A stretch of DNA of 64,000 nucleotides from Hydrogenimonas sp. SS33. GTDB lineage: Bacteria > Campylobacterota > Campylobacteria > Campylobacterales > Hydrogenimonadaceae. A program made the translations under genes and the position numbers. The stretch is from the NCBI RefSeq assembly GCF_040436365.1, contig NZ_AP026369.1, positions 1,838,501 to 1,902,500 of the forward strand, written 5' to 3'. The notes below the pieces were generated by a model. It saw only the letters and a program-made list of their open reading frames with translations, was not told the DNA's origin and did no database searches. Of this stretch, positions 1 to 64,000 are shown in pieces (positions within the stretch are counted from its first letter, which is position 1; every line of letters starts with the position of its first letter).

Positions 1-273
1 GTCGTTTCATCCCTTCATCCACGGACACTCCAAAAAATTGTCGATTTCCGATGTGTCGGACGGCCAATGGCACCACCTGGTCTGGACCCGCCACAGCACG
101 ACGAACTGCCTCTACGTGGACGGCTCGAAAGAGGGGTGCGTAGATATCGGCAACGGCGACGGTCCCGTAAAGATCGATACCGGCGGCCTCATTGTCGCCC
201 AGGAGCAGGACAGTGTGGGGGGTGGTTTCGATGCCCAACAGGATTTCGAAGGGGTGATGGATGAACTGGAAAT
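1..273. repeat. direct repeat, copy A (LamG-coding)
   Basis: Bases 1-273 recur at 1393-1665 with only about three single-base differences, at an offset of 1392 bp. The left limit may lie outside the window. Both copies code for a LamG domain of the MshQ-like protein. Confidence 0.95.
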
Positions 274-3200
274 TTTTTCGACCACATTGAGCGATGCCCA
301 GGTTCAGACTATATACAACAATGAAAAGAGTGGAAAAAATTATGAAGGAAGCGCCAGGACGTGCCCCTGCCTTTTCGAAATAGCCGGAGAGTACAGACTC
401 GATGCCTGCCGATGGAGCGGCACGGATGCCGATGTCATCGACGACTCGGGACAGGGGGGCGACCTGACGGCCCGAAACGGTGCCTATACGACGGAGGGCC
501 GGGTGTGCCGAAGCGGCCATTTCGACGGTTCCGACGACAAACTCACAGGCAAATGGCACCATGCCTTCCACAATGCCGTAACTTTGACCGCCTGGATCAG
601 AACGAAAGGGGGGCACGGGACCTACGCGCGGGTTGTGGAATTTTCGAGCCATAACGGCCATTATAAATACAGTACCGCCCTGGCATACGACAAGGATGGA
701 AAGATTTTAAGAGGATGGACGGCTAATGCCAAGGGGCTTCGTTCAAAAGAGGTGGCATATAACATGAAGGTACATGGATACCACGACGGACGATGGCACC
801 ATGTCGCCTATGTCTACGACGGCACCAAAGCCCTTCTCTATGTCGACGGCCAGAAGGTCGACGAAGAGTCGACGGATATCAAGGATGTCGAAGATGCCAC
901 GACGCTGGCGATCGGCGGTTATTACCCTGAGGAGCACCACAGTTTCAACGGAGAAATCGACGAAGTCAAAATCTTTTCCAATGCGTTGAGCCCGATGCAA
1001 ATCAAGATGATCTACGACAACGAAACCAAGGGAAAGAACTACAACGGTTCCAGGCGGATTTGCCGTTGCCTGATGCCCCGGGCTGCCTACCGGATGGACG
1101 CATGTTACTGGGACGGCAGTGCGGGCGAGGTGAAGGACAGCAGCGGAAACGGTTACGACGGGACCGCCCGTGACGCGACGACCGAAATGGCAAAGCTGTG
1201 CCGGGGAGGCGATTTCAGCACGGACGGGACATCGGACTACGTATCGCTGGACCACCGGGCACTGGACGGGCTGGGGGATTTTTCGGTATCGGTGTGGATC
1301 AAAACCTCCCAAAGCGGCAATTTTGCCATCTTGTCAGGAGCAAATAGCAAAACGGCCAATGAGGCGCTGATGTGGTTCATGAATGACGGGAAGTCGTTTC
1401 ATCCCTTCATCCACGGACACTCCAAAAAATTGTCGATTTCCGATGTGTCGGACGGCCAATGGCACCACCTGGTCTGGACCCGCCACAGCACGACGAACTG
1501 CCTCTATGTGGACGGCTCGAAAGAGGGGTGCGTAGATATCGGCAACGGCGACGGTCCCGTAAAGATCGATACCGGCGGCCTCATTGTCGCCCAGGAGCAG
1601 GACAGTGTGGGGGGTGATTTCGATGCCCAACAGGATTTCGAAGGGGTGATGGACGAACTGGAAATCTTCGACGCGGTTCTCGACGAGAGGCAGGTTCAAA
1701 GAATCTATGAAAACGAGGGGGGCCATCTCGATCCGGACGGAACGGACCGGTACTGCCCCTGCTGTGCGGCCAGGTCCTACAGCGGGGGGTTGGCGCCCCT
1801 GCAGTTCGAAGGAGAAGACGTTGTATTGCATAACACGCTGAAAGACCCGACCTGGACCCACATCTCCTTCAAACAGCCTTTCAGTGCCGTGCCTGTTGTC
1901 TTCATTCTTCCGACTGCAAGAGGTGGTCATCCGGCCGCGACCCGCATCAAGAATGTCACGACGGAAGGCTTCGACGCCATCATGGCCGAACCCCAGGGGG
2001 AAGACGGCCCACACTACGATCAGCATGTCAACTATCTGGCCATTACACCTGGTATCCACAAAGTGGGTCATACCGTTTTCGAAGTAGGGACCGTTGCAAC
2101 GAAAAAACAGCAGCAGGCATCTCGAGGTAAAGTCAAACTGGATGAATGGACAGAAGTTCCATCGATTTTTCAAGAGTGTCAACCGGCTGTAGCCGCCCAG
2201 ATCCAATCTTTGAAAAACGAGCGAGGTCTTGATTCCTCTTCCCATAGGATTATTCGGTCATATCCATGGATGACTGTGGCAGTGGACACCAATAGCACGG
2301 GTATCCATATGGCACTCGAACGGAGCGAGACCGACGAAGGCGACATCGACGAAACGGAAACGGTTGGTTATATGCTGGCGGAAGGCAATATTCAGGACAG
2401 TTTTTCGGATGATCTGAACCATACGATCACCTTCGAGACACTCCTGACAGGCCGTTACTTCATGGGGTGGGATGACGAATGCCGAAAGATCGGTTTCAAA
2501 AGAGAATATGACAAAATCCCGTTAATCGCGGCGACGAAGAATTCCCGTTACGAAAAAGATGGCGGATGGCTGCGCCGATGTGCGTTGGACAAAGAGGGGA
2601 TCGGCCTGCAGATCGATGAAGATGGATCTGCTTATTCCAAATGGATCTATGGTTATCGTGAGCCCCCGCAGGACAGAGAGCGGCACCACGCTCCCGAAAA
2701 AGCGGCCATCTTCGTCTTTTCCGGCAGTTTCGTCGTCCGGGAGAGTGAAGTGCCCCACGGCTATTTCGATGCCTGGGACAGAGGCCGCCCTCCCGGCGAC
2801 AGAAATATCTCCACGAAGATTGCTGGAGAGGCTTTTGCTCTGCAGGTTGTTTCACTGACGGAAGAGGGAAGCGATGTTCGGGACTTCAACGGGACCGTTT
2901 GCCTTCGACTGGTTGGAAAAGAGGATCGGATGCCATTGAGCGGCTGGCGAAAAGCCCTCTTTTCGGAAACCAATACAACGGTCGTGACACTCCAGAGCCC
3001 CTATGCGGCGCAGAAAGCGGCGGTGCATATCGTCTGGAAACGGAATGTGGATGCCGACTGCCCCCTGACGGATGAGGAGAATGCCACCGATGCGACGGAC
3101 CTTTTCGCCATCCGGCCCGAAAAGTTTCTTTTCGAGAGCCCGGCGGCGGAGGCAAACCTCACCGCCGAGCACCACTACGACTACCCCGGCGGCGTCAAGG

Positions 3201-4513
3201 CGGTAGGGGCGGACGGCGCCCCGGTGAAGGAGTACAACACCACCGTGGTATTGAACCCGGTCAAAACCATGCGCAACGGGGAGGCCAACGATTCGCTGGC
3301 CGGAACCTTCTCCCGGGCACTTTCCGATTTCGCCGACGGCGAGGCGAACCTCTCCTTCTCCTTCAACGACGTGGGCATTATCGTCATGGAGCTCAACGAC
3401 ACCCTGTGGGCGGCGGTCGATGCGGACGATACGCCGGAGGCGAACCGGACCGTTTACGGCGAGCGGAAGGTGGTTTTCATCCCCCACCGTTTCGAACTTC
3501 TGTTTCCCGCGGAACCGGTGATGGAGGACAACGACACGGCCAACGGCTTCACCTATCTCTCCGACGATCTTGCTATGAGCGCATGGCTGCGGGGGTTGAT
3601 CGTCGACGTCAGGGCGTTGGGAGAGGAGGGCGGTTTGATGCGGAACTTCTCCAACCCGATGGACCGCCTCTTCGCCGACCCGGTGGATGTCGACCCCCTT
3701 CTCCGGCTGCCCGACAGGCACTCCCCCGCCTCGACCCTCGGGGCACCCGTGGCGCAGAGCGGGGCGGACCTCAATTTCTCCGCCGGGGAGGCGGTCCTCA
3801 GTTACGGGGATGTGGCTTTCAACTACGAAAGGGTCTTCGATGTTCCGGTCGATCCTTTCGGGGTGGAGGGTTCCGAAGCAAATATCACGGTTTCTCTGAG
3901 CGATGCCGCACATCCGGGCGTTGCCGGTTCGGTGATGAGCTCTTTCGGGGGCGGCGCGCGATTCTATTACGGCCGCCTCTACGCGGAAGATGTCAGAACG
4001 ACGGAGGCGTCGATGCGGACCCCTCTCCGTTTCGAAGTCTATGACGATGCGAACTCCTCCATGGTCGGCGGTTTCGAACGAACCTCCCTGCACTGGTATC
4101 TCAACACGAAGCATACCGGCCCCGCCAACGGGAAGGTCCGCGATGCCGACGTCACCGCCGACGCCTCCTTCCAGAGTGCCGAAGATCCGGCCGTCAAACT
4201 CTCCTATGGCGATTTTTCCCCGGGGTACCAGACGATGGAGATCAACAATACCGACGGGGCGGGGAAGCGCCGCATGGTCCATCTCGATGTCGACCCCTGG
4301 CTCTGGTACGTTCCCGAAGGGTTCGGGGAAAGCTACCTCTACGGTGACGGAAGCGACTGCAGCCGGCACCCCTGTTTCGAATACCGCTTCATCGCGAAGG
4401 GGCAGGGGAACGGGGTCCTCAGCGGTGACTTCAACGGCTCCGATTTCGATGCGGGCAGCATGGATGCCAACGCCACCTACCGGCGAAGACACGGAGTGAA
4501 ACTTTTCAGATGA
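2..4513 (+). CDS. mshQ: MshQ-like LamG-repeat pilus-associated adhesin (5' truncated by window edge)
   Basis: The frame is open from base 2, so the true start and any signal peptide lie outside the window. The visible part is about 1500 residues. It holds three LamG/concanavalin-like domains (roughly residues 1-110, 120-350 and 360-595), each with a DG-x-WHH core, a YVDG strand and a DE-hydrophobic-F ending. A large beta-rich region with no recognised N-terminal motif follows. The C-terminal part looks like the DUF6701 region of Vibrio MshQ (a VDPWLWY stretch near the end). It overlaps the next prepilin gene by ATGA and heads an msh-type gene run, so a cell-surface or pilus-tip role is inferred. 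LamG copies 1 and 3 are nearly identical at DNA level. The MshQ assignment rests on context plus the LamG/DUF6701 layout. Confidence 0.7.
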   Translation, partial: SFHPFIHGHSKKLSISDVSDGQWHHLVWTRHSTTNCLYVDGSKEGCVDIGNGDGPVKIDTGGLIVAQEQDSVGGGFDAQQDFEGVMDELEIFSTTLSDAQVQTIYNNEKSGKNYEGSARTCPCLFEIAGEYRLDACRWSGTDADVIDDSGQGGDLTARNGAYTTEGRVCRSGHFDGSDDKLTGKWHHAFHNAVTLTAWIRTKGGHGTYARVVEFSSHNGHYKYSTALAYDKDGKILRGWTANAKGLRSKEVAYNMKVHGYHDGRWHHVAYVYDGTKALLYVDGQKVDEESTDIKDVEDATTLAIGGYYPEEHHSFNGEIDEVKIFSNALSPMQIKMIYDNETKGKNYNGSRRICRCLMPRAAYRMDACYWDGSAGEVKDSSGNGYDGTARDATTEMAKLCRGGDFSTDGTSDYVSLDHRALDGLGDFSVSVWIKTSQSGNFAILSGANSKTANEALMWFMNDGKSFHPFIHGHSKKLSISDVSDGQWHHLVWTRHSTTNCLYVDGSKEGCVDIGNGDGPVKIDTGGLIVAQEQDSVGGDFDAQQDFEGVMDELEIFDAVLDERQVQRIYENEGGHLDPDGTDRYCPCCAARSYSGGLAPLQFEGEDVVLHNTLKDPTWTHISFKQPFSAVPVVFILPTARGGHPAATRIKNVTTEGFDAIMAEPQGEDGPHYDQHVNYLAITPGIHKVGHTVFEVGTVATKKQQQASRGKVKLDEWTEVPSIFQECQPAVAAQIQSLKNERGLDSSSHRIIRSYPWMTVAVDTNSTGIHMALERSETDEGDIDETETVGYMLAEGNIQDSFSDDLNHTITFETLLTGRYFMGWDDECRKIGFKREYDKIPLIAATKNSRYEKDGGWLRRCALDKEGIGLQIDEDGSAYSKWIYGYREPPQDRERHHAPEKAAIFVFSGSFVVRESEVPHGYFDAWDRGRPPGDRNISTKIAGEAFALQVVSLTEEGSDVRDFNGTVCLRLVGKEDRMPLSGWRKALFSETNTTVVTLQSPYAAQKAAVHIVWKRNVDADCPLTDEENATDATDLFAIRPEKFLFESPAAEANLTAEHHYDYPGGVKAVGADGAPVKEYNTTVVLNPVKTMRNGEANDSLAGTFSRALSDFADGEANLSFSFNDVGIIVMELNDTLWAAVDADDTPEANRTVYGERKVVFIPHRFELLFPAEPVMEDNDTANGFTYLSDDLAMSAWLRGLIVDVRALGEEGGLMRNFSNPMDRLFADPVDVDPLLRLPDRHSPASTLGAPVAQSGADLNFSAGEAVLSYGDVAFNYERVFDVPVDPFGVEGSEANITVSLSDAAHPGVAGSVMSSFGGGARFYYGRLYAEDVRTTEASMRTPLRFEVYDDANSSMVGGFERTSLHWYLNTKHTGPANGKVRDADVTADASFQSAEDPAVKLSYGDFSPGYQTMEINNTDGAGKRRMVHLDVDPWLWYVPEGFGESYLYGDGSDCSRHPCFEYRFIAKGQGNGVLSGDFNGSDFDAGSMDANATYRRRHGVKLFR
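1393..1665. repeat. direct repeat, copy B (LamG-coding)
   Basis: This is the second copy of the 273-bp LamG-coding repeat. Divergence begins sharply at the codons after the GVMDELEIF motif. That pattern suggests recent domain duplication or gene conversion. Confidence 0.95.
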
Positions 4514-5136
4514 GACGGGCTGTGACACTGATCGAACTGATCTTCACCATGCTCATCGTCGCCCTGGTCTTCACGGTGGTGCCCAAGATCGTTTTCGTTA
4601 CCAACAAGAGTTTCGAAACCACGGTGAAAGAGGAGGCTCTCTACAATGCGCTGGCGTTGATGGGGCTGCTCACCCATCTCCCCTGGGACGAGAAAAACGT
4701 AAACGGCGACGCCATCCTCACCACAGAGGCGGGAGCTGCCGCTTTCACCTGCGACCCAGATGCGGGGTATAGACGGGGCGGTTTCTACGGCGGCAGGAAC
4801 TGTTTCGCAGAGGAACTCTCCGCATCGCCCGTCGGGAGAGAGGGGGATGAGTACAACGACATCGACGACTATGACGGATGGACGGTCGAAGCCGGCACTT
4901 CCGGGGGCGCCAAATACCTGATGCGCGTCGGAGTGCGCTATCTGGGCGATCCCCCATCCGGCAGCGACATCGATCTCTCCGCGCTGAGCCCTTCGCAGAG
5001 AAGCACCGACATCAAAGAGATCAACGTGACCGTGACCTACGCCCCTTCGCGGGCGAAATCCCCTTTTCGCGCCACCCTCTACTACCATGCCGCCAACATC
5101 GGGGCGATGCACCTCTACAAAAGGCCGTGGCGATGA
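4510..5136 (+). CDS. mshD: MshD-like minor prepilin
   Basis: The 208-residue protein begins with a short basic leader and a type IV prepilin N-terminus (VTLIELIFTMLIVAL), with Glu at position 5 of the predicted mature chain. A YNDIDDYDGW segment in the middle recalls the DVDDYHG region of Vibrio MshD. A prepilin peptidase should cleave it, and it probably acts as a minor pilin. The start overlaps the adhesin stop as ATGA, and its own stop overlaps the next prepilin the same way. This indicates translational coupling. The residue before the hydrophobic stretch is Ala rather than the usual Gly, so the exact cleavage site is uncertain. Confidence 0.75.
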   Translation: MRRAVTLIELIFTMLIVALVFTVVPKIVFVTNKSFETTVKEEALYNALALMGLLTHLPWDEKNVNGDAILTTEAGAAAFTCDPDAGYRRGGFYGGRNCFAEELSASPVGREGDEYNDIDDYDGWTVEAGTSGGAKYLMRVGVRYLGDPPSGSDIDLSALSPSQRSTDIKEINVTVTYAPSRAKSPFRATLYYHAANIGAMHLYKRPWR

Positions 5137-6068
5137 GGCGGGGCTTTACGCTGGTGGAGATCGTCATGGTCATCGTCATTACCGGGATCCTCGCCGTCGG
5201 AACATTCAAGGCGCTCGGAGCGCTCATGATCCGCGCCAAAAAGAGCGAAGCGGTCACCGAACTCTCCCTTCAGACCCAGGCGGCCCTGGACCAGTTGAGC
5301 CAGCTGCTCTACAACAGAGTCCCCGCCTCGGTGATCGGGTACGACCCGAAGGACGGCACCTACGAAGCGCTGGAACAGCTGGCGGCCCCGAAACCGGTTC
5401 TCGAGTGGCTCGGGACGGCGGAAGAGGCGACGGTGGCACGGTATGTGAGCGGCTTCGTGGATATGAACGCCAGTGACCCGGCGGCCAACCGGCTCGTCTC
5501 CCCCATGAGCGACGGCGACGGCCTCCAGAGCGTGACGCGGACGAAGTTCGCCCTGCAGGGCAATCTCTACGACAATGACGACCTCCGGCTCGTCTTCGCG
5601 GGCAGTTTCGACAGCGGGGCCGCGGATGGGGAGAGTGTCGCCGACGCCTTCGGCTGGCACGGTTCCGCCGCCAAAGGGCTTCACGCCATGCGGATGGACG
5701 GGGAGGGGAACATCACCCTCGCGGACGACGCCCCCTTCATCTACGAGAAGTATTACCTGGTCGACAGTGCCTATGCCGTCGCCCGTGCGGCGGATGTGGA
5801 CGGCAACGCCTCCTGCATCCGGGCCCTCGGCGACGGGGTGAAGAGAAGGGATCTTCTGCTTTTCTACAACTACCGCCCCTGGAAGGGGGAGACCTTCTGT
5901 GCCGACCCCCGGGGAAACCCGGAGGGGAACGTGACCCTCCTGGCGGAGGATACGGAAGGATTCAGGGCAGAAGAGATCGACTTTACGATCCGGCTGAGTA
6001 TCGACACCCTCCGCCCTATCCGCGGTTCGACACCGGTGCACATTACGAAGCAGAAGGTGGTGTTTTGA
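5133..6068 (+). CDS. mshO: MshO-like large minor prepilin
   Basis: The start at 5133 overlaps the preceding stop (ATGA) and places a canonical leader, MRRG, directly before FTLVEIVMVIVITGILAVG. Gly at -1, Phe at +1 and Glu at +5 are all present. The product is 311 residues, large for a prepilin, which fits MshO-type minor pilins. The C-terminal half (about 150-300) is a beta-rich head with two or three Cys that may pair in the periplasm. The name follows from size and position among the other msh-like genes. The prepilin class itself is secure. Confidence 0.7.
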   Translation: MRRGFTLVEIVMVIVITGILAVGTFKALGALMIRAKKSEAVTELSLQTQAALDQLSQLLYNRVPASVIGYDPKDGTYEALEQLAAPKPVLEWLGTAEEATVARYVSGFVDMNASDPAANRLVSPMSDGDGLQSVTRTKFALQGNLYDNDDLRLVFAGSFDSGAADGESVADAFGWHGSAAKGLHAMRMDGEGNITLADDAPFIYEKYYLVDSAYAVARAADVDGNASCIRALGDGVKRRDLLLFYNYRPWKGETFCADPRGNPEGNVTLLAEDTEGFRAEEIDFTIRLSIDTLRPIRGSTPVHITKQKVVF

Positions 6069-6580
6069 TGGCTGGATGTCGGGAACCGGGAATCGGAAAT
6101 CGGGAATCGGGATGTTCACCGTCCACCCTTCACCGCGGAGCTTTCGGCATCTGGCAGGCGCTGATAATCATTCTGATCGTGGGGGGCATGATGACGGTGG
6201 CGCTGCGTTATGCCCGCCTCGGGACACGCCACACCGCCGACAGTTACACCCGGGAACAGGCGGAGCTGTTTCTTCAAAGCGCGACGGAGCTGGCGCTTCT
6301 GGAGATCGAAGGGTATGACCGCCGAAGCCAGGGGAAGTGTCTGGACCATCTGCACATCCTCTCCCGGGACGGCCGTTTCGCCGCCGACATCGCCGTCACC
6401 CGCTACTACCTGCTGGAAGGGAGTGAAGACCTGGCACTCTGCGGCCCGCTCGGCTATCCGGTCCGCACCCCGGAGAGCCACGGCATGGTGATGCTCGAAG
6501 CGGTGGTCACCACGAGGCCGGACGGCGCGAAGACGGGCCATCCGGTACGGCTGGTCAGAAGGAGCCTGCAGCGACCATGA
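6068..6580 (+). CDS. mshP: MshP/PilX-like minor pilin assembly protein
   Basis: This 170-residue protein has a single hydrophobic segment at about 31-48 (WQALIIILIVGG) followed by an amphipathic stretch, as in MshP/PilX proteins. It lacks a clear Gly-Phe prepilin cleavage site. The start ATG at 6068 shares its first base with the last base of the previous stop. The first 25 or so codons run through eight 7-bp tandem repeats (6080-6135), so the N-terminus is probably an acquired extension. No alternative start with a good ribosome site is visible between the repeat and the membrane segment. Its stop overlaps the next ATG by four bases. Confidence 0.6.
   Translation: MAGCREPGIGNRESGCSPSTLHRGAFGIWQALIIILIVGGMMTVALRYARLGTRHTADSYTREQAELFLQSATELALLEIEGYDRRSQGKCLDHLHILSRDGRFAADIAVTRYYLLEGSEDLALCGPLGYPVRTPESHGMVMLEAVVTTRPDGAKTGHPVRLVRRSLQRP
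6080..6135. repeat. heptamer tandem repeat inside coding sequence
   Basis: Eight consecutive 7-mers are seen: CGGGAAC, CGGGAAT, CGGAAAT, CGGGAAT, CGGGATG, TTCACCG, TCCACCC, TTCACCG. The array mixes two heptamer families found elsewhere in intergenic DNA of this window. It lies in frame in the N-terminus of the MshP-like gene. Confidence 0.9.
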
Positions 6581-7053
6581 AACCAAGAGCCGCCTTCACC
6601 CTGATCGAACTGATTTTCGTCATCCTTCTCATCGGCCTGCTCGGAGCCGTCGGGCGGTCCTATTTCAGGGCAGACCGTCTCCTCGACGACACCCGCTACA
6701 TCGCATCCCGGCTGGCCCAGACCCGCTACGAGGCGATCGGTTTCGACCATCGCAGCTTCGGCGGCGCGCCGGTGCATGAAGAGGTGGGCTGCCTGACGCT
6801 GGACCGGGCGGATCTGGAGGGCAACCTGTCGAAAGCGGGCGCCTACCGGCTGCACGCCGATACCCGCATCGAAGTGCAGGGGACGGGAGGGAACACCATT
6901 TGCTTCGACGGAAAGGGAAGGCCCCATGACGGCGATTTCCGCCTCTCTACACTGTTGCATAAAACGGCCGATATTGAGGTGAGCGGCGGGTCGGAAACCT
7001 ACCGCATCAGACTCTATCCCGTCAGCGGATTGGCTATAATGAAAACGAAATAA
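6577..7053 (+). CDS. MshC/GspH-like prepilin
   Basis: The 158-residue protein starts MKPRAA and then FTLIELIFVILLIGLLGAVG, a classical prepilin N-terminus with Glu at +5. Ala rather than Gly precedes the cleavage point. The C-terminal part (about 60-158) holds two Cys that could form the pilin disulfide. Its ATG overlaps the preceding stop by four bases, so it belongs to the same transcription unit. A 40-bp gap separates it from the assembly genes. Size and position fit a minor pilin of the MshC or GspH type; I cannot choose between them. Confidence 0.7.
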   Translation: MKPRAAFTLIELIFVILLIGLLGAVGRSYFRADRLLDDTRYIASRLAQTRYEAIGFDHRSFGGAPVHEEVGCLTLDRADLEGNLSKAGAYRLHADTRIEVQGTGGNTICFDGKGRPHDGDFRLSTLLHKTADIEVSGGSETYRIRLYPVSGLAIMKTK

Positions 7054-7093
7054 TGCATTCCGGGGTGAAACCGGTAAAAATCTGAGGAAAAGA

Positions 7094-8578
7094 GTGACAT
7101 TGGAAGCGATTACAGTCTGCCGCAGCGAGAGCGGGACGCTTTTGCGATTCGACGGGGAAACGTGGAGCGAAACGACGCCCAAAGAGGCGAAAAAGCGCTT
7201 CTGCGCCGCGATGGTTCCCGCGGAACTGATCCGTTCCCACACCTTCAAAGTCCCCATCGGGACCTCCGAAGAGAAGCTGTCGACGACGGTGGAGATCACG
7301 ATGTTCGAGGAGGGTGGGCTCGACCTGAACGAAGAGTACGCCATCGCCTACATCAGGCATCCCCTCGATTTCGAATCCTCCTGGCTCGTGGAAGCCTTCG
7401 CCGTGGAGAGTGCCAAGCTTCATGAACGCTTTGACGCTCTGGCGAAGCGGACGGGCCATATCGACCTCCTCTCCGTTCCCTACCTCGCCTACGAGGCGCT
7501 CTACCGGTACGAAAGAGCCGACGCCGCGGCGACGGAACTCTTCCTCTATCTCGGCGAGTCGGCCTCCTATGCGGTTTTGTGCAAGGAGGGGCGCTACATC
7601 GCGCACCGGACGCTCCCCTCGCTCCTCTCGCTGGCGACCAGAGCGGGCGTGACGGTGGAAGTGGTGGAAGAGACGCTGAAAACCCGCGGGTTGGAGGCCG
7701 AGAGGTTCGGCCCCGACGAGCGGCTGCTTCTTACGACGATCCAGGAAGAGTTCGAAGGGATCGTCCGGCGGATCGGCCAGGCTGTCAGCCACAAGCGCGG
7801 TATTTTCGGTTTCGGCGGGGTCGATACGGTCCTTCTTGATTTCGGGGGTGCTGAGATTCCCGGGCTTTGGGAGCTTTTGGACGGATACGGTTTCGAAGAG
7901 AGCCGCAAGGGAGTCGTGAGCTGCTGCCCGAAGCTGCCTGCCGAAAGCCAGCACGAAGGGGTTGAAGCCCTCTACCTGCTCGCCGCTTTCAAAAAGGAGG
8001 TAGAAGCCCCCAACCTGACCATTTTTGAAAAACCGACACCGTTTCTCAGGACCCATACGGGACTTTTTCTTTCCGCTGTCGCCGCGGCACTCCTGGCAGT
8101 TGCCGGCTACGGCCTCTATCTCGCGGCGGAACTCGGGGAGCAGCAGAGGGAGGCGGAGCGTCTGCAGCGGGAGTACGATACGGCCAGGAAGAGCTTTGAA
8201 CGTCTCGGCAGCCAGTTGAAACAGGAAAAGGCGGAAAGGGATGTGCTGCAAAAAGAGGTGAAAAGGAAGAACCTGGAGCTGATGGCATACGATGAAGCGG
8301 CCGACGCGATGATGCTGATCGAAGATTCGAAACGGCGCCGCAGGCAGATGATGCGCGATGTGGATACCGCTCTGGCCGAATACAGACTCTCCGCCACCTC
8401 TTTGGAGCAGAACGGTTCGAAACGGATGCGGGTCGATATCCTTACGGGATACAGTGACCGAGACCGGATCGCGAAATTCATGAAACGACTGGCGGAAAAG
8501 GGGTATTCGAGTGTCGGAACCGATGCGATACGCCTCGACAAAGATGTCTACCGCAGCAGTGTGGAGATTGTGCGATGA
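7094..8578 (+). CDS. mshI: MshI-like pilus assembly protein (PilM/PilN-type)
   Basis: The 494-residue protein is read from GTG at 7094, with GAGG six bases upstream. Residues 1-300 show a PilM/GspL-like layout, with ELFLYLGESASYAVL as a phosphate-loop-like strand. One membrane segment lies at about 322-342, followed by a coiled coil (about 345-395) and a short periplasmic domain. This fusion of a cytoplasmic actin-like part with a PilN-like membrane part matches MshI, which forms the inner-membrane platform of the MSHA pilus. It overlaps the next gene (ATGA), and I-J-K-L-M-N-E-G follow in the same order as in Vibrio. Confidence 0.75.
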   Translation: MTLEAITVCRSESGTLLRFDGETWSETTPKEAKKRFCAAMVPAELIRSHTFKVPIGTSEEKLSTTVEITMFEEGGLDLNEEYAIAYIRHPLDFESSWLVEAFAVESAKLHERFDALAKRTGHIDLLSVPYLAYEALYRYERADAAATELFLYLGESASYAVLCKEGRYIAHRTLPSLLSLATRAGVTVEVVEETLKTRGLEAERFGPDERLLLTTIQEEFEGIVRRIGQAVSHKRGIFGFGGVDTVLLDFGGAEIPGLWELLDGYGFEESRKGVVSCCPKLPAESQHEGVEALYLLAAFKKEVEAPNLTIFEKPTPFLRTHTGLFLSAVAAALLAVAGYGLYLAAELGEQQREAERLQREYDTARKSFERLGSQLKQEKAERDVLQKEVKRKNLELMAYDEAADAMMLIEDSKRRRRQMMRDVDTALAEYRLSATSLEQNGSKRMRVDILTGYSDRDRIAKFMKRLAEKGYSSVGTDAIRLDKDVYRSSVEIVR

Positions 8579-9195
8579 GCCTTTTGAGCGAAACGGAACG
8601 GCAGTTCGAATCCTACGGCGCAAAGACGCGGAGCGCTTTGATCGGGGGGGCGGCACTGGCTGTTTTGGCGGCGGGCTGGCTCTTCTGGCTGGAGCCTCTG
8701 ACGGAGGAGATCGAAGCCGCCCAATCGAGGGCTGCCCGCCTGCAGAGCCGTATTGCCGCCGTTAACCTGCGGGCGCTCAACCGGGAACTGGCCCGGGTGA
8801 AAAAACAGAACCTGGAACTTCGGGAGACCCTGCAGAAAGCGGACGCAGCCAGGCGTTTCCTGCAGAGCAGAGCGAGCCGCCTCGATTTCATCTGGTTCGA
8901 TCAGAAGCGTTTTCTCGACATGCTGGACAAAGTGCTGCGGCGTTCCGTGACGCTGGGGCTTCGGATCGATCTGTTCGAAAGCCGGCCGGCTGCGGAGGCG
9001 ATTTCGCCCCTGATAGAGAAGAGGGCCCATGTCCATATCGAAGGGGCGGGAGATTACGGGCAGATTCTGCGGCTGCTCCGCTATATCGAAAGTTTCAGGG
9101 CGCTGTTGAAGACCGATTCGGTCCGGATCGGTCTCGATGAACAAGGGGAAACGCATTTCCGCATCGACTTCGACAGTTACGGAGCGAAACCGTGA
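8575..9195 (+). CDS. mshJ: MshJ-like (PilO-type) pilus alignment protein
   Basis: The 206-residue protein has a short cytoplasmic tail, one membrane helix at about 20-40, a coiled coil at about 45-90, and a small C-terminal domain (about 130-206). This is the PilO/GspM layout and fits MshJ. It would pair with the MshI-like protein in the inner membrane and link it to the secretin. Its start and stop both overlap neighbouring genes by four bases. Confidence 0.7.
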   Translation: MSLLSETERQFESYGAKTRSALIGGAALAVLAAGWLFWLEPLTEEIEAAQSRAARLQSRIAAVNLRALNRELARVKKQNLELRETLQKADAARRFLQSRASRLDFIWFDQKRFLDMLDKVLRRSVTLGLRIDLFESRPAAEAISPLIEKRAHVHIEGAGDYGQILRLLRYIESFRALLKTDSVRIGLDEQGETHFRIDFDSYGAKP

Positions 9196-9599
9196 AACGG
9201 GCGGCACTGTTTCTCCTCGCGGTTCTGTCGCTCATGGGGGCCGATCTTTCGATCGATGTGCAGGCTGTCGCCTCGAAATTCGACCGTCTGGGGAAAACCC
9301 CGCTTCCGCCGACACTCGACTTTCACGTTTACGACCCCTTCAGGCGGGCCAAACCTCTCATCAAAACGGCCCGCCCCGCCGCTCCCGCCCCGGCAGAGAG
9401 AGTGCCGACGGTTTCGGCGGTGATGAACGGCAGGGCTTTCATTGACGGCCGCTGGGTCGCCCCCGGCCAGCATATCGGGGCGTACCGTCTTGTGGCCGCC
9501 CGCTCCTACGGGGTGATTGTCGAACGGGCCGGGAGAAAGATTCTGCTCCGTCTCGGCGGCAGAAAGAACCTGCTCAAACTCAAGGATATGAAACCATGA
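9192..9599 (+). CDS. mshK: MshK-like (PilP-type) periplasmic pilus protein
   Basis: This 135-residue protein has an N-terminal signal sequence (about residues 1-18, AALFLLAVLSLMG) and a C-terminal beta domain: VSAVMNGRAFIDGRWVAPGQ, then a Gly- and basic-rich end. That pattern is typical of MshK/PilP/GspC proteins that contact the secretin. It overlaps mshJ by four bases and the secretin gene by four bases. The assignment rests on size, domain style and position. Confidence 0.7.
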   Translation: MKRAALFLLAVLSLMGADLSIDVQAVASKFDRLGKTPLPPTLDFHVYDPFRRAKPLIKTARPAAPAPAERVPTVSAVMNGRAFIDGRWVAPGQHIGAYRLVAARSYGVIVERAGRKILLRLGGRKNLLKLKDMKP

Positions 9600-11140
9600 T
9601 GAAAAAGATTCTCTTGACATTTTTTTTGTCGGCCTTCGCCCTGTACGGCTCCGCCGACTGCCGAAACAAACTCTTCTCCTTCTCTACCGACTCGACGGGG
9701 GGGAGCGTGACGATTCTCGATGTGATGCGCAACCTGGCCGATACCTGTCAGTTCAGTATCATGTTTACCGACAAAGAGGCGGAGAAGGTGGTCAAAACGC
9801 CTCTGAAAATGGTGCATATCAAGGACTATACGCTGGAGGAGATGTTCGATTTTCTCTTCGATGACCACAACATGTTCCACCGGTACGACCCGCAGCGGCG
9901 CATTCTCACCGTCTCCTACATCGAAACCAAATCCTTCCATATCGACTACGTCAACCTGAGCGAACTGAAGACCGAATCGGTCAAATCGATCACGGTAGGG
10001 GCTTCCAACAACAATTACAACTCCAACTACAACAATTACAACTCCAACAATCCGACCGGCACCGGTGCATACGGAAGCGAATACGGCGGGGACAACTCCG
10101 ACTATACCACCATCAAAACCGTGACGGAGTTCAGGTTCTGGGACAATCTCAAATCCCAGATCGACGCGATATTGCAGCGGGACGAGGATGCCCACACCGT
10201 CAGGAGCAAGTCGCTCATCAACAAAGAGGCGGGGATCGTCACCGTCACCGGCACCAAAGCCCAGATCGAGCGGGTGCAGAGGTATATCGAACATCTGACG
10301 GGGCGGCTCCACAAGCAGATCATGCTGGAGGCCAACCTGATCGAACTCCGCTACGCCGACAAGAACACGACCGGGGTGGACTGGAGCCGTTTCGATGTGA
10401 AACTGAGGGGCATCGCGCGCAAAGGGGGTGCTTTTCTGCTGCCCGACAGCTACAAACTGGGGTACCAGTTCACGATGGACGGCTTGCTGAACTTCCTGCA
10501 GCACTACGGCGACGTCCACTCCATCTCCAACCCCAAAGTGATGACCCTCAACAACCAGCCGGCGGTCATCAACGTGGGGGACCAGATCAACTACAGGTAT
10601 CAGACCGGCGCCATCACGACCACGACCACGGGCAATCCGGTCGGGACCAATACCTACACCATCGGGTCGGTTTTCGTGGGGCTGACACTCAATATCGTTC
10701 CGGAAGTGACCGACGACGGATTTATCATTCTCAAGATCAATCCGGTCTTCAGCGAGCCGATCCAGCAGAATGAAGGGCTCGATTACAACAGAGTCCCCGA
10801 CGAGGGGTCGACACCCCCCTCCCAGCCTCTCGGCGATGAAGCAAACAGTGTGCGCCAGATGCCTCCCGATGTGAAGATCAAACAGCTCACCTCCATCGTG
10901 AAGGTCAAAAACGGCCATAAGGTGGTCATCGGCGGGCTGATCAGCAAGCGGGTCATCCATGCCAATACGAAAGTCCCCCTCCTGGGGGATATCCCGATTC
11001 TGGGGCGCGCCTTCCACCATACCGGCACACAGACGCAGCGGGTGGAGCTGATCGTGGTCATCACGCCCAAGATCGTGGACGGGACCCAGGTCCCCTCCAT
11101 CGACGAGGCGCTGCAGATGGAGGAGAAGGGCGGTGAGTGA
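9596..11140 (+). CDS. mshL: MshL-like secretin (outer-membrane pilus pore)
   Basis: The 514-residue protein has a signal peptide (about 1-20). An N0/STN-type domain follows (about 35-115), then an Asn/Tyr/Ser-rich linker near 140-155. One N1-type domain precedes the C-terminal secretin barrel (about 330-500), which ends in a VPLLGDIPILGRAF motif and an ELIVVITPKIV strand, both secretin hallmarks. It should form the outer-membrane channel through which the pilus emerges. The start overlaps the mshK-like stop by four bases, and the GTG of the ATPase gene lies inside its 3' end. Confidence 0.9.
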   Translation: MMKKILLTFFLSAFALYGSADCRNKLFSFSTDSTGGSVTILDVMRNLADTCQFSIMFTDKEAEKVVKTPLKMVHIKDYTLEEMFDFLFDDHNMFHRYDPQRRILTVSYIETKSFHIDYVNLSELKTESVKSITVGASNNNYNSNYNNYNSNNPTGTGAYGSEYGGDNSDYTTIKTVTEFRFWDNLKSQIDAILQRDEDAHTVRSKSLINKEAGIVTVTGTKAQIERVQRYIEHLTGRLHKQIMLEANLIELRYADKNTTGVDWSRFDVKLRGIARKGGAFLLPDSYKLGYQFTMDGLLNFLQHYGDVHSISNPKVMTLNNQPAVINVGDQINYRYQTGAITTTTTGNPVGTNTYTIGSVFVGLTLNIVPEVTDDGFIILKINPVFSEPIQQNEGLDYNRVPDEGSTPPSQPLGDEANSVRQMPPDVKIKQLTSIVKVKNGHKVVIGGLISKRVIHANTKVPLLGDIPILGRAFHHTGTQTQRVELIVVITPKIVDGTQVPSIDEALQMEEKGGE

Positions 11141-11930
11141 GCTCCGCCGTGCCGCCGCGCTCTTCGAAGACCGGGTGGACCGGGACGACTACTTCGATGC
11201 CGCCAGCGCGGAAGTGACGAAAAAACGGCTGCTGGGGCTCATAGCGGAGCCGGAGCGCAAACTCCTTTTCCTGCTGGGGGAGCCCGGCGTGGGCAAAACC
11301 AAAATGCTCCATACTCTCGAAAAGGTCCTGCGCGAAGAGGGCAAACGCCGGGTCGTCCACCTGAAGGAGCCCTTTTTCGACCCGGAGCGTTTTCTCGCCA
11401 CACTGCTGGAGGCGGCGGGAGAGAAGGCGGAAGGGCCCCTGGAGAGCCTCAAAGCCCGGGCAGTGTCGCACTATGGGGAGCGGGAGCATCTCATCATGAT
11501 CGACGAGGCGCAGCTGATGAGCGACCCGTCGCTGGAGTTTCTGCGTATCCTGGCCGACACCAAAGCCTTTTCCTTTCTGCTCTCGATGCACCGAAAGGAG
11601 GGGGAGGAGATACTGGCCAGACCCCATTTCCGGTCCCGGAGCCACCGGGTCGTGGAGATGGGAATGCTGCGGCGCGATGAGGTATCGGAATACCTGAAAG
11701 GCCGGTTGGCCGATGAGAAACTGGCGAAAACGGCCGGCATGCTCGATCGTCGGGTGACGGACCGGATTCACCGCTACAGCGGAGGTAATTTCAGGTTCGT
11801 GAAACGGATGGCCCAGACCCTTTTCGAACTGATGGACGAGGCGCGGGAAGAGGGCATCGCCCGATACCGGCGTCCCAACCGCTGCCTGGTCGACATGGCG
11901 GCGCTGGATGTGGGGCTGATCAATGGGTGA
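11133..11930 (+). CDS. mshM: MshM-like ExeA-family AAA ATPase
   Basis: The 265-residue protein starts at GTG 11133, eight bases inside mshL, with GGAGAAGGG upstream. A Walker A motif (GEPGVGKT, about 49-56) and a Walker B motif (LIMIDEAQ) are visible. The family includes ExeA and MshM, which help insert or assemble the secretin multimer. There is no C-terminal peptidoglycan-binding domain, in agreement with MshM rather than ExeA. It overlaps the next gene by eight bases. Confidence 0.85.
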   Translation: MSELRRAAALFEDRVDRDDYFDAASAEVTKKRLLGLIAEPERKLLFLLGEPGVGKTKMLHTLEKVLREEGKRRVVHLKEPFFDPERFLATLLEAAGEKAEGPLESLKARAVSHYGEREHLIMIDEAQLMSDPSLEFLRILADTKAFSFLLSMHRKEGEEILARPHFRSRSHRVVEMGMLRRDEVSEYLKGRLADEKLAKTAGMLDRRVTDRIHRYSGGNFRFVKRMAQTLFELMDEAREEGIARYRRPNRCLVDMAALDVGLING

Positions 11931-12729
11931 GCGGCTCGCCGGCCTGGAACGCCGCTGCCGCAGACGGCGGCTGAAACGGCTTCTGAAGGGAGTACTGGCC
12001 GCAGGTGTGGCGGCGGCGGCCGTAGCGGCGGGGACTTACTATTTCCTTGCGGGCGGCCATTCCGCCTTCGAGGTTGCGAAAAAGTGTTCCGAAACCGCAC
12101 CAAAGCCTCTGAGTGCGCCGACACCGAAAACCATGCCCCGCAGACCGGAGCCGGAAAAAGGGACGGCGATATCCGCCGTTCCGGAACAAAAGGCTTCGTC
12201 GCTGAGCAAAAGTGCGCCGGAAAAGCTTGAAAAAGCGGTGACGAAGTCCGCGGAAAAAAGGCCGAAACCCCCAAGAAGCGGCAAAACCCGCAAAACGCCG
12301 AAAGCACAAAACGCGCAACCGTCGCCGGTGACGGCCGCAAGAGGAAAAAAGAGCCACCCCGCCGAACCGGGGAGGAAACCGTCCTTGGTCAAACCGGGTT
12401 CCGAAAAACGGACACTTCCCGTGCTTCGGGTGACGGAAGTGACCGATCTTCAGGCATTGATCGGCCAATACAGGAAATATCCGCGCTATGCCACCGCGCT
12501 CAAAATCGCGGAGATCTACTACGATCGGAAAGCCTATGCGGAAGCTTCCCGCTGGGCAAGGGAAGCGAATCGGCTGAACCGGGACGACGAAAAGGCGTGG
12601 ATCCTCTATGCCCGGTCCGAATACGCTCTGGGTCGCAAAGAACGGGCCCGGCGGATTCTCAGACTCTATCTCGACTACAAAGAGTCGCCGCGGGCCCGTT
12701 CCCTTCTGGCGGGATGGAGCCGGAAATGA
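11923..12729 (+). CDS. mshN: MshN-like TPR membrane protein
   Basis: This 268-residue protein has a basic N-terminus, one membrane helix at about 24-42 and a long Pro/Lys/Ser-rich linker (about 50-165). Helical TPR-like repeats close the protein (about 175-268; AKIAEIYY and YAEASRWAREA type patterns). MshN proteins have this layout. Its place between the MshM-like and MshE-like genes is also the Vibrio order. The linker is low complexity and probably spans the periplasm. Confidence 0.7.
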   Translation: MGERLAGLERRCRRRRLKRLLKGVLAAGVAAAAVAAGTYYFLAGGHSAFEVAKKCSETAPKPLSAPTPKTMPRRPEPEKGTAISAVPEQKASSLSKSAPEKLEKAVTKSAEKRPKPPRSGKTRKTPKAQNAQPSPVTAARGKKSHPAEPGRKPSLVKPGSEKRTLPVLRVTEVTDLQALIGQYRKYPRYATALKIAEIYYDRKAYAEASRWAREANRLNRDDEKAWILYARSEYALGRKERARRILRLYLDYKESPRARSLLAGWSRK

Positions 12730-12748
12730 TGGAAAACGGAGAGTGCCG

Positions 12749-14419
12749 ATGATACGTCAGAAGATCCGACTCGGGGACCTGCTGGTCGAAAAAGGACTCG
12801 TTTCCGAAACCCAGCTGCAACATGCGCTGCGGGTACAGAAGGAGGCCGGTTTCGTCCGTAAATTGGGAGAGATTCTCATCGACGAGGGGTTCGTTACCGA
12901 AAGAGATATCGCCGAAGTACTGGCGGAGCAGCTTCATCTCGATTTTGTCGACCTCTACGGGAAGGAGCTCGACTTCAAACTGCTGGAACGGTTTCCGATC
13001 CAGGTCCTCAAAAACGCCTGGGCGGTCCCTTTCGAAGAGGATGAGGAGTATATCCACGTCGCCACGGCCGATCCCCTCAACTACGATGCGCTGGAGGTGT
13101 TGGAGCGTTCCGTCGTCAGCAAACCCCTGAAACTCTATATGGCTTCCAAAGAGGAGATTTTCCACATCTTCCAGCGGCTGGAGATCGTCCACAGTACCCG
13201 GTCCATTGTCGAAGAGGTGAAGCGTGAGATCCGGCAGCACGGCATCAAGAACGAGAGTGAAGAGAGTGCGGTTTTGAAGCTGATCCGCCTCATCATCCGG
13301 GATGCGGTGCTGCGCAACGCCAGCGACCTGCATATCGAGCCCGACGCCCACGAATGTTCGGTGCGGGCCCGCGTTGACGGAGTTCTGCACGAGACCTTCA
13401 TCTTCGACCTGGAAGTCTATACGGCGCTCTCTTCGCGGATCAAAATTCTCGGCAATCTCGATATTTCGGAACGGCGGCGCTCCCAGGACGGCCGTTTCAT
13501 GCTGCGTATCGAGGGGAGGGAGTTCGATTTCCGCCTCTCGACGACCCCGACGCTTCACGGGGAGTCGATCGTCATGCGGATCCTCGATCAGCAGAAGGTG
13601 CTTCTGAAGATGTCGGAACTGGGTTTCGAGGATGAAAATCTCAAAACCTTCCAGGATATCATCCATCAGCCCTACGGTATCGTGCTGCTCACCGGGCCCA
13701 CGGGCAGCGGCAAAACGACGACCCTTTATGCCGCCCTCAACGAGATCAAGAGCATCGAGAACAAGGTGCTCACCATCGAGGATCCGGTGGAGTACCAGCT
13801 GCCGCTGATCCAGCAGGTCCAGGTCAACGAGAAGGTCGGGTTTACCTTCGCGGAAGCCCTTCGCTCTTTTCTGCGCCAGGATCCGGACATCATCATGGTC
13901 GGGGAAATACGGGACTTCGAAACGCTCAACGCCGCCGCCCAGGCCTCCCTGACGGGCCACCTCGTCTTTTCGACACTGCATACCAACGACGCGCCCAGCG
14001 CCGTCAGCCGGATGGTGCAGATGGGTCTGGAACCCTATCTGATCGCCGATTCCCTCATCGCCATCGTCGCCCAGCGGCTGGTGCGAAAAATCTGTCCCTA
14101 CTGCAAAACGGAGGTGAAGCCCCACCGTGACATGATCGAAAAGGTGAAACGGTGGCTGCCGGAACACCCGACCTTCTATAAAGGTACAGGGTGTCCCCAG
14201 TGCGAGATGACCGGCTACATGGGGCGGACCCTGATCGTCGAAATCCTGCGGGTCAACGAGGAGGTGGCGCAGAAGATTTCGGAAGGGGCCACGAAAATGG
14301 AGATCGCGAAGACGGCATCGGAGGAGGGGACCTACCGCCCGATGATTGAGAACGGCATCCGGAAGGTGATGCAGGGCATCACGACCCTGGAAGAGATTCT
14401 GCGGGTGACCAGGAGCTAG
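12749..14419 (+). CDS. mshE: MshE-like pilus extension ATPase with MshEN c-di-GMP motifs
   Basis: The 556-residue GspE-family ATPase starts at ATG 12749, behind GGAGAG. The N-terminus carries two copies of the MshEN pattern that binds cyclic di-GMP in Vibrio MshE. Copy one is RLG at 7-9, then Leu/Gly positions, ending LRVQ at 27-30. Copy two is KLG at 38-40, ending LAEQ at 58-61. Walker A is GPTGSGKT at 316-323. The Asp box and His box (FLRQDPDIIMVGEIRD, LVFSTLHTND) follow. A four-Cys zinc site (CPYC ... CPQC) lies near 455-490. It would power pilus extension from the cytoplasmic face of the platform. Confidence 0.92.
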   Translation: MIRQKIRLGDLLVEKGLVSETQLQHALRVQKEAGFVRKLGEILIDEGFVTERDIAEVLAEQLHLDFVDLYGKELDFKLLERFPIQVLKNAWAVPFEEDEEYIHVATADPLNYDALEVLERSVVSKPLKLYMASKEEIFHIFQRLEIVHSTRSIVEEVKREIRQHGIKNESEESAVLKLIRLIIRDAVLRNASDLHIEPDAHECSVRARVDGVLHETFIFDLEVYTALSSRIKILGNLDISERRRSQDGRFMLRIEGREFDFRLSTTPTLHGESIVMRILDQQKVLLKMSELGFEDENLKTFQDIIHQPYGIVLLTGPTGSGKTTTLYAALNEIKSIENKVLTIEDPVEYQLPLIQQVQVNEKVGFTFAEALRSFLRQDPDIIMVGEIRDFETLNAAAQASLTGHLVFSTLHTNDAPSAVSRMVQMGLEPYLIADSLIAIVAQRLVRKICPYCKTEVKPHRDMIEKVKRWLPEHPTFYKGTGCPQCEMTGYMGRTLIVEILRVNEEVAQKISEGATKMEIAKTASEEGTYRPMIENGIRKVMQGITTLEEILRVTRS

Positions 14420-14420
14420 A

Positions 14421-15662
14421 ATGGGGTACTACCGCATCGACTACCGCATCGGAAGGGAGCGGAAGTCCGTCGTCGTCGAAGCGGAATCGAAAATCGATGC
14501 GATCCGGCAGTTTCGCAACGAGGCAAAGGGGGTCATGCTCTCGATCCGGGAGGTGTCACGCCCCCTTTCGCTCGGTTTTCGGAAGTGGATGGAGAAACTC
14601 CGCTCCCCCATCCGAAACCGGCGGGTGGCGCAGGAACCCTTCATCGCCTCTCTCCGGCAGATCGCCGTCATGCTCGACGCGGGCATTCCCATCAACCAGG
14701 CGATCGAAGAGGCGGCACGTTCCACGGAGGAGGAGATGCTCAAAGCGATTCTCGTAAACATTCTGAAGGATGTGGAGAGCGGGGTGAGTCTCGGGGAGGC
14801 GCTGGCGCCCTACCGTGTGCAGCTGGGCTCCCTCACCCTTTCCATGATACGGCTGGGGGAGCAGAGCGGTACCCTTGCCGAGTCGATCGCCAAGCTGGCC
14901 GATATTCTGGAGCAGATTCTCGAAAACAGGCGCCAGCTCATCCGTGCCACCCGCTATCCCCTCTTTACCGTCGTCGCCATGATCCTCGCTTTTACCGTCG
15001 TCATTCTGATGGTCGTGCCCCAGTTCCAGGAGCTCTTTGCCGAAAACGGGGCCGAGCTCCCCTATCCGACGCAGTTCCTGATATGGGTGGAGCACGCCAT
15101 CGTCACCTTCGGCCCCTGGATTCTGGCCGGTGCGGTTTTGTTGACGGCATGGTTTTCATGGCTCTACAACCGGTATGAAGAGGTAAGGCTGGCGGCGGAC
15201 AGAGTGCTGCTGAAGATCTATATCGTGGGCAAAGTGACCCGTTATGCGATGGTGGGACGATTCATCTATATTTTCAATGTACTGATGCATGCGGGCATTC
15301 CCATTACCGATGCGTTGGATGCGGCGACGGGGGTGGTGGACAACCGCTACATGCGCGAAAGGCTCGCTTCCATCCGACGGGCCATCGAAGAGGGGCGGCC
15401 CCTTTATGACGGTTTCGAAGAGAGCGGCATGTTCAAACCGATGATCGTGCAGATGGTCAAGGCGGGCGAACAGGGGGGTGCCCTTTCGAAGATGCTGGAG
15501 AAGATCACCCGCTACTATCAGAACCGTTACCAGAATCTGGTGGACAATGTTTCGACGATGATCGAGCCGATTCTCATCGCCTCCATCGCCGGGTTCGTGC
15601 TGGTGCTGGCATTGGGAATCTTTCTGCCCATGTGGAGCATGGCGGAAGCGATGGGGATGTAG
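14421..15662 (+). CDS. mshG: MshG-like inner-membrane platform protein (GspF/PilC family)
   Basis: The 413-residue protein has the duplicated GspF fold: two cytoplasmic helical domains (about 75-195 and 278-400) and three membrane helices at about 180-200, 225-250 and 380-405. Motifs such as GIPINQAIEEAA and GEQSGTL, followed by GIPITDALDAA and GEQGGAL, mark the two halves. It follows mshE after one base, so the two are surely co-transcribed. It should be the membrane anchor on which the extension ATPase acts. Confidence 0.9.
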   Translation: MGYYRIDYRIGRERKSVVVEAESKIDAIRQFRNEAKGVMLSIREVSRPLSLGFRKWMEKLRSPIRNRRVAQEPFIASLRQIAVMLDAGIPINQAIEEAARSTEEEMLKAILVNILKDVESGVSLGEALAPYRVQLGSLTLSMIRLGEQSGTLAESIAKLADILEQILENRRQLIRATRYPLFTVVAMILAFTVVILMVVPQFQELFAENGAELPYPTQFLIWVEHAIVTFGPWILAGAVLLTAWFSWLYNRYEEVRLAADRVLLKIYIVGKVTRYAMVGRFIYIFNVLMHAGIPITDALDAATGVVDNRYMRERLASIRRAIEEGRPLYDGFEESGMFKPMIVQMVKAGEQGGALSKMLEKITRYYQNRYQNLVDNVSTMIEPILIASIAGFVLVLALGIFLPMWSMAEAMGM

Positions 15663-15664
15663 AG

Positions 15665-15754
15665 ATGGAGACGGGAACCATCGCCATTGCCGTCATGAGT
15701 ACCTTTATTCTCGCATTCGCTCTCTGGATTATCAAGAAGATCACGGAGATTTGA
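15665..15754 (+). CDS. 29-residue single-pass membrane peptide
   Basis: A short frame starts two bases after the mshG stop and ends at TGA 15752. Its product is METGTIAIAVMSTF followed by a hydrophobic stretch and a basic IIKKITEI end, which gives one membrane helix of about 18 residues with a positive cytoplasmic tail. Position, orientation and composition suggest a real small membrane protein of the pilus operon. I do not recognise the family. The ribosome site is weak (GGGATGTAGAG, coupled to the mshG stop). Confidence 0.5.
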   Translation: METGTIAIAVMSTFILAFALWIIKKITEI

Positions 15755-15773
15755 GGGGCAGGGGCTTTTTGGT

Positions 15774-16247
15774 TCAGCAACCGGAAGTCTGAAGCTTCAG
15801 CGTTCCCTCGGCACTGTCGTAGCGCCAGCATTTGCCGATACAGGGCTTTCCTTCGATACAGCGGGAAGTACCGTTTTGGGGGTCGGAAGCGGGGCCGTAG
15901 TAATTCTCACCCGATTTTTTCCAGTGGACGGTGGCTCCGTTTTTGAGAATTTTGTCCAGGGGGGTGTCGTCACCGCTTCCCAGCGTGACGGGGTATCCCG
16001 TGGTGGCGTTGAAGTCGGCGGAGTCGGATCGGATGCCGTTGCCGCAGACGAAGGGGGCGTCGTTGATGACCCACTCCCCGTGGCAGGCTTCCAGGGCGGT
16101 CTGGACGGAAGCGGCCGTGGAGAGTTCGGAGGTGATTTTGGCATTGTCACGCATTCCGATGAACTTGGGAACGGCGACCGCACTCAGAACCCCGATCAGA
16201 AGGATCACGAAGATCAGTTCGATCAGGGTGAATGCCTTGCGGTTCAT
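15774..16247 (-). CDS. MshA-like prepilin, second of a pair
   Basis: The 157-residue protein begins MNRKA, then FTLIELIFVILLIGVLSAVAVPKF, a type IV pilin N-terminus. The body has several Cys, including two pairs near the C-terminus (CIEGKPCIGKC) that could form disulfides. It starts three bases after the stop of the other prepilin on the minus strand, so the two form an operon convergent with mshG. It could be the major or an alternative pilin. The Ala at -1 instead of Gly makes it the less canonical of the two. Confidence 0.8.
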   Translation of the reverse strand: MNRKAFTLIELIFVILLIGVLSAVAVPKFIGMRDNAKITSELSTAASVQTALEACHGEWVINDAPFVCGNGIRSDSADFNATTGYPVTLGSGDDTPLDKILKNGATVHWKKSGENYYGPASDPQNGTSRCIEGKPCIGKCWRYDSAEGTLKLQTSGC

Positions 16248-16250
16248 GAT

Positions 16251-16742
16251 CTACTGCAGGTCGATTGTGGCATTGTAGTCACCGTTGAATGTCCCGCTTG
16301 AACCGACGACCAGTCTTTTGAGCTTCTGGTATTTGATATTGTTGGAATCGTTGTTGACCGTAATTTCCACATAGAGCTGCGGCGGTGTGGAACCGTTGTC
16401 GATGCCGATGGTGGCGTTGAGATCGTTTCTGGAAGGGTTGTTGTAGACCCATGCCGGATAGTTGACCGTCGTCCCGTTTTTCTTGAAGCTGGCGGCGGTA
16501 CTCCAGTAGGGTGAACCCTTCACTTCGAAAATCTGGTCGATATTGGCCTGGGTGCCGTTGAGGTCCTCCAGGTTCAGGTAGGCCGGCGGTACGGAAGAGA
16601 CGGCGTCCTGGACCACTTTGAAGACATTGGTCACTTCCGCGTTTTCCTTCATCCCTTTGTATTTGGGAAGGGCGACACCGGCCAGAATGCCGATGATGAT
16701 GATGACGAAGATCAGCTCGATGAGCGTAAAACCTTTTCGCAT
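16251..16742 (-). CDS. mshA: MshA-like major-type prepilin
   Basis: The start at 16742 gives the leader MRKG immediately before FTLIELIFVIIIIGILAGVALPKY, a textbook prepilin with Gly at -1 and Glu at +5. AGGAG sits five to six bases upstream. A longer reading from 16844 would place 34 extra residues before the leader and is rejected. The product is 163 residues, has no Cys and has an Asn/Gly/Thr-rich head. First position in its own operon, away from the assembly genes, suggests it is the abundant pilin. The name mshA is inferred from context. Confidence 0.8.
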   Translation of the reverse strand: MRKGFTLIELIFVIIIIGILAGVALPKYKGMKENAEVTNVFKVVQDAVSSVPPAYLNLEDLNGTQANIDQIFEVKGSPYWSTAASFKKNGTTVNYPAWVYNNPSRNDLNATIGIDNGSTPPQLYVEITVNNDSNNIKYQKLKRLVVGSSGTFNGDYNATIDLQ

Positions 16743-16780
16743 GATGACTCCTGAAGTTGGGATAGCGTTTACTGAGCATA

Positions 16781-16807
16781 GTATCGGAGCAAACGGCAAT
16801 TTTTTTA
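16781..16807 (-). promoter_or_regulatory. possible sigma-28 (FliA) type promoter for the prepilin pair
   Basis: Reading the minus strand, TAAA (16807-16804), 15 bases and TCCGATAC (16788-16781) resemble the FliA consensus TAAA-N15-GCCGATAA, with six of eight matches in the second box. It ends about 40 bp before the prepilin start. The match could be chance. Confidence 0.3.
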
Positions 16808-16822
16808 GGGCTTTGCGCCGAT

Positions 16823-16851
16823 TTGCAAAAAAAATCCGATTCAAGTATAAT
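16823..16851 (+). promoter_or_regulatory. sigma-70 promoter of rpmE
   Basis: TTGCAA (16823-16828) and TATAAT (16846-16851) are separated by 17 bp. The predicted transcript would carry a leader of about 80 bases before rpmE. Confidence 0.6.
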
Positions 16852-16869
16852 TTCGTCCTCCCCCTATGT

Positions 16870-16903
16870 AGCAGCGGTTTCGCAAATTTCCGAAGCCGCT
16901 GTT
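16870..16903 (+). promoter_or_regulatory. stem-loop in the rpmE leader
   Basis: CAGCGGTTTCG (16872-16882) pairs with CGAAGCCGCTG (16891-16901), with one G-U pair and an 8-base loop. The flanking bases extend it to about 13 pairs. It lies between the promoter and the ribosome site, has no U-tract, and may be an L31 autoregulatory leader. Confidence 0.45.
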
Positions 16904-16940
16904 GTATAAGACGCCAAATCTATACACAAGGAATTGTCCA

Positions 16941-17144
16941 ATGAAAAAGGGAATCCACCCCGAATACGTCGAGTGTCATGTCAGCTGCGCCTGCGGCAAC
17001 CAGTTTACCGTGCTTTCCAACAAGCCCGAAATGCGCATCGATATCTGCAACGCATGCCACCCCTTCTTTACCGGAAGTGAAAAAATCGTAGACGCCACCG
17101 GCCGCGTCGAGAAGTTCAAAAACAAATACAAACTGGGCAAATAA
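16941..17144 (+). CDS. rpmE: ribosomal protein bL31
   Basis: The 67-residue protein matches L31: MKKGIHPEY at the start, CACGNQF and [10 protein letters not shown] in the middle, and a basic end. It is the zinc-ribbon form, with Cys at about 14, 16, 35 and 38. It binds the 50S subunit and bridges to the small subunit. AAGGA stands eight bases before the ATG. It is divergent from the prepilin operon and has its own promoter and a structured leader. A hairpin without a U-run follows it (17148-17168). Confidence 0.97.
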
Positions 17145-17147
17145 TCT

Positions 17148-17168
17148 CATTGCGCTTTTTGCGCAATG
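17148..17168. terminator. hairpin after rpmE
   Basis: CATTGCGC and GCGCAATG form an 8-bp stem with a five-T loop, directly after the rpmE stop. There is no T-run behind it, so termination is only possible. Confidence 0.35.
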
Positions 17169-17237
17169 GCCGGGAACCGCGAATGGTGTATCGTGAAAGA
17201 ATGAAACGATCCGCCCATCCGCTTCCCGCCGCCCAAC

Positions 17238-17307
17238 TTTCCCATTTCCGTTTCCCCGTTCCCGATTCCCGTTTTCCGTTTCCCCGTTCCCGATTTCCCA
17301 TTCCCGA
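17238..17307. repeat. heptamer tandem repeat, ten units
   Basis: Ten unbroken 7-mers are seen: TTTCCCA, TTTCCGT, TTCCCCG, TTCCCGA, TTCCCGT, TTTCCGT, TTCCCCG, TTCCCGA, TTTCCCA, TTCCCGA. The array ends nine bases before the rsmI start and occupies the place of its ribosome site. Confidence 0.95.
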
Positions 17308-17316
17308 ACTTCCGTC

Positions 17317-18141
17317 GTGCTGACCCTTCTTCCCACACCCATCGGCAACATCGAAGACATCTCCCTGCGGGCGATGCGTGTTCTGAAAGAAGCGGACGTG
17401 GTGCTGTGCGAAGATACGCGGGTCGCCAAACGGCTGCTCCAGCTCCTTTCGGAGCGTTACGGGCTGCAGCACCGTATAGAGACCTTTCTCTCCCTCCACA
17501 GCCACAACGAAAAGGAGCGGCTCGAAGCGCTGGACCCCGCACTCTTCGAAAAAAATGTGGTCTACATGAGCGATGCGGGGATGCCCTGCATCAGCGACCC
17601 GGGCGCGCTGCTGGTGGCATGGTGCCAGGAAAAGGGGATCGACTATACCGTTTTGCCGGGCCCTTCGGCCTTCACCACCGCCTACGCCGCCAGCGGGTTT
17701 TCCGAGCCGCGGTTCCTCTTCTACGGTTTTCTCCCCCACAAAGGCCGGGCGCGCGAAAAGGCGCTCGCCGCTTTGCTGCGCGAACCCTTTCCCGTTATCC
17801 TCTACGAAGCGCCCCACCGCCTCGAAAAGCTGCTGGAGGGGCTGGAGAGGGAGGCCTCCCGGAGAATGGTTTTCGCCGCCAAGGAGATCACCAAAAAGCA
17901 TGAGCGCTTCTTCAGGGGCACCCCTTCCGAACTGAAACGCGAAATCACGGGGAACCTGCTGAAAGGGGAGTGGGTCGTCATCGTCGCACCCGCCCCGAAT
18001 CGGGCCGAAACCGACGCCGACGAAATCGCCGCCATCGAAGCGATGGACCTGCCGCCGAAAAAGAAGGCGAAGCTCCTCGCCAAAGCCACCGGCCGCCCCG
18101 TTGCCGAATGGTACGACAGACTCGTCAACCAAACGAAATAA
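17317..18141 (+). CDS. rsmI: 16S rRNA (cytidine-1402-2'-O)-methyltransferase
   Basis: The 274-residue protein has the RsmI signature LPTPIGNIEDIS at the start, EDTR near 33 and a SDAGMPCISDPG motif near 87-98, the SAM-binding core of the tetrapyrrole-methylase fold. It methylates the ribose of C1402 in the 30S decoding centre. The start chosen is GTG 17317. No Shine-Dalgarno site is visible because the heptamer array runs up to it. A short heptamer cluster and a perfect hairpin follow the stop. Confidence 0.95.
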   Translation: MLTLLPTPIGNIEDISLRAMRVLKEADVVLCEDTRVAKRLLQLLSERYGLQHRIETFLSLHSHNEKERLEALDPALFEKNVVYMSDAGMPCISDPGALLVAWCQEKGIDYTVLPGPSAFTTAYAASGFSEPRFLFYGFLPHKGRAREKALAALLREPFPVILYEAPHRLEKLLEGLEREASRRMVFAAKEITKKHERFFRGTPSELKREITGNLLKGEWVVIVAPAPNRAETDADEIAAIEAMDLPPKKKAKLLAKATGRPVAEWYDRLVNQTK

Positions 18142-18168
18142 CCCACTCCCCCGTAACCCATTCAATTC
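18141..18168. repeat. degenerate heptamer cluster after rsmI
   Basis: Four 7-mers (ACCCACT, CCCCCGT, AACCCAT, TCAATTC) follow the rsmI stop. They are less regular than the other clusters. Confidence 0.5.
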
Positions 18169-18171
18169 CCC

Positions 18172-18188
18172 GTGACGCGAAGCGTCAC
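18172..18188. terminator. hairpin between rsmI and rlmB
   Basis: GTGACGC, a GAA loop and GCGTCAC form a perfect 7-bp stem. It is followed by an A-rich run rather than T, so a termination role is uncertain. Confidence 0.35.
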
Positions 18189-18227
18189 AAAAGGCATAAA
18201 CAATCAAGATTAGGATAAAATCTACCA

Positions 18228-18911
18228 ATGATTGTCTACGGTAAACAGATTTGCAAATTTCTCATGGCCCGGCATCCCGAGCTCATTCAGCGGATTCTGC
18301 TGGCCAAGGAACTCCCCAAAAAGGAGTTCGGCGACGTGATGAAGCTAAGAAAGCCCGTGGAGCGGGTCGATGGGAAGAAGGCCCAGGCCCTGGCACGGGG
18401 CGGTAACCACCAGGGGTGGCTCTGCGACGTGCTCCCCTACCGCTACGCCGACTACCGCACCATGACGGAGAGCCGCTTTCTCGTGGTGCTGGCGGGGGTG
18501 ACCGACGTGGGGAACATCGGGGCCGTCGTGCGGACCGCCTATGCCCTCGGTGCCGACGGGCTCATTGCCGCGGGGGTGAAACAGATCGCCAGTGAAGGGG
18601 CCATCCGGGCCAGCGCCGGCGCCATGTTCGACCTGCCCGTGGCCGTGGTCCCCAACCTCCTCGACCTGCTCAACGAGCTGAAGCTGGCGGGCTTCACCCT
18701 CTACGGCGCGGGTATGGAGGGGACGCCGATACAGGAGGCGCAAATCGAACCGAAGCGGGTGCTGGTGCTCGGAAGCGAAGGGGCCGGCATTCCCAGACGG
18801 GCCATGGAGAAGATGGATGAGGTGGTGAGTGTCGAAATGGTGCGGCCCTTCGACTCTCTCAATGTCAGCGCCGCCGCGGCGATACTCATATACAGGATGA
18901 TGCATGCTTGA
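18228..18911 (+). CDS. rlmB: SpoU/TrmH-family 23S rRNA (Gm2251) 2'-O-methyltransferase
   Basis: The 227-residue protein has the SPOUT knot motifs: motif 1 DVGNIGAVVRTA, motif 2 LVLGSEGAGIPRR, and motif 3 VSVEMVRPFDSLNVSAAAAI. The short N-terminal domain (about 1-70) resembles the substrate-binding part of RlmB. It methylates 23S rRNA ribose 2'-OH; Gm2251 is the family assignment. It overlaps the next gene by eight bases. Confidence 0.85.
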   Translation: MIVYGKQICKFLMARHPELIQRILLAKELPKKEFGDVMKLRKPVERVDGKKAQALARGGNHQGWLCDVLPYRYADYRTMTESRFLVVLAGVTDVGNIGAVVRTAYALGADGLIAAGVKQIASEGAIRASAGAMFDLPVAVVPNLLDLLNELKLAGFTLYGAGMEGTPIQEAQIEPKRVLVLGSEGAGIPRRAMEKMDEVVSVEMVRPFDSLNVSAAAAILIYRMMHA

Positions 18912-19773
18912 AGAAGTTCTGGAAAAATATACGGTCGAAGTGGTCATCAACCGGACCAAAATCTCCAGGAAAAACCTGGAGAAGCTGAAAAACGGTAATT
19001 TCGAAGGGTTTACGAAACCCCAGGCGTACGGTTTTCTGCGGATTCTCCAGCGGGAATTTGACGAGGATTTCAGCGACCTGGAAGCCCGGTTGGACGACTG
19101 GTTCGCCAATGCGCCGGAATCTTTGGGGGAACCGATCTTCAAGCGGGACGACGGGGAGGTGAAAGGAGGCTCGAAAGGGTGGATCCTTCTTCTCGTTCTT
19201 CTCGTTTTGGCCGGTGCGGGTTACTACCTCTACCAAAAAGAGGCCGGCGAGCCCGCCCGGACGCAGGGGCCTGTAACACCGGCGGCCACGGTGCCCACCA
19301 GGAGCGCCCCCGCAGCCGTGAAGGAAACGGAAAAAGTGCCGCAGGCCGGTCAGGAAAAGGCGACGCCGTCCGCCGTGCCCTCCGCCGAAGAGAACGCTTC
19401 CGAAACGGCGGCGGAAGTGAATGCAACGGCGGAAGAGACGGTAAGCGGGGCGAAGAAGAAAGAGGCGGAACCGGAGCCCTATGTGCCCCTCGAACCGGTG
19501 GCCCTGACGCCGAAAGTGAAGCTCTGGTTCGGCATCATCGACCTCAAAACGAAAAAGCGGACCGCCAAAGTGATTTCAAATCCCTATGAGATCGACTCCC
19601 ACGGCAGAAAACTGGTGATCACGGGCCACGGCCGTTTCGAGATAAGCGACGCCTTCGGCAACCTCTTCAAATACAACGATGCGAAGAAACACTACTTCCT
19701 CATCGACGACGGTCTGGTCAAAGAGATCGATGCCGCCGAATTCAGACGGCTCAACGGAGGGAAAGGGTGGTAA
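18904..19773 (+). CDS. RodZ-like membrane protein
   Basis: The 289-residue protein has a helical cytoplasmic N-terminus (about 1-85, with a possible helix-turn-helix KISRKNLEKLKNG). One membrane helix lies at about 97-114. A Pro/Ala/Glu-rich linker follows (about 115-195), then a compact beta domain (about 205-289) with HGRKLVITGHGRFEISDAFG. This layout matches RodZ, the shape-determining partner of MreB, but the sequence gives only partial support. It is coupled to rlmB by overlap and to the next secreted protein by a GTG overlap. Confidence 0.5.
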   Translation: MLEEVLEKYTVEVVINRTKISRKNLEKLKNGNFEGFTKPQAYGFLRILQREFDEDFSDLEARLDDWFANAPESLGEPIFKRDDGEVKGGSKGWILLLVLLVLAGAGYYLYQKEAGEPARTQGPVTPAATVPTRSAPAAVKETEKVPQAGQEKATPSAVPSAEENASETAAEVNATAEETVSGAKKKEAEPEPYVPLEPVALTPKVKLWFGIIDLKTKKRTAKVISNPYEIDSHGRKLVITGHGRFEISDAFGNLFKYNDAKKHYFLIDDGLVKEIDAAEFRRLNGGKGW

Positions 19774-20588
19774 AAAAACTCCTCTTCTCTTCCCTGCTTC
19801 TTCTCTCCCTGCAGGCCGGAGAGCTGATGGATAAGGTGAAAGGGATGCTTTCACCCCGGGCCTTCGCCGGCCACCAGCGGCTTCTGGCCCTCCTTTTCGA
19901 AAATGAAAGCGCATTTTCGGGAAAAAAGGGTTACGACATGCTCAAAGTGGCCCAAACCCTGGAAAAAAACGGCCTGCTGGACCTCTCCCTGCAGCGGGTG
20001 TCGACGGTGGAGATAGCCTTCGAATGCGAGGGGCAGGCACCGCTGCTTCTGGTCAAGGCGGCAGGCGACGCCCTGCGCGAAACCGGATTTCCTGCGGCGC
20101 TGACCAAAAGTGCGCACCGCGACAGGAAGGGATTCGTCTGGCGCGTCATGGTGACGAGCGATCATATTCCCGACCCCGTGGGCCTGGGCGAAAGGCTGGC
20201 GAAACGGGGCATCGCCGTTACCGGCGCCGAACGGGAAGATAGAACCCGGTGGCGCTACCGGCTCGACCTTTCCGACGCGAAACTTCCCGCCCTTTCCATC
20301 GAACCCGGGGAGAGGAAACGGATCCTCCGTCCGGTGCGTCCCGTATGGCTCGACGTCACCCGGGTTTCGAAGCTCGACATACGCGAATCTCCCGGAAGCC
20401 ACTGGTACGCCGACGTTGCGGTTTATGATAAAATGCTGAAAATTTTATCGATGCGCCAGAACGACACCCGCACCCGGTTTCTGCGTCTGCGCCTGCCCAA
20501 AGGGGCCGCCTATGTCAGAATCGGCGACAGGTTCACCCTGGAAAACCTGCGCAGCGGGCTGCGTATCAGCGCCTCCGGCCGTCGGTAA
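19767..20588 (+). CDS. secreted protein of unknown function
   Basis: The 273-residue protein starts at GTG 19767, overlapping the previous stop, behind GGAGGGAAAGG. It has a signal peptide (KKLLFSSLLLLSLQAGEL, cleavage near 18). The rest is soluble alpha/beta sequence with a single Cys near 90. I recognise no catalytic motif. It probably forms a unit with the RodZ-like gene and may act in the periplasm. The next gene follows after 29 bp. Confidence 0.7.
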   Translation: MVKKLLFSSLLLLSLQAGELMDKVKGMLSPRAFAGHQRLLALLFENESAFSGKKGYDMLKVAQTLEKNGLLDLSLQRVSTVEIAFECEGQAPLLLVKAAGDALRETGFPAALTKSAHRDRKGFVWRVMVTSDHIPDPVGLGERLAKRGIAVTGAEREDRTRWRYRLDLSDAKLPALSIEPGERKRILRPVRPVWLDVTRVSKLDIRESPGSHWYADVAVYDKMLKILSMRQNDTRTRFLRLRLPKGAAYVRIGDRFTLENLRSGLRISASGRR

Positions 20589-20617
20589 AAAGCGCAATCT
20601 ACAAGGTTGAATACTCC

Positions 20618-21832
20618 ATGTTCGATGAAATAGAATTCGAAAAGCTCAAACGTCTGCCCAAATATGTTTTCGCCGAAGTGAACGACCTGAAGATGGCCGC
20701 GCGCCGGGCGGGCGAAGATGTCATCGACTTCAGCATGGGCAATCCCGACGGCCCCCCGAGCAGGAAGATCATCGAGAAGCTGATCGAGTCGGCCCAGAAA
20801 CCCAAAACCCACGGCTACTCCGCCAGCAAGGGGATCTACAAACTCCGCCTGGCCATCTGCAACTGGTACGAGCGGCGCTACGGCGTGGCGCTGGACCCGG
20901 AAACGGAGGCGGTGGCGACGATGGGGAGCAAAGAGGGGTATGTCCACCTGGTCCAGGCGGTGACCAACCCGGGCGACACGGCGGTGGTGCCGGACCCGAC
21001 CTACCCGATCCACTCCTACGCCTTCATGCTCGCCGGCGGCGCCGTGCGCAAGATGGAGCTGGTCTTTGACGAAAAGTACGAAGTGGACGAGGAGCTCTTT
21101 TTCGTCAACCTCAAGCGGGCCCTGGTGGAGTCGGTACCCCGGCCCAAATTCGTCGTGGTCAACTTTCCCCACAACCCCAGCACCGCCACCGTGACCCCCG
21201 CCTTCTACGAGCGGCTGGTGGATATGGCCAAAAAGGAGCGCTTCTACATCATCAGCGACATTGCCTACGCCGACATCACCTTCGACGGCTACAAAACCCC
21301 CTCCATCCTGGCTGTCGAAGGGGCCAAAGAGGTGGCGGTGGAGAGCTTCACCCTCTCCAAGAGCTACAATATGGCCGGCTGGCGGGTCGGCTTCATCGTC
21401 GGCAACCCCAAGCTGGTGGGGGCGGTGCAGAAGATCAAGAGCTGGCTCGATTACGGCATGTTCACCCCGATCCAGGTGGCAGCCACCATCGCCCTGGACG
21501 AACTGGAAGGGGAGGTGCAGCACACCATCGAAAAGTACCGCAAGCGCCGCGACGTGCTCTGTGACGCCTTCAACAAAGCGGGATGGCCCATCGAAAAACC
21601 GCGGGCGACCATGTTCGTCTGGGCGAAGATCCCCAAAGAGGCGCTTCATCTGGGGAGCCTGGAGTTTTCCAAGAAGCTGCTGACCGAAGCGAAGGTGGCC
21701 GTGAGTCCCGGCATCGGTTTCGGCGAATACGGCGACCAGTATGTCCGCATCGCCCTCATCGAAAACGAAAAGCGCATCCGCCAGGCGGCACGCAACATCA
21801 AGAAATTTCTGAAAACCCTGGAAGAGGATTGA
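20618..21832 (+). CDS. class I PLP aminotransferase (alanine/aspartate type)
   Basis: The 404-residue protein shows the class I aminotransferase hallmarks: FSMGNPDGPP near 38-47, NFPHNPSTA near 182-190, and the PLP lysine K248 in TLSKSYNMAGWRVGF, with the phosphate-binding Arg256. Its closest remembered relatives are alanine and LL-diaminopimelate aminotransferases. The exact substrate cannot be read from sequence. It stands one base before hom, and dapB is close by, which suggests a role in aspartate-family amino acid synthesis. Confidence 0.85.
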   Translation: MFDEIEFEKLKRLPKYVFAEVNDLKMAARRAGEDVIDFSMGNPDGPPSRKIIEKLIESAQKPKTHGYSASKGIYKLRLAICNWYERRYGVALDPETEAVATMGSKEGYVHLVQAVTNPGDTAVVPDPTYPIHSYAFMLAGGAVRKMELVFDEKYEVDEELFFVNLKRALVESVPRPKFVVVNFPHNPSTATVTPAFYERLVDMAKKERFYIISDIAYADITFDGYKTPSILAVEGAKEVAVESFTLSKSYNMAGWRVGFIVGNPKLVGAVQKIKSWLDYGMFTPIQVAATIALDELEGEVQHTIEKYRKRRDVLCDAFNKAGWPIEKPRATMFVWAKIPKEALHLGSLEFSKKLLTEAKVAVSPGIGFGEYGDQYVRIALIENEKRIRQAARNIKKFLKTLEED

Positions 21833-21833
21833 G

Positions 21834-23096
21834 ATGATTCAAATCGGCATCGTCGGCGTCGGCACGGTAGGGGCCAGTGTCGCCAGAATTTTGGAGGAGA
21901 ACCAAGACATCATCACCGCCCGGGCGGGGAAGGAGATCAGGGTCAGGAAAGGGGTCGTGCGCAACCTCTCCAGAGCCCGGGACGTGGCCATTCCTCTGAC
22001 GGACGATGTGGATGAAATTCTGGACGATCCCGACATCGACATCGTCGTGGAGCTGATGGGGGGCGTGGAGGAGCCCTATCATGTGGTGAAAAAGGCGCTG
22101 GAGAAGGGCAAGGCGGTGGTGACGGCCAACAAAGCCCTGCTGGCCTACCACCGCTACGAGCTGCAGGATGTGGCGGGTGACCTTCCTTTCGAGTTCGAAG
22201 CAAGCGTGGCGGGGGGTATCCCCATCATCAAAGCGCTGCGCGAGGGGCTCAGCGCCAACCATATCGAAAGCATCAAGGGGATCATCAACGGCACCGCCAA
22301 CTACATTCTGACCAAAATGATGACTGAGGGGGTCGACTTCGGCCCCGTTTTGAAGGAGGCCCAGGCGCTGGGGTACGCCGAAGCGGACCCCACCTTCGAC
22401 ATCGGCGGCTTCGACGCGGCCCACAAACTGCTCATCCTCGCCTCCATCGCCTACGGCATCGATGCCAAGCCCGAAGATATCCTCATCGAGGGGATCGAGC
22501 AGGTGACCCAGGAGGATATCGCCTTCGCCAAAGAGTTCGGCTACACAATCAAACTGCTGGGCATCGCCAAAAAAGTGGGCGAGTTCGTGGAGCTGCGGGT
22601 CCACCCCGCCCTGGTTCCCCAGAGGGAGATGATCGCCAAGGTCGACGGGGTGATGAACGGCATCAGCGTCATCGGCGACAAGGTGGGTGAAACGATGTAC
22701 TACGGCCCGGGGGCCGGCGGAGACGCCACCGCCAGTGCCGTCATCAGCGACATCATCGCCATCGCCAGGGGAGGCAAGAGCTCCCCGATGCTGGGGTTCA
22801 AACGCCCGCTGGAGAGCGGCCTGCAACTGCTGGAGCGCGATGCCATCGTCAGCCGGTACTATCTGCGCCTCGTGGTGGAGGACAAGCCGGGCGTTCTCGC
22901 CAAAGTCTCCCAGGTGATGGGGGAGCAGAAGATCTCCATCGAAACGATGCTGCAGCGCCCCGGTGAAGGGGAGACGGCGACGCTGCTTCTTTCGACCCAC
23001 CGCTGCGAAGAGCGGGCGATGCAGCAGGCGCTTCACGCCCTTTTCGGACTCGAAAGCGTCAAAGAGCGCCCGGTTATGTTCCGTATAGAGAGGTGA
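21834..23096 (+). CDS. hom: homoserine dehydrogenase
   Basis: The 420-residue enzyme reduces aspartate semialdehyde to homoserine on the way to threonine and methionine. Visible are the nucleotide fold GIVGVGTVGASVA (4-16), a VTANKALLAYH segment near 100, and the catalytic region GTANYILTKM with [20 protein letters not shown]-terminal ACT domain (about 345-420; YLRLVVEDKPGVLAKV) probably senses threonine. The start is separated from the aminotransferase stop by one base. A GC-rich hairpin follows the stop. Confidence 0.97.
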   Translation: MIQIGIVGVGTVGASVARILEENQDIITARAGKEIRVRKGVVRNLSRARDVAIPLTDDVDEILDDPDIDIVVELMGGVEEPYHVVKKALEKGKAVVTANKALLAYHRYELQDVAGDLPFEFEASVAGGIPIIKALREGLSANHIESIKGIINGTANYILTKMMTEGVDFGPVLKEAQALGYAEADPTFDIGGFDAAHKLLILASIAYGIDAKPEDILIEGIEQVTQEDIAFAKEFGYTIKLLGIAKKVGEFVELRVHPALVPQREMIAKVDGVMNGISVIGDKVGETMYYGPGAGGDATASAVISDIIAIARGGKSSPMLGFKRPLESGLQLLERDAIVSRYYLRLVVEDKPGVLAKVSQVMGEQKISIETMLQRPGEGETATLLLSTHRCEERAMQQALHALFGLESVKERPVMFRIER

Positions 23097-23196
23097 GGCC
23101 GCACAAAAGGCGGCCCCCCACGATCTTCCAACTGCATAAAATTGTAATCTTCGAAGTCAGACGGGAAACTTCAGCGAAACCCCCTTTTTTTTAATT

Positions 23197-23202
23197 TATA
23201 AT
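23197..23202 (+). promoter_or_regulatory. -10 element before the molybdoenzyme gene
   Basis: TATAAT lies in an AT-rich run 30 bp before the gene start. No good -35 box is visible at the right distance. Confidence 0.4.
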
Positions 23203-23231
23203 AAATCCAAATCTCATCAGCGGAGTCTCCC

Positions 23232-25307
23232 TTGGACCATTTGGAAATCGAAAGCGTCTGTACCTATTGCGGTGTGGGGTGCGACATTGTCGCCGAAGTG
23301 GACGAAGCGGCCAATGCCGTCACCAGAATCCGGGCCGACAAAGACGGCGTGGTCAGCCAGGGCAAGCTCTGTATCAAGGGCAAATACGGGTTCGATTTCC
23401 TGAATACCCGGGAGCGGTTGCGAGAACCCCGCATCGCCCGCCGTTTTCTGGAGCGAAACCCCCATATCGCCTCCAACATCGAAGGGAGCCTGGAGCCGCT
23501 CGACGACACCTGGTACAAAACCGACCTTGTCACCGCCGTCACCGCGGCGGCAATGAAACTGCAGGAGATCCGCAAGGCCCATGGGGATGAAAGCTTTTGC
23601 GCCATCGGAGGTGCGCGCACCAGCTGCGAGAGCGCCTACCTCTTCCAGAAATTCTGCCGCGACTCCATGAACTCGCCCCATGTGGACAACTGCGCCAGGG
23701 TCTGCCACTCCCCCAGCCTCAAGGGGATGCGCGCCACCATCGGCGAAGGGGCGGCCACGAACCCCTACAACGACATCTACGAAGCGGAGTTTATCCTCGT
23801 TATCGGCTCCAACACCACCGAAGCCCACCCCATCGTCGCCAACCGCATCATCGACGCGGCGCGGCTGAACGACAATGTGGCAGTGATCGACGTGCGGGAG
23901 ATCAAACTGATGAAATACGCCAAACACCGGGCGATCATCCCCTTCGAGGCGAACCTGCTGGTGCTCAACATGATGGCGCGGGTGATTCTGGAGGAGGAGC
24001 TCTACGACGAAAAGTTCGTCAAGGCCCGCACCACCGGCTTCGAGTCCTACCGGGAGGCGATCCTGAATGACCCCTATACCGACCCGCTCTTTTTCCGCTC
24101 CGTTCCCGGCTACGAGCACCTGGCCGTCAAGATCCCCGTCATCGCCCGGGAGTACGCCCTGAAAAAGTCGATGATCTTCTGGGGGCTGGGCATCACGGAA
24201 CACGTGGATGGCAGCTACGCCGTCATGGCCATCACCCACCTGGCGCTGCTGACGGGCAACATCGGCAAAACCGGCGCCGGCCTCATGCCCCTTCGGGGCC
24301 AGAACAATGTCCAGGGTGCCTGCGACATGGGGTGCCTTCCCTACTATGCCCCCGACTACCAGAAACCCGAAAAGATCGGCCTCATGACGCCCCAGCTCAT
24401 TGACGCGATGCTGGAGGGAAAGATCAAGGCGATGCTCAACATGGGCGAGGATATCGCCCATATCCACCCCAACCAGAACAAGATCGACAGGGCGCTGAAA
24501 AAGCTCGACTTCATCATGGTCCAGGAGCTCTTCATGACCGAGATCGCGAAACGGGCCGACATCGTCGTCGGGGTCAGGTCGGCCTACGAGAAGGAGGGGG
24601 TTTACGTCAACGCCATGCGGCGGCTGCACCTCTCCCAGCCGCTGGTCAAAAGCGACCTTCCCGACGACTGGGAGGTACTCAAAATGCTCGACAACGCCAT
24701 GGGGGGCAGCTACGACTACCGAAGCAGCGAAGAGGTGTGGAACGAAGTGCGGGAAGTGGCCCACCGCCGTTTCAGCGGCGCCAGCTACATGCGCCTCAAG
24801 CGCCACCGCAAACGGGGCCTCCAGTGGCCCGTCTACATCGAAGACACGCCGGTGCTGCACCTGCTCGACTTCCGTACCGAAGACGGCCTGGGCAGGTATA
24901 TCTACCACCCCTACGAACCCCGGGGGCAGGTGGCGGAGCTGCTGGAGAAGGGACGTGTCGACGAGGGGTTCTACCTGACCACGGGCCGCACCCTCGCCCA
25001 GTACAACAACGCCGCCCAGACCAAACGGAGCGAAAAACTCAACCACCGGTACGATGAAGATATCCTGCTGGCCAGCGAAGCGGACAGGGAGCGCTTCCCG
25101 GGCACCGACTATGTCATCCTTCAAAGCGAGTGGGGCGAAAGTGCCCCGCTGCGGGTGAAGTTTACGGAGAAGGTGGTGCCGGACACCCTCTTTACCACCT
25201 TCCACCATGCGGCGTCGAACATCAACCGCCTCTTCGGCGACGCCGCCGACGAACTGATCCTCACCGCCGCCTTCAAGTCGGTCAAAGTCCGGGTCCTGCC
25301 CGCATGA
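23232..25307 (+). CDS. formate-dehydrogenase-like molybdopterin oxidoreductase, cytoplasmic
   Basis: The 691-residue protein begins at TTG 23232, with GGAG six bases upstream. An N-terminal [4Fe-4S] site is seen: C10-x2-C13-x3-C17 and C47. The molybdenum ligand position reads RVCHSPS, with C158-H159, so it is the Cys rather than the selenocysteine form. Further molybdopterin contacts (VIGSNTTEAHP, LRGQNNVQGACDMG, TGRTLAQYNNA) follow in the FdhA order. There is no Tat signal, and no electron-transfer subunit gene lies beside it, so its partner is encoded elsewhere or absent. Formate oxidation is the family function; assimilatory nitrate reductase is the alternative. Confidence 0.8.
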   Translation: MDHLEIESVCTYCGVGCDIVAEVDEAANAVTRIRADKDGVVSQGKLCIKGKYGFDFLNTRERLREPRIARRFLERNPHIASNIEGSLEPLDDTWYKTDLVTAVTAAAMKLQEIRKAHGDESFCAIGGARTSCESAYLFQKFCRDSMNSPHVDNCARVCHSPSLKGMRATIGEGAATNPYNDIYEAEFILVIGSNTTEAHPIVANRIIDAARLNDNVAVIDVREIKLMKYAKHRAIIPFEANLLVLNMMARVILEEELYDEKFVKARTTGFESYREAILNDPYTDPLFFRSVPGYEHLAVKIPVIAREYALKKSMIFWGLGITEHVDGSYAVMAITHLALLTGNIGKTGAGLMPLRGQNNVQGACDMGCLPYYAPDYQKPEKIGLMTPQLIDAMLEGKIKAMLNMGEDIAHIHPNQNKIDRALKKLDFIMVQELFMTEIAKRADIVVGVRSAYEKEGVYVNAMRRLHLSQPLVKSDLPDDWEVLKMLDNAMGGSYDYRSSEEVWNEVREVAHRRFSGASYMRLKRHRKRGLQWPVYIEDTPVLHLLDFRTEDGLGRYIYHPYEPRGQVAELLEKGRVDEGFYLTTGRTLAQYNNAAQTKRSEKLNHRYDEDILLASEADRERFPGTDYVILQSEWGESAPLRVKFTEKVVPDTLFTTFHHAASNINRLFGDAADELILTAAFKSVKVRVLPA

Positions 25308-25630
25308 GCCGTGCCAAAGGGGACGCCGCCGAAGCGCAGGCCGTCCGTTTCCTGATGGAGCGGGGGTGCCGCATCCTGGAGCGCAACGCCTACAGCCGCT
25401 TCGGCGAGATCGACATCATCGCCGAAAAAGGAGGCGCGCTCCGCTTCGTCGAAGTCAAAAGCGGCACCGGCTTCGACCCGATCTACAACATCACGCCGAC
25501 CAAGCTTGGGCGCATCGTCAAAACCGCCCACGCCTGGCTGAAAAAGAGCGGTTCGGACCTTCCCTGGCAGATCGACGCCGTCATCGTACGGGACGACGGC
25601 ATCGAATGGCTGGAAAACATCACATTCTGA
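25304..25630 (+). CDS. yraN: YraN/UPF0102 family protein
   Basis: The start at 25304 overlaps the preceding stop (ATGA). The 108-residue protein shows the restriction-endonuclease-like core of the family: GDAAEAQAVRFL, FGEIDIIAEK, then RFVEVKSG. The D-x-E-V-K set resembles a nuclease active site. The biological role of the family is not established. A longer upstream reading is rejected because it would lie inside the oxidoreductase gene. Confidence 0.9.
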   Translation: MSRAKGDAAEAQAVRFLMERGCRILERNAYSRFGEIDIIAEKGGALRFVEVKSGTGFDPIYNITPTKLGRIVKTAHAWLKKSGSDLPWQIDAVIVRDDGIEWLENITF

Positions 25631-25708
25631 TCTCTTCAGAATGACTCAGTGTAGTTTTTAAAGAGAGAATGGGGTATACTTTGAAAATCAAATTCTGTAG
25701 GAGAAAAA

Positions 25709-26158
25709 ATGGATTTTAACGAACTGCTGCGTCTGGGGGCTTCCATGATACAGAACAATTCCGACGAAGCGACAACCGGTCTGGATACGGAAGCTCTGAG
25801 CGGGGCACTTGGAAAAATTTTCGGAAGCTCAGGCGGGGATTTCGATCTGGCCGGATTGGTAAAACAGTTCGCGGGCGGCGGACTCGGGGATGTGGTCCAA
25901 AGCTGGCTGGGAGAAGGGGCGAATGCCGCAGTGGATCCCCAGAGTGTGGAACGTGTTCTCGGAAGCGATAAAATCGAAGCGTTTGCCAGGGAACTGGGGA
26001 TCGGTACCGACAGTGCCCGCCGGGCCCTGGCAGATGCACTGCCTGAAATCGTCGACAAGGCAACCCCGGCAGGGAGTGATACCCTTTCTGCCGTTTTGGA
26101 GCAGGTAGGGGGTTTTGAGGGGGCCATGAAGATGTTCGGAGGGTTGTTCGGACGTTGA
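25709..26158 (+). CDS. YidB/DUF937-like protein
   Basis: The 149-residue protein lacks Cys and has a Gly/Ala-rich middle with GLVKQFAGGGLGDVVQSWLG, followed by SVERVLGSDKIEAFARELG. This is the typical YidB/DUF937 pattern. AGGAG stands seven bases before the start, and a TATACT box lies about 30 bp further up, so it is probably transcribed alone. Function unknown. Confidence 0.8.
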   Translation: MDFNELLRLGASMIQNNSDEATTGLDTEALSGALGKIFGSSGGDFDLAGLVKQFAGGGLGDVVQSWLGEGANAAVDPQSVERVLGSDKIEAFARELGIGTDSARRALADALPEIVDKATPAGSDTLSAVLEQVGGFEGAMKMFGGLFGR

Positions 26159-26207
26159 CGACCCCATGTTACTCCCCGGTAACAAAAAAATTTAAAGTTA
26201 TGACGGG

Positions 26208-26213
26208 TATAAT
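26208..26213 (+). promoter_or_regulatory. -10 element of trxA
   Basis: TATAAT follows an AT-rich stretch and lies 33 bp before the trxA start. The -35 region is poor. Confidence 0.45.
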
Positions 26214-26245
26214 CTACCCATCAAACTTTAACAAGGAGATCCTTT

Positions 26246-26566
26246 ATGGGCAAATATATCGAACTCAACAGCGGCAACTTCGACGAAACGATCAAAGAGG
26301 GTGTCACGATGGTGGACTTCTGGGCTCCCTGGTGCGGGCCCTGCCGCATGATCGCTCCCGTCATCGAAGAGCTGGCGGAAGAGTATGAAGGCAAGGCGAA
26401 AATCGCCAAAGTCAACACCGATGAAGAGCAGGATCTGGCGATCAAGTACGGCATCCGCTCCATTCCGAGCATCCTCTTCTTCAAAGACGGCCAACTGGTC
26501 GACCAGATGGTCGGCGCCGCTTCGAAGCAGGCATTCGCCGAAAAACTCGACGCACTGCTCGGTTAA
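26246..26566 (+). CDS. trxA: thioredoxin 1
   Basis: The 106-residue protein has the redox centre WCGPC (about 31-35) and the cis-Pro loop RSIPSILFF. It is a cytoplasmic dithiol reductant for ribonucleotide reductase, peroxiredoxins and others. AAGGAG stands before the ATG. It is followed after nine bases by a membrane thioredoxin-like protein and then by trxB, so the reductant and its reductase are in one unit. Confidence 0.97.
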   Translation: MGKYIELNSGNFDETIKEGVTMVDFWAPWCGPCRMIAPVIEELAEEYEGKAKIAKVNTDEEQDLAIKYGIRSIPSILFFKDGQLVDQMVGAASKQAFAEKLDALLG

Positions 26567-26575
26567 CCCACCCCG

Positions 26576-27033
26576 ATGGCGGCCGGAAGGGGTAAGTCCC
26601 CTTTCTCATTCACCTATGTCTTCGCCTCCTTCTTCGGGGCGGCGATGATCGCCGTCGCTTTCGGCTACTACAACTACAAATATTCCCAATACAAATTTAT
26701 CAACTTCAAAGAGACGATACTCTATACTAAATCCAAACTTTTCGTGCCGGACAAGCCGCGCTACATTATGGTGGTCTACAGCTCCCACATGGGGGACATC
26801 ACCCCGGCGCTGGCCCCTCTGAAGAAGGAGAATACGGTTCTTGCCGTCGACCTCTACCAGAAACGCAGGGCGAGCCAGGACGGCATCGTCTATGCGACGG
26901 CGGGGACCAATACGCTGCTGAAAATCATCCACCGCTTCCATATCAGGGAAGTTCCGAGCTATTTTCTCATCGAGAGGCAGAACGACAGGGGTCTGTACAA
27001 ACAGGCGAGCAAGATCTATCTACTGGAGGTGCA

Positions 27034-27037
<4 letters not shown>
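26576..27037 (+). CDS. membrane-anchored thioredoxin-fold-like protein between trxA and trxB
   Basis: The 153-residue protein has one membrane helix at about 12-30 and then a domain that reads like a thioredoxin fold without its Cxx[21 protein letters not shown] at the usual active-site place, and a cis-Pro-like EVPSYFLIE. Ser and His stand where redox Cys are expected, so it is unlikely to be an active oxidoreductase. It overlaps trxB by four bases. I do not recognise a named family. A tethering or sensing role for the thioredoxin pair is speculation. Confidence 0.6.
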
Positions 27038-27986
<949 letters not shown>

Positions 27987-27993
<7 letters not shown>

Positions 27994-28754
27994 AAGTTGG
28001 AGTCTACGGCGCCAACGGGCGCGTGGGAAAATTGCTGGTCAAAAACCTGACGGAAGATCCGGAAACGGAAGTGGCGGCCCTGTGCGAACGGGACCGCATC
28101 GACTACCATGCGCCGGAGGGATCGATGGTCACCAACGACCCCAAAATCTTTCTGGACGCCTGTGACGCCGCCATCGATTTCACGGTGCCCGAAGCGACCG
28201 AAGCGCTCCTGAGGGCGGCGATGGAGCGCCCCCGCCCGCTGGTCATCGGCACCACGGGGCTCAGCGAGGACCAGCGGGCCCTGCTGGAGGAGGCGAGCCG
28301 GGTGATGCCCATCCTCTACGCCACCAACATGTCGGCGGGCATCGCTCTGCTGAAGAAGCTGGTGCAGATGACAGCCGAAAAACTGGGCGATTTCGACATC
28401 GAGATCGTCGAACAGCACCACCGCTACAAGAAAGACGCGCCCAGCGGGACGGCGCTGACGCTGGCGGAATTCGCTGCCAAAGGGCGGGGGCTCGACCTGG
28501 AGAAGGTGCGGGTCAGCTGCCGCGACGGCATGACCGGCGAGCGGAAAAAGGATGAGATCGGCGTCATGGCGGTCCGCGGCGGCGACGTGGTGGGGCGCCA
28601 TACGGTCGGCTTCTACAACGACGGCGAGTTTCTGGAACTCAACCATACCGCCACGAGTCGGGAGACCTTCTCGAAAGGGGCGGTGCGTGCCTGCAAATGG
28701 CTGGTGAACCAGCCGGCGGGCCTCTACGATATCAGCGACTGTCTGGGACTGTAA
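27987..28754 (+). CDS. dapB: 4-hydroxy-tetrahydrodipicolinate reductase
   Basis: The 255-residue enzyme catalyses the second committed step of the diaminopimelate/lysine pathway. The nucleotide motif [13 protein letters not shown], the active-site block [16 protein letters not shown] and the GTTGLSEDQ loop are all present. It overlaps trxB, and its TAA shares a base with the purF ATG, so the cluster is read as one unit. Confidence 0.97.
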
Positions 28755-30103
28755 TGGAAAGAAATCTGAACGAAAAGTGTGCGGTCGTCGGGGTTTTCGA
28801 CGTCAAGGGTGCGGCGCAGATCGCCTATTTCGGGCTTTTTGCCCTGCAACACCGGGGGCAGGAAGCCGCCGGTATCTGCTCCAACAAAGAGGGCAAGTTC
28901 CATCTCATCAAGGACCGGGGGCTGGTGACCCGGGTTTTCAGCGAAAAGAAGATCAAAAAACTCAAAGGGGACATGGCGATCGGCCACACGCGCTACTCCA
29001 CCGCCGGTGACGACTCCATTCTCGACGCCCAGCCGGTCTACGCCCGCTACGATCTGGGGGAGCTGGCGATCGTTCACAACGGCAACCTGACCAATGCCCA
29101 GGAGGTGCGGGAGCAGCTCATCAAGCGGGGTGCCATCTTCCAGACCTTCATGGATACGGAAAACATGATCCACCTGGTCGCCAAGAGCGAGAAGGAGCGG
29201 CTCATCGACCGGATCATCGACGCCCTGCACAAGGTGGAGGGGGCCTACTCCTTCGTCATCCAGAGCCGCAGCAAGATGTATGCGGTCAGGGACCGTTTCG
29301 GCTTCCGCCCCCTCTCCCTGGCACGGCTGGGAGACGGCTACATGGTGGCCAGCGAAACCTGCGCCTTCGACCTGGTGGGGGCCGAATTCATCCGCGACAT
29401 CGAGCCGGGCGAGATGGTGGTCTTCGAAAAAGGCAAAGCCCCCCGCTCCGTCCGCGTTTTCGAACCCAACCCCCACAAATGTATCTTCGAATACATCTAC
29501 TTCGCGCGTCCCGACAGTGTGGTCTTCGGCAAGAATGTCTACAACCTCAGAAAGAAGATGGGGGTGGAACTGGCCAAAGAGCTCCCGGTGGAGGCGGATA
29601 TGGTGGTGCCCGTGCCCGACAGCGGCGTGGCGGCGGCACTGGGGTACGCCCAGCAGAGCGGCATTCCCTTTGAGCTTGGCATCATGCGCAACCACTATGT
29701 GGGACGCACCTTCATCGAACCGACCCAGGAGCTCAGAAACCTGAAGGTGAAGATGAAGCTGAGCCCCATCAAAGAGGTCATCGAAGGCAAACGCCTCATC
29801 GTCATCGACGACTCCATCGTCAGGGGAACCACCAGCAAGCAGATCGTCTCCATGCTCAAGGACGCCGGGGCGAAAGAGGTGCATATGCGCATCTCCTCCC
29901 CTCCGACGACGGACCCCTGCTACTACGGAGTGGACACGCCGGAGAAGGACAAACTCATCAGCGCCCGCATGAACACCGAAGAGGTGTGCGAATATATCGG
30001 CGCCGACTCCCTCGCCTTCATCTCCATCGACGGGTTGATGCGTGCCGTGGGTGACGACCAGAACTACTGCAAAGCCTGCTTTGACGGAAATTACATCGTC
30101 TAA
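28754..30103 (+). CDS. purF: amidophosphoribosyltransferase
   Basis: The 449-residue enzyme makes 5-phosphoribosylamine from PRPP and glutamine, the first step of purine synthesis. An eight-residue propeptide precedes the nucleophile Cys9 (CAVVGVF), typical of N-terminal-nucleophile amidotransferases. Glutaminase motifs (LQHRGQEAAGI, GHTRYSTAG) are followed by the PRPP loop LIVIDDSIVRGTTS. Cys residues near the C-terminus may bind an Fe-S cluster, as in Bacillus PurF. The start shares a base with the dapB stop. Confidence 0.97.
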   Translation: MERNLNEKCAVVGVFDVKGAAQIAYFGLFALQHRGQEAAGICSNKEGKFHLIKDRGLVTRVFSEKKIKKLKGDMAIGHTRYSTAGDDSILDAQPVYARYDLGELAIVHNGNLTNAQEVREQLIKRGAIFQTFMDTENMIHLVAKSEKERLIDRIIDALHKVEGAYSFVIQSRSKMYAVRDRFGFRPLSLARLGDGYMVASETCAFDLVGAEFIRDIEPGEMVVFEKGKAPRSVRVFEPNPHKCIFEYIYFARPDSVVFGKNVYNLRKKMGVELAKELPVEADMVVPVPDSGVAAALGYAQQSGIPFELGIMRNHYVGRTFIEPTQELRNLKVKMKLSPIKEVIEGKRLIVIDDSIVRGTTSKQIVSMLKDAGAKEVHMRISSPPTTDPCYYGVDTPEKDKLISARMNTEEVCEYIGADSLAFISIDGLMRAVGDDQNYCKACFDGNYIV

Positions 30104-30142
30104 ATAGCGTGCCGGTGTCAAGCGGTCGCAAAGAAGGGAAGC

Positions 30143-30148
30143 TATAAT
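30143..30148 (+). promoter_or_regulatory. -10 element of the radical SAM gene
   Basis: TATAAT lies in the gap after purF, 67 bp before the GTG start. No convincing -35 box is visible. Confidence 0.4.
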
Positions 30149-30214
30149 CTCACGCAATCGGGGATGCCGATACCGCGATAGGTTCGGCGTAATATTCGGA
30201 AACAAAGGGATTGG

Positions 30215-31171
30215 GTGAAAAAAGTCTATACGATCGGGCGCTATTTCAGAAAGAAGTTCGGTTTCGACGTCTACAAAGTGCCGCTCAGCATCGCCGGATT
30301 CACCTGCCCCAATATCGACGGAACCGTCGCCAAGGGGGGCTGCACCTTCTGCCTCAACGAATCCTTCAGCCCCAACCTGGCAGAAAAGACGGCCAGGAAA
30401 TTCTACCTGCACCCCGACAATCCCGAAAACCCCCTGCTGCAAAAGCAGCTGGAGCAGGTGCGGTGGCAGTACGAAGCGACCCGGGCGCGGCTGCACGGCA
30501 AGTACGGGGTCGAACACTTTCTCGCCTACTTCCAGTCCTTCACCAACACCTACGCCCCCCTGGAGACCCTCAAAGCCCTCTACGAAGAGGCACTTCGCCG
30601 GCCCGGATGTATCGGCCTCTCCATCGGCACCCGCAGCGACAGCGTAAGTGACGAGATTCTGGACTATCTGGCAGATTTGTCCAAAAGCCATGAAATCTGG
30701 GTGGAGTACGGCATCCAGTCGGTCTACGATGAGACGCTGGAGAAGATCAACCGGGGCCACGACAGCGCCAATGTCGAAACCTGGATCAGAAAAACCAGGG
30801 AGAAGGGGCTCAAAGTCTGCGGCCATGTCATCTTCGGCCTCCCGGGGGAAACGGAGGAGATGATGCTTGAGACGGTACGCTCCTCCATTGAATGGGGCAT
30901 CGACGCCATCAAGATCCACCCCCTCTATGTCGTCAAAAACACGGCCCTGGCCGCCGATTACCTCAAGGGGCGCTTCACTCCCATCGACGAAGCGACCTAT
31001 ATCCGGCTGCTCGTCGAGTCGGTGAAAATGCTGCCGCGAAACATCGCCATCCAGCGCGTCACCGCCGGTATCAACGACGACACTCTCCTGGCGCCCGAAT
31101 GGTGCCGCTGCAAACACACCCAGATGAAACATATCCGCCAAGCCCTCAAAGAGGCCGGCTACCTCTACTGA
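30215..31171 (+). CDS. TIGR01212-family (YhcC-like) radical SAM protein
   Basis: The 318-residue protein starts at GTG 30215 after AGGGA. The cluster motif is spread out, FTCPNIDGTVAKGGCTFC, with three Cys in C-x11-C-x2-C spacing, as in the YhcC family. GIQSVYDETLEKINRGHD and VCGHVIFGLPGET are SAM-core motifs. It is a cytoplasmic enzyme of unknown substrate. The heptamer array directly follows its stop. Confidence 0.88.
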   Translation: MKKVYTIGRYFRKKFGFDVYKVPLSIAGFTCPNIDGTVAKGGCTFCLNESFSPNLAEKTARKFYLHPDNPENPLLQKQLEQVRWQYEATRARLHGKYGVEHFLAYFQSFTNTYAPLETLKALYEEALRRPGCIGLSIGTRSDSVSDEILDYLADLSKSHEIWVEYGIQSVYDETLEKINRGHDSANVETWIRKTREKGLKVCGHVIFGLPGETEEMMLETVRSSIEWGIDAIKIHPLYVVKNTALAADYLKGRFTPIDEATYIRLLVESVKMLPRNIAIQRVTAGINDDTLLAPEWCRCKHTQMKHIRQALKEAGYLY

Positions 31172-31193
31172 CTACTTCCCACTCCCCATTTCC

Positions 31194-31228
31194 GTTTACT
31201 GTTTACTGTTTACCGTTTACTGTTCACC
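31194..31228. repeat. heptamer tandem repeat, five units
   Basis: GTTTACT, GTTTACT, GTTTACC, GTTTACT, GTTCACC run without a break. Looser CCCACTC/CCCATTT units precede them. The array lies between two converging genes. Confidence 0.95.
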
Positions 31229-31232
31229 AATC

Positions 31233-31775
31233 TTAGTGGCAGTAAAGGTGGTAGATCAGGCGTGTTTTGCTGAAGTAGGGCGGATAGTGCATCCGAATCG
31301 TGAAAGGGCGGATCTCACCTGGTTTGAGCTTTTTGGCGACGACAAACTCCCTCGTGATGGTATTTGGCCGCTCTTTCTTTTTCTCTTTCGTTTTGAAAAA
31401 CTCCATTCCCGATGGGTTGTAGAGTGCTTTGCCGCTCAGTTTTCCCGATTCGATGGGGTTGTTGATCATTTTGACAGTCAGTTTGCATTTTCCGATCGTG
31501 AAGCGGCCGATATTTTCGATACGCCCTTTGAAGACGATCTCCTCGGTGCGGAGAATCCGGTGGTTTTCGATGGAGACGATGCGCGCCTTTTTCGTATATT
31601 TGTCCAGAACGAACATGCTGAAGACCGCCGCGGTGGAGGTGACGAGAAAAGAGGCGAAGACCATGGACCAGAAGACGTTGGGGCGTGTCTCTTTCCTGGA
31701 AAGAATCACCAGAAGGATGAAAAGGGCGAGGAAAAAGAGGAGGGCGAGCCAGTGGAGAACGGTAAAGTAGGTCAT
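31233..31775 (-). CDS. DUF2393 membrane protein, downstream copy
   Basis: The 180-residue protein has two N-terminal membrane helices (about 5-27 and 38-58) and a periplasmic beta domain. Family-type strands are VFKGRIENIGRFTIGKCKL and a Pro/Tyr-rich HYPPYFSKTR end. The start at 31775 overlaps the stop of the upstream gene (ATGA); three more residues are possible from 31784. Paired DUF2393 genes are common in Campylobacterota. Their function is unknown. Confidence 0.8.
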   Translation of the reverse strand: MTYFTVLHWLALLFFLALFILLVILSRKETRPNVFWSMVFASFLVTSTAAVFSMFVLDKYTKKARIVSIENHRILRTEEIVFKGRIENIGRFTIGKCKLTVKMINNPIESGKLSGKALYNPSGMEFFKTKEKKKERPNTITREFVVAKKLKPGEIRPFTIRMHYPPYFSKTRLIYHLYCH

Positions 31776-32296
31776 GGGTAGCACCTCGCGATGACGGAGA
31801 CGTTAAAATCTTTTTCGGTATTGAAATGATCGACAATTAATTGAAAGGGTTTAGTCGTTGCGATGGGCAGGGGCGTATCGAGAGGTGTGACGCGGACCAT
31901 TTTGGGTTTCAGCCATGCGGCCCACGATTTCAGCGGGGTGTCGGGGCGGTAGACCAGAAGGAGGAGGTCGCAGGAGGAGTAGTCGATCCGGCCCCGGTTG
32001 GTGACATCGCCTTCGACGATGAGCGTGTCGCTGAATCGCAGGGATTTGACTTTCGTCACGTGGACCGCCGCGGCACGGATGTAGGCATCCATCGTCACCT
32101 TGATCAGGGGAGGCCCTGCAAAGAGCAGGACCAGGCCCAGAAAGAGGAGGAAATAGGAGAGTCCCCGGCGTTTGACGAAAGCTCCCAGAAACATTACCAG
32201 AAGGGCGAGAAAGAGGATCCACCCGATGGCCATATAGTCGTATTTGGTCATGGAGTGGAAGGTGTAGGTGAGGTAGTACCTCAGAAGTTCAGCCAT
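31772..32296 (-). CDS. DUF2393 membrane protein, upstream copy
   Basis: The 174-residue protein has two membrane helices (about 22-42 and 46-68), then a beta domain with LIVEGDVTNRGRIDYSSCDLLLLVY. This is the same plan as the downstream copy, so the two are ancient paralogues. It follows hisIE on the minus strand after nine bases and is probably co-transcribed with it. Confidence 0.8.
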   Translation of the reverse strand: MAELLRYYLTYTFHSMTKYDYMAIGWILFLALLVMFLGAFVKRRGLSYFLLFLGLVLLFAGPPLIKVTMDAYIRAAAVHVTKVKSLRFSDTLIVEGDVTNRGRIDYSSCDLLLLVYRPDTPLKSWAAWLKPKMVRVTPLDTPLPIATTKPFQLIVDHFNTEKDFNVSVIARCYP

Positions 32297-32305
32297 GTTG
32301 CCCTG

Positions 32306-32989
32306 TCAGGATTCTTTTCTGCTCTTTTTTTCTTCGATGCCGCTGATGCCGAAGCGCCGCGCCAACTCCCGGCGGATACGGTCGGGAGAGATCTCTTTTT
32401 TTCCGAGTGCCACCAGCACGTGGTAGGCCAGGTCCGCCGCTTCGTAGACGATCTCCTCCTCGTCGTCGTCCTTGACGGCGAAGCAGAACTCCCCCGCCTC
32501 CTCGACGATCTTCTTGAGCATTGAATTCTCTTTGCCCTGCAGGAGTTTGGCGGTGTAGGAGGTTTCGGGATCGGCATTTCGTCGCTCCAGAATCGTGTGG
32601 TAGAGGGTGTCGACGACACCGTAGGCCGCCGCCGTATCGACCGTCGGTTCGCTGATGGTTTCGGCCTTCTGAACGTCGGTGAAGAAGCAGCTTTTGCGGC
32701 CGGTATGGCACGCCACGCCGTGCTGGTGCACGAGCAGCAGCAGCGTGTCGGCGTCGCAGTCGAGCAGCATCCGGACAATCTCCTGTACGTGTCCGCTGCT
32801 CTCCCCCTTCTTCCAGAGCCGCTTTCGGCTTCGGGAGTAGTAGTGGGCGTAGCCGGTTTCGCGGCTGAGATTGAACGCCTCTTCGTTCATGTAGGCGAGC
32901 ATCAGCACCTCTTTGGTATCGGCATCCTGTACGACGACCGGCACGAGAGGCGTCTTCTCCCAGTCGATCTTCATCACCCCTTCACCCAT
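32306..32989 (-). CDS. hisIE: bifunctional phosphoribosyl-AMP cyclohydrolase / phosphoribosyl-ATP pyrophosphatase
   Basis: The 227-residue fusion carries HisI first (about 1-115; [39 protein letters not shown] with zinc/metal Cys) and HisE second (about 125-215; [28 protein letters not shown]). It performs steps two and three of histidine synthesis. ATG 32989 has GAGG upstream; a second ATG at 32974 is also possible. It follows the SPFH gene. Confidence 0.95.
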
Positions 32990-32998
32990 AACGGCCTC

Positions 32999-34060
32999 TT
33001 ACTTCGCGACCGAGGTGGCGCGCTGTTTGTCCTTGGCATCGAGCCAGATGTTGGGGACGGCGCCGCCGGGTGTCAGGAAGATTTTGGCGTCTTTGTTGGC
33101 TTTGAGCGCTTCGTTAAAGCGCCCCTGGACCTGGATCTGCTTCAACTGAAGGAGCCTGGGGGTCAGGGAATCGCTGATGAGTTTGTTGGCTTTGGCCTGG
33201 GCCTGGGCCTCGATGCGGATGCGGTCCGCCTCCCCCTGGGCCTGGATCTTTTTCGCTTCCGCGGTACCCCGTGCCAGTGCCGCTTTCTTTTCCGCCTCCT
33301 GTTTGGCGCGGAGCACTTCGTACTTCATCCGCTCCGCCTCCTGCTTGGCGATCTGGACCCGTTCGATCTGGTCCTTGATCTTCTGGGGAAGAATGATGGC
33401 ACGAAGCTGTACCGCTACCAGTTCCACCGGTTTGCCTTCGAGTTTGTCGATCTCTTTGGCGATGTCGTTCTGGATTTTCAGGGCGATCTCGTTACGTTTG
33501 ACGGGAAGCTCCTCCGCTTTGTACTGCCCGATGACGTTGCGTACCACGTCGCGGACGACGGGGTTGATGATCTTCTCCTCCCAGTTGAGGCCCCACTCCG
33601 CGATGGTCTGGGGGGCTCTCGCGGGGTTGAGGCGGTACTGGACGGTCAGTTCGATGTTGACCGGCAGGCCCCTGGCGTCGAGCACCTCGATGGCGGGTTT
33701 GATGAGCACGCCGCCGCGGCGGTCGAAATCTCCCTCTCCCGCATTCGATTTGTAATTGACGATGCGCACACGCGTATCGACGACGATGACGTCCTGGATG
33801 CCGGGAATGAAGAAGTGGATCCCCGGCCGCAGGGGTGTCGGGTCGAATTTACCGGCGGTTTTGAGAATGCCCACTTCGCCGGAGTTGATGACCACGAAGG
33901 GTTTGAAAAAGATCAGCAGGGCGGCGATGATGATGAGCACGTATATGGCGGTCGCCTTTTTGCTGAAGTCCTGGATGAACTGGGGCGGTTTGGGGGGCTG
34001 GCTGTCGCCCCCGCCGCTGTTGCGCTGTTTGTTGAAATAGTCGTTCATGTCTGCCGGCAT
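32999..34060 (-). CDS. SPFH/band-7 (prohibitin-like) membrane protein
   Basis: The 353-residue protein has a Pro/Gly-rich cytoplasmic tail, one membrane helix at about 37-57, an SPFH domain (about 58-215; GEVGILKTAGKF, RPGIHFFIPGIQ) and a long Ala/Glu/Lys coiled coil (about 225-300). Such proteins form ring-shaped membrane scaffolds, often tied to protease control. It lies between ilvE and hisIE on the minus strand, without clear functional linkage. Confidence 0.88.
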   Translation of the reverse strand: MPADMNDYFNKQRNSGGGDSQPPKPPQFIQDFSKKATAIYVLIIIAALLIFFKPFVVINSGEVGILKTAGKFDPTPLRPGIHFFIPGIQDVIVVDTRVRIVNYKSNAGEGDFDRRGGVLIKPAIEVLDARGLPVNIELTVQYRLNPARAPQTIAEWGLNWEEKIINPVVRDVVRNVIGQYKAEELPVKRNEIALKIQNDIAKEIDKLEGKPVELVAVQLRAIILPQKIKDQIERVQIAKQEAERMKYEVLRAKQEAEKKAALARGTAEAKKIQAQGEADRIRIEAQAQAKANKLISDSLTPRLLQLKQIQVQGRFNEALKANKDAKIFLTPGGAVPNIWLDAKDKQRATSVAK

Positions 34061-34121
34061 AATTTTCCTTTTAAACTAAAAACTAAAATTTTTTGTGAGC
34101 CGCTTACGCTGGCTTTTACTT

Positions 34122-34152
34122 TATTTTCATTTCCCGTTCACTGTTTACTATT
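34122..34152. repeat. degenerate heptamer cluster after ilvE
   Basis: Units such as GTTCACT and GTTTACT with looser neighbours abut the ilvE stop on the minus strand. A second weak run of AACTAAA units lies at about 34075-34090. Confidence 0.6.
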
Positions 34153-35069
34153 CAAGAAACATAGGTGAGGTAGTGTTCGAAATCTTTGTTCCGTCCGTAG
34201 ACTACGTCGAAATAGGCCTTCTGTAGCGCTTCGGTGACGGGCCCGCGGTGCCCTTCGCCGATGATGCGGGCGTCCACTTCGCGCACGGGGGTCACTTCCG
34301 CCGCGGTACCGGTGAAGAAGGCTTCGTCGGCGATGTAGACTTCGTCCCGGGTGATGCGGCGGTGGGTCACCGTGTACCCCATTTTCCGGGCCAGTTCGAT
34401 GACGGTCGCCTGGGTGATGCTCTCCAGGCTGTTGTCGTTGGGGGGCGTGATGATCTCCCCGTCGCGGACGATGAAGAAGCATTCGCCGCTCCCTTCGGCG
34501 ACGAAGCCTTCGTCGTCGAGCAGCAGCGCCTCTTCGTACCCCGCTTCCAGCGCCTCGAATTTGGCCATCTGGGAGTTGAGGTAGTTGGCGACCGCTTTGG
34601 CCTTGCCCATCGTCGATTTGACCGAATTGCGCGCGAAAGAGCTGATCTTGACGCGGATGCCCTTTTCCAGCCCTTCGTCGCCCAGGTAGCTGCCCCATTC
34701 CCACGCGGCGATGGCCGTTTCGACGGGGGCGTTGACGTGGTAGAGCCCCATGACGCCGTAGCCCAGGTAGATAATGGGGCGGATGTAGACGTTGCCTTCG
34801 AAACGGTTCTCCCGCAGCAGCTGCAGCTGGGCGGCTTCGAGCTCTTCTAGGGTGTAGGGGCTCTTGATCATCGTGATCTTGGCGGAGTTGAGGAGCCGCT
34901 TCGTATGGTCGCGGAGGCGGAAAATCGCCAGCCCCTTGTCGGTTTTGTAGGCGCGGGTCCCTTCGAAGACCCCGTTGCCGTAGTGGAGGGTGTGGGTCAG
35001 AACATGGACTTTGGCTTCGTCCCAGGGGACGAGTTTGCCGTTCATCCAGATGGTATCGGCTTGTTTCAT
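34152..35069 (-). CDS. ilvE: branched-chain amino acid aminotransferase
   Basis: The start at 35069 (MKQADTIWMNGKLVPW) has GGAG five bases upstream; the 16-residue upstream extension is rejected. The 305-residue fold-type IV PLP enzyme shows THTLHYGNGVFEGTRAY, the PLP lysine in AKAVANYLNS, and AEGSGECFF. It performs the last step of Val, Leu and Ile synthesis. It ends beside a heptamer cluster. Confidence 0.95.
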   Translation of the reverse strand: MKQADTIWMNGKLVPWDEAKVHVLTHTLHYGNGVFEGTRAYKTDKGLAIFRLRDHTKRLLNSAKITMIKSPYTLEELEAAQLQLLRENRFEGNVYIRPIIYLGYGVMGLYHVNAPVETAIAAWEWGSYLGDEGLEKGIRVKISSFARNSVKSTMGKAKAVANYLNSQMAKFEALEAGYEEALLLDDEGFVAEGSGECFFIVRDGEIITPPNDNSLESITQATVIELARKMGYTVTHRRITRDEVYIADEAFFTGTAAEVTPVREVDARIIGEGHRGPVTEALQKAYFDVVYGRNKDFEHYLTYVS

Positions 35070-35091
35070 GGTCGCTCCATAATCTAAGATA

Positions 35092-35213
35092 TTACGCAAA
35101 GCATGAGCGAAGCCCATGCTTTGGCGGGGACACAGGGTCTCCCCTGCACCTCCCTAAAGCTACGAAAACGAAGATTTCGAGAAGACGTTACGCCTTTTGC
35201 GTAACATCCGTAA
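35092..35213. repeat. structured dispersed element, copy 1
   Basis: About 122 bp closely match 57298-57416. Three hairpins can be drawn: CAAAGCATG/CATGCTTTG, GGGGA/TCCCC, and GTTACGC/GCGTAAC. Between copies the first stem changes from CATG to CTTG on one side and CATG to CAAG on the other, so pairing is kept. It lies between the divergent ilvE and aldehyde dehydrogenase genes. Confidence 0.85.
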
Positions 35214-35254
35214 GTAAAATTTTCGCTGCAGATTGAAATTGGGAGATTTTATCT

Positions 35255-35260
35255 TATAAT
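35255..35260 (+). promoter_or_regulatory. -10 element of the aldehyde dehydrogenase gene
   Basis: TATAAT lies in an AT-rich run 33 bp before the start at 35293 and after the dispersed element. Confidence 0.45.
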
Positions 35261-35292
35261 TATTTAAATTCTCATTGCGAAAGAGGTATAGC

Positions 35293-36711
35293 ATGATCGA
35301 CGCGAAAATTTTTATGGGTTCCACTCCGGTGGAGGGCGGGAAACGGGTGCAGAGACGATCTCCCTACGACGGGCGGGTCGTCTCCACCTGTCCGGAGTGT
35401 TCGAAGGAGGATGCCCGGGCGGCGTTAAAGGTGGCCCAAAAGGCGTTCGAAGCCACTAAAAAAACGCCGTTGGCGCAGCGGATCGCCTGGCTCGAGGATG
35501 TGGCGACGCGTATCGAGAGCCGGAAGGAGACCTTCGCCATGGCCATCACCGACGAAATCGGCAAACCGATCGCCTTCAGCCGGGTCGAGGTGGCACGCTG
35601 CGTGGAGACGATCCGCCTGACGGCCCATGCCCTGACCCACCTGCGCGGTGAGACGATCCCCACCGACGCCACCCCCAGCGGAAAGGAGGCGACCGCATTC
35701 TGGCGCCGGGTCCCCGCCGGGGTCGCCGTCGCCATCACCCCTTTCAACTTTCCTCTCAACCTGGCGGCCCACAAGCTGGCGCCGGCGCTGGGTGCGGGCT
35801 GCAGCGTCGTGCTCAAGCCTACCCCCGAAGCGCCGGGGGTCGGGTATCTGCTGGCGAAGGCATTCATCGAAAGCCCCCATGCCGTGCCCGATGCCCTCAG
35901 CCTCGTCTACGGTGACGCGGAGGTGGGAAGCGCCCTGGTAGGCAGCGACATTCCCCGGGTCATCAGCTTCACCGGCAGCGTGCCCGTGGGCAACATCATC
36001 ACCAAAACCGCCGGCATCAAGAAGGTGAGCCTGGAGCTTGGGGGCAACGCCGCCACCTTCGTCGAAAAAAGTGCCGACATCGCCCATGCCGCCGCCAGGT
36101 GCGCCTTTGGCGCCTTCGTCAACAGCGGGCAGGTCTGCATCTCTTTGCAGCGCATCTACGTCGATGCCGCCGTTTACGACACGTTCGCGGAAGCGATCGC
36201 CCGAGAGACGAAAAAGCTGAAAGTGGGCAGTCCCTACGACGAGGAGACCTTCATGGGGCCGCTTATCAACGAGGAGGCGGTCGAAAGGGCGATGAACTGG
36301 GTCGAAAGCGCCAAAAAAGCGGGGGCCAGGGTCGTCGCCGGCGGGGAGGTGGTTGAGGGTATCTTCGCCCCCACCGTCATGGCCGACGTTACCGACGACA
36401 TGCCCATCGTCTGCGAAGAGGTCTTCGCCCCCATCGTCAGCCTGGTCAAAGTGGCGCATTTTGACGAAGCGGTCCGCAAGATGAACGACTCCCCCTACGG
36501 GCTGCAATTCTCCATCTTTACCAACGACCTGAAACTCGCCCGGCGTGCCGTCGACGCCTTCGAATGCGGCGGCATCGTCGTCAACGACGTCCCGACCGTC
36601 CGCTTCGACATCCAGCCCTACGGCGGCATGAAACTCAGCGGCATCGGCAGGGAGGGGCCGCAGTTCGCCCTCGAAGAGTTCACGGAGATTCAGTCGGTGG
36701 TGATTTTCTAG
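35293..36711 (+). CDS. NAD(P)-dependent aldehyde dehydrogenase
   Basis: ATG 35293 with AGAGG upstream is preferred over the TTG at 35275. The 472-residue enzyme has the family core: FNFPLNL, the Rossmann loop FTGSVPVG, the general-base Glu in LELGGNA, and the catalytic Cys in NSGQVCISLQR. It oxidises an aldehyde to an acid; glyceraldehyde-3-phosphate, lactaldehyde and succinate semialdehyde are all possible substrates. It stands alone between the dispersed element and a toxin-antitoxin pair. Confidence 0.88.
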   Translation: MIDAKIFMGSTPVEGGKRVQRRSPYDGRVVSTCPECSKEDARAALKVAQKAFEATKKTPLAQRIAWLEDVATRIESRKETFAMAITDEIGKPIAFSRVEVARCVETIRLTAHALTHLRGETIPTDATPSGKEATAFWRRVPAGVAVAITPFNFPLNLAAHKLAPALGAGCSVVLKPTPEAPGVGYLLAKAFIESPHAVPDALSLVYGDAEVGSALVGSDIPRVISFTGSVPVGNIITKTAGIKKVSLELGGNAATFVEKSADIAHAAARCAFGAFVNSGQVCISLQRIYVDAAVYDTFAEAIARETKKLKVGSPYDEETFMGPLINEEAVERAMNWVESAKKAGARVVAGGEVVEGIFAPTVMADVTDDMPIVCEEVFAPIVSLVKVAHFDEAVRKMNDSPYGLQFSIFTNDLKLARRAVDAFECGGIVVNDVPTVRFDIQPYGGMKLSGIGREGPQFALEEFTEIQSVVIF

Positions 36712-36727
36712 TTATGCTTCCTTCTGA

Positions 36728-36733
36728 TATAAT
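36728..36733 (+). promoter_or_regulatory. -10 element of the toxin-antitoxin pair
   Basis: TATAAT lies 30 bp before the antitoxin start, inside the short gap after the aldehyde dehydrogenase gene. No clear -35 box. Confidence 0.4.
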
Positions 36734-36762
36734 GACAGAAAACTGTACAAGTGAGGTACCCG

Positions 36763-37017
36763 GTGAAAGTGGTCAACTATACAAACGCGAGAAACCATCT
36801 CCGCAGACTCATCGACGAGGTGGTCGACGGCGATGAGGAGGTCGTCATCACGACGAAAGATGACAAGACGGTGGTGATGATCCCTTTCGAACGATACAAC
36901 CTTTCCTGGAAACAGATAAAAGAGGATATCGCCCAATCGATGCGTCAAATCGAAGAGGGTGAGCTGGTTTCCGTCGACGAGGCTTTCGAGGAAGCGATGC
37001 GTGCCTGCCGAAAGTGA
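36763..37017 (+). CDS. Phd/YefM-type antitoxin
   Basis: GTG 36763 with GAGG six bases upstream gives an 84-residue protein starting MKVVNYTNARNHLRRLIDEV, the Phd/YefM DNA-binding fold. Another GTG at 36751 would add four residues. It continues EEVVITTKDDKTVVMIPFERY, the typical second strand pair. The acidic C-terminus is the expected toxin-binding part. It overlaps the toxin gene by 17 bases, and the complex probably represses its own promoter. Confidence 0.85.
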   Translation: MKVVNYTNARNHLRRLIDEVVDGDEEVVITTKDDKTVVMIPFERYNLSWKQIKEDIAQSMRQIEEGELVSVDEAFEEAMRACRK

Positions 37018-37297
37018 GTTCGATGCCGTTTTTACGAAAAAGGCGGCGTCGCGGCTTGCGGAAGCGGCGGCATTCGTATATGAAGAGAGCGGGAATCCGG
37101 AAGTCGCCGATCGGGTTTTGAACGATTTGAAAACGTGTATTGTGCGTATGCTGGGAACCTTTCCCCGGCTTGGCCGCCCCGCGCCGGAATTTGGGCACGG
37201 CATACGGAAACTTGTGTGTCGAAAATTCACCGTACTTTATCGAATCAAAAAGGGAAAAGTGATCGTTATGACACTATTTAGGGAAAATCTACCGTGA
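37001..37297 (+). CDS. RelE/ParE-family toxin
   Basis: GTG 37001 inside the antitoxin end gives a 98-residue basic protein. It has an AASRLAEAAAFVYEESGNPEVADRVL helix pair and a RLGRPAPEFGHGIRKLVCRKFTVLYRI core, typical of ParE/RelE plasmid-stabilisation toxins. Whether it cleaves mRNA or poisons gyrase cannot be said. The stop overlaps the next gene's GTG. It lies just before the CRISPR array. Confidence 0.85.
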   Translation: MPAESEFDAVFTKKAASRLAEAAAFVYEESGNPEVADRVLNDLKTCIVRMLGTFPRLGRPAPEFGHGIRKLVCRKFTVLYRIKKGKVIVMTLFRENLP

Positions 37298-37743
37298 AAG
37301 AGCGTAAAAAAAAGGCGGCCGTCAGCGCCTGCCTGGCAGGGAAAAACTGCCGGTACAACGCAGAACCGAAAGGGAATCCGCAAGTACTCAAGAAGCTGGA
37401 AAAGGAGGGGTACGAAATTCTGCTCTTCTGCCCGGAAGACGCCTGCTTCGGCACACCCAGGGAAGCGATGGACCTGACCGCCACCGAAGAGGGCGTCAAG
37501 GCCCTGACCAAATTTTCCAAAGAGGACCGCACCGGCCCCATCGCCGACTACGCGGTGCGTTTTTTCGACGAAAACCCGGATATCGACCTATTTGTCGGCA
37601 AAGCCCGAAGCCCCAGCTGCGGCGTCTGCACCGCCCGTCTCTACGACGAAGAGGGCAACCTTTTAAGCGAAAAGGAGGCGGGAATCATGGCCGCGGAAGC
37701 GAAAGCCCGCCGGATTCGCGCGGTGGACGATGAAGTAGATTAA
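37294..37743 (+). CDS. DUF523 family protein
   Basis: The 149-residue protein starts at GTG 37294, overlapping the toxin stop. Motifs SACLAGKNCRYNAE, FCPEDACFGTPRE and KARSPSCGVCTARLYD carry seven conserved-looking Cys and identify DUF523. Function unknown; a metal or cluster site is likely. Its TAA stop (37741-37743) lies inside the degenerate terminal CRISPR repeat, so the array abuts the gene. Confidence 0.88.
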   Translation: MKERKKKAAVSACLAGKNCRYNAEPKGNPQVLKKLEKEGYEILLFCPEDACFGTPREAMDLTATEEGVKALTKFSKEDRTGPIADYAVRFFDENPDIDLFVGKARSPSCGVCTARLYDEEGNLLSEKEAGIMAAEAKARRIRAVDDEVD

Positions 37744-38366
37744 CAGGCCGAGGTTTTGAGGGGTCTTAAAACCATAGCAAACGCCCTCGTGTTTTGCGAT
37801 ACATTGTAACAGGTTGGGGTTTTGAGGGGTCTTAAAACAAAAAGAGCGCGGAGACGGCCGGAGAACCCATTGTAACAGGTTGGGGTTTTGAGGGGTCTTA
37901 AAACAAGTGGGCCGACATCGACATCGAAAACAACATTGTAACAGGTTGGGGTTTTGAGGGGTCTTAAAACAACGTCGCGACCTCTTCCGCCTTCGGCTCC
38001 ATTGTAACAGGTTGGGGTTTTGAGGGGTCTTAAAACGACCAGAGGAAAACCATCCCTATCGCATAGATTGTAACAGGTTGGGGTTTTGAGGGGTCTTAAA
38101 ACGTCGGAAGCGTCCTTTCCGACGACCAGGGTATTGTAACAGGTTGGGGTTTTGAGGGGTCTTAAAACAGTAGATGTTGGAGTATTGAAGATTTTTGAAT
38201 TGTAACAGGTTGGGGTTTTGAGGGGTCTTAAAACATTACAAGTGCGTTATTTGCCATTTATGCTATTGTAACAGGTTGGGGTTTTGAGGGGTCTTAAAAC
38301 TGGCGGCCATATCACGATGGCAGGGGCGAAATTGTAACAGGTTGGGGTTTTGAGGGGTCTTAAAAC
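37737..38366 (-). CRISPR. type II-C CRISPR array, 10 repeats and 9 spacers
   Basis: The repeats are 36 bp and the spacers 29-30 bp, with starts at 37737 (degenerate), 37803, 37869, 37935, 38001, 38067, 38133, 38199, 38265 and 38331. The nine intact copies are identical. In crRNA orientation (minus strand) a repeat begins GTTTTAAGACCCC and ends CCTGTTACAAT. Its TGTTACAAT end is an extended -10 sequence, which would start transcription inside each following spacer. The first plus-strand copy is worn (TGTTAATCT instead) and overlaps the DUF523 stop, as expected for the trailer end. I found no match of a spacer elsewhere in the window. Confidence 0.98.
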
Positions 38367-38407
38367 CAATAAAAATAATTTCAATTTCAGAAAAAAATGG
38401 TTTTTTC
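38367..38407 (-). promoter_or_regulatory. leader end of the CRISPR array
   Basis: This AT-rich stretch separates the youngest repeat from the tracrRNA promoter and is the expected integration-side leader. No separate strong promoter for the array is obvious in it. Confidence 0.4.
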
Positions 38408-38437
38408 TTGCCAGTTCGCTCAAAAATACCGTATAAT
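38408..38437 (+). promoter_or_regulatory. promoter of the tracrRNA gene
   Basis: TTGCCA (38408-38413) and TATAAT (38432-38437) are 18 bp apart. A start near 38444 would produce the tracrRNA. Confidence 0.8.
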
Positions 38438-38443
38438 AGTTTT

Positions 38444-38543
38444 ATCTGTATGTAACAGGTTAGGGTTTTTCGAGGGGTCTTAAAATCAAGACCGTTACAA
38501 CGGTCCATTCTAAAACTCGCTTTCGAGCGGGTTTCCCTTTTTA
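38444..38543 (+). ncRNA. tracrRNA
   Basis: About 100 bases are transcribed opposite to the array. Bases 38451-38486 are an anti-repeat that copies the plus-strand repeat, with one substitution (GGTTAGGG), a two-base insertion (TTTTTCGAGG) and a changed last base. It would pair with the crRNA repeat apart from a bulge. A nexus-like hairpin GACCG/CGGTC (38490-38505) follows. The end is a 7-bp stem ACTCGCT/AGCGGGT with a TTCG loop (38515-38532), then TTCCCTTTTT. Confidence 0.88.
38515..38543 (+). terminator. Rho-independent terminator of the tracrRNA
   Basis: The stem ACTCGCT (38515-38521) pairs with AGCGGGT (38526-38532) across a very stable TTCG tetraloop and is followed by a T-rich tail. It reaches the 3' end of cas2, which converges from the right. 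Confidence 0.85.
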
Positions 38544-38855
38544 AAAATCGAAAAGGTTTTTTTGTTCGACTTTTTCCTGCTCGGACGACTTTCCAACAAT
38601 AATCTCCATCTTTCCATACTGCTGGTCGGTAAAGAGAATCATACGAACGTTTCCTTTCGGTATATTGACATGTAAAAATTCCTTGATTCGCTTTTTTCCG
38701 TATTTGGCGGATTCCAACGAATTGAAAACTTTGGCGTAGACGGAGTATTGCAGGCGGATAAAGCCCTGCTTGTCGAGGTAACGCGAAAGCCAGCGGTAAC
38801 GTTTGCGGTCTTTCTTGGTCTGGGTGGGGAGATCGAACATCACTACCAGCCACAT
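38541..38855 (-). CDS. cas2: CRISPR-associated endonuclease Cas2
   Basis: ATG 38855 gives a 104-residue protein, MWLVVMFDLPTQTKKDRK, with Asp8 at the family metal-binding place. The ferredoxin-like fold is visible, with RLQYSVYAKVFNS in the middle. A longer reading from 38996 would lie inside cas1 and is rejected. Cas2 bridges two Cas1 dimers during spacer capture. The start is four bases after the cas1 stop. It lies at the end of a cas9-cas1-cas2 operon. Confidence 0.95.
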   Translation of the reverse strand: MWLVVMFDLPTQTKKDRKRYRWLSRYLDKQGFIRLQYSVYAKVFNSLESAKYGKKRIKEFLHVNIPKGNVRMILFTDQQYGKMEIIVGKSSEQEKVEQKNLFDF

Positions 38856-38859
38856 GATC

Positions 38860-39774
38860 CTAAAAGCACTCACGTAGCGCCCCGAAATCGATGGTGGGGA
38901 AATGGAGCCTCTCGATATTCCTGCTTCTGACGGTGGCTTTGAACCCCTGAATATAGCGGGTAGAGACGGTACGTAGGGAGGAGAGCCCCGCCTCATAGAT
39001 CAGATATTCGCTGTCGAAAATGGAGATAATGGCCTTTTTGAACTCCGGGCTGAGGTATTCCTCCTCGTAGAGTGGGAGAAGGAGATAGACCGCAGCATCG
39101 ACGATGGGTCGAAAGGGTTCCATCAGATCGTCGCTGAGATTGAAGGCATTGTAGCGGTTGTCATGCCAGAGGCCCAGCGCGGGGAGGAAGCCTGCAGCGC
39201 TGAGGTCACGTGTGATGAGGCTACGTAAGATGGCGTAGGCGTAGTTGAGAGCCTGGTTGCGCACGTCGAGGGAGTCGGCTTCGCGCTTGAGGCCGTCGAA
39301 GAGCTCTTTCCAGTAGAGGCGGGCGCTTTTGGCTTCGGCCCCGTAGGGGTCGCCCGGACGGATCTGCTCGGCGTAGTTTTCGAGTTTGGCATTCTCTTTG
39401 GCAAAGTGTTTCAACACGGCAGACTGGTTGAGGATCTTGACCCGGATGATCTCCTGCCAGAGCCGATCGCGCAGCTCATCAGGCAGGGAGAGCTGTGCCT
39501 TGAGGGTTTCGGTGGCCAGAGAGCTCTGATGATAGGGGTGGAGGATCGCTGTGGGCATATAGTATTCGTCGCAGAAGAGGGTGGCTACCTTGTGCCTGCT
39601 GAGGGCGGAGAGGACCTTGGCGCTGAGGGTGAAACGGTCCCCCTCGAAGATGATGCTGTCGGTATCGGGCAGGGAGAGTTTGACCCTCATGGTGTCATCT
39701 TCGACGACGAGGTTTCCGTTGTCGATACTGAGCCGGCAGGGCTTAGTGATGCGGATTGTCTTCCAGGCGGCCAT
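38860..39774 (-). CDS. cas1: CRISPR-associated endonuclease Cas1
   Basis: The 304-residue integrase has the type II Cas1 pattern. The metal ligands are probably Glu147 (GAEAKSARLYW), His204 (GLWHDNRYNAFNLSDDLMEPFRP) and Asp215/216 with Glu219. It inserts new spacers at the leader end with Cas2. The start lies 32 bases inside cas9. The operon lacks csn2 and cas4, which defines subtype II-C. Confidence 0.97.
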   Translation of the reverse strand: MAAWKTIRITKPCRLSIDNGNLVVEDDTMRVKLSLPDTDSIIFEGDRFTLSAKVLSALSRHKVATLFCDEYYMPTAILHPYHQSSLATETLKAQLSLPDELRDRLWQEIIRVKILNQSAVLKHFAKENAKLENYAEQIRPGDPYGAEAKSARLYWKELFDGLKREADSLDVRNQALNYAYAILRSLITRDLSAAGFLPALGLWHDNRYNAFNLSDDLMEPFRPIVDAAVYLLLPLYEEEYLSPEFKKAIISIFDSEYLIYEAGLSSLRTVSTRYIQGFKATVRSRNIERLHFPTIDFGALRECF

Positions 39775-42700
39775 AGCCCGACTCCTCTTTGAACCAATCT
39801 ACGGCGCCGTCAGGCAATGTGCCGAAGACTTCGTAGCTCTTGACATGCCCGTCGAGATCGAGGTGGGCTTTGATGATCCCGGTGGCACTGCCGATGCTGA
39901 CCTGTTTTATTTGACTTCCTGTGCTGTATTTGGGGGGTTGAGTTTTCGGATTGGCCGGAAAACGAGGATTGAACAGTGCAATATATTTGGCTCCAGTATT
40001 TGAGATTAGAAAGCTCCTCAAACAACCATAATGGACTAGCCCCTTTGTATTGAAAATAAACAGCATCTCATTAAGGTAGCATAGCAGGCCCGATCTCTCT
40101 TTTTGGAGTTCACGGGCATTGTTGACATCCATTCGGCGGATGTGGAGTTTATCTTTGGGGCCTTTGGAGATGTGAATACCTAGCATGTTTTTATCGGTCT
40201 CCACCAGCCCCCGGTCGATCTCCATCGCATTGAGCTTATCATAGACGAAGCGCATCTTTCGTAGATGCTTGCCACCCACTTCGATGGGAGAAGCGATCAG
40301 ATCTTTGAGCGTTTGCTGGAACTCCTCGTCGATTGTCTTGTCGTTCTGGGCATCCATAAGCTGATAGCGGGTGAGGGTCTGGGCGATCTGAGCGGCGCGG
40401 GCCTCCACGGCGCGGTAGCTCTCGTCGTTGGTGTTACCAATGTGGTGGAGCCAGAGCTTTTGGCTGATCTCTTTGTCGTAACGTTTCATAAACTCCTCTG
40501 CTGAGAGTTTGTGGCGATCTTTGACGACATTGAGCCCCTCGAAGGATTCGAGGATATTTTTGCGGAGTGTGGGGACTTCGTGGCGGGCTGAATAGACGGT
40601 CTCCTTGTGGGATGAAGCGGAAAGAGGCTTTTTGTTCACCCAGTAGGAGACACTACGCACATCTCCGAACATATCCCGGTAAAAAAGGCTCTCTGGACCT
40701 TTTGACCTGAAACGGTTGTAAGCCTCGCCGATATAGTCTGCCAGTGTGAGCCCCGCGATATGGGGAGTATGTTTTTTCCAGACCTCCTTGAGCTCAGCTT
40801 CGCTTTTGCCATAATTTTCACGGAGCATCCTATGGAGGCGGTTTTGCCAGCCGCGGGTGAGTGTCGAGAGGATCAGGGCATCTTCGGCGTGGTGGAAGTT
40901 GGTCTCACGGCTTTTGGATTTGACCCCGAGAAGGGAGCGGGTCTTGCTGGTGACTTTGCCGGGGATCATGCGGACCCCTATGCCATTGCTCCTGAGATCG
41001 GGATCAGGGAAGGGATAGTAACGCTTGAGGACCTGGGCGACCAGCGCTTCGAGATAGCTGGTGGCACGAATGCCTTTGCTGTGGGTGTTCTCGGTATAGA
41101 TCTCGTCGAGAGACTCCGCGAGAAGGTTTTTGCGCTTCTTCCAGTCGATTCTACCTTCATTGAAAAGCATTTCGACTCGATTGCGATATGCGGAATCTCC
41201 GGCGAGCCAATCTCCCGGGAGGCGGTTGCCTTTGGCTGCGTTGGTGCTTTTGAGAGCGATGATGGTGTTGTAGTCAGCGCTCAGGCCTCCCAGGCTCCGG
41301 GGCACGATGTGCTCGATATCGGCACTGCCGTCCAGGAGTTGAGAGAGATTGATCATCTTTCCGGTATAGAGATCGAGCCCCTTTTGTCGCTCCCAGAGCT
41401 GGATCTTTCGCGCCAGGCGTTTGTCGATGGAGGGGAACTCTTTTTTGTATTGATTGATGATCTCATCGAGAGCTTTTTCCCTCTCTCTCATCGCTTTCTC
41501 GATCTCTTTGCGTATCTTTTCCGGAAGGGCGTCTCGGGTGGTCTCCAAGATGATCTCATCGAAGGGTCCGTAGCGCCAGCTTAGATCGGCGATGAGGCCG
41601 AGCGCCCATGAGGCGAGGGATTTGACGGCATGGTTGTTGATGATGTTGCCCTCTTTTTCAAAAAGGTTCCCTTCCCGAAGATGTAGATGGCGCAGGGATT
41701 TGGGATAGTGGGCGTAATTCTCGCTCTCTGCGAAGCCGAGAAGTTTTTGTACCTCCTTTTCGTCATACCCTTCGAGAAAGAGGGGCAGCGCTTCACAAAT
41801 ATAGCGGTGGGAGAGTTCAAGTGTGCCAGATTTTTTATTTTTGAAGAGTTCGAGAAGTTCCCGGTCCTTCGCATCGATTCCGTGAGCTGCCATCAACGCC
41901 CGAAGCCTATCCAGGGCCTCCTGCGGTGTTTTGGAACGCTGGAGGATCTCGGCAATCTGACGAAAGATCTCCTGTGCTTCAGTTTGTTTCTGGATTCGGG
42001 CAAAGAGCTCTTTGAATTTGGAAATATCGGCGAGAAAGAAAAAGGGGACGAAAGTACGGGGTTCTTTTTTACTTTTGACAATGCGTTCATCATCCTGGCC
42101 GAAGATCTTCTGATCCGGTGAAAGGCCCAGGATTTTACGTAGATCCTTGTAGGTGATCTTTTTGAGATTCTTTCCCGAAGCGATCTTCTCTTCCACCCAT
42201 TTGATGATCCGCTCCCGATCCTGTTGAGTGACATCGTAGCCATCTATATGCAGATCCGCCAGTTTTTTGTAGAGTCGGTAGAGGTCATAGAGATAGCTGT
42301 ATTTTGGAGCTGCCGTCTCCTCTTTGTAAAAGGTGCATTTGCCGAAAAGTGACTCATCTATGGTAGGCATCTCCTGATCGGTGATGCAGGCTTTGAGGTC
42401 GTCGATAAGCTCGGAGATGCGTTCGCCAGATAGTTCGATAGCCCCCAGTTCGGATTGTCGGAGGACGATCTTTTCGATCTCTTCTTCGATCTCTTCGCGC
42501 CGAATCATCTTTTCATAGTCGTCATGGTTTCTATAGGAGTGCAGATCGCCTCCCTCTACAGCCCGATGAATCGTCTGTGCGATGGTCTCTCCGCCATAGC
42601 GTTTGCGAAGCTCTTCGAGATGGCGAATGGCATTATAGACCTGTCGCCGTTCATCCGTCGATTTTCCAGATTCATTTTCCGGCTCGACAAGGCCCAGCTC

Positions 42701-43144
42701 CAGCTCCAGTTCGTAGATCAGATCTTCGGTCGCGATGGATTTGTAACCTCTATGTTTGGCCATGTGGGCGAGAATCGCGAACAACTCCTCTGGACTGAGA
42801 GCGCGTTCCCATGCATCCACGGCCCGCAGTTGCCAACGGTTTTTGATGGGATTGTTTTGTGGGGAATTGACCTGCATCGCCCGATCGTAGCTGAGAAGAC
42901 CGTATCGATCCATCGTTTGGGCGACACATCGGATGCGTTTTTTGCGTTTTTCGATCAAAGTTCGCATACTACGCTGAGTGGCACGGGTGGATTGGGAAGA
43001 TTCTCCGCTCTTCTCGTCGTACGGGCTATCCCGCATAATGACAGAGTTGTCAAGACAGCGATAGGAGTTGTCTCCCGACTTTTCTAAAATGGCGTAACCG
43101 AAAGACGTGATTCCTAAGTCCACACCTAAAATTAATTTACTCAT
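39743..43144 (-). CDS. cas9: type II-C Cas9 nuclease, Nitratifractor-like
   Basis: The 1133-residue protein holds all nuclease residues: RuvC-I Asp9 (GVDLGITSFGYAI), RuvC-II Glu534 (IILETTRDA), HNH His612 (ADIEHIVPRSLGG) with Asn626 and Asn635, and RuvC-III His751/His752 and Asp755 (HHAEDALILS). An Arg/Lys-rich bridge helix lies at about 56-75. The length and long stretches of sequence agree, from memory, with Nitratifractor salsuginis Cas9 (1132 residues). Base composition is visibly lower in GC than the flanking housekeeping genes, which fits horizontal transfer. The upstream region is AT-rich; no promoter is assigned. Confidence 0.97.
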   Translation of the reverse strand: MSKLILGVDLGITSFGYAILEKSGDNSYRCLDNSVIMRDSPYDEKSGESSQSTRATQRSMRTLIEKRKKRIRCVAQTMDRYGLLSYDRAMQVNSPQNNPIKNRWQLRAVDAWERALSPEELFAILAHMAKHRGYKSIATEDLIYELELELGLVEPENESGKSTDERRQVYNAIRHLEELRKRYGGETIAQTIHRAVEGGDLHSYRNHDDYEKMIRREEIEEEIEKIVLRQSELGAIELSGERISELIDDLKACITDQEMPTIDESLFGKCTFYKEETAAPKYSYLYDLYRLYKKLADLHIDGYDVTQQDRERIIKWVEEKIASGKNLKKITYKDLRKILGLSPDQKIFGQDDERIVKSKKEPRTFVPFFFLADISKFKELFARIQKQTEAQEIFRQIAEILQRSKTPQEALDRLRALMAAHGIDAKDRELLELFKNKKSGTLELSHRYICEALPLFLEGYDEKEVQKLLGFAESENYAHYPKSLRHLHLREGNLFEKEGNIINNHAVKSLASWALGLIADLSWRYGPFDEIILETTRDALPEKIRKEIEKAMREREKALDEIINQYKKEFPSIDKRLARKIQLWERQKGLDLYTGKMINLSQLLDGSADIEHIVPRSLGGLSADYNTIIALKSTNAAKGNRLPGDWLAGDSAYRNRVEMLFNEGRIDWKKRKNLLAESLDEIYTENTHSKGIRATSYLEALVAQVLKRYYPFPDPDLRSNGIGVRMIPGKVTSKTRSLLGVKSKSRETNFHHAEDALILSTLTRGWQNRLHRMLRENYGKSEAELKEVWKKHTPHIAGLTLADYIGEAYNRFRSKGPESLFYRDMFGDVRSVSYWVNKKPLSASSHKETVYSARHEVPTLRKNILESFEGLNVVKDRHKLSAEEFMKRYDKEISQKLWLHHIGNTNDESYRAVEARAAQIAQTLTRYQLMDAQNDKTIDEEFQQTLKDLIASPIEVGGKHLRKMRFVYDKLNAMEIDRGLVETDKNMLGIHISKGPKDKLHIRRMDVNNARELQKERSGLLCYLNEMLFIFNTKGLVHYGCLRSFLISNTGAKYIALFNPRFPANPKTQPPKYSTGSQIKQVSIGSATGIIKAHLDLDGHVKSYEVFGTLPDGAVDWFKEESGYGRLEDNPHH

Positions 43145-43719
43145 CGTAATACCTTATTGCTTTTTTGTTTTATTTTAACATAAGCATGTCAATTTAATAA
43201 CAACAAAGAATACTTGTTTGGATGGTGTTCACCATCAATATCCGCTTTTATATAAGATGTGTCAAACAGCCCTCTGCCCATAGAACTTTAAAGTATGAGA
43301 TTTCGAGAAGAACGAAAAACTGGGAGAATACTTGAACTTGATTACTTTTTGATAAAAATTATGGAAAAGGAGATGATCGGGATATTACGTGCTATTACTT
43401 TGGCACAATCGAAAATTTGGCGAGTAATCGAGTAATAAGATTTGATAAAAAAGAATTGAAAAATGTTTTGAAAATCCTGTAAAATCTTCTTGAAGCACCA
43501 AAGTCATCCACACCGTTCTCGTTGAAATGCTTGAAGTGGGATGGTGAAGATTTCAAAAAAATAGTGGGACTTATGACGCCATTTAGTAATGTAGAGTTGA
43601 TTTTATTCTTACGAAGGACCGGTGCGATTTTTCGAAATCGAAAGTCCCGGTTATGTTGCCGGAAGAGTTCATAAAATCAAAAATCATGTACAATAAAACA
43701 ATTTTGAAAGGGAATCAAG
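43145..43719. other. AT-rich region with gene remnants
   Basis: This 575-bp stretch upstream of cas9 is far more AT-rich than the rest. It holds no intact gene over 60 codons. One frame from 43351 to 43674 (plus strand) is open except for a single TAA at 43480. It reads like protein (for example DDRDITCYYFGTIENLASN), so a decayed gene is possible. The cas9 promoter must also lie here. Confidence 0.4.
43351..43674 (+). pseudogene. possible decayed gene with one in-frame stop
   Basis: Of 108 codons the only internal stop is TAA at 43480, one base away from CAA. No start codon with a ribosome site is seen, and I do not recognise the product. It could be chance in AT-rich DNA. Confidence 0.2.
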
Positions 43720-43931
43720 ATGAATCCGTTGGATAAAGCGAAAGTTCTCGATGATGAACATGCAGGAGGACATGGGGATCGCTGGGGAATATTTTTTGAC
43801 AATGTGGAGGAAAAACTTTCACTTATCATTCCGTATGTATTCAAGCATGCAACAAAACTGGAACATGAAGCCGGGGCAAATCTGCAGGATGCCGAGATCT
43901 TGTATATTTCCGCTGCCGACAATGATTTAAG

Positions 43932-45028
43932 TGTCAAGTTCCACCACGTTGTTCAAGCCAGAGCAATGTGTCGGCTTCGAACATCTCAGGGGATTTTCTG
44001 AATAGTTCAGGTTCCAGATTATACCAATAGTGTAGTGCTTCAAAGGGTGTTTTGACTTTCAGTTCTTTTCTGAGACCTCCATGGCGTCTGCTGAAGAGAT
44101 AATAGAGCAGGAACTTGTCCAAATCGACAATCATCTGCTGCAGATTCTCATAGTTCTGTATTTTGATGGTTCGCTCCTTAATGAGCCCGTTGGCCCGTTC
44201 GACCATCCCGTTGGTTTGCGGGCAAAAGGGTTTCGTGAGGCGATGGTCGATGTTGAATGCCCTGCAGAGCTTGTCGAAACGATGATTGCCGGTGGGGTCC
44301 TTGCGTCCCTGGCTGAAGCGATCCGTAAACTCCATTCCGTTATCGGTCAGAATATGGGTGATGGTAAATGGAAAGAAGTGTTCACACTCTTTGAGAAAAT
44401 CGAGGGCGCTGGCGGCACTTTTGCTTCGATAGACTTTGTAATAGAGCAACCGTGTCGCCCGGTCGATGGCTACGAAGAGATAGTATTTGACGCCATCGAT
44501 CTTGGGAAGATAGGTCACATCCATATGCACGAAGCCCGGAACATACTCTTTGAACTTTTTTGCTTTGGCACGTTCTTCCTGGGGAACCTGGCTGATCTTC
44601 AAGGCTCTCAGGGTCCGAGAAACCGTGGAGCGGCTGGCATGGGGCATGACACTCTGCAGGGCCTCTACCAGATCGTCCAGCGGCATCCAGGTACTGGTCC
44701 GCACAAGGCGCACAAGCTCCCGCTCCAAACCACTCAATGCATAATGAATCGTATGGGGCCGGCTACTGCGATCTTCCGTCTCCTGGCGATGACGCCACTT
44801 ACTGACGGTCTGGACACTGATACCGAAGCGTCGAGCCAACGCTTGATTGCTCGCTCCGGATTTCTGTATACTTTGGCGCACATGCGAGTTGGTCCTCGCA
44901 TTGCGATGGTAGTGCTGTTTCATCTCTCTTTTGCCTTGATTCGAGATGTCTCAGCCTACCAACTTCTCTCTTCGAAGTCAGTATGGAACCCTACCTCTCT
45001 TTCATCAACAACGTGGTGAAACTGGACA
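43932..45028 (-). mobile_element. IS481-family insertion sequence, 1097 bp
   Basis: The terminal inverted repeats are 22 bp with two mismatches: left TGTCAAGTTCCACC..., right (complement) TGTCCAGTTTCACC..., both ending CACGTTGTT. Direct TTTAAG repeats at 43926-43931 and 45029-45034 are the target duplication. It carries one intact transposase gene and interrupts an unknown gene. The perfect target duplication suggests a recent insertion. Confidence 0.95.
43934..44923 (-). CDS. IS481-family DDE transposase
   Basis: The 329-residue protein has an N-terminal helix-turn-helix (about 21-48; [18 protein letters not shown]) and an rve/DDE core, with Asp135 (HMDVTYLP), Asp194 (ILTDNGMEF) and Glu242 (NGMVERANG). 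The stop codon lies within the left terminal repeat. The frame is intact, so the element may still be active. Confidence 0.95.
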   Translation of the reverse strand: MKQHYHRNARTNSHVRQSIQKSGASNQALARRFGISVQTVSKWRHRQETEDRSSRPHTIHYALSGLERELVRLVRTSTWMPLDDLVEALQSVMPHASRSTVSRTLRALKISQVPQEERAKAKKFKEYVPGFVHMDVTYLPKIDGVKYYLFVAIDRATRLLYYKVYRSKSAASALDFLKECEHFFPFTITHILTDNGMEFTDRFSQGRKDPTGNHRFDKLCRAFNIDHRLTKPFCPQTNGMVERANGLIKERTIKIQNYENLQQMIVDLDKFLLYYLFSRRHGGLRKELKVKTPFEALHYWYNLEPELFRKSPEMFEADTLLWLEQRGGT

Positions 45029-45843
45029 TTTAAGCGGTATTTGTGTTCTGGTGAAACCGCTTTCATCCGAACATGATGAAAAAAAGAAACAATATGAATT
45101 CGTAAGTGCCTATCCCGTGGCCGTTCAATATGGTATGTTCGAGGGAAGCATCAGCAGAATGGAAATTTTCCCCAACGGTTTGGAAGGCCGAATCCGGCCA
45201 AATCTTACAGAGACATCTTTTAGCTTCTGTTTTTTCGATGAGCTTTTTCCTATTTCGGCAGGATTGTACGAATCGGAAAAGAGATATCGTTTCTATATTG
45301 CAGGGTTGGCGTATCATATGGAATCCAACGAAGAGCAGAACATAGTTATCGATGATCCGGAAGGGATTCGCTCTTTCAGGGCTACCAATATGTGGATGGA
45401 TGATCACGACTTCTATGATGCCCGTACCGACAAGCAGGCGGCACTTGACATGTTCGATGCCAACCACTCCGAAAAAGATTTGGAACCCGTGCTCTTCGAT
45501 ATGTCGAATTTCTATTCACTTCTTCCCGATAAAAAGTATTCTGACGATGCCTGGTTTTCGGGGGAAGTGATGGAGGTTTATGAAAAATTCACCTCTTTTT
45601 TCGATGTGGATGTCTGGCGTATCGATGTCAAGGTCGCAAGTGACCTGGAAGGCGGAATCGTTTTGCCGTTTTATCTGACCGATCGACAGTTTTCCGGTGA
45701 ATGGCGTCCCAAAAAAGGGGAGTTTGTAAATGGCACGGCATGGCTACAGGGAATAGTTCATGATCTGGAAGAACCTATTGTGGCAAGTCGGGATTTAGGG
45801 GAGTCTTGAAATATTATGAGGGAAAATGCGATGCCGAAATCTG

Positions 45844-46044
45844 TTACATCTTTTTGAACTGCTGCATCCACTCCAGATTCTCTTCGACCATCTTTTCATT
45901 TTTCCTTTCGAGCTCTTTTTTGATGGATTCGAGCTCCTTGCAGCTGAAGTAGGCGAGGTAGTCGGGGTTGATCGTTGTCTCGTTGCCGTCGAAACTGAGG
46001 AGCGATTCTATCTGTTTTAAAAGTTGCACTTTTTCCTGTTCCAT
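45844..46044 (-). CDS. small coiled-coil protein of unknown function
   Basis: ATG 46044 gives a 66-residue protein, MEQEKVQLLKQIESLLSFDGNETTINPDYL and then a Lys/Glu helix (ELESIKKELERKNEKMVEENLEW). An upstream extension to 46206 would run through the duplicated bcp start and is rejected. It is divergent from bcp. I recall similar short proteins in Campylobacterota but no function. Confidence 0.6.
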   Translation of the reverse strand: MEQEKVQLLKQIESLLSFDGNETTINPDYLAYFSCKELESIKKELERKNEKMVEENLEWMQQFKKM

Positions 46045-46082
46045 AGATGATATACTATCGCAAAAATTCGAAGGAGAGAGTG

Positions 46083-46145
46083 ATGGTTGAAGTTGGACAG
46101 AAGGCGCCGGAGTTCTGCCTGCCGAATCAGGGTGAAAAGCGTTAA
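46083..46145 (+). pseudogene. duplicated 5' end of bcp (20 codons)
   Basis: ATG 46083, behind AAGGAG, encodes MVEVGQKAPEFCLPNQ, the same 16 residues as the real bcp with one change, then GEKR and a stop. The DNA similarity (about 46071-46130 against 46270-46328, offset 198) includes the ribosome site. A strong hairpin follows. Confidence 0.85.
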
Positions 46146-46146
46146 G

Positions 46147-46172
46147 AAAAAGCGAACTGCTTCGCTTTTTTA
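46147..46172 (+). terminator. terminator-like hairpin inside the bcp leader
   Basis: AAAAAGCGAA and TTCGCTTTTT form a perfect 10-bp stem with a CTGC loop, two bases after the stop of the duplicated mini-frame. It would stop or weaken transcription into intact bcp. Confidence 0.6.
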
Positions 46173-46183
46173 GATTTTCACGA

Positions 46184-46214
46184 GCTTTCGGTATGCATTG
46201 ATGCATCCGAAAGG
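46184..46214. repeat. hairpin in the insert before bcp
   Basis: GCTTTCGG-T-ATGCAT and ATGCAT-C-CGAAAGG pair around a two-base gap, with one internal mismatch. It lies in the 140-bp segment between the duplicated and intact bcp starts. Confidence 0.55.
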
Positions 46215-46280
46215 TCCGGTTACCGAAAGAGAGAGCGTAACGAACGGGTTCAAAAGAAAAATCAAGAAAAAGGAGAAAAG

Positions 46281-46757
46281 ATGGTTGATGTTGGACAGAA
46301 GGCGCCGGAGTTTTGCCTGCCGAATCAGGATAACGTCGAAATCTGCCTGCGGGATCTGAAAGGCAAATGGGTCGTGCTCTATTTCTACCCGAAAGATCTG
46401 ACCCCGGGGTGTACGACGGAAGCGTGCGACTTCACCGAGGCGTTGCCCGATTTCGAGAAACTCGACGCCGTCATTCTGGGGGTGAGCCCCGACTCGCCCG
46501 AGAAGCACCGCAAATTCATCGAAAAGAAGGGGTTGAAGATCACGCTGCTCAGCGACGAGAGCAAAGAGGTGCTCAAAGCCTACGGCGCCTGGGGCCTCAA
46601 GAAGCTCTATGGCAAAGAGTACGAAGGGGTTATCCGCTCCACTTTTCTCATCGACCCCGAGGGAAATATCGCAGCGGTCTGGCCGAAAGTCCGTGTCAAA
46701 GGGCACGTGGAAGCGGTGAAAACGAAGCTCGAAGAGTTGAAGAACAGTAAACAGTGA
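46281..46757 (+). CDS. bcp: Bcp/PrxQ-type thiol peroxidase
   Basis: The 158-residue peroxiredoxin has the peroxidatic Cys44 and resolving Cys49 (TPGCTTEAC), the spacing of the PrxQ subfamily. It reduces peroxides with thioredoxin as donor. AAGGAG precedes ATG 46281. The last four residues and stop lie in a heptamer array (AACAGTA AACAGTG), so its C-terminus was altered by the repeat. Its first 16 codons also occur 198 bp upstream. Confidence 0.95.
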   Translation: MVDVGQKAPEFCLPNQDNVEICLRDLKGKWVVLYFYPKDLTPGCTTEACDFTEALPDFEKLDAVILGVSPDSPEKHRKFIEKKGLKITLLSDESKEVLKAYGAWGLKKLYGKEYEGVIRSTFLIDPEGNIAAVWPKVRVKGHVEAVKTKLEELKNSKQ

Positions 46758-46777
46758 ACGGTAAACGGTGCACAGTG
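46743..46777. repeat. heptamer tandem repeat, five units
   Basis: AACAGTA, AACAGTG, AACGGTA, AACGGTG, CACAGTG run without a break. This is the complement of the GTTTACT family. The array starts inside the bcp coding end. Confidence 0.95.
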
Positions 46778-46807
46778 GGTGGACATTACTGAAAAAGCCG
46801 GAATTTT

Positions 46808-46842
46808 AGAGCTTTTGAAAAGCTTAATTTCAGCTCTTTTTT
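46808..46842 (+). terminator. terminator after bcp
   Basis: AGAGCT (46808-46813) pairs with AGCTCT (46832-46837), with an inner AGCTTTT/AAAAGCT hairpin as alternative, followed by six T. Confidence 0.55.
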
Positions 46843-46844
46843 AG

Positions 46845-46881
46845 TACTATTGCTCTCCATTTTGTCTCGGCGAAATGGAGA
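46845..46881 (+). promoter_or_regulatory. rpsB promoter box and leader hairpin
   Basis: A TACTAT box (46845-46850) is followed by TCTCCATTT and AAATGGAGA (about 46853-46881), which form a 9-bp stem. The rpsB leader is over 100 bases long; S2 autoregulation is known in other bacteria and may apply here. Confidence 0.4.
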
Positions 46882-46988
46882 ACCTCACATGTGTCAATCC
46901 TTGACAGGTTGCGCGAAACCGCGTTGATGGGCACAGAGGAACAAACCTGGCCATATGGCACAGTAAAAATTTATCTCAAGGAGAACCC

Positions 46989-47789
46989 ATGGTCACTATG
47001 AAAGACCTGCTCGAGTGCGGTATGCACTTTGGACACCAGACACGTCGTTGGAACCCGAAGATGAAGAAATTCATTTTCGGCGTACGAAAAAACATCCACA
47101 TTATCGACCTGCAGAAGACGCTCCGCTACTTCCGCTACACCTACAATGTTGTCCGTGACGCGGCTGCGGAAGGCAAAACCGTCATGTTCGTCGGTACCAA
47201 GAAACAGGCGCGCAACGCCATCGTCGAGCATGCGCAGCGCTGCGGCATGCCCTATGTTCAGACCCGCTGGCTGGGCGGTATGCTCACCAACTACCAGACC
47301 ATCCGCAAATCGATCCGCAAACTGGAAGTGATCGAAGAGATGCAGGAAAGCGGCAAAATGGACCTCCTGACCAAAAAAGAGGCTCTGATGCTGCAGCGCA
47401 AAAAAGAGAAACTGGAACAGTATCTCGGTGGTATCCGCAACATGAAGAAACTGCCCGACTACCTCTTCGTCATCGATGCGGTCAAAGAGCGCATCGCCAT
47501 CAAAGAGGCGCGCCGCCTCGGTATCCCCGTCATCGCACCCCTGGACACCAACTGCGACCCCGACCTGATCGACTACCCGATTCCGGGCAACGACGACGCG
47601 ATCCGCTCCATCCAGCTCTTCTGCCGTGAGATTGCCGACGCGATCATCGAAGGCAAAGAGCTGGCCGCCCAGGAGGAAGAGAACGAAGAGGTGACCGAAG
47701 AGGAGATGGCCGCCGTCACGGAAGAGGCGGTCGCCGAAGGTGAAGCGGAAGGCGTGGAAGCGCCTGCCGAAGAGAACAAAGGAGAGTAA
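46989..47789 (+). CDS. rpsB: ribosomal protein uS2
   Basis: The 266-residue protein has [17 protein letters not shown], then [15 protein letters not shown] and [14 protein letters not shown], all S2 signatures. The C-terminal 35 residues are very rich in Glu and Ala ([15 protein letters not shown]), longer than the usual end. AAGGAG stands before the start. It is followed by tsf after two bases, the universal pairing. Confidence 0.97.
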
Positions 47790-47791
47790 TC

Positions 47792-48715
47792 ATGGCAGCA
47801 GTAACAGCAGCAATGGTCAAAGAGCTCCGCGAACGTACCAACGCGGGGATGATGGACTGCAAAAAAGCCCTGACCGAAACCAACGGAGACATGGAAGCCG
47901 CCATCGAGTGGCTCCGCAAGAAGGGCCTCAGCAGCGCCGCCAAAAAAGCGGGCCGCGTCGCCAGCGAAGGTTCCATCAGCATCGAGATCAGTGACGATCA
48001 CCGCAAGGGAACCATCGCGGAGATCAACTCCGAAACCGACTTCGTCGCCCAGAACGACAACTTCAAGAGCCTGGTCAAAAAAGCGACCCGCCACGTCCAC
48101 TGCTCCACGGCGACGACGGTGGAAGATCTGCTTCAGACCGAAATCGACGGCACCACTTTCGAGGAGTTCCTCAAAGGCGAAATCGCCAAGATCGGTGAAA
48201 ACATCGTCATGCGCCGCTTCGTCACCATTGACGCCGGCGAGAACGGCACCGTCGAGGGTTATGTCCACGGAAACGGCAAAGTGGGCGTTCTCATCGCCGC
48301 CAAATGCGACAGCGACAAAACCTGCGAAGCGATCCGCCCGGTCTTGAAGAACATCGCCATGCACATCGCGGCGATGAATCCCCAGTACCTGGACGAAGCG
48401 TCCGTACCGGCGGAAGTCCTGGCCAAAGAGGAAGAGATCGCCAAAGAGCAGCTCAAAAAAGAGGGCAAGCCCGAAAATATCTGGGACAAGATCATCCCCG
48501 GCAAGATCAAGCGCTACCTCAAAGACAACACGCTGGTCAACCAGCCCTTCGTCATGGACGACAAGAAAACGGTCGGCCAGGTGCTCGACGAAGCGGCCAA
48601 AGAGGCCGGCGGCAGCGCCAAAATCGTAGAATTCGTCCGTTTCGAACTGGGCGAAGGCATCGAGAAGAAAGAGGAAGATTTCGCGGCGGAAGTCGCGGCG
48701 CAGATGGGCAAATAA
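47792..48715 (+). CDS. tsf: elongation factor Ts
   Basis: The 307-residue nucleotide exchange factor for EF-Tu starts MAAVTAAMVKELRERTNAGMMDCKKAL and has EINSETDFVAQNDNF. These are the two N-terminal EF-Ts signatures. It is longer than the E. coli protein (283). The last 30 residues are Glu-rich. It directly follows rpsB. Confidence 0.97.
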   Translation: MAAVTAAMVKELRERTNAGMMDCKKALTETNGDMEAAIEWLRKKGLSSAAKKAGRVASEGSISIEISDDHRKGTIAEINSETDFVAQNDNFKSLVKKATRHVHCSTATTVEDLLQTEIDGTTFEEFLKGEIAKIGENIVMRRFVTIDAGENGTVEGYVHGNGKVGVLIAAKCDSDKTCEAIRPVLKNIAMHIAAMNPQYLDEASVPAEVLAKEEEIAKEQLKKEGKPENIWDKIIPGKIKRYLKDNTLVNQPFVMDDKKTVGQVLDEAAKEAGGSAKIVEFVRFELGEGIEKKEEDFAAEVAAQMGK

Positions 48716-48721
48716 GCTCCC

Positions 48722-49402
48722 ATGCCTCTCTCCCCCTCCGCCGGGGCGGCCGATGCCCCGGTGCTCCTGGAAGCCCGAGGGCTCTCCCACGCATTTGATT
48801 ACCCCCTTTTCGACCATGTCGACCTGAGTGTACACGAAGGCGAAAAAGTCGCCGTCATCGGCGTCAGCGGCAGCGGAAAATCGACCCTGCTCCATATTCT
48901 CGCCACACTCCTCGAACCCGACGAAGGGCGGGTGGAACTGCTGGGTTCTGACATCTACGCTCTCGATCCCAAAGCGCAGCTGGCCATCCGGCGCTATGAG
49001 ATCGGGATCGTCTTCCAGTTTCACTATCTCTTCAAGGGGATGAGCGCGGCGGAGAATATCGAAGTGGCCGCCCTGCTGAGTGAAACCGAACCGGATGCCG
49101 CCCTGACGGAGAGGCTGGGCATCGCCGGTGTCTTGGGGCAGCGGGTGACGGAACTCTCCGGCGGTCAGCAGCAGCGGGTCTCCATCGCCCGCGTGCTTGC
49201 GAAAAACCCCCGTTTCATTTTCGCAGACGAACCGACCGGAAACCTGGACGACGAGACGGCCCGGGTGGTCATGGAGGCGCTCTACGACCATGTGGCGCGG
49301 GTCAAAGGCGGCCTCTTCCTCGTGACCCACGACGAACGGATCGCCGACGCCTGCGACCGGGTCTACCGCCTCCACGACCGGAGGCTGGAGCGGGTGCGGT
49401 GA
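48722..49402 (+). CDS. lolD: LolD-like ABC transporter ATPase
   Basis: The 226-residue ATPase has Walker A GVSGSGKST, the signature LSGGQQQR and Walker B FIFADEPTGNLD. The FQFHYLFKGMSAAENI region is of the LolD/MacB class that drives lipoprotein release or small-molecule export. Its membrane partner is not adjacent. It overlaps fliR by four bases (GTGA). Confidence 0.85.
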   Translation: MPLSPSAGAADAPVLLEARGLSHAFDYPLFDHVDLSVHEGEKVAVIGVSGSGKSTLLHILATLLEPDEGRVELLGSDIYALDPKAQLAIRRYEIGIVFQFHYLFKGMSAAENIEVAALLSETEPDAALTERLGIAGVLGQRVTELSGGQQQRVSIARVLAKNPRFIFADEPTGNLDDETARVVMEALYDHVARVKGGLFLVTHDERIADACDRVYRLHDRRLERVR

Positions 49403-50169
49403 GTTTCGCCACCCTTCTGCAACCCGACCATGTCTACACCTTCCTCCTGCTTTTCGTCCGCCTTTCGACCCTCTTCGTTTTCATGCCCTTCTACAACCAC
49501 ATGTCGGTCTCTCCCCAGATCAAGGCGGCCTTCGCCTTCTACCTGACGCTGGTGCTCTACCCGATGGTCCCCGTCACCCCCGAGCCCCATACCGCCTCCC
49601 TCTTTTTCGCGGCGCTCTTTTCGGAGATCGCCATGGGCCTGATGGCGGGTTTGGCGCTGAACATCGTTTTCGCCATCTTCTCCTACGCCGGCGAGCAGAT
49701 CGCCTTCGTGATGGGTTTTTCCCTCGCCAGTGTCATCGACCCCCAGAGCCAGATCCAGTCGCCGCTGGTGAGCCAGTTTCTGACGATGACGGCACTGATG
49801 GTTCTGCTCGCATTCAACGGCCACTATATGATTTTGATGTGGATGGTCGATGGGGTCAAGGAGGCACCCCTGGGAGGCCTGGTCATGAGCCATGCCCTCT
49901 TCGACTACCTGATGGGGGCGATGGCCCACCTCTTCGCCATGGGTTTCTCCGTCGCCTTCCCCATCATCGCCCTCTCCCTGCTTTCGGACATCATCTTCGG
50001 AATGCTGATGAAGACGATGCCCCAGTTCAACCTCCTGGTCGTCGGATTTCCCGTCAAGATCGGCCTCTCGTTTCTGGTATGGATGGCGGTCCTGGCGTCG
50101 ATGATGCTGATATTCAAACGGGAGTTTCTGGCGGCGATGGAGGTGCTGGCGCGGTGGATCGGTACTTAG
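49399..50169 (+). CDS. fliR: flagellar export-gate protein FliR
   Basis: The 256-residue protein starts at GTG 49399 and has about six membrane helices. FALFSEIAMGLMAGLALNIVF-type and ASVIDPQSQIQSPLVSQF segments are FliR hallmarks. FliR with FliP and FliQ forms the core of the flagellar type III export gate, so the organism is probably flagellated. Transcription probably ends at the large inverted repeat that follows. Confidence 0.95.
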   Translation: MSFATLLQPDHVYTFLLLFVRLSTLFVFMPFYNHMSVSPQIKAAFAFYLTLVLYPMVPVTPEPHTASLFFAALFSEIAMGLMAGLALNIVFAIFSYAGEQIAFVMGFSLASVIDPQSQIQSPLVSQFLTMTALMVLLAFNGHYMILMWMVDGVKEAPLGGLVMSHALFDYLMGAMAHLFAMGFSVAFPIIALSLLSDIIFGMLMKTMPQFNLLVVGFPVKIGLSFLVWMAVLASMMLIFKREFLAAMEVLARWIGT

Positions 50170-50178
50170 TCGTTTGAT

Positions 50179-50344
50179 GTTGGAACGGGGCTTTCGCCCC
50201 TCTTTGAAGCTTGACAAAAATCATCATCGTCCACCAACTTTGATTCCCGCTACTTGTTTCTCTCACTACAAAGCGTGCGCTAAAAGCGCTCATTCAAAGA
50301 GCGAAGCGTTCAAACGACAAAAGGGGCGAAAGCCCCGTTCCAAC
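50179..50344. repeat. 166-bp element with 23-bp perfect inverted ends
   Basis: The left arm (50179-50201), GTTGGAACGGGGCTTTCGCC and on, is matched exactly in complement by 50322-50344. Each arm is itself a GGGGC/GCCCC hairpin. A second pair, TCGTTTGA (50170-50177) and TCAAACGA (50310-50317), is nested asymmetrically. It lies between the converging fliR and nuclease genes and could terminate both, or be a small palindromic element. Confidence 0.9.
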
Positions 50345-50364
50345 GACTGCTTACCTTCCCACTT

Positions 50365-50895
50365 TCAGTAGGGGGTGGCCGAGCGGAGCATCCTTTCGAA
50401 GGCGTTTTCCAGCCGTTTCGCTTTGGCGTAATCGTCGCTGAAAAGGATCGCTTCGTAGTTTTTCCCGAAGGCGGAGTAGGTCCAGTTGGCAGACCCCAGG
50501 ACGACGGTTCTGTTGTCGATGACCATCGCCTTCATGTGCATCAGCGCCCGGTCGCCGTCGGGTGAGCGGTAGGGGAGGCCGGAGAGCAGGTAGGTGCGGA
50601 TATTGCGGTATTTGGCCAGATAGCCGAGCTGGCTCTTGCGGTTTCTCAGGTTGGCATCCCTGTCGAAAATAATGCGGATTTTTACCCCTCTGGCGGCCGC
50701 CATTTTGAGGTGTTTGGCGATGGTTTTGTGGGTGAAACTGTAGATGGCGGCGTCGATTCTGTAGCGGGCGTGGTCGATGGCCCGGACGAAACGGTGCAGG
50801 GCGGGCCTCGCTTCGTAGGGCATGGTATAGAGGGTATCTTTGGCGAAGAGGTCGAGGGTCAAAAGCAGCAGGAAGAGGGGAAGAAACCGTTTCAT
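50365..50895 (-). CDS. secreted phospholipase-D-family nuclease
   Basis: ATG 50895 follows AGGAG and gives 176 residues with a signal peptide (FLPLFLLLLTLDLFA). A single HKD motif (HMKAMVIDNRTVVLGSANWT) near 118-137 marks the short Nuc-type PLD family, which acts as a dimer on DNA. It is the counterpart of the Helicobacter gene beside the poly-E protein. Its substrate could be environmental DNA. Confidence 0.88.
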   Translation of the reverse strand: MKRFLPLFLLLLTLDLFAKDTLYTMPYEARPALHRFVRAIDHARYRIDAAIYSFTHKTIAKHLKMAAARGVKIRIIFDRDANLRNRKSQLGYLAKYRNIRTYLLSGLPYRSPDGDRALMHMKAMVIDNRTVVLGSANWTYSAFGKNYEAILFSDDYAKAKRLENAFERMLRSATPY

Positions 50896-50974
50896 CAATG
50901 CTCCTAAAGCAAAAATAAATGATGCAGATTATACAATAGACCAACTATGCCGTATCCCATTTTCAAGGCGTTTC

Positions 50975-52420
50975 ATGCGAATTCTTCTTGTCAACCAAAA
51001 TCCGATCGTTTCCAAACTGGCGGGCCTGAGTGCCCAGAAATCGGGCTTCGACATTGTTGAAGAGATCTCCGTCGACGAGATGGAGGGAGGTGATTTCGAT
51101 GTGCTTTTCATCGACGAAGATCGGCTCGAGGGGCGTACGCCCCGGGAACTCAAGGAGCTGACCGGGGTTAGAAAAGCGTGCCTCATCTATGCCGATGAGG
51201 AGAACCGGGCCGAGGGATTCGACTACTACATCAAAAAACCTTTTCTGCCCACCGAAATGGTGGAACTGATGAGCGAAATTCACGACGACCTTTCGATGCC
51301 GGAGATGGAAGAGGAGGGTGAAACCGGAGAAACTCCGGAGGAGGAGAGTGCCGGGGAATTTGCCGAAGCGGGCGAAGAGACGGCGGCGGAAGAGGCCGCG
51401 GCCCTCGAAGAGGCAGCTCCGGAGGAGATTCCGGAGGAAACGACGGAGGCCGGGACGGAAAGTGAAACCGAAGCCTCCGGCAGCGCTGAAGAGGATTTCG
51501 ACGCCCTGATGGCCTCCCTGGAAGCGGAAGAGTCCGGGGAAGAGGAGAAGGGCGAAGAAGCGTCCGAAGAGGTTGCGGCCGAAACGGAAGAGGAGCCCTC
51601 CGCAGCGGAGAGTGGGGCTTCCGAAACCGAAGAGGAAGAGGAGTTGGACCTCGATGCCCTCCTGGAAGAGGTCGAAAACGAAGAGGGTGCCCCGGAAAGC
51701 GGCCTGGAAGAGGAGGACCTGGAAGCGCTGCTTGAGGACCTCGACCTCGGTGAAGAGGAGAAAGAGGCCCCGGAAGGTGAAGAGGAGACGGCGGTCAGCC
51801 TCCCCGAACCGGAGGAAGCGGCAGGGGTTCTCGATGAGGAGCTTGTCAGCGAAGTGAAGGATCTGCTGGAAGAGGGAGAGGAACCGGAAGCGCTGAGCCC
51901 GGAAGAGGAGCTTCTGGCCGATATCGACCTGGAGGGGCTCGATCTGGAGGCGGAAGAGGAAGTCGAAGAGGAAGTTGTGGAAGCGCCGCAGGATACCAAA
52001 GAGACGGAAGAGAACCTCCCGGAAGAGATGCCTGAAGAGACTTCCGAAGAGAGTGCCGAAGAAGAGGTCGCCGAGCCGGAAGAAGAGACTTCCCCCGAAA
52101 CGGAAACGGTCGAAGAGCTGGAATCCCTGGAGAGCCCGGAAGAGCTGGAGGCGCTGGAAGAGGAGGAAGCGTTCGGGGAACTCGACACCATCAGCGAAGA
52201 GGATCTGGAGGCCCTGCTGGAAGAGGGCCCCGCCGGGGAGGCGGAGGCTTCGGAAGAGCCGGAAGCGGCGCAAATGCCACAGGGCGCACCCGCCGCCATG
52301 GATGAAAGCCAGAGCCACGCGCTCATCTCCACCCTGCTGGGAAGCGACCCGGAAGCGTTGAGGAAACTGCTGGCCGGGGCGACCGTCACCATCAATATCA
52401 CATTCCCGAAAGAGGTGTAA
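50975..52420 (+). CDS. poly-Glu-rich protein with receiver-like head (HP0322/FlgX-like)
   Basis: ATG 50975 gives 481 residues. The head (about 1-115) looks like a response-regulator receiver: MRILLVNQNP, a single Asp in VLFIDEDRL, and YIKKPF. The acidic pair near the start is missing, so phosphorylation is doubtful. The middle (about 120-440) is an extreme run of Glu, with Ala, Pro, Ser and Leu-Asp repeats (EEEELDLDALLEEV). A short conserved-looking tail (HALISTLLGSDPEALRKLLAG) ends it. Synteny with nuclease, gmk, tatA and argS matches Helicobacter HP0322, a poly-E-rich flagellar protein named FlgX in Campylobacter (from memory). Confidence 0.7.
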   Translation: MRILLVNQNPIVSKLAGLSAQKSGFDIVEEISVDEMEGGDFDVLFIDEDRLEGRTPRELKELTGVRKACLIYADEENRAEGFDYYIKKPFLPTEMVELMSEIHDDLSMPEMEEEGETGETPEEESAGEFAEAGEETAAEEAAALEEAAPEEIPEETTEAGTESETEASGSAEEDFDALMASLEAEESGEEEKGEEASEEVAAETEEEPSAAESGASETEEEEELDLDALLEEVENEEGAPESGLEEEDLEALLEDLDLGEEEKEAPEGEEETAVSLPEPEEAAGVLDEELVSEVKDLLEEGEEPEALSPEEELLADIDLEGLDLEAEEEVEEEVVEAPQDTKETEENLPEEMPEETSEESAEEEVAEPEEETSPETETVEELESLESPEELEALEEEEAFGELDTISEEDLEALLEEGPAGEAEASEEPEAAQMPQGAPAAMDESQSHALISTLLGSDPEALRKLLAGATVTINITFPKEV

Positions 52421-53040
52421 TGTCCAAAAAATTCGGATCGATCCTGATCGTATCGGGCCCCAGCGGCGCCGGCAAAAGCTCCCTGATCAAGGCGGCGGAA
52501 GAGAAGATCGGGGACTTCTATTTTTCCATCTCCACGACGACACGCCCTCCCAGAGAGGGCGAACGCGACGGCGTGGACTACCACTTCGTCGACAAGGCGA
52601 CCTTCGAAGCCGACATCAGGGCCGGTGAATTTCTCGAATATGCCCAGGTGCACGGCAACTATTACGGCACCTCCCTCAAGCCGGTGCGCGAAGCGCTGGA
52701 AGCGGGAAAACTGGTCATATTCGACATCGATGTCCAGGGGCACGCCATCGCGAGGGAGAGGATGGGAGACCTCATTACCTCCGTCTTCATCACGACCCCT
52801 TCCCTCAAAGAGCTTGAGCGGCGCCTCCACGCCAGGGGGACCGACGACGAAGAGATCATCCGCAAGCGGATAGAAAACGCCCTCATCGAAATCGAATACA
52901 TCAGCGCCTATGACTTTCTCATCGTCAACGACGATTTCGACAAGGCGGTGGACGATTTCGTCGCCGTCGCCAAGGCGGCGAGGCTCAAAAAGGGGCGCAA
53001 ACAGGCGCTGCAGTTCGTCAACGAATGGCGGGGGAATTGA
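52420..53040 (+). CDS. gmk: guanylate kinase
   Basis: The 206-residue enzyme phosphorylates GMP to GDP. It has the P-loop SGPSGAGKSS, the GMP site STTTRPPREGERDGVDYHFV and GEFLEYAQVHGNYYGTS. Its ATG shares a base with the preceding stop. The gene order agrees with Helicobacter. Confidence 0.97.
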   Translation: MSKKFGSILIVSGPSGAGKSSLIKAAEEKIGDFYFSISTTTRPPREGERDGVDYHFVDKATFEADIRAGEFLEYAQVHGNYYGTSLKPVREALEAGKLVIFDIDVQGHAIARERMGDLITSVFITTPSLKELERRLHARGTDDEEIIRKRIENALIEIEYISAYDFLIVNDDFDKAVDDFVAVAKAARLKKGRKQALQFVNEWRGN

Positions 53041-53046
53041 GTTCAA

Positions 53047-53067
53047 GTGAACGGTAAACGCTGAAGG
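53047..53067. repeat. short heptamer cluster after gmk
   Basis: Three units (GTGAACG, GTAAACG, CTGAAGG) of the GTTTACT/GTTCACT family in complement. Confidence 0.5.
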
Positions 53068-53113
53068 AAAGTATGCGGAAAGCGGTGTAAGCGTCGCAAC
53101 AGGGGAGTGGCGA

Positions 53114-53119
53114 TATAAT
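53114..53119 (+). promoter_or_regulatory. -10 element of tatA
   Basis: TATAAT 30 bp before the tatA start suggests its own promoter inside the gmk-argS run. Confidence 0.45.
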
Positions 53120-53148
53120 GATCGCAAATTTTTTGTTAGGAGTCATCT

Positions 53149-53391
53149 ATGGGTATGCCATCTATGCCGGAACTTCTCGTCATTCTCGCCATCGTCGTGC
53201 TTCTTTTCGGCGCGAAAAAGATTCCCGAACTCGCCAAGGGAATGGGCAGCGGTATCCGCAACTTCAAGAAGGCGATGAGAGAGGAAGAAGAGGAGGAGCT
53301 CGCCGCACAGCAGAAAGCGGAGAAACAGGTCGAGCAGAAAACCGCGGAGACGGTCGAAGCGGCCAAAACCGAAGATAAAAAAGAGGCGTAA
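53149..53391 (+). CDS. tatA: Tat translocase subunit TatA
   Basis: The 80-residue protein has an N-terminal membrane helix ([22 protein letters not shown]), the [10 protein letters not shown] hinge and an amphipathic helix, then an acidic and basic tail. It forms the pore component of the twin-arginine pathway. TAGGAG stands before the ATG. A GAGCG/CGCTC hairpin follows the stop. Confidence 0.95.
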
Positions 53392-53512
53392 GCTTTTTGT
53401 CGGCGGGAGCGGAAACGCTCTTCGCCCGCTCTATTGCAAATTCTTCACGATCCCGACTTACAGTCAAATCTATCCTACAAAATCCGACGACACTTGCTGA
53501 AGGAGCCCGCTT

Positions 53513-55096
53513 TTGAAACGACGCGTCCATGAGGTCCTGAAAAAACATATCGACCATCCCATCGTACTGGAGAAGCCGAAAGACCGTAGTTTCGGCCACT
53601 ATGCCACGCCCATTGCCTTCTCGCTGGCCAAAGTGCTGCGCAAGAACCCCATGGTCATCGCCGAAGAGCTGGCCGAAAAGCTGCGCGAAGAAGAGATGTT
53701 CGAAAAGGTCGATGCCCTCAAAGGGTACGTCAACATCAAGCTGAGCCGGAAATTTCTGGACGAGTACGCCGTCTGGGCGCTGGAAAACGAAGAGGCGTTC
53801 GGAAAAGGGGAAGAGGGGCGGAGTGTCCTTCTTGAATTTGTCAGCGCCAACCCCACGGGACCCCTGCACATAGGCCATGCCAGAGGCGCGGTCTGGGGAG
53901 ACGTGCTGGCACGCATCGGCAGCCATGTGGGCGACAGGATCGCCCGGGAGTACTACGTCAACGATGCGGGGAATCAGATCTATCTGCTGGGACTCTCGGT
54001 CTACCTGGCCGGCCGGGAAGCGCTGGGCCTCGCCGTCGAGTGGCCCGAAGAGTACTACCGCGGCGACTACATCGTCGACCTGGCGAAAGAGGCGGTCGAA
54101 GCGCTCGGGGCGGAGATGTTTGCCGACGAAGGGTTCATTCCCCAGATCGCCGACTGGGCGAAAGAGAAGATGATGGCCCTCATCAACGACAATCTGGCGG
54201 AAGTGGGGATCTTTTTCGACCACTACGTCAGCGAAAAGTCGCTCTATGACCGCTGGGACGAAGTCTTCAGCAAACTGGTGGAGCGTGATGCCGTTTATGA
54301 AAAAGAGGGAAAATGGTGGCTCAAATCGACGGAGCACGGAGACGAGAAAGACCGGGTCGTCGTCAGGGAGGACGGCCGGCCCACCTATCTGGCGGGGGAC
54401 ATCATCTACCACTATCTCAAATTCGAGCGGGGGTATGACCACTATATCAACATCTGGGGAGCCGACCACCACGGCTACATCGCCCGGGTCAAGGCGGCCA
54501 TCGCCTTTTTCGGGCACGACCCCCAGCGGCTGGAGGTGATACTTTCGCAGATGGTCTCGCTGCTGAAGGGGGGCGAACCCTACAAAATGTCCAAACGGGC
54601 GGGCAACTTCATTCTGATGCAGGATATCGTCAAAGAGATCGGTGCCGATGCCCTGCGGTTCATCTTCCTGACCAAGAAGAGCGACACCCACCTGGAGTTT
54701 GATGTGGAAGACCTCAAAAAAGAGGACAACTCCAACCCCATCTATTACATCAACTACGCCCATGCCCGGGTTTTCTCCCTCTTCGAAAAGGCGGGCAAAA
54801 GCCAGGTTTCCGTTTTCGGTACCGACATGGAGGGGCTGGACGACGAGGCTTACGACCTGCTCTTTACGGCGCTGCTGCTGCCCGAGGTGCTGGAAGAGGC
54901 GTACCGCTCCAGGCAGTTGCAGAAGGTGACCGACTACCTCAAGCACCTGGCGGGCATGTACCACAAATTCTACTACGACCACCGGATAATCGGCACGCCC
55001 AACGAAGACAGGCTGCTCAAACTTTCGGCCATGGTGGCGCTTTCTCTACGCGTCGGCCTCAAAATGCTGGGAATCGAAGCGGCGAAGAAGATGTAG
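53513..55096 (+). CDS. argS: arginyl-tRNA synthetase
   Basis: TTG 53513 is used as the start, seven bases after AAGGAG. The 527-residue class I synthetase has FVSANPTGPLHIGHARGA (HIGH box) and PYKMSKRAG (KMSKS-like box), with the C-terminal DALR anticodon domain. It charges tRNA-Arg. It ends before a strong set of convergent hairpins. Confidence 0.97.
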   Translation: MKRRVHEVLKKHIDHPIVLEKPKDRSFGHYATPIAFSLAKVLRKNPMVIAEELAEKLREEEMFEKVDALKGYVNIKLSRKFLDEYAVWALENEEAFGKGEEGRSVLLEFVSANPTGPLHIGHARGAVWGDVLARIGSHVGDRIAREYYVNDAGNQIYLLGLSVYLAGREALGLAVEWPEEYYRGDYIVDLAKEAVEALGAEMFADEGFIPQIADWAKEKMMALINDNLAEVGIFFDHYVSEKSLYDRWDEVFSKLVERDAVYEKEGKWWLKSTEHGDEKDRVVVREDGRPTYLAGDIIYHYLKFERGYDHYINIWGADHHGYIARVKAAIAFFGHDPQRLEVILSQMVSLLKGGEPYKMSKRAGNFILMQDIVKEIGADALRFIFLTKKSDTHLEFDVEDLKKEDNSNPIYYINYAHARVFSLFEKAGKSQVSVFGTDMEGLDDEAYDLLFTALLLPEVLEEAYRSRQLQKVTDYLKHLAGMYHKFYYDHRIIGTPNEDRLLKLSAMVALSLRVGLKMLGIEAAKKM

Positions 55097-55109
55097 CCGC
55101 CCTCTTCCT

Positions 55110-55136
55110 GTTTACCGTTTCCCATTCACATCCCAT
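55110..55136. repeat. degenerate heptamer cluster after argS
   Basis: GTTTACC and GTTTCCC units lead into a long palindrome. They lie just after the argS stop. Confidence 0.5.
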
Positions 55137-55154
55137 ATGAGATGTGAATGGGAA
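55119..55154. terminator. 14-bp perfect hairpin after argS
   Basis: TTCCCATTCACATC and GATGTGAATGGGAA enclose an 8-base loop. No T-run follows on the plus strand. Together with the next inverted repeat it separates converging genes. Confidence 0.5.
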
Positions 55155-55173
55155 CACTCTTTGCTTCAGAAGT

Positions 55174-55233
55174 GTTTCAAGAGCCCCGGCCAGTTAGCTT
55201 GCAACTGTTCCGGTCAAACCGGGGCTCTGAAAC
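55174..55233. terminator. bidirectional inverted repeat between argS and rsfS
   Basis: GTTTC-A-AGAGCCCCGG pairs with CCGGGGCTCTGAAAC (15 pairs, one bulge). An inner CAGTT/AACTG stem forms a branched structure. The A-rich run at its right is a T-run for the minus-strand genes, so it can end rsfS transcription. Confidence 0.6.
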
Positions 55234-55241
55234 TCTAAAAT

Positions 55242-55580
55242 TTACGCCTCCCTTTTCTCAAGCGAATCCAGAAACTCTTCCAGATTGTATTTGGCGCGGT
55301 ATTCGGGTACCATCAGGTGGATCATGATGTCCCCGAGGTCCACGACGGTCCACTCTTCGCCCTCTTCGACGGCGAGAAAGGTTTCGCCCGCCGGTTTGAG
55401 GTCCTCTTTCAGATAATCCAGCAGGGCGAGGGTGTGTTTGTCGCCCAGCGTCGTGGCCAGGACCACCGCCCGTGTGAGGTACTCCCTGTCGGAGAGGTCG
55501 AAGACCTGGATGTCCTCTCCTTTTTTGGCGTCGAGCAGGTCGACGATGCGGTCGATGCGCCCGGAAATTTCCTGATTCAA
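55242..55580 (-). CDS. rsfS: ribosome silencing factor RsfS
   Basis: TTG 55580 with AAGGAG six bases upstream gives 112 residues; the longer frame from 55643 runs back into nadD and is rejected. Core strands VFDLSDREYLTRAVVLATTLGDKH and EWTVVDLGDIMIHLM are the RsfS pattern. It binds L14 and blocks subunit joining in starvation. The start overlaps the nadD stop (TTGA). Confidence 0.93.
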   Translation of the reverse strand: MNQEISGRIDRIVDLLDAKKGEDIQVFDLSDREYLTRAVVLATTLGDKHTLALLDYLKEDLKPAGETFLAVEEGEEWTVVDLGDIMIHLMVPEYRAKYNLEEFLDSLEKREA

Positions 55581-56188
55581 TCTTTCTCCTTGGATGATTT
55601 GTAGAATTTTACCACTTCTTCCCGTATCGGTTCGGGAATCCATTTGGGGTCGATCCGTTTTCTAAGTCTGGTGGAGCTGACGGGGACATCCACATCGAGC
55701 CGCAGGAATCCTTCGGGAACCGGGGTGTCGTCCCGCGTGGCGACGACCCAGCGCACCATCCGGTTCAGGTCGTCGAAACGGTGCCACTCTTTCAGATGGG
55801 CGAGGTTGTCCGCGCCGATGATGAGGTAGATCGTGTCGGCTTCCGGTAGAAAACGGGTGACGGTATCGACGGTATAGGAGGGCCCCTCTTTCACGGCTTC
55901 GATATCGCTTACCTCGATGCGTGGGTCCATAGCCGCCACTTTTTTCAGCCACCGCACCCGCAGCGCCGCCGGCGCCCGGTGCCCCTTCTTGAAAGGGCTC
56001 AGATAGGCCGGCACCACGATCAGTTTGTCGATATCCAGTGTCTCGAGCGCTTTGCTCATGACGGCCAGATGGCCCAGATGGGGCGGGTCGAAGCTGCCAC
56101 CGTAGATGGCGATGGCCCTGTATTTTTTGGGTGGGTAGTGGGTAGTGGGTAGTGGGTGGTAATTGGTTTCGGAAGTTTCGTTTTCCAT
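55577..56188 (-). CDS. nadD: nicotinate-mononucleotide adenylyltransferase
   Basis: The 203-residue protein has the nucleotidyl-transferase motif GGSFDPPHLGH (about 30-40) and SSTRLR near the end. It makes deamido-NAD in NAD synthesis. Homologues begin a few residues before the GGSFDPPH motif; here some 22 extra residues are encoded by GTGGGTA-family heptamers (YHPLPTTHYPP). No other start codon with a ribosome site lies between the repeat and the core, so the extension is probably translated. Confidence 0.93.
   Translation of the reverse strand: MENETSETNYHPLPTTHYPPKKYRAIAIYGGSFDPPHLGHLAVMSKALETLDIDKLIVVPAYLSPFKKGHRAPAALRVRWLKKVAAMDPRIEVSDIEAVKEGPSYTVDTVTRFLPEADTIYLIIGADNLAHLKEWHRFDDLNRMVRWVVATRDDTPVPEGFLRLDVDVPVSSTRLRKRIDPKWIPEPIREEVVKFYKSSKEKD
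56131..56165. repeat. heptamer tandem repeat in the nadD 5' end
   Basis: GTGGGTA, GTGGGTA, GTGGGTA, GTGGGTG, GTAATTG in tandem. They lie inside the nadD coding start on the minus strand. Confidence 0.95.
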
Positions 56189-56200
56189 CTATTTGCTTTC

Positions 56201-56228
56201 CCAATGACCAATGACTAGTGACCAATGG
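56201..56228. repeat. heptamer tandem repeat between nadD and gap
   Basis: CCAATGA, CCAATGA, CTAGTGA, CCAATGG. In complement these are TTGGTCA-like, the cyanobacterial STRR2 unit. The array lies just upstream of nadD. Confidence 0.9.
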
Positions 56229-56298
56229 CTGTAGATTTAATGGAGATTATACCCGCCCTTGGCTAAAATCTCTTATTTCTATGCTTGCGGAGGAAGCT

Positions 56299-57294
56299 TT
56301 GGCACTCAAAATCGCTATCAACGGATACGGGCGCATCGGACGGAGCGTGGCCCGCATCGTCTCCAAACGCGACGATGTGGAGCTGGTCGCCGTCAACGAC
56401 CTGGCCCCCTCCGGGACCCTACTCTACCTGACCAATTTCGACTCGGTTCACGGGCCCCTCGACGAAGAGGCGACACTGGAAGGGGAGGTGCTTCATCTGG
56501 CCGGGCAGCGGGTCAGGCTTTTTCACGAACCCGACCCCGCCGACCTCCGTTTCGCCGATGCCGGCGCCGAAGTGGTGCTGGAGTGCACGGGCCGGCATCT
56601 TCGCGGCGACATCGTCCGGTGCCACATCCGCCACGGCGCGAAAAGGGTCATCATCTCCGCCCCCGCCGAAGACGAGACGCCTACCTACGTTCTCGGGGTC
56701 AACGCCCACACCTACAAGGGGGAAGATGTCATCTCCAACGCCAGCTGCACCACCAACTGCCTCGCTCCCATCGCCAAAGTGCTCGATGAGATCTACGGCA
56801 TCCGCACGGGGCTAATGACCACCATTCACGCCTACACCGGCGGGCAGAATCTGATGGATGCCCCCACCCATACCGACCTTCGCCGCTGCCGGGCCGCGGC
56901 GGTGAACCTGGTCCCCACCACGACCCACGCCGCCTGGGCCGTCTACAAGGTGCTCCCCTCCCTCAGGGGAAAACTCCACGGCCAGAGTGTCCGTGTCCCC
57001 ACGCCGGATGTTTCGCTGATGGACCTGGATGTGGTACTGGAGAGGGGAACGAGTGCCGAGGAGGTGAACCTGCTTTTTACCGAAAAGGCAAAAGGGGAGC
57101 TGAAAGGCATACTGGGGGTCGACACCCGCTACGGCGTCAGCCAGGATTTCTGCGGCGACCCGCGCAGCGCCATCGTCTCGGCTGACCTGACCCAGGTGAT
57201 CGGCGAAAACATGCTCAAGGTGATGGCGTGGTACGACAATGAATGGGGGTATGCCAACCGCCTGGTGGAGATGGCACTGCATATAACGAACTGA
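56299..57294 (+). CDS. gap: glyceraldehyde-3-phosphate dehydrogenase
   Basis: TTG 56299 with GGAGG five bases upstream gives MALKIAINGYGRIGR, the usual start; upstream ATGs are rejected. The 331-residue enzyme has the catalytic Cys150 (SNASCTTNC) and a C-terminal WYDNEWGYANR. Residues 32-36 (VNDLA) at the end of the second strand suggest NAD preference. It starts the gap-pgk-tpiA glycolysis/gluconeogenesis cluster; a copy of the dispersed element separates it from pgk. Confidence 0.97.
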   Translation: MALKIAINGYGRIGRSVARIVSKRDDVELVAVNDLAPSGTLLYLTNFDSVHGPLDEEATLEGEVLHLAGQRVRLFHEPDPADLRFADAGAEVVLECTGRHLRGDIVRCHIRHGAKRVIISAPAEDETPTYVLGVNAHTYKGEDVISNASCTTNCLAPIAKVLDEIYGIRTGLMTTIHAYTGGQNLMDAPTHTDLRRCRAAAVNLVPTTTHAAWAVYKVLPSLRGKLHGQSVRVPTPDVSLMDLDVVLERGTSAEEVNLLFTEKAKGELKGILGVDTRYGVSQDFCGDPRSAIVSADLTQVIGENMLKVMAWYDNEWGYANRLVEMALHITN

Positions 57295-57297
57295 AGT

Positions 57298-57416
57298 TAT
57301 GCAAAGCTTGAGCAAAGCCCAAGCTTTGGCGGGGACTGACCGTCCCCTGCACCCCCCTAAAGCTTCAAAATCGAAGATTTCGAGATGACGTTACGCCTTT
57401 TGCGTAACGTCTGTAA
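57298..57416. repeat. structured dispersed element, copy 2
   Basis: About 119 bp match 35092-35213. Hairpins: CAAAGCTTG/CAAGCTTTG, GGGGAC/GTCCCC and GTTACGC/GCGTAAC. It lies between gap and pgk, directly after the gap stop, and would be in the 3' UTR or in the pgk leader. Confidence 0.85.
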
Positions 57417-57475
57417 CGAAATAATTACACAATCTATGGCAAAATTGAACCGATAGACTTTCTCAAAGGATACCG

Positions 57476-58684
57476 ATGAAACTTCTTTCGATCAAAGATC
57501 TCGATCTGGCGGGTAGAAAAGTATTTATCCGCTGCGATTTCAACGTGCCTCTGGACGAATTCGGCAACATCACCGACGACCGGCGCATCCGCGCGGCGCT
57601 GCAGACCATCCGCTACTGCCTCGACCACGAATGTGCCATCATCCTCGCCAGCCACATGGGGCGTCCCAAAGGGGAGTTCAATGAAAAATACTCCCTCAAG
57701 CCGGTGGCCAAGCGCCTTCAGGCGCTGCTGCACCACGACGTGACCCTCGCCAAGGATGTGGTGGGGCCCGACGCCACGTCGAAGGCCGAAGCCCTGAAGC
57801 AGGGAGAGATTATGATGCTGGAAAATGTCCGCTTCGAGCCCGGCGAAACCAAGAACGACCCGGAGCTGGCAAAAAAATTCGCTTCCATGGCGGAGTTCTA
57901 TGTCAACGACGCTTTCGGCGTCAGCCACCGCGCCCACGCCTCCGTCGAGGCGATCACCCACTATTTCGACAACCAGCACAAAGGGGCGGGCTTCCTGCTG
58001 CAAAAAGAGATCAAATACTTCCACAAGCTTCTCAAGAAACCGACGCGGCCCTTCATGGCGATCGTCGGCGGGTCGAAAGTCTCCGGCAAACTGGAGGCGC
58101 TCATCAACCTCCTTCCCAAAGTGGACAAGATGGTCATCGGCGGGGCGATGGCCTTCACCTTCTGGAAAGCCCGGGGGTACGAAGTGGGGAAATCGCTGGT
58201 GGAAGACGACCTGCTCGACGATGCCCGCCACATCATGGACGAAGCGAAACGGCTGGGGGTGAAGTTCTACCTTCCCGTCGATTTTGTCGTCGCTCCCGAA
58301 TTCAAGGAGGATGCGCCGGTCAAGTACGTCACCTTCCAGGAGATTCCCGAAGAGTGGATCGGCCTGGATATCGGCCTCTCCTCCACCCGCCTCTTCCGTG
58401 AAGCCCTCAGCGACGTCCAGACGATCCTCTGGAACGGGCCGATGGGGGTCTACGAAATGGACAAATTCGCCCGGGGCTCCTTCAAACTGGCCAACTACGT
58501 CGCCGAATCCTACGCCACCAAGATCATCGGCGGGGGCGATACGGCGGACCTCATTCAGCGGGTCGGCGTCGACGACGAGATGACCTTCATCTCCACCGGC
58601 GGGGGTGCGAGCCTCGAACTGCTGGAGGGCAAGACACTGCCGGGCATCGCCGCGCTGCAGGTGGCCGGGGATGACGATGAGTAA
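57476..58684 (+). CDS. pgk: phosphoglycerate kinase
   Basis: The 402-residue enzyme has [28 protein letters not shown], the hinge region [11 protein letters not shown] and GGGDTADLI near the end. It interconverts 1,3-bisphosphoglycerate and 3-phosphoglycerate with ATP. AAGGA precedes the ATG. Its 3' end overlaps tpiA by eight bases. Confidence 0.97.
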
Positions 58685-59408
58685 CCATAAAATCATCGCC
58701 TCCAACTTCAAAACCAACCATACCCGCGCCTCGACCCGCGACTATGTGGAAGCGCTCGACCGGGGCATGCGCGACATCGGCTACAGCGAAGAGGTCTTTC
58801 TCTTCCCGCCCGCCACGGCGCTGGACGCTTTCGAGACCGAAAGCGCCATCCGCATCGGGGCGCAGAACGCCTACCCGACGGTCAAAGGCTCCTTCACCGG
58901 CGAGATCGGGCTGGAGCAGCTGGGCGAGTTTGCCATAGAGACGGTGCTCATCGGCCACAGCGAGCGCCGCCACATTCTGGGAGAGTCCCAGGCGTTCATC
59001 GCCAAAAAGTTTGCCTGGTTCAAGGAGCAGGGGTTCACCATCTTCTACTGCATCGGAGAGCCGCTGGAGGTGCGCGAAGCCGGCGACGAAGCGGTCCGCC
59101 GCTACCTGGTGGAGCAGCTGGAGGGCATCGACACCGGCTACGAAAAGCTGGTCGTCGCATACGAGCCGGTCTGGGCCATCGGCACCGGCAAAACCGCTAC
59201 GCCGGAACTTATAGAGAAGACCCATGCCGTCATCAAGCGCCTCTGCGACCGCCCCCTGCTCTACGGCGGAAGCGTCAAACCCTCCAATATCGAAGAGGTG
59301 CTGAAAGTCCCCGGCTGCGACGGCGCCCTCATCGGCACGGCGAGCTGGGAGGTTTCCAGTATGATTTCCATGCTGGAAATCAGTGAAAAACTAAAAACTG
59401 AAAACTAA
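58677..59408 (+). CDS. tpiA: triosephosphate isomerase
   Basis: ATG 58677 inside the pgk end gives 243 residues: Asn10 and Lys12 (ASNFKTN), the electrophile His in LIGHSERR, the catalytic Glu in [12 protein letters not shown], and [11 protein letters not shown]. An ATG six bases earlier is possible. The last residues (EKLKTEN) and stop are written in a heptamer array, so the normal C-terminus has been replaced or extended. Confidence 0.95.
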
Positions 59409-59412
59409 AAGT
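59385..59412. repeat. heptamer tandem repeat at the tpiA end
   Basis: GAAAAAC, TAAAAAC, TGAAAAC, TAAAAGT in tandem; the tpiA stop codon lies within it. Confidence 0.9.
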
Positions 59413-59472
59413 GATGGAAAACGCTTCGCTTTTCATAAAAGATGATATCGTTGGCTTCGCCAACGCTTTTTT
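59413..59472. repeat. two hairpins before the four-helix-bundle gene
   Basis: ATGGAAAACG and CGCTTTTCAT pair around CTT with a mismatch, and GTTGGC/GCCAAC forms a perfect 6-bp stem with a TTC loop, followed by a T-run. Together they resemble the edge of a small insert. Confidence 0.5.
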
Positions 59473-59850
59473 ATGACGCAAAAGTCGCCGCTGAAAGAGC
59501 GCTCCTTCGCTTTTTCGGTGCGTATCGTTAAACTGGGTAGATATCTGCAAGATGTTCATAATGAATATATCCTGAGCAAGCAGGTTTTGCGGAGTGGAAC
59601 GGCAGTGGGTGCACTGGTCAGGGAAGCGGAATTCGCCCAGTCGAAAAGTGATTTCATCAATAAGCTCTCCATCGCGTTGAAAGAAGCGAACGAAACTGAC
59701 TACTGGATCGAACTTTTATATGAAACGGAATATCTCGATGGTAAAATGTTTCAGAGTATTCAGCCGGATATCAAAGCGTTGATCAAAATGCTTGTCAAAA
59801 GTATCAAAACATCGAAAAATGAAAATGGAAGCGGCAAAGCCGCATCCTGA
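59473..59850 (+). CDS. four-helix-bundle protein (S23/IVS-encoded protein family)
   Basis: The 125-residue helical protein has FAFSVRIVKLGRYLQ, LSKQVLRSGTAVGALVREAEFAQSKSDFINKLSIALKEANETDYWIELL, the signature of the TIGR02436 family. Relatives are encoded in intervening sequences of 23S rRNA and are homologous to the Avd protein of diversity-generating retroelements. Here it sits between tpiA and fabI, bracketed by heptamer arrays and hairpins, and has lower GC than its neighbours. Its role is unknown; RNA or nucleic acid binding is inferred from relatives. No reverse transcriptase is near. Confidence 0.85.
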   Translation: MTQKSPLKERSFAFSVRIVKLGRYLQDVHNEYILSKQVLRSGTAVGALVREAEFAQSKSDFINKLSIALKEANETDYWIELLYETEYLDGKMFQSIQPDIKALIKMLVKSIKTSKNENGSGKAAS

Positions 59851-59851
59851 A

Positions 59852-59879
59852 CTTTTCACTTTTCACTATTCACTTTTCA
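59852..59879. repeat. heptamer tandem repeat before fabI
   Basis: CTTTTCA, CTTTTCA, CTATTCA, CTTTTCA in tandem, ending seven bases before the fabI ribosome site. Confidence 0.95.
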
Positions 59880-59884
59880 CTTGA

Positions 59885-60724
<840 letters not shown>

Positions 60725-60748
60725 AAAAACAAAAATACAATAGTAAAT

Positions 60749-60790
60749 GAAGGTTACCGGAAAGTAAACGGAAAGTAAATCGGTTACCTT
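60749..60790. promoter_or_regulatory. operator-like repeat before the porin gene
   Basis: AAGGTTACCG and CGGTTACCTT are near-inverted around two GGAAAGTAAA units. Further AGTAAA copies stand at about 60742, 60799 and 60809. The arrangement suggests a binding site array or a structured leader for the porin promoter just downstream. Confidence 0.4.
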
Positions 60791-60819
60791 AAATTTAAGT
60801 AAATCATAAGTAAAGCCTA

Positions 60820-60828
60820 TGTTATAAT
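60820..60828 (+). promoter_or_regulatory. extended -10 promoter of the porin gene
   Basis: TGTTATAAT is a consensus extended -10 (TGnTATAAT), 45 bp before the start, behind an AT-rich run that may act as an UP element. Confidence 0.6.
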
Positions 60829-60872
60829 GCCGCCGCAAGCTAACAATCTCAAAATTATCCTAAGGAGTAGGA

Positions 60873-62204
60873 ATGAAATTTGCAAAACTGAGCCTCGCGG
60901 CGATCATGGCAATGGGTATCAGCGCATTCGCGACTGATATCAAAGTTGACGGTGACGTCAAAGTTTATTATGGTACAACTGATGCCGATTATAATGACGG
61001 TATTACCCGCGTTTCTCCCACAACTGGTGATATGTTCGGTCAAAAAAACTCTTACGGTGATGCCGCTGTTCGCGTTGGTATGACTGCCGAAAATATGCCT
61101 GCCGGTCTGACTGGCCGCCTCAGCATGACTTACCTCACTACCATGGGTCTGGAAGGTCGTCTGGTAAATGGCGTATGGGCAGGTCTTTCTGAAGATACTC
61201 AACTTGACGGTATCTGGTTCGATGAAATGAACCTGAAAGGCACTGTCTTCGACAAAACGACCGTCATTGCCGGTCGCCAATACCTCGATACTCCGATGGT
61301 TTTCTCTGAAAAATGGAACATCGCGAAAAACAGCTATGATGCTGCTGTCGTTGTCGACCAGCACATCGAAAAAACCGCTCTTGTCGCTGCCTGGGTATGG
61401 CGTTCCAATATCAACGGTTCTTTGACTGTTGCCAACGGTGACGGAAGCTTCAATGACGGTTTCGATACTTTCGGTGATAATGGTGCCTATGCATTCGGTG
61501 CCGTTACAAGCCTGATTCCCTACACCACTGCACAAGCATGGTACTACAGCGTTGATTCCGTTGCCGATGCCTACTGGCTGCAGGCAGATATCAAACCGAC
61601 GATCGGTGAAGATATGAACCTTGAAATCGGCGGTCAATTTGCCGGAACGCTGGTTGCTGATTCTACTTATAAAGCACTGGGTATTCCTTCCAGCGGACAG
61701 GATGACGCGACTGCGTGGGCGATCAAAGCAGGTATCGACTTTGCCGGTGCACGCATCAGCGCCGCTTACTCTTCTACCGACAAAGGAAACCTGGGCTTTG
61801 CCAACGTTGGCGGAGACCAATCCAAACTCTATACAGAAGCATGGTGGAACTACGGCTATGTAAGTGCTCCCGACACTGACGCTTACAACGTAACAGCTGA
61901 ATACAGCTGGGCTGATGTAGCAGATTTCGGTGCTTATTACACGCATACGGAATTCAACGGTAACGACGGTGAAGCTTTCCTGAACGGCGGCATCACCAAC
62001 AACCTCAGCAAAGATGACGAAATGGATGAATTTACTTTGACTGCAAGCAAATCTTTCGGTGCATTCGATGCCTCCATTGCATACATCTATACCGATGCCG
62101 ACAACCTGAACTGGAAAGATAAAAACGGAAATGGACAGCGTGACAAAAATGAAAATGGTGACAGCTTCAACACGCTGCAAGTCTACCTGACTTACAACTT
62201 CTAA
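60873..62204 (+). CDS. major outer-membrane porin (MOMP-like)
   Basis: The 443-residue protein has a signal peptide (FAKLSLAAIMAMGISAFA, mature from about 21) and alternating beta-strand sequence, and it ends in YNF, the aromatic C-terminal outer-membrane signature. KVDGDVKVYYG at the mature start recalls Campylobacterota porins. AAGGAG and an extended -10 promoter, a strong terminator, and a codon choice rich in T-ending codons unlike its GC-rich neighbours all point to very high expression. It should be the general diffusion pore. Confidence 0.85.
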   Translation: MKFAKLSLAAIMAMGISAFATDIKVDGDVKVYYGTTDADYNDGITRVSPTTGDMFGQKNSYGDAAVRVGMTAENMPAGLTGRLSMTYLTTMGLEGRLVNGVWAGLSEDTQLDGIWFDEMNLKGTVFDKTTVIAGRQYLDTPMVFSEKWNIAKNSYDAAVVVDQHIEKTALVAAWVWRSNINGSLTVANGDGSFNDGFDTFGDNGAYAFGAVTSLIPYTTAQAWYYSVDSVADAYWLQADIKPTIGEDMNLEIGGQFAGTLVADSTYKALGIPSSGQDDATAWAIKAGIDFAGARISAAYSSTDKGNLGFANVGGDQSKLYTEAWWNYGYVSAPDTDAYNVTAEYSWADVADFGAYYTHTEFNGNDGEAFLNGGITNNLSKDDEMDEFTLTASKSFGAFDASIAYIYTDADNLNWKDKNGNGQRDKNENGDSFNTLQVYLTYNF

Positions 62205-62226
62205 TCCAAGCTGTAACGCTTTCTTC

Positions 62227-62255
62227 AAGGCCGCTCTTCGGGGCGGCCTTTTTTT
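62227..62255 (+). terminator. Rho-independent terminator of the porin gene
   Basis: AAGGCCGC (62227-62234) pairs with GCGGCCTT (62243-62250) around TCTTCGGG, followed by a T-run. Confidence 0.9.
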
Positions 62256-62321
62256 ATGCCCCTATTTTCACTCTTTCGCTATAATATCCACGCTTTACCA
62301 TCAAATATCAAGGACCGATCC

Positions 62322-62840
62322 GTGAAAAAACTCCTCTTTTTCGCCCTGCTGGCGACCGCTCTCGTTGCGGGGCAGTATGCAAAACTCAAAGACGGCACTA
62401 TCATCATTCTCAAAGACGACGGGACATGGGAGAAGGTGGAGACTCTTCCCCAGGGGGCCCAGGTGGTGCCCGCTCCGACGGCTCAGACACAGAGCCAGAC
62501 GGCAGCGACGCCCGCACCCCGGCCCAAAGCCGATCCCACGGCGCAGGCGTATGCCCAAAAACTGCAGGGGACCTGGAAAAGTGTTGACGGCAAACTGGCC
62601 TACATTTTCGACGGGGACAAGGTCACCTTCATCGACGGCAAGAAGAAGCGGGTCGACACTTTCAAGGTCGAAAAGGTAGACCCCGCGAAACGCACCTTCT
62701 TGCTGAATATCGGAGAGGGGGAGAAGATCGGCATCTTCTCATTCGGCGGAACCTACAGAAAACTGGCCTTCGGCCCCGGTTTCAAGACCTTCACCGACTA
62801 CTCCGCCTCCATTCCCACCGAACTGCAGAAGGTGAAATGA
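62322..62840 (+). CDS. periplasmic protein with a DUF3157-like motif
   Basis: GTG 62322 behind AAGGA gives 172 residues with a signal peptide (KKLLFFALLATALVAG). A short LKDGTIIILKDDGTWEKV motif resembles DUF3157, followed by a Thr/Ala/Gln/Pro linker (about 48-75) and a lipocalin-like beta domain (LQGTWKSVDGKLAYIFDGDKVTF). A TATAAT box lies at 62280-62285. Function unknown. Confidence 0.7.
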   Translation: MKKLLFFALLATALVAGQYAKLKDGTIIILKDDGTWEKVETLPQGAQVVPAPTAQTQSQTAATPAPRPKADPTAQAYAQKLQGTWKSVDGKLAYIFDGDKVTFIDGKKKRVDTFKVEKVDPAKRTFLLNIGEGEKIGIFSFGGTYRKLAFGPGFKTFTDYSASIPTELQKVK

Positions 62841-62851
62841 GTTGAACATCC

Positions 62852-62879
62852 GTTCACCGTTCACCGTTGACTGTTCACT
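62852..62879. repeat. heptamer tandem repeat before the permease gene
   Basis: GTTCACC, GTTCACC, GTTGACT, GTTCACT in tandem; it ends seven bases before the permease start. Confidence 0.95.
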
Positions 62880-62886
62880 CTGAAAC

Positions 62887-63846
62887 ATGCGGCTGTTTCT
62901 GCGAAAACTCCTCTACATCGGCGGGATGCTGCTGCTCATCTCGCTCATCTCTTTCCTCGCTATCCACGCCGCGCCCAACAGCTTCTTCGCGGCGGGCGAG
63001 CTGAACCCAAACATCACCAAAGAGTCCATCGAGCATCTCAAGGCGGTCTACGGCCTGGACAAACCGCTGTGGGAGCAGTATGTCCGCTGGGTCTGGGCGA
63101 TGCTGCATCTCGATTTCGGCCTCTCCTTCGCCAGCGGCAATCCGGTCATCGAAGAGATCGGCTCCCGTCTGCCGATCACTCTGTCGATGAACGTCATCTC
63201 CATGGTCTTCGTCTTCTTCATCGCCTTGAAACTGGGGATTCGAGCGGCTCTGTGGCAGGGGAGCGTGGCGGATCGGTCGGTCAAGCAGCTCTCTCTGGTG
63301 AGCTTCGCGATGCCATCTTTCTACCTGGCCCTGCTGCTGATCCTCTTCTTCGCGCTGAAGCTGGGGTGGTTCCCCATCAGCGGGTTGCAGAGCATCGACC
63401 CCAGGCAGGGTGTGATGAAGTGGGTCGACTACGCCTGGCACCTGGCCATTCCCATCTTCGTCATGGTCTTCGGAGGCATCGGCGGGCTGACGATGTATGT
63501 GCGCTCATTGACCCTGGAGATACTGAAAAGCGACTACATCTTCTTCGCCAAAGCCCGGGGGATCAACGACAGAACCATCAGACGACGCTTCATCCTGCCC
63601 AACCTGATGCCCTCCATCGTGACGATCCTGGGCCTCTCCCTGCCCGGGCTCATCGGCGGCAGCGTCATCATCGAGTCGATCTTCTCCATCAACGGCATGG
63701 GGTTGCTCTTCTACCAGTCGGCCCTGAGCCGGGATTACCCGGTCATTATGGGTATACTCATCATTACGGCATTTTTGACGCTACTTGGGAATGTGCTGGC
63801 GGATCTGACCCTTCTGAAGCTCAACCCCTACGCGGCAAGGGAGTGA
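62887..63846 (+). CDS. DppB/OppB-type ABC transporter permease
   Basis: The 319-residue membrane protein has six predicted helices. It begins with the DppB-type amphipathic start, and the N-terminal part reads YGLDKPLWEQYVRWVWAMLHLDFG, typical of peptide/nickel permeases. The EAA loop is YIFFAKARGINDRTIRRRFILPN. The second permease, ATPases and binding protein are not next to it. Substrate probably oligopeptides or nickel. No ribosome site is clear, because a heptamer array precedes it. Confidence 0.88.
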   Translation: MRLFLRKLLYIGGMLLLISLISFLAIHAAPNSFFAAGELNPNITKESIEHLKAVYGLDKPLWEQYVRWVWAMLHLDFGLSFASGNPVIEEIGSRLPITLSMNVISMVFVFFIALKLGIRAALWQGSVADRSVKQLSLVSFAMPSFYLALLLILFFALKLGWFPISGLQSIDPRQGVMKWVDYAWHLAIPIFVMVFGGIGGLTMYVRSLTLEILKSDYIFFAKARGINDRTIRRRFILPNLMPSIVTILGLSLPGLIGGSVIIESIFSINGMGLLFYQSALSRDYPVIMGILIITAFLTLLGNVLADLTLLKLNPYAARE

Positions 63847-63849
63847 GTC

Positions 63850-64000
63850 TCATGCCGCCACAGGTTTGAGGTAGTAGATTTTTGCGAGTTTTTTGGCGCG
63901 TTTCAAGTCGTTTTTGCGCAATGCGTCTCTGATTTCATCCAATTTAAGGGCATCTTCCAGTTTGAGGTAGGGTTCCCACCCTTTTTCGCTGTCGATGAGT
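63850..64000 (-). CDS. C-terminal part of an unknown protein (cut by window edge)
   Basis: The last 49 codons are visible, LIDSEKGWEPYLKLEDALKL and then a basic helix rich in Lys/Arg (ALRKNDLKRAKKLAK), ending at TGA 63852. Convergent with the permease gene. Family not recognised. Confidence 0.5.
   Translation of the reverse strand, partial: LIDSEKGWEPYLKLEDALKLDEIRDALRKNDLKRAKKLAKIYYLKPVAA

Follow-up and report, generated by a model that had tools for sequence, protein, structure and literature searches.

What is a repeat of about 120 bp that lies twice, in unrelated surroundings, within one stretch of the Hydrogenimonas sp. SS33 genome? The stretch analysed (the window) is 64,000 nucleotides long and corresponds to C1:1838501-1902500 of a complete genome of 2,254,567 bp. 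A sequence-only reading of the window had claimed two similar copies, and had taken them for either a selected RNA or DNA structure or a non-autonomous mobile element. Both copies exist, with 86% identity over ~122 bp, and their ends are now placed at 35086-35210 and 57291-57413, as defined from the terminal repeats and target duplications of the whole family. The settings were described correctly, copy 1 lying between divergent ilvE-type and aldehyde-dehydrogenase genes and copy 2 between gap and pgk. As for the choice between structure and mobile element, both are supported together: mobility by terminal inverted repeats (TIRs), a 7-bp duplication, ~90-100 copies and empty sites, and structure by covariation across genera.

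Copy 1 (35086-35210, 125 bp; blastn and covariance-model match G000:C1:1873586-1873710) is given on the + strand, as are all its parts. Hairpin H1 (35097-35123), CAAAGCATG-AGC-GAA-GCC-CATGCTTTG, is assigned from the fold and from cross-genus covariation, and hairpin H2 (35124-35147), GCGGGGAC...TCCCCTGC, from fold and covariation. They are followed by a conserved linker (35148-35159), ACCTCCCTAAAG, for which the family consensus is CAACCCCCTAAAGCT, by hairpin H3 (35160-35181; family fold and covariation), and by hairpin H4 with the 3′ TIR (35184-35210), GACGTTACGCCTTTTGCGTAACATCCG. The 5′ end is decayed, with AAGATA in place of CTGATG. The flanks match at 2 of 7 positions and no clear target duplication is left, which is consistent with age. 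Its neighbours are ilvE on one side and, on the other, a conserved promoter-like sequence, TTTTATCTTATAAT.

Copy 2 (57291-57413, +, 123 bp; covariance-model match G000:C1:1895791-1895913) is bordered on both sides by the target-site duplication TAACGAA (57284-57290 and 57414-57420). On the + strand it carries H1 (57302-57328), CAAAGCTTG...CAAGCTTTG, and H2 (57329-57350), both from fold and covariation, the linker (57351-57362), ACCCCCCTAAAG, H3 (57363-57384; family fold and covariation), and H4 with the 3′ TIR (57387-57413; family ends and fold). Its first bases complete gap, contributing the gene's last base and its stop codon (...HITN*; ...ITK* in the related G017). The pairing GTTACGC...GCGTAAC, which had been read as the stem closing the element, is instead the local hairpin of the 3′ end, H4. 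The complementarity seen between the two ends is genuine, as the outer arm of H4 is the 3′ TIR and pairs with TTACGCAAA at the 5′ end.

Blastn locates the repeat at 40 or more genomic sites, each of 40 at E <=1.2e-28. A covariance model trained on 28 copies, a search proposed in the sequence-only reading, gives ~100 matches at E <= 0.01, and chance is excluded by these numbers. Copy statistics were obtained from the best 89 of the ~100 matches, extracted with their flanks. The 2.25-Mb genome thus holds at least 89 strong copies, about 90-100 in total, and the changes among the many copies mostly preserve the stems. The length is typically 122-125 bp, with variants up to 166 bp. According to a simple gene caller 84 of the 89 copies are intergenic, though ~89% of the window is coding. 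No bias is observed in orientation relative to neighbouring genes (++ 24, -- 31), and none toward a replication half or strand (p 0.29, with the origin assumed near base 1). In the public collection, the contigs that bear the repeat belong to Hydrogenimonas MAGs. A subfamily of ~134 bp (G000:C1:1999578, 1758070, 1767618, 219371 and others) retains TIRs and duplications but has AAAAGATTTTATGGTCTCCC where H2 would end and the linker begin. In G001 and G006 (L243, L239, L245) the element occurs in tandem arrays, repeated about every 120 bp with a recurring short junction, e.g. GCCATCC.

Full copies start with CTGAYGTTACGCAAA and finish with its inverted complement, giving TIRs of ~13-16 bp. When the two flanks of each copy were compared across lengths k, a signal was obtained only at k=7 (z 10.4; other lengths z <=3.1), with a mean identity of 0.515 against 0.339 in mispaired flanks. 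The check for target duplications suggested from the two copies therefore ends in a duplication of fixed length. Thirteen of the 7-bp duplications are perfect, and 27 of 89 copies match at 6/7 or better where ~1 is expected (~1% of mispaired flanks). Direct repeats of 7-9 bp have been described for QMITE2 of Coxiella (PMC10969869). The insertion targets are mostly A+T-rich intergenic DNA, and no gene lies within the element.

Comparison with related genomes also points to insertion. The empty site implied for copy 2, ...ATAACGAAATAA, matches ...ATAACGAAATAG in the relative G017, and the gap-pgk junction is short and empty in 16 of 17 relatives. The exception, G002 (L192), has an independent insertion between gap and pgk with a related core and different ends. 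Similarly, copy 1 is absent from the ilvE-aldehyde dehydrogenase site in 14 of 14 relatives, all of which keep the promoter-like sequence. Among the genomes compared, only this species carries the two window copies at these positions.

The TIRs, the 7-bp duplications and the absence at orthologous sites in relatives identify the element, with high probability, as a non-autonomous DNA transposon of the MITE type, ~123 bp long. Prokaryotic MITEs are shorter than 500 bp and carry TIRs and direct target repeats that become indistinct in older copies (PMC10969869). The Hydrogenimonas element is likewise below 500 bp, its TIRs fall in the range of ~4-30 bp, its young copies have direct target repeats, orthologous sites lack it, and intergenic DNA is preferred. 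It is not A+T-rich, a composition that is typical of MITEs but not obligatory.

Palindromes of the REP or REPIN kind, moved by a tyrosine transposase (RAYT, IS200/IS605-type), would also be intergenic, rich in hairpins and present in high copy number. Transposition of the IS200/IS605 type produces no target duplication, and the fixed 7-bp duplication contradicts such an origin. REPs measure 20-40 bp and bear an unpaired tetranucleotide tag, whereas the present element is 123 bp long, has TIRs and lacks an unpaired tag. REP families of the GTAG and CGTC types are reported in the same phylum, in Sulfurovum sp. NBC37-1 (PMC3733652). Even so, we consider this explanation very improbable.

A MITE would require a transposase supplied in trans, and a scan for terminal repeats revealed a second family that bears on it. 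This family is 269 bp long, has the TIR CTGATGTTACGCAGTATAT, and its interior is unrelated and largely palindromic. Copies are located at G000:C1:334174-334442, 951526-951794 and 1397058-1397326, together with other pairs, and 7-bp duplications are present at 334174 (TTAAAAA) and 1397058 (TTTTTAA). Elements with the ends of the 269-bp family and similar length were detected in G002 (L156), G004 (L240) and G016 (L154), and G002 has further short elements that share ends and differ in their interiors. An unrelated element that shares the ends and 7-bp duplications of the repeat points to one transposase acting in trans. G002 also has 24-bp sequences such as CTGATGTTACGCAGTATACATCAG (L303:3041, L309:2995, L310:3064, L311:3007, L312:3052), which look as if both ends of the 269-bp element had been fused and are possible footprints of excision or deletion.

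The TIR searches for the transposase covered 32 genomes. No transposase gene flanked by CTGATGTTACGCA ends was found at the TIR sites examined in related genomes, and Pfam scans of the proteins beside lone TIRs returned ordinary genes or no family. All exact TIR matches in the SS33 genome belong to the 123-bp or 269-bp families. DDE_Tnp_1 (PF01609), searched across the genus, was not found in SS33 or G002. The window itself has an IS481-like transposase gene (43934-44923, - strand, 329 aa; NF033577 220.3 bits, just below the cut-off of 224). This gene was rejected as a partner, for the IS481-family ends TGTC..AGTT (possible ends TGTCAAGTT / AACTGGACA) are unrelated to those of the repeat. It adjoins a CRISPR-cas locus (37737-43144) in which an array of about ten 36-nt repeats with a period of 66 bp adjoins cas genes: a type II Cas1 (38860-39774, -), next to the array, and a Cas9 of 1133 aa (39743-43144, -; TIGR01865 E 9e-118). 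Elsewhere in the window, positions 1-276 and 1393-1668 are 276-nt direct repeats with 99% identity.

The element also has a structured core. Both strands of both window copies fold better than 200 of 200 shuffles (z -4.2 to -8.0). In the first comparison of the two copies, the paired change AAAGCATG/CATGCTTT versus AAAGCTTG/CAAGCTTT was taken as a sign of a selected structure or a mobile element. The compensation is real, but by itself it is insufficient: it separates two subfamilies in the genome and may be a single inherited event. The RNAalifold covariation term within the SS33 genome is near zero (-0.07). The copies there are too alike to test the structure, and the structural claim is therefore based on cross-genus alignments, in which many compensations appear beyond that single difference. 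An alignment of 23 diverse cores reaches a covariation score of 0.319, compared with 0.121 after shuffling (0/500 reaching it) and at most 0.114 with slid partners. For a 49-sequence alignment the score is 0.526, where shuffling gives 0.141 and slid partners at most 0.082; 95.8% of its cells pair, and 24 of 28 base pairs are altered on both sides. This alignment was fitted to the core model and leans towards structure, and an unfitted MAFFT alignment gives the same answer. The 14-nt linker, consensus CAACCCCCTAAAGCT, is nearly invariant across genera, nearly all of its columns being identical in at least 46 of 49 sequences.

Stems may also remain paired for mutational reasons. Template switching in replication can symmetrise quasi-palindromes in DNA, and compensation would then arise unselected. 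The double changes in H1 and H2, with very few one-sided G-T intermediates, look as if one arm had been copied to the other. Arm-to-arm copying would be expected to correct an imperfection near the H1 loop, an A opposite a C at an inner position, which is instead retained by 39 of 49 sequences from different families; in addition, the unpaired linker is conserved to the same degree as the stems vary. We regard symmetrisation as a rather unlikely explanation of the fold, and at most as a contributing route.

The mismatches carry a hint as to which strand folds. On the + strand, A.C mismatches outnumber G.T by 39 to 8 across genera, and by 79 to 44 within the SS33 genome, where the nominal p of 0.002 applies to copies that are related. 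The A opposite C at the inner H1 position belongs to the same pattern. Since an A.C on the given strand is a G.U on the other, the folding strand may be the complementary one, as RNA or single-stranded DNA, which is a lead rather than a result. The same observation could favour a dispersed RNA with a regulatory or processing role (riboswitch, terminator, sRNA or mRNA-stability element) under host selection and only incidentally mobile. The minus strand folds equally well or better, the covariation is strong, and the single-stranded linker is almost invariant, all of which would suit such an RNA. Set against it are the species-specific window positions, the unbiased orientation relative to neighbouring genes, the lack of phylogenetic independence in the mismatch counts, and the Rfam 15 covariance models, none of which matches at the gathering threshold or at E up to 1. 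A host-selected RNA is in our judgment improbable.

The core is widespread. The core model (R2) was found in 63 of 397 Campylobacteria genomes, belonging to 17 of 68 genera and several families, and core-positive genomes often have at least 11 scored copies each. Copies in other families with both TIRs have perfect 7-bp duplications in G050 (TTATACA), G365 (TTTTATT) and G043 (TTATATA), and the duplication matches at 6/7 in G265, G229, G210 and G325, also from other families. The G+C content of the core is 0.51-0.66 in Hydrogenimonas copies and mostly 0.40-0.53 in most other families. Among the plasmid and phage collections searched, one copy was found on a plasmid and none in phages, and the viral contigs searched had no copies. 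The plasmid copy, on pSULKU01 of Sulfuricurvum kujiense (NC_014754.1; L319:6009-6097), has the core and a recognisable 3′ TIR, GTGCGTAAGGTCAG, with an Rrf2 regulator on one side and a TolC gene on the other. Such a plasmid copy is a possible vehicle between species. No published description of the repeat was found in the open-access literature searched.

Both SS33 and other families have some copies in which the core is kept while the TIRs are poor or missing. For instance, four SS33 copies without the 3′ TIR (C1:997915, 2134314, 299148, 499843) carry exactly at the position of H4 an unrelated perfect hairpin of 8-10 bp; in the control, 0 of 78 stretches reach 7 bp. Such hairpins in TIR-less copies are not predicted by a plain MITE model.

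How the MITE-type element may move can be proposed as follows. A transposase that is encoded elsewhere, or was once present, would recognise the shared ends, make cuts staggered by 7 nt, and move every element carrying such ends. The core fold and the CCCCCTAAAGCT linker would be kept since copies retaining them multiply more often. The fold may be needed for transposition or protect it, and we infer such a requirement for mobility; a need of the host for each copy would not be the reason. A further-reaching proposal is that the repeats form an ancient, phylum-wide, gene-less mobile family, in which a folded single strand with the invariant CCCCCTAAAGCT linker is the substrate of an undiscovered and possibly host-encoded mobility enzyme. 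The element would then be a selfish structured nucleic acid and not a crippled IS, and the folded strand would probably be the complement of the given strand, as RNA or single-stranded DNA. We offer this proposal tentatively and expect the odds to be against it.

Among known systems, NEMIS and RUP duplicate TA upon insertion, in contrast to the 7 bp observed here. The comparison with bcr1, NEMIS, RUP, BOX and ERIC covered copy size, ends and duplication length, taken from published descriptions and background knowledge. Correia/NEMIS, RUP, BOX and ERIC resemble it as short non-autonomous intergenic hairpin repeats, some of which are mobilised in trans via their ends (PMC3733652). The closest in overall character, as far as descriptions allow comparison, is bcr1 of the Bacillus cereus group, ~150 bp, structured, in high copy and with features of a mobile element (PMC2267715, PMC3733652). 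By the title of its source paper, bcr1 is confined to one species group, whereas the present core occurs in 17 genera. The GTAG and CGTC REPs are likewise intergenic palindromes present in Campylobacterota, the CGTC type also being without a known transposase (PMC3733652), but they differ in size, in their unpaired tag, and in having neither inverted terminal repeats nor a fixed target duplication. The likeness to prokaryotic MITEs extends to the size below 500 bp, TIRs, target repeats, intergenic location, foldability and the want of a transposase gene (PMC10969869). Unlike typical A+T-rich MITEs, the Hydrogenimonas element is G+C-rich. Its interior has been maintained, through covariation, in different genera and families, where the usual MITE is left over, at the species level, from a deletion in one IS, and no parent IS was found around the TIR sites examined.

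The usual view of a bacterial MITE is that it arose recently, by deletion from one IS, and is bound to one species. In the present case the fold, the linker, the ends and the 7-bp duplication are met again in different families of Campylobacteria, and the stems have diverged in all but their pairing. Which enzyme moves these elements, and whether it needs the fold, thereby becomes a testable question. The family, which is missing from Rfam, may provide strain markers for vent bacteria. The elements also reshape intergenic DNA, as gap takes its stop codon from copy 2 and copy 1 lies beside a promoter-like sequence.
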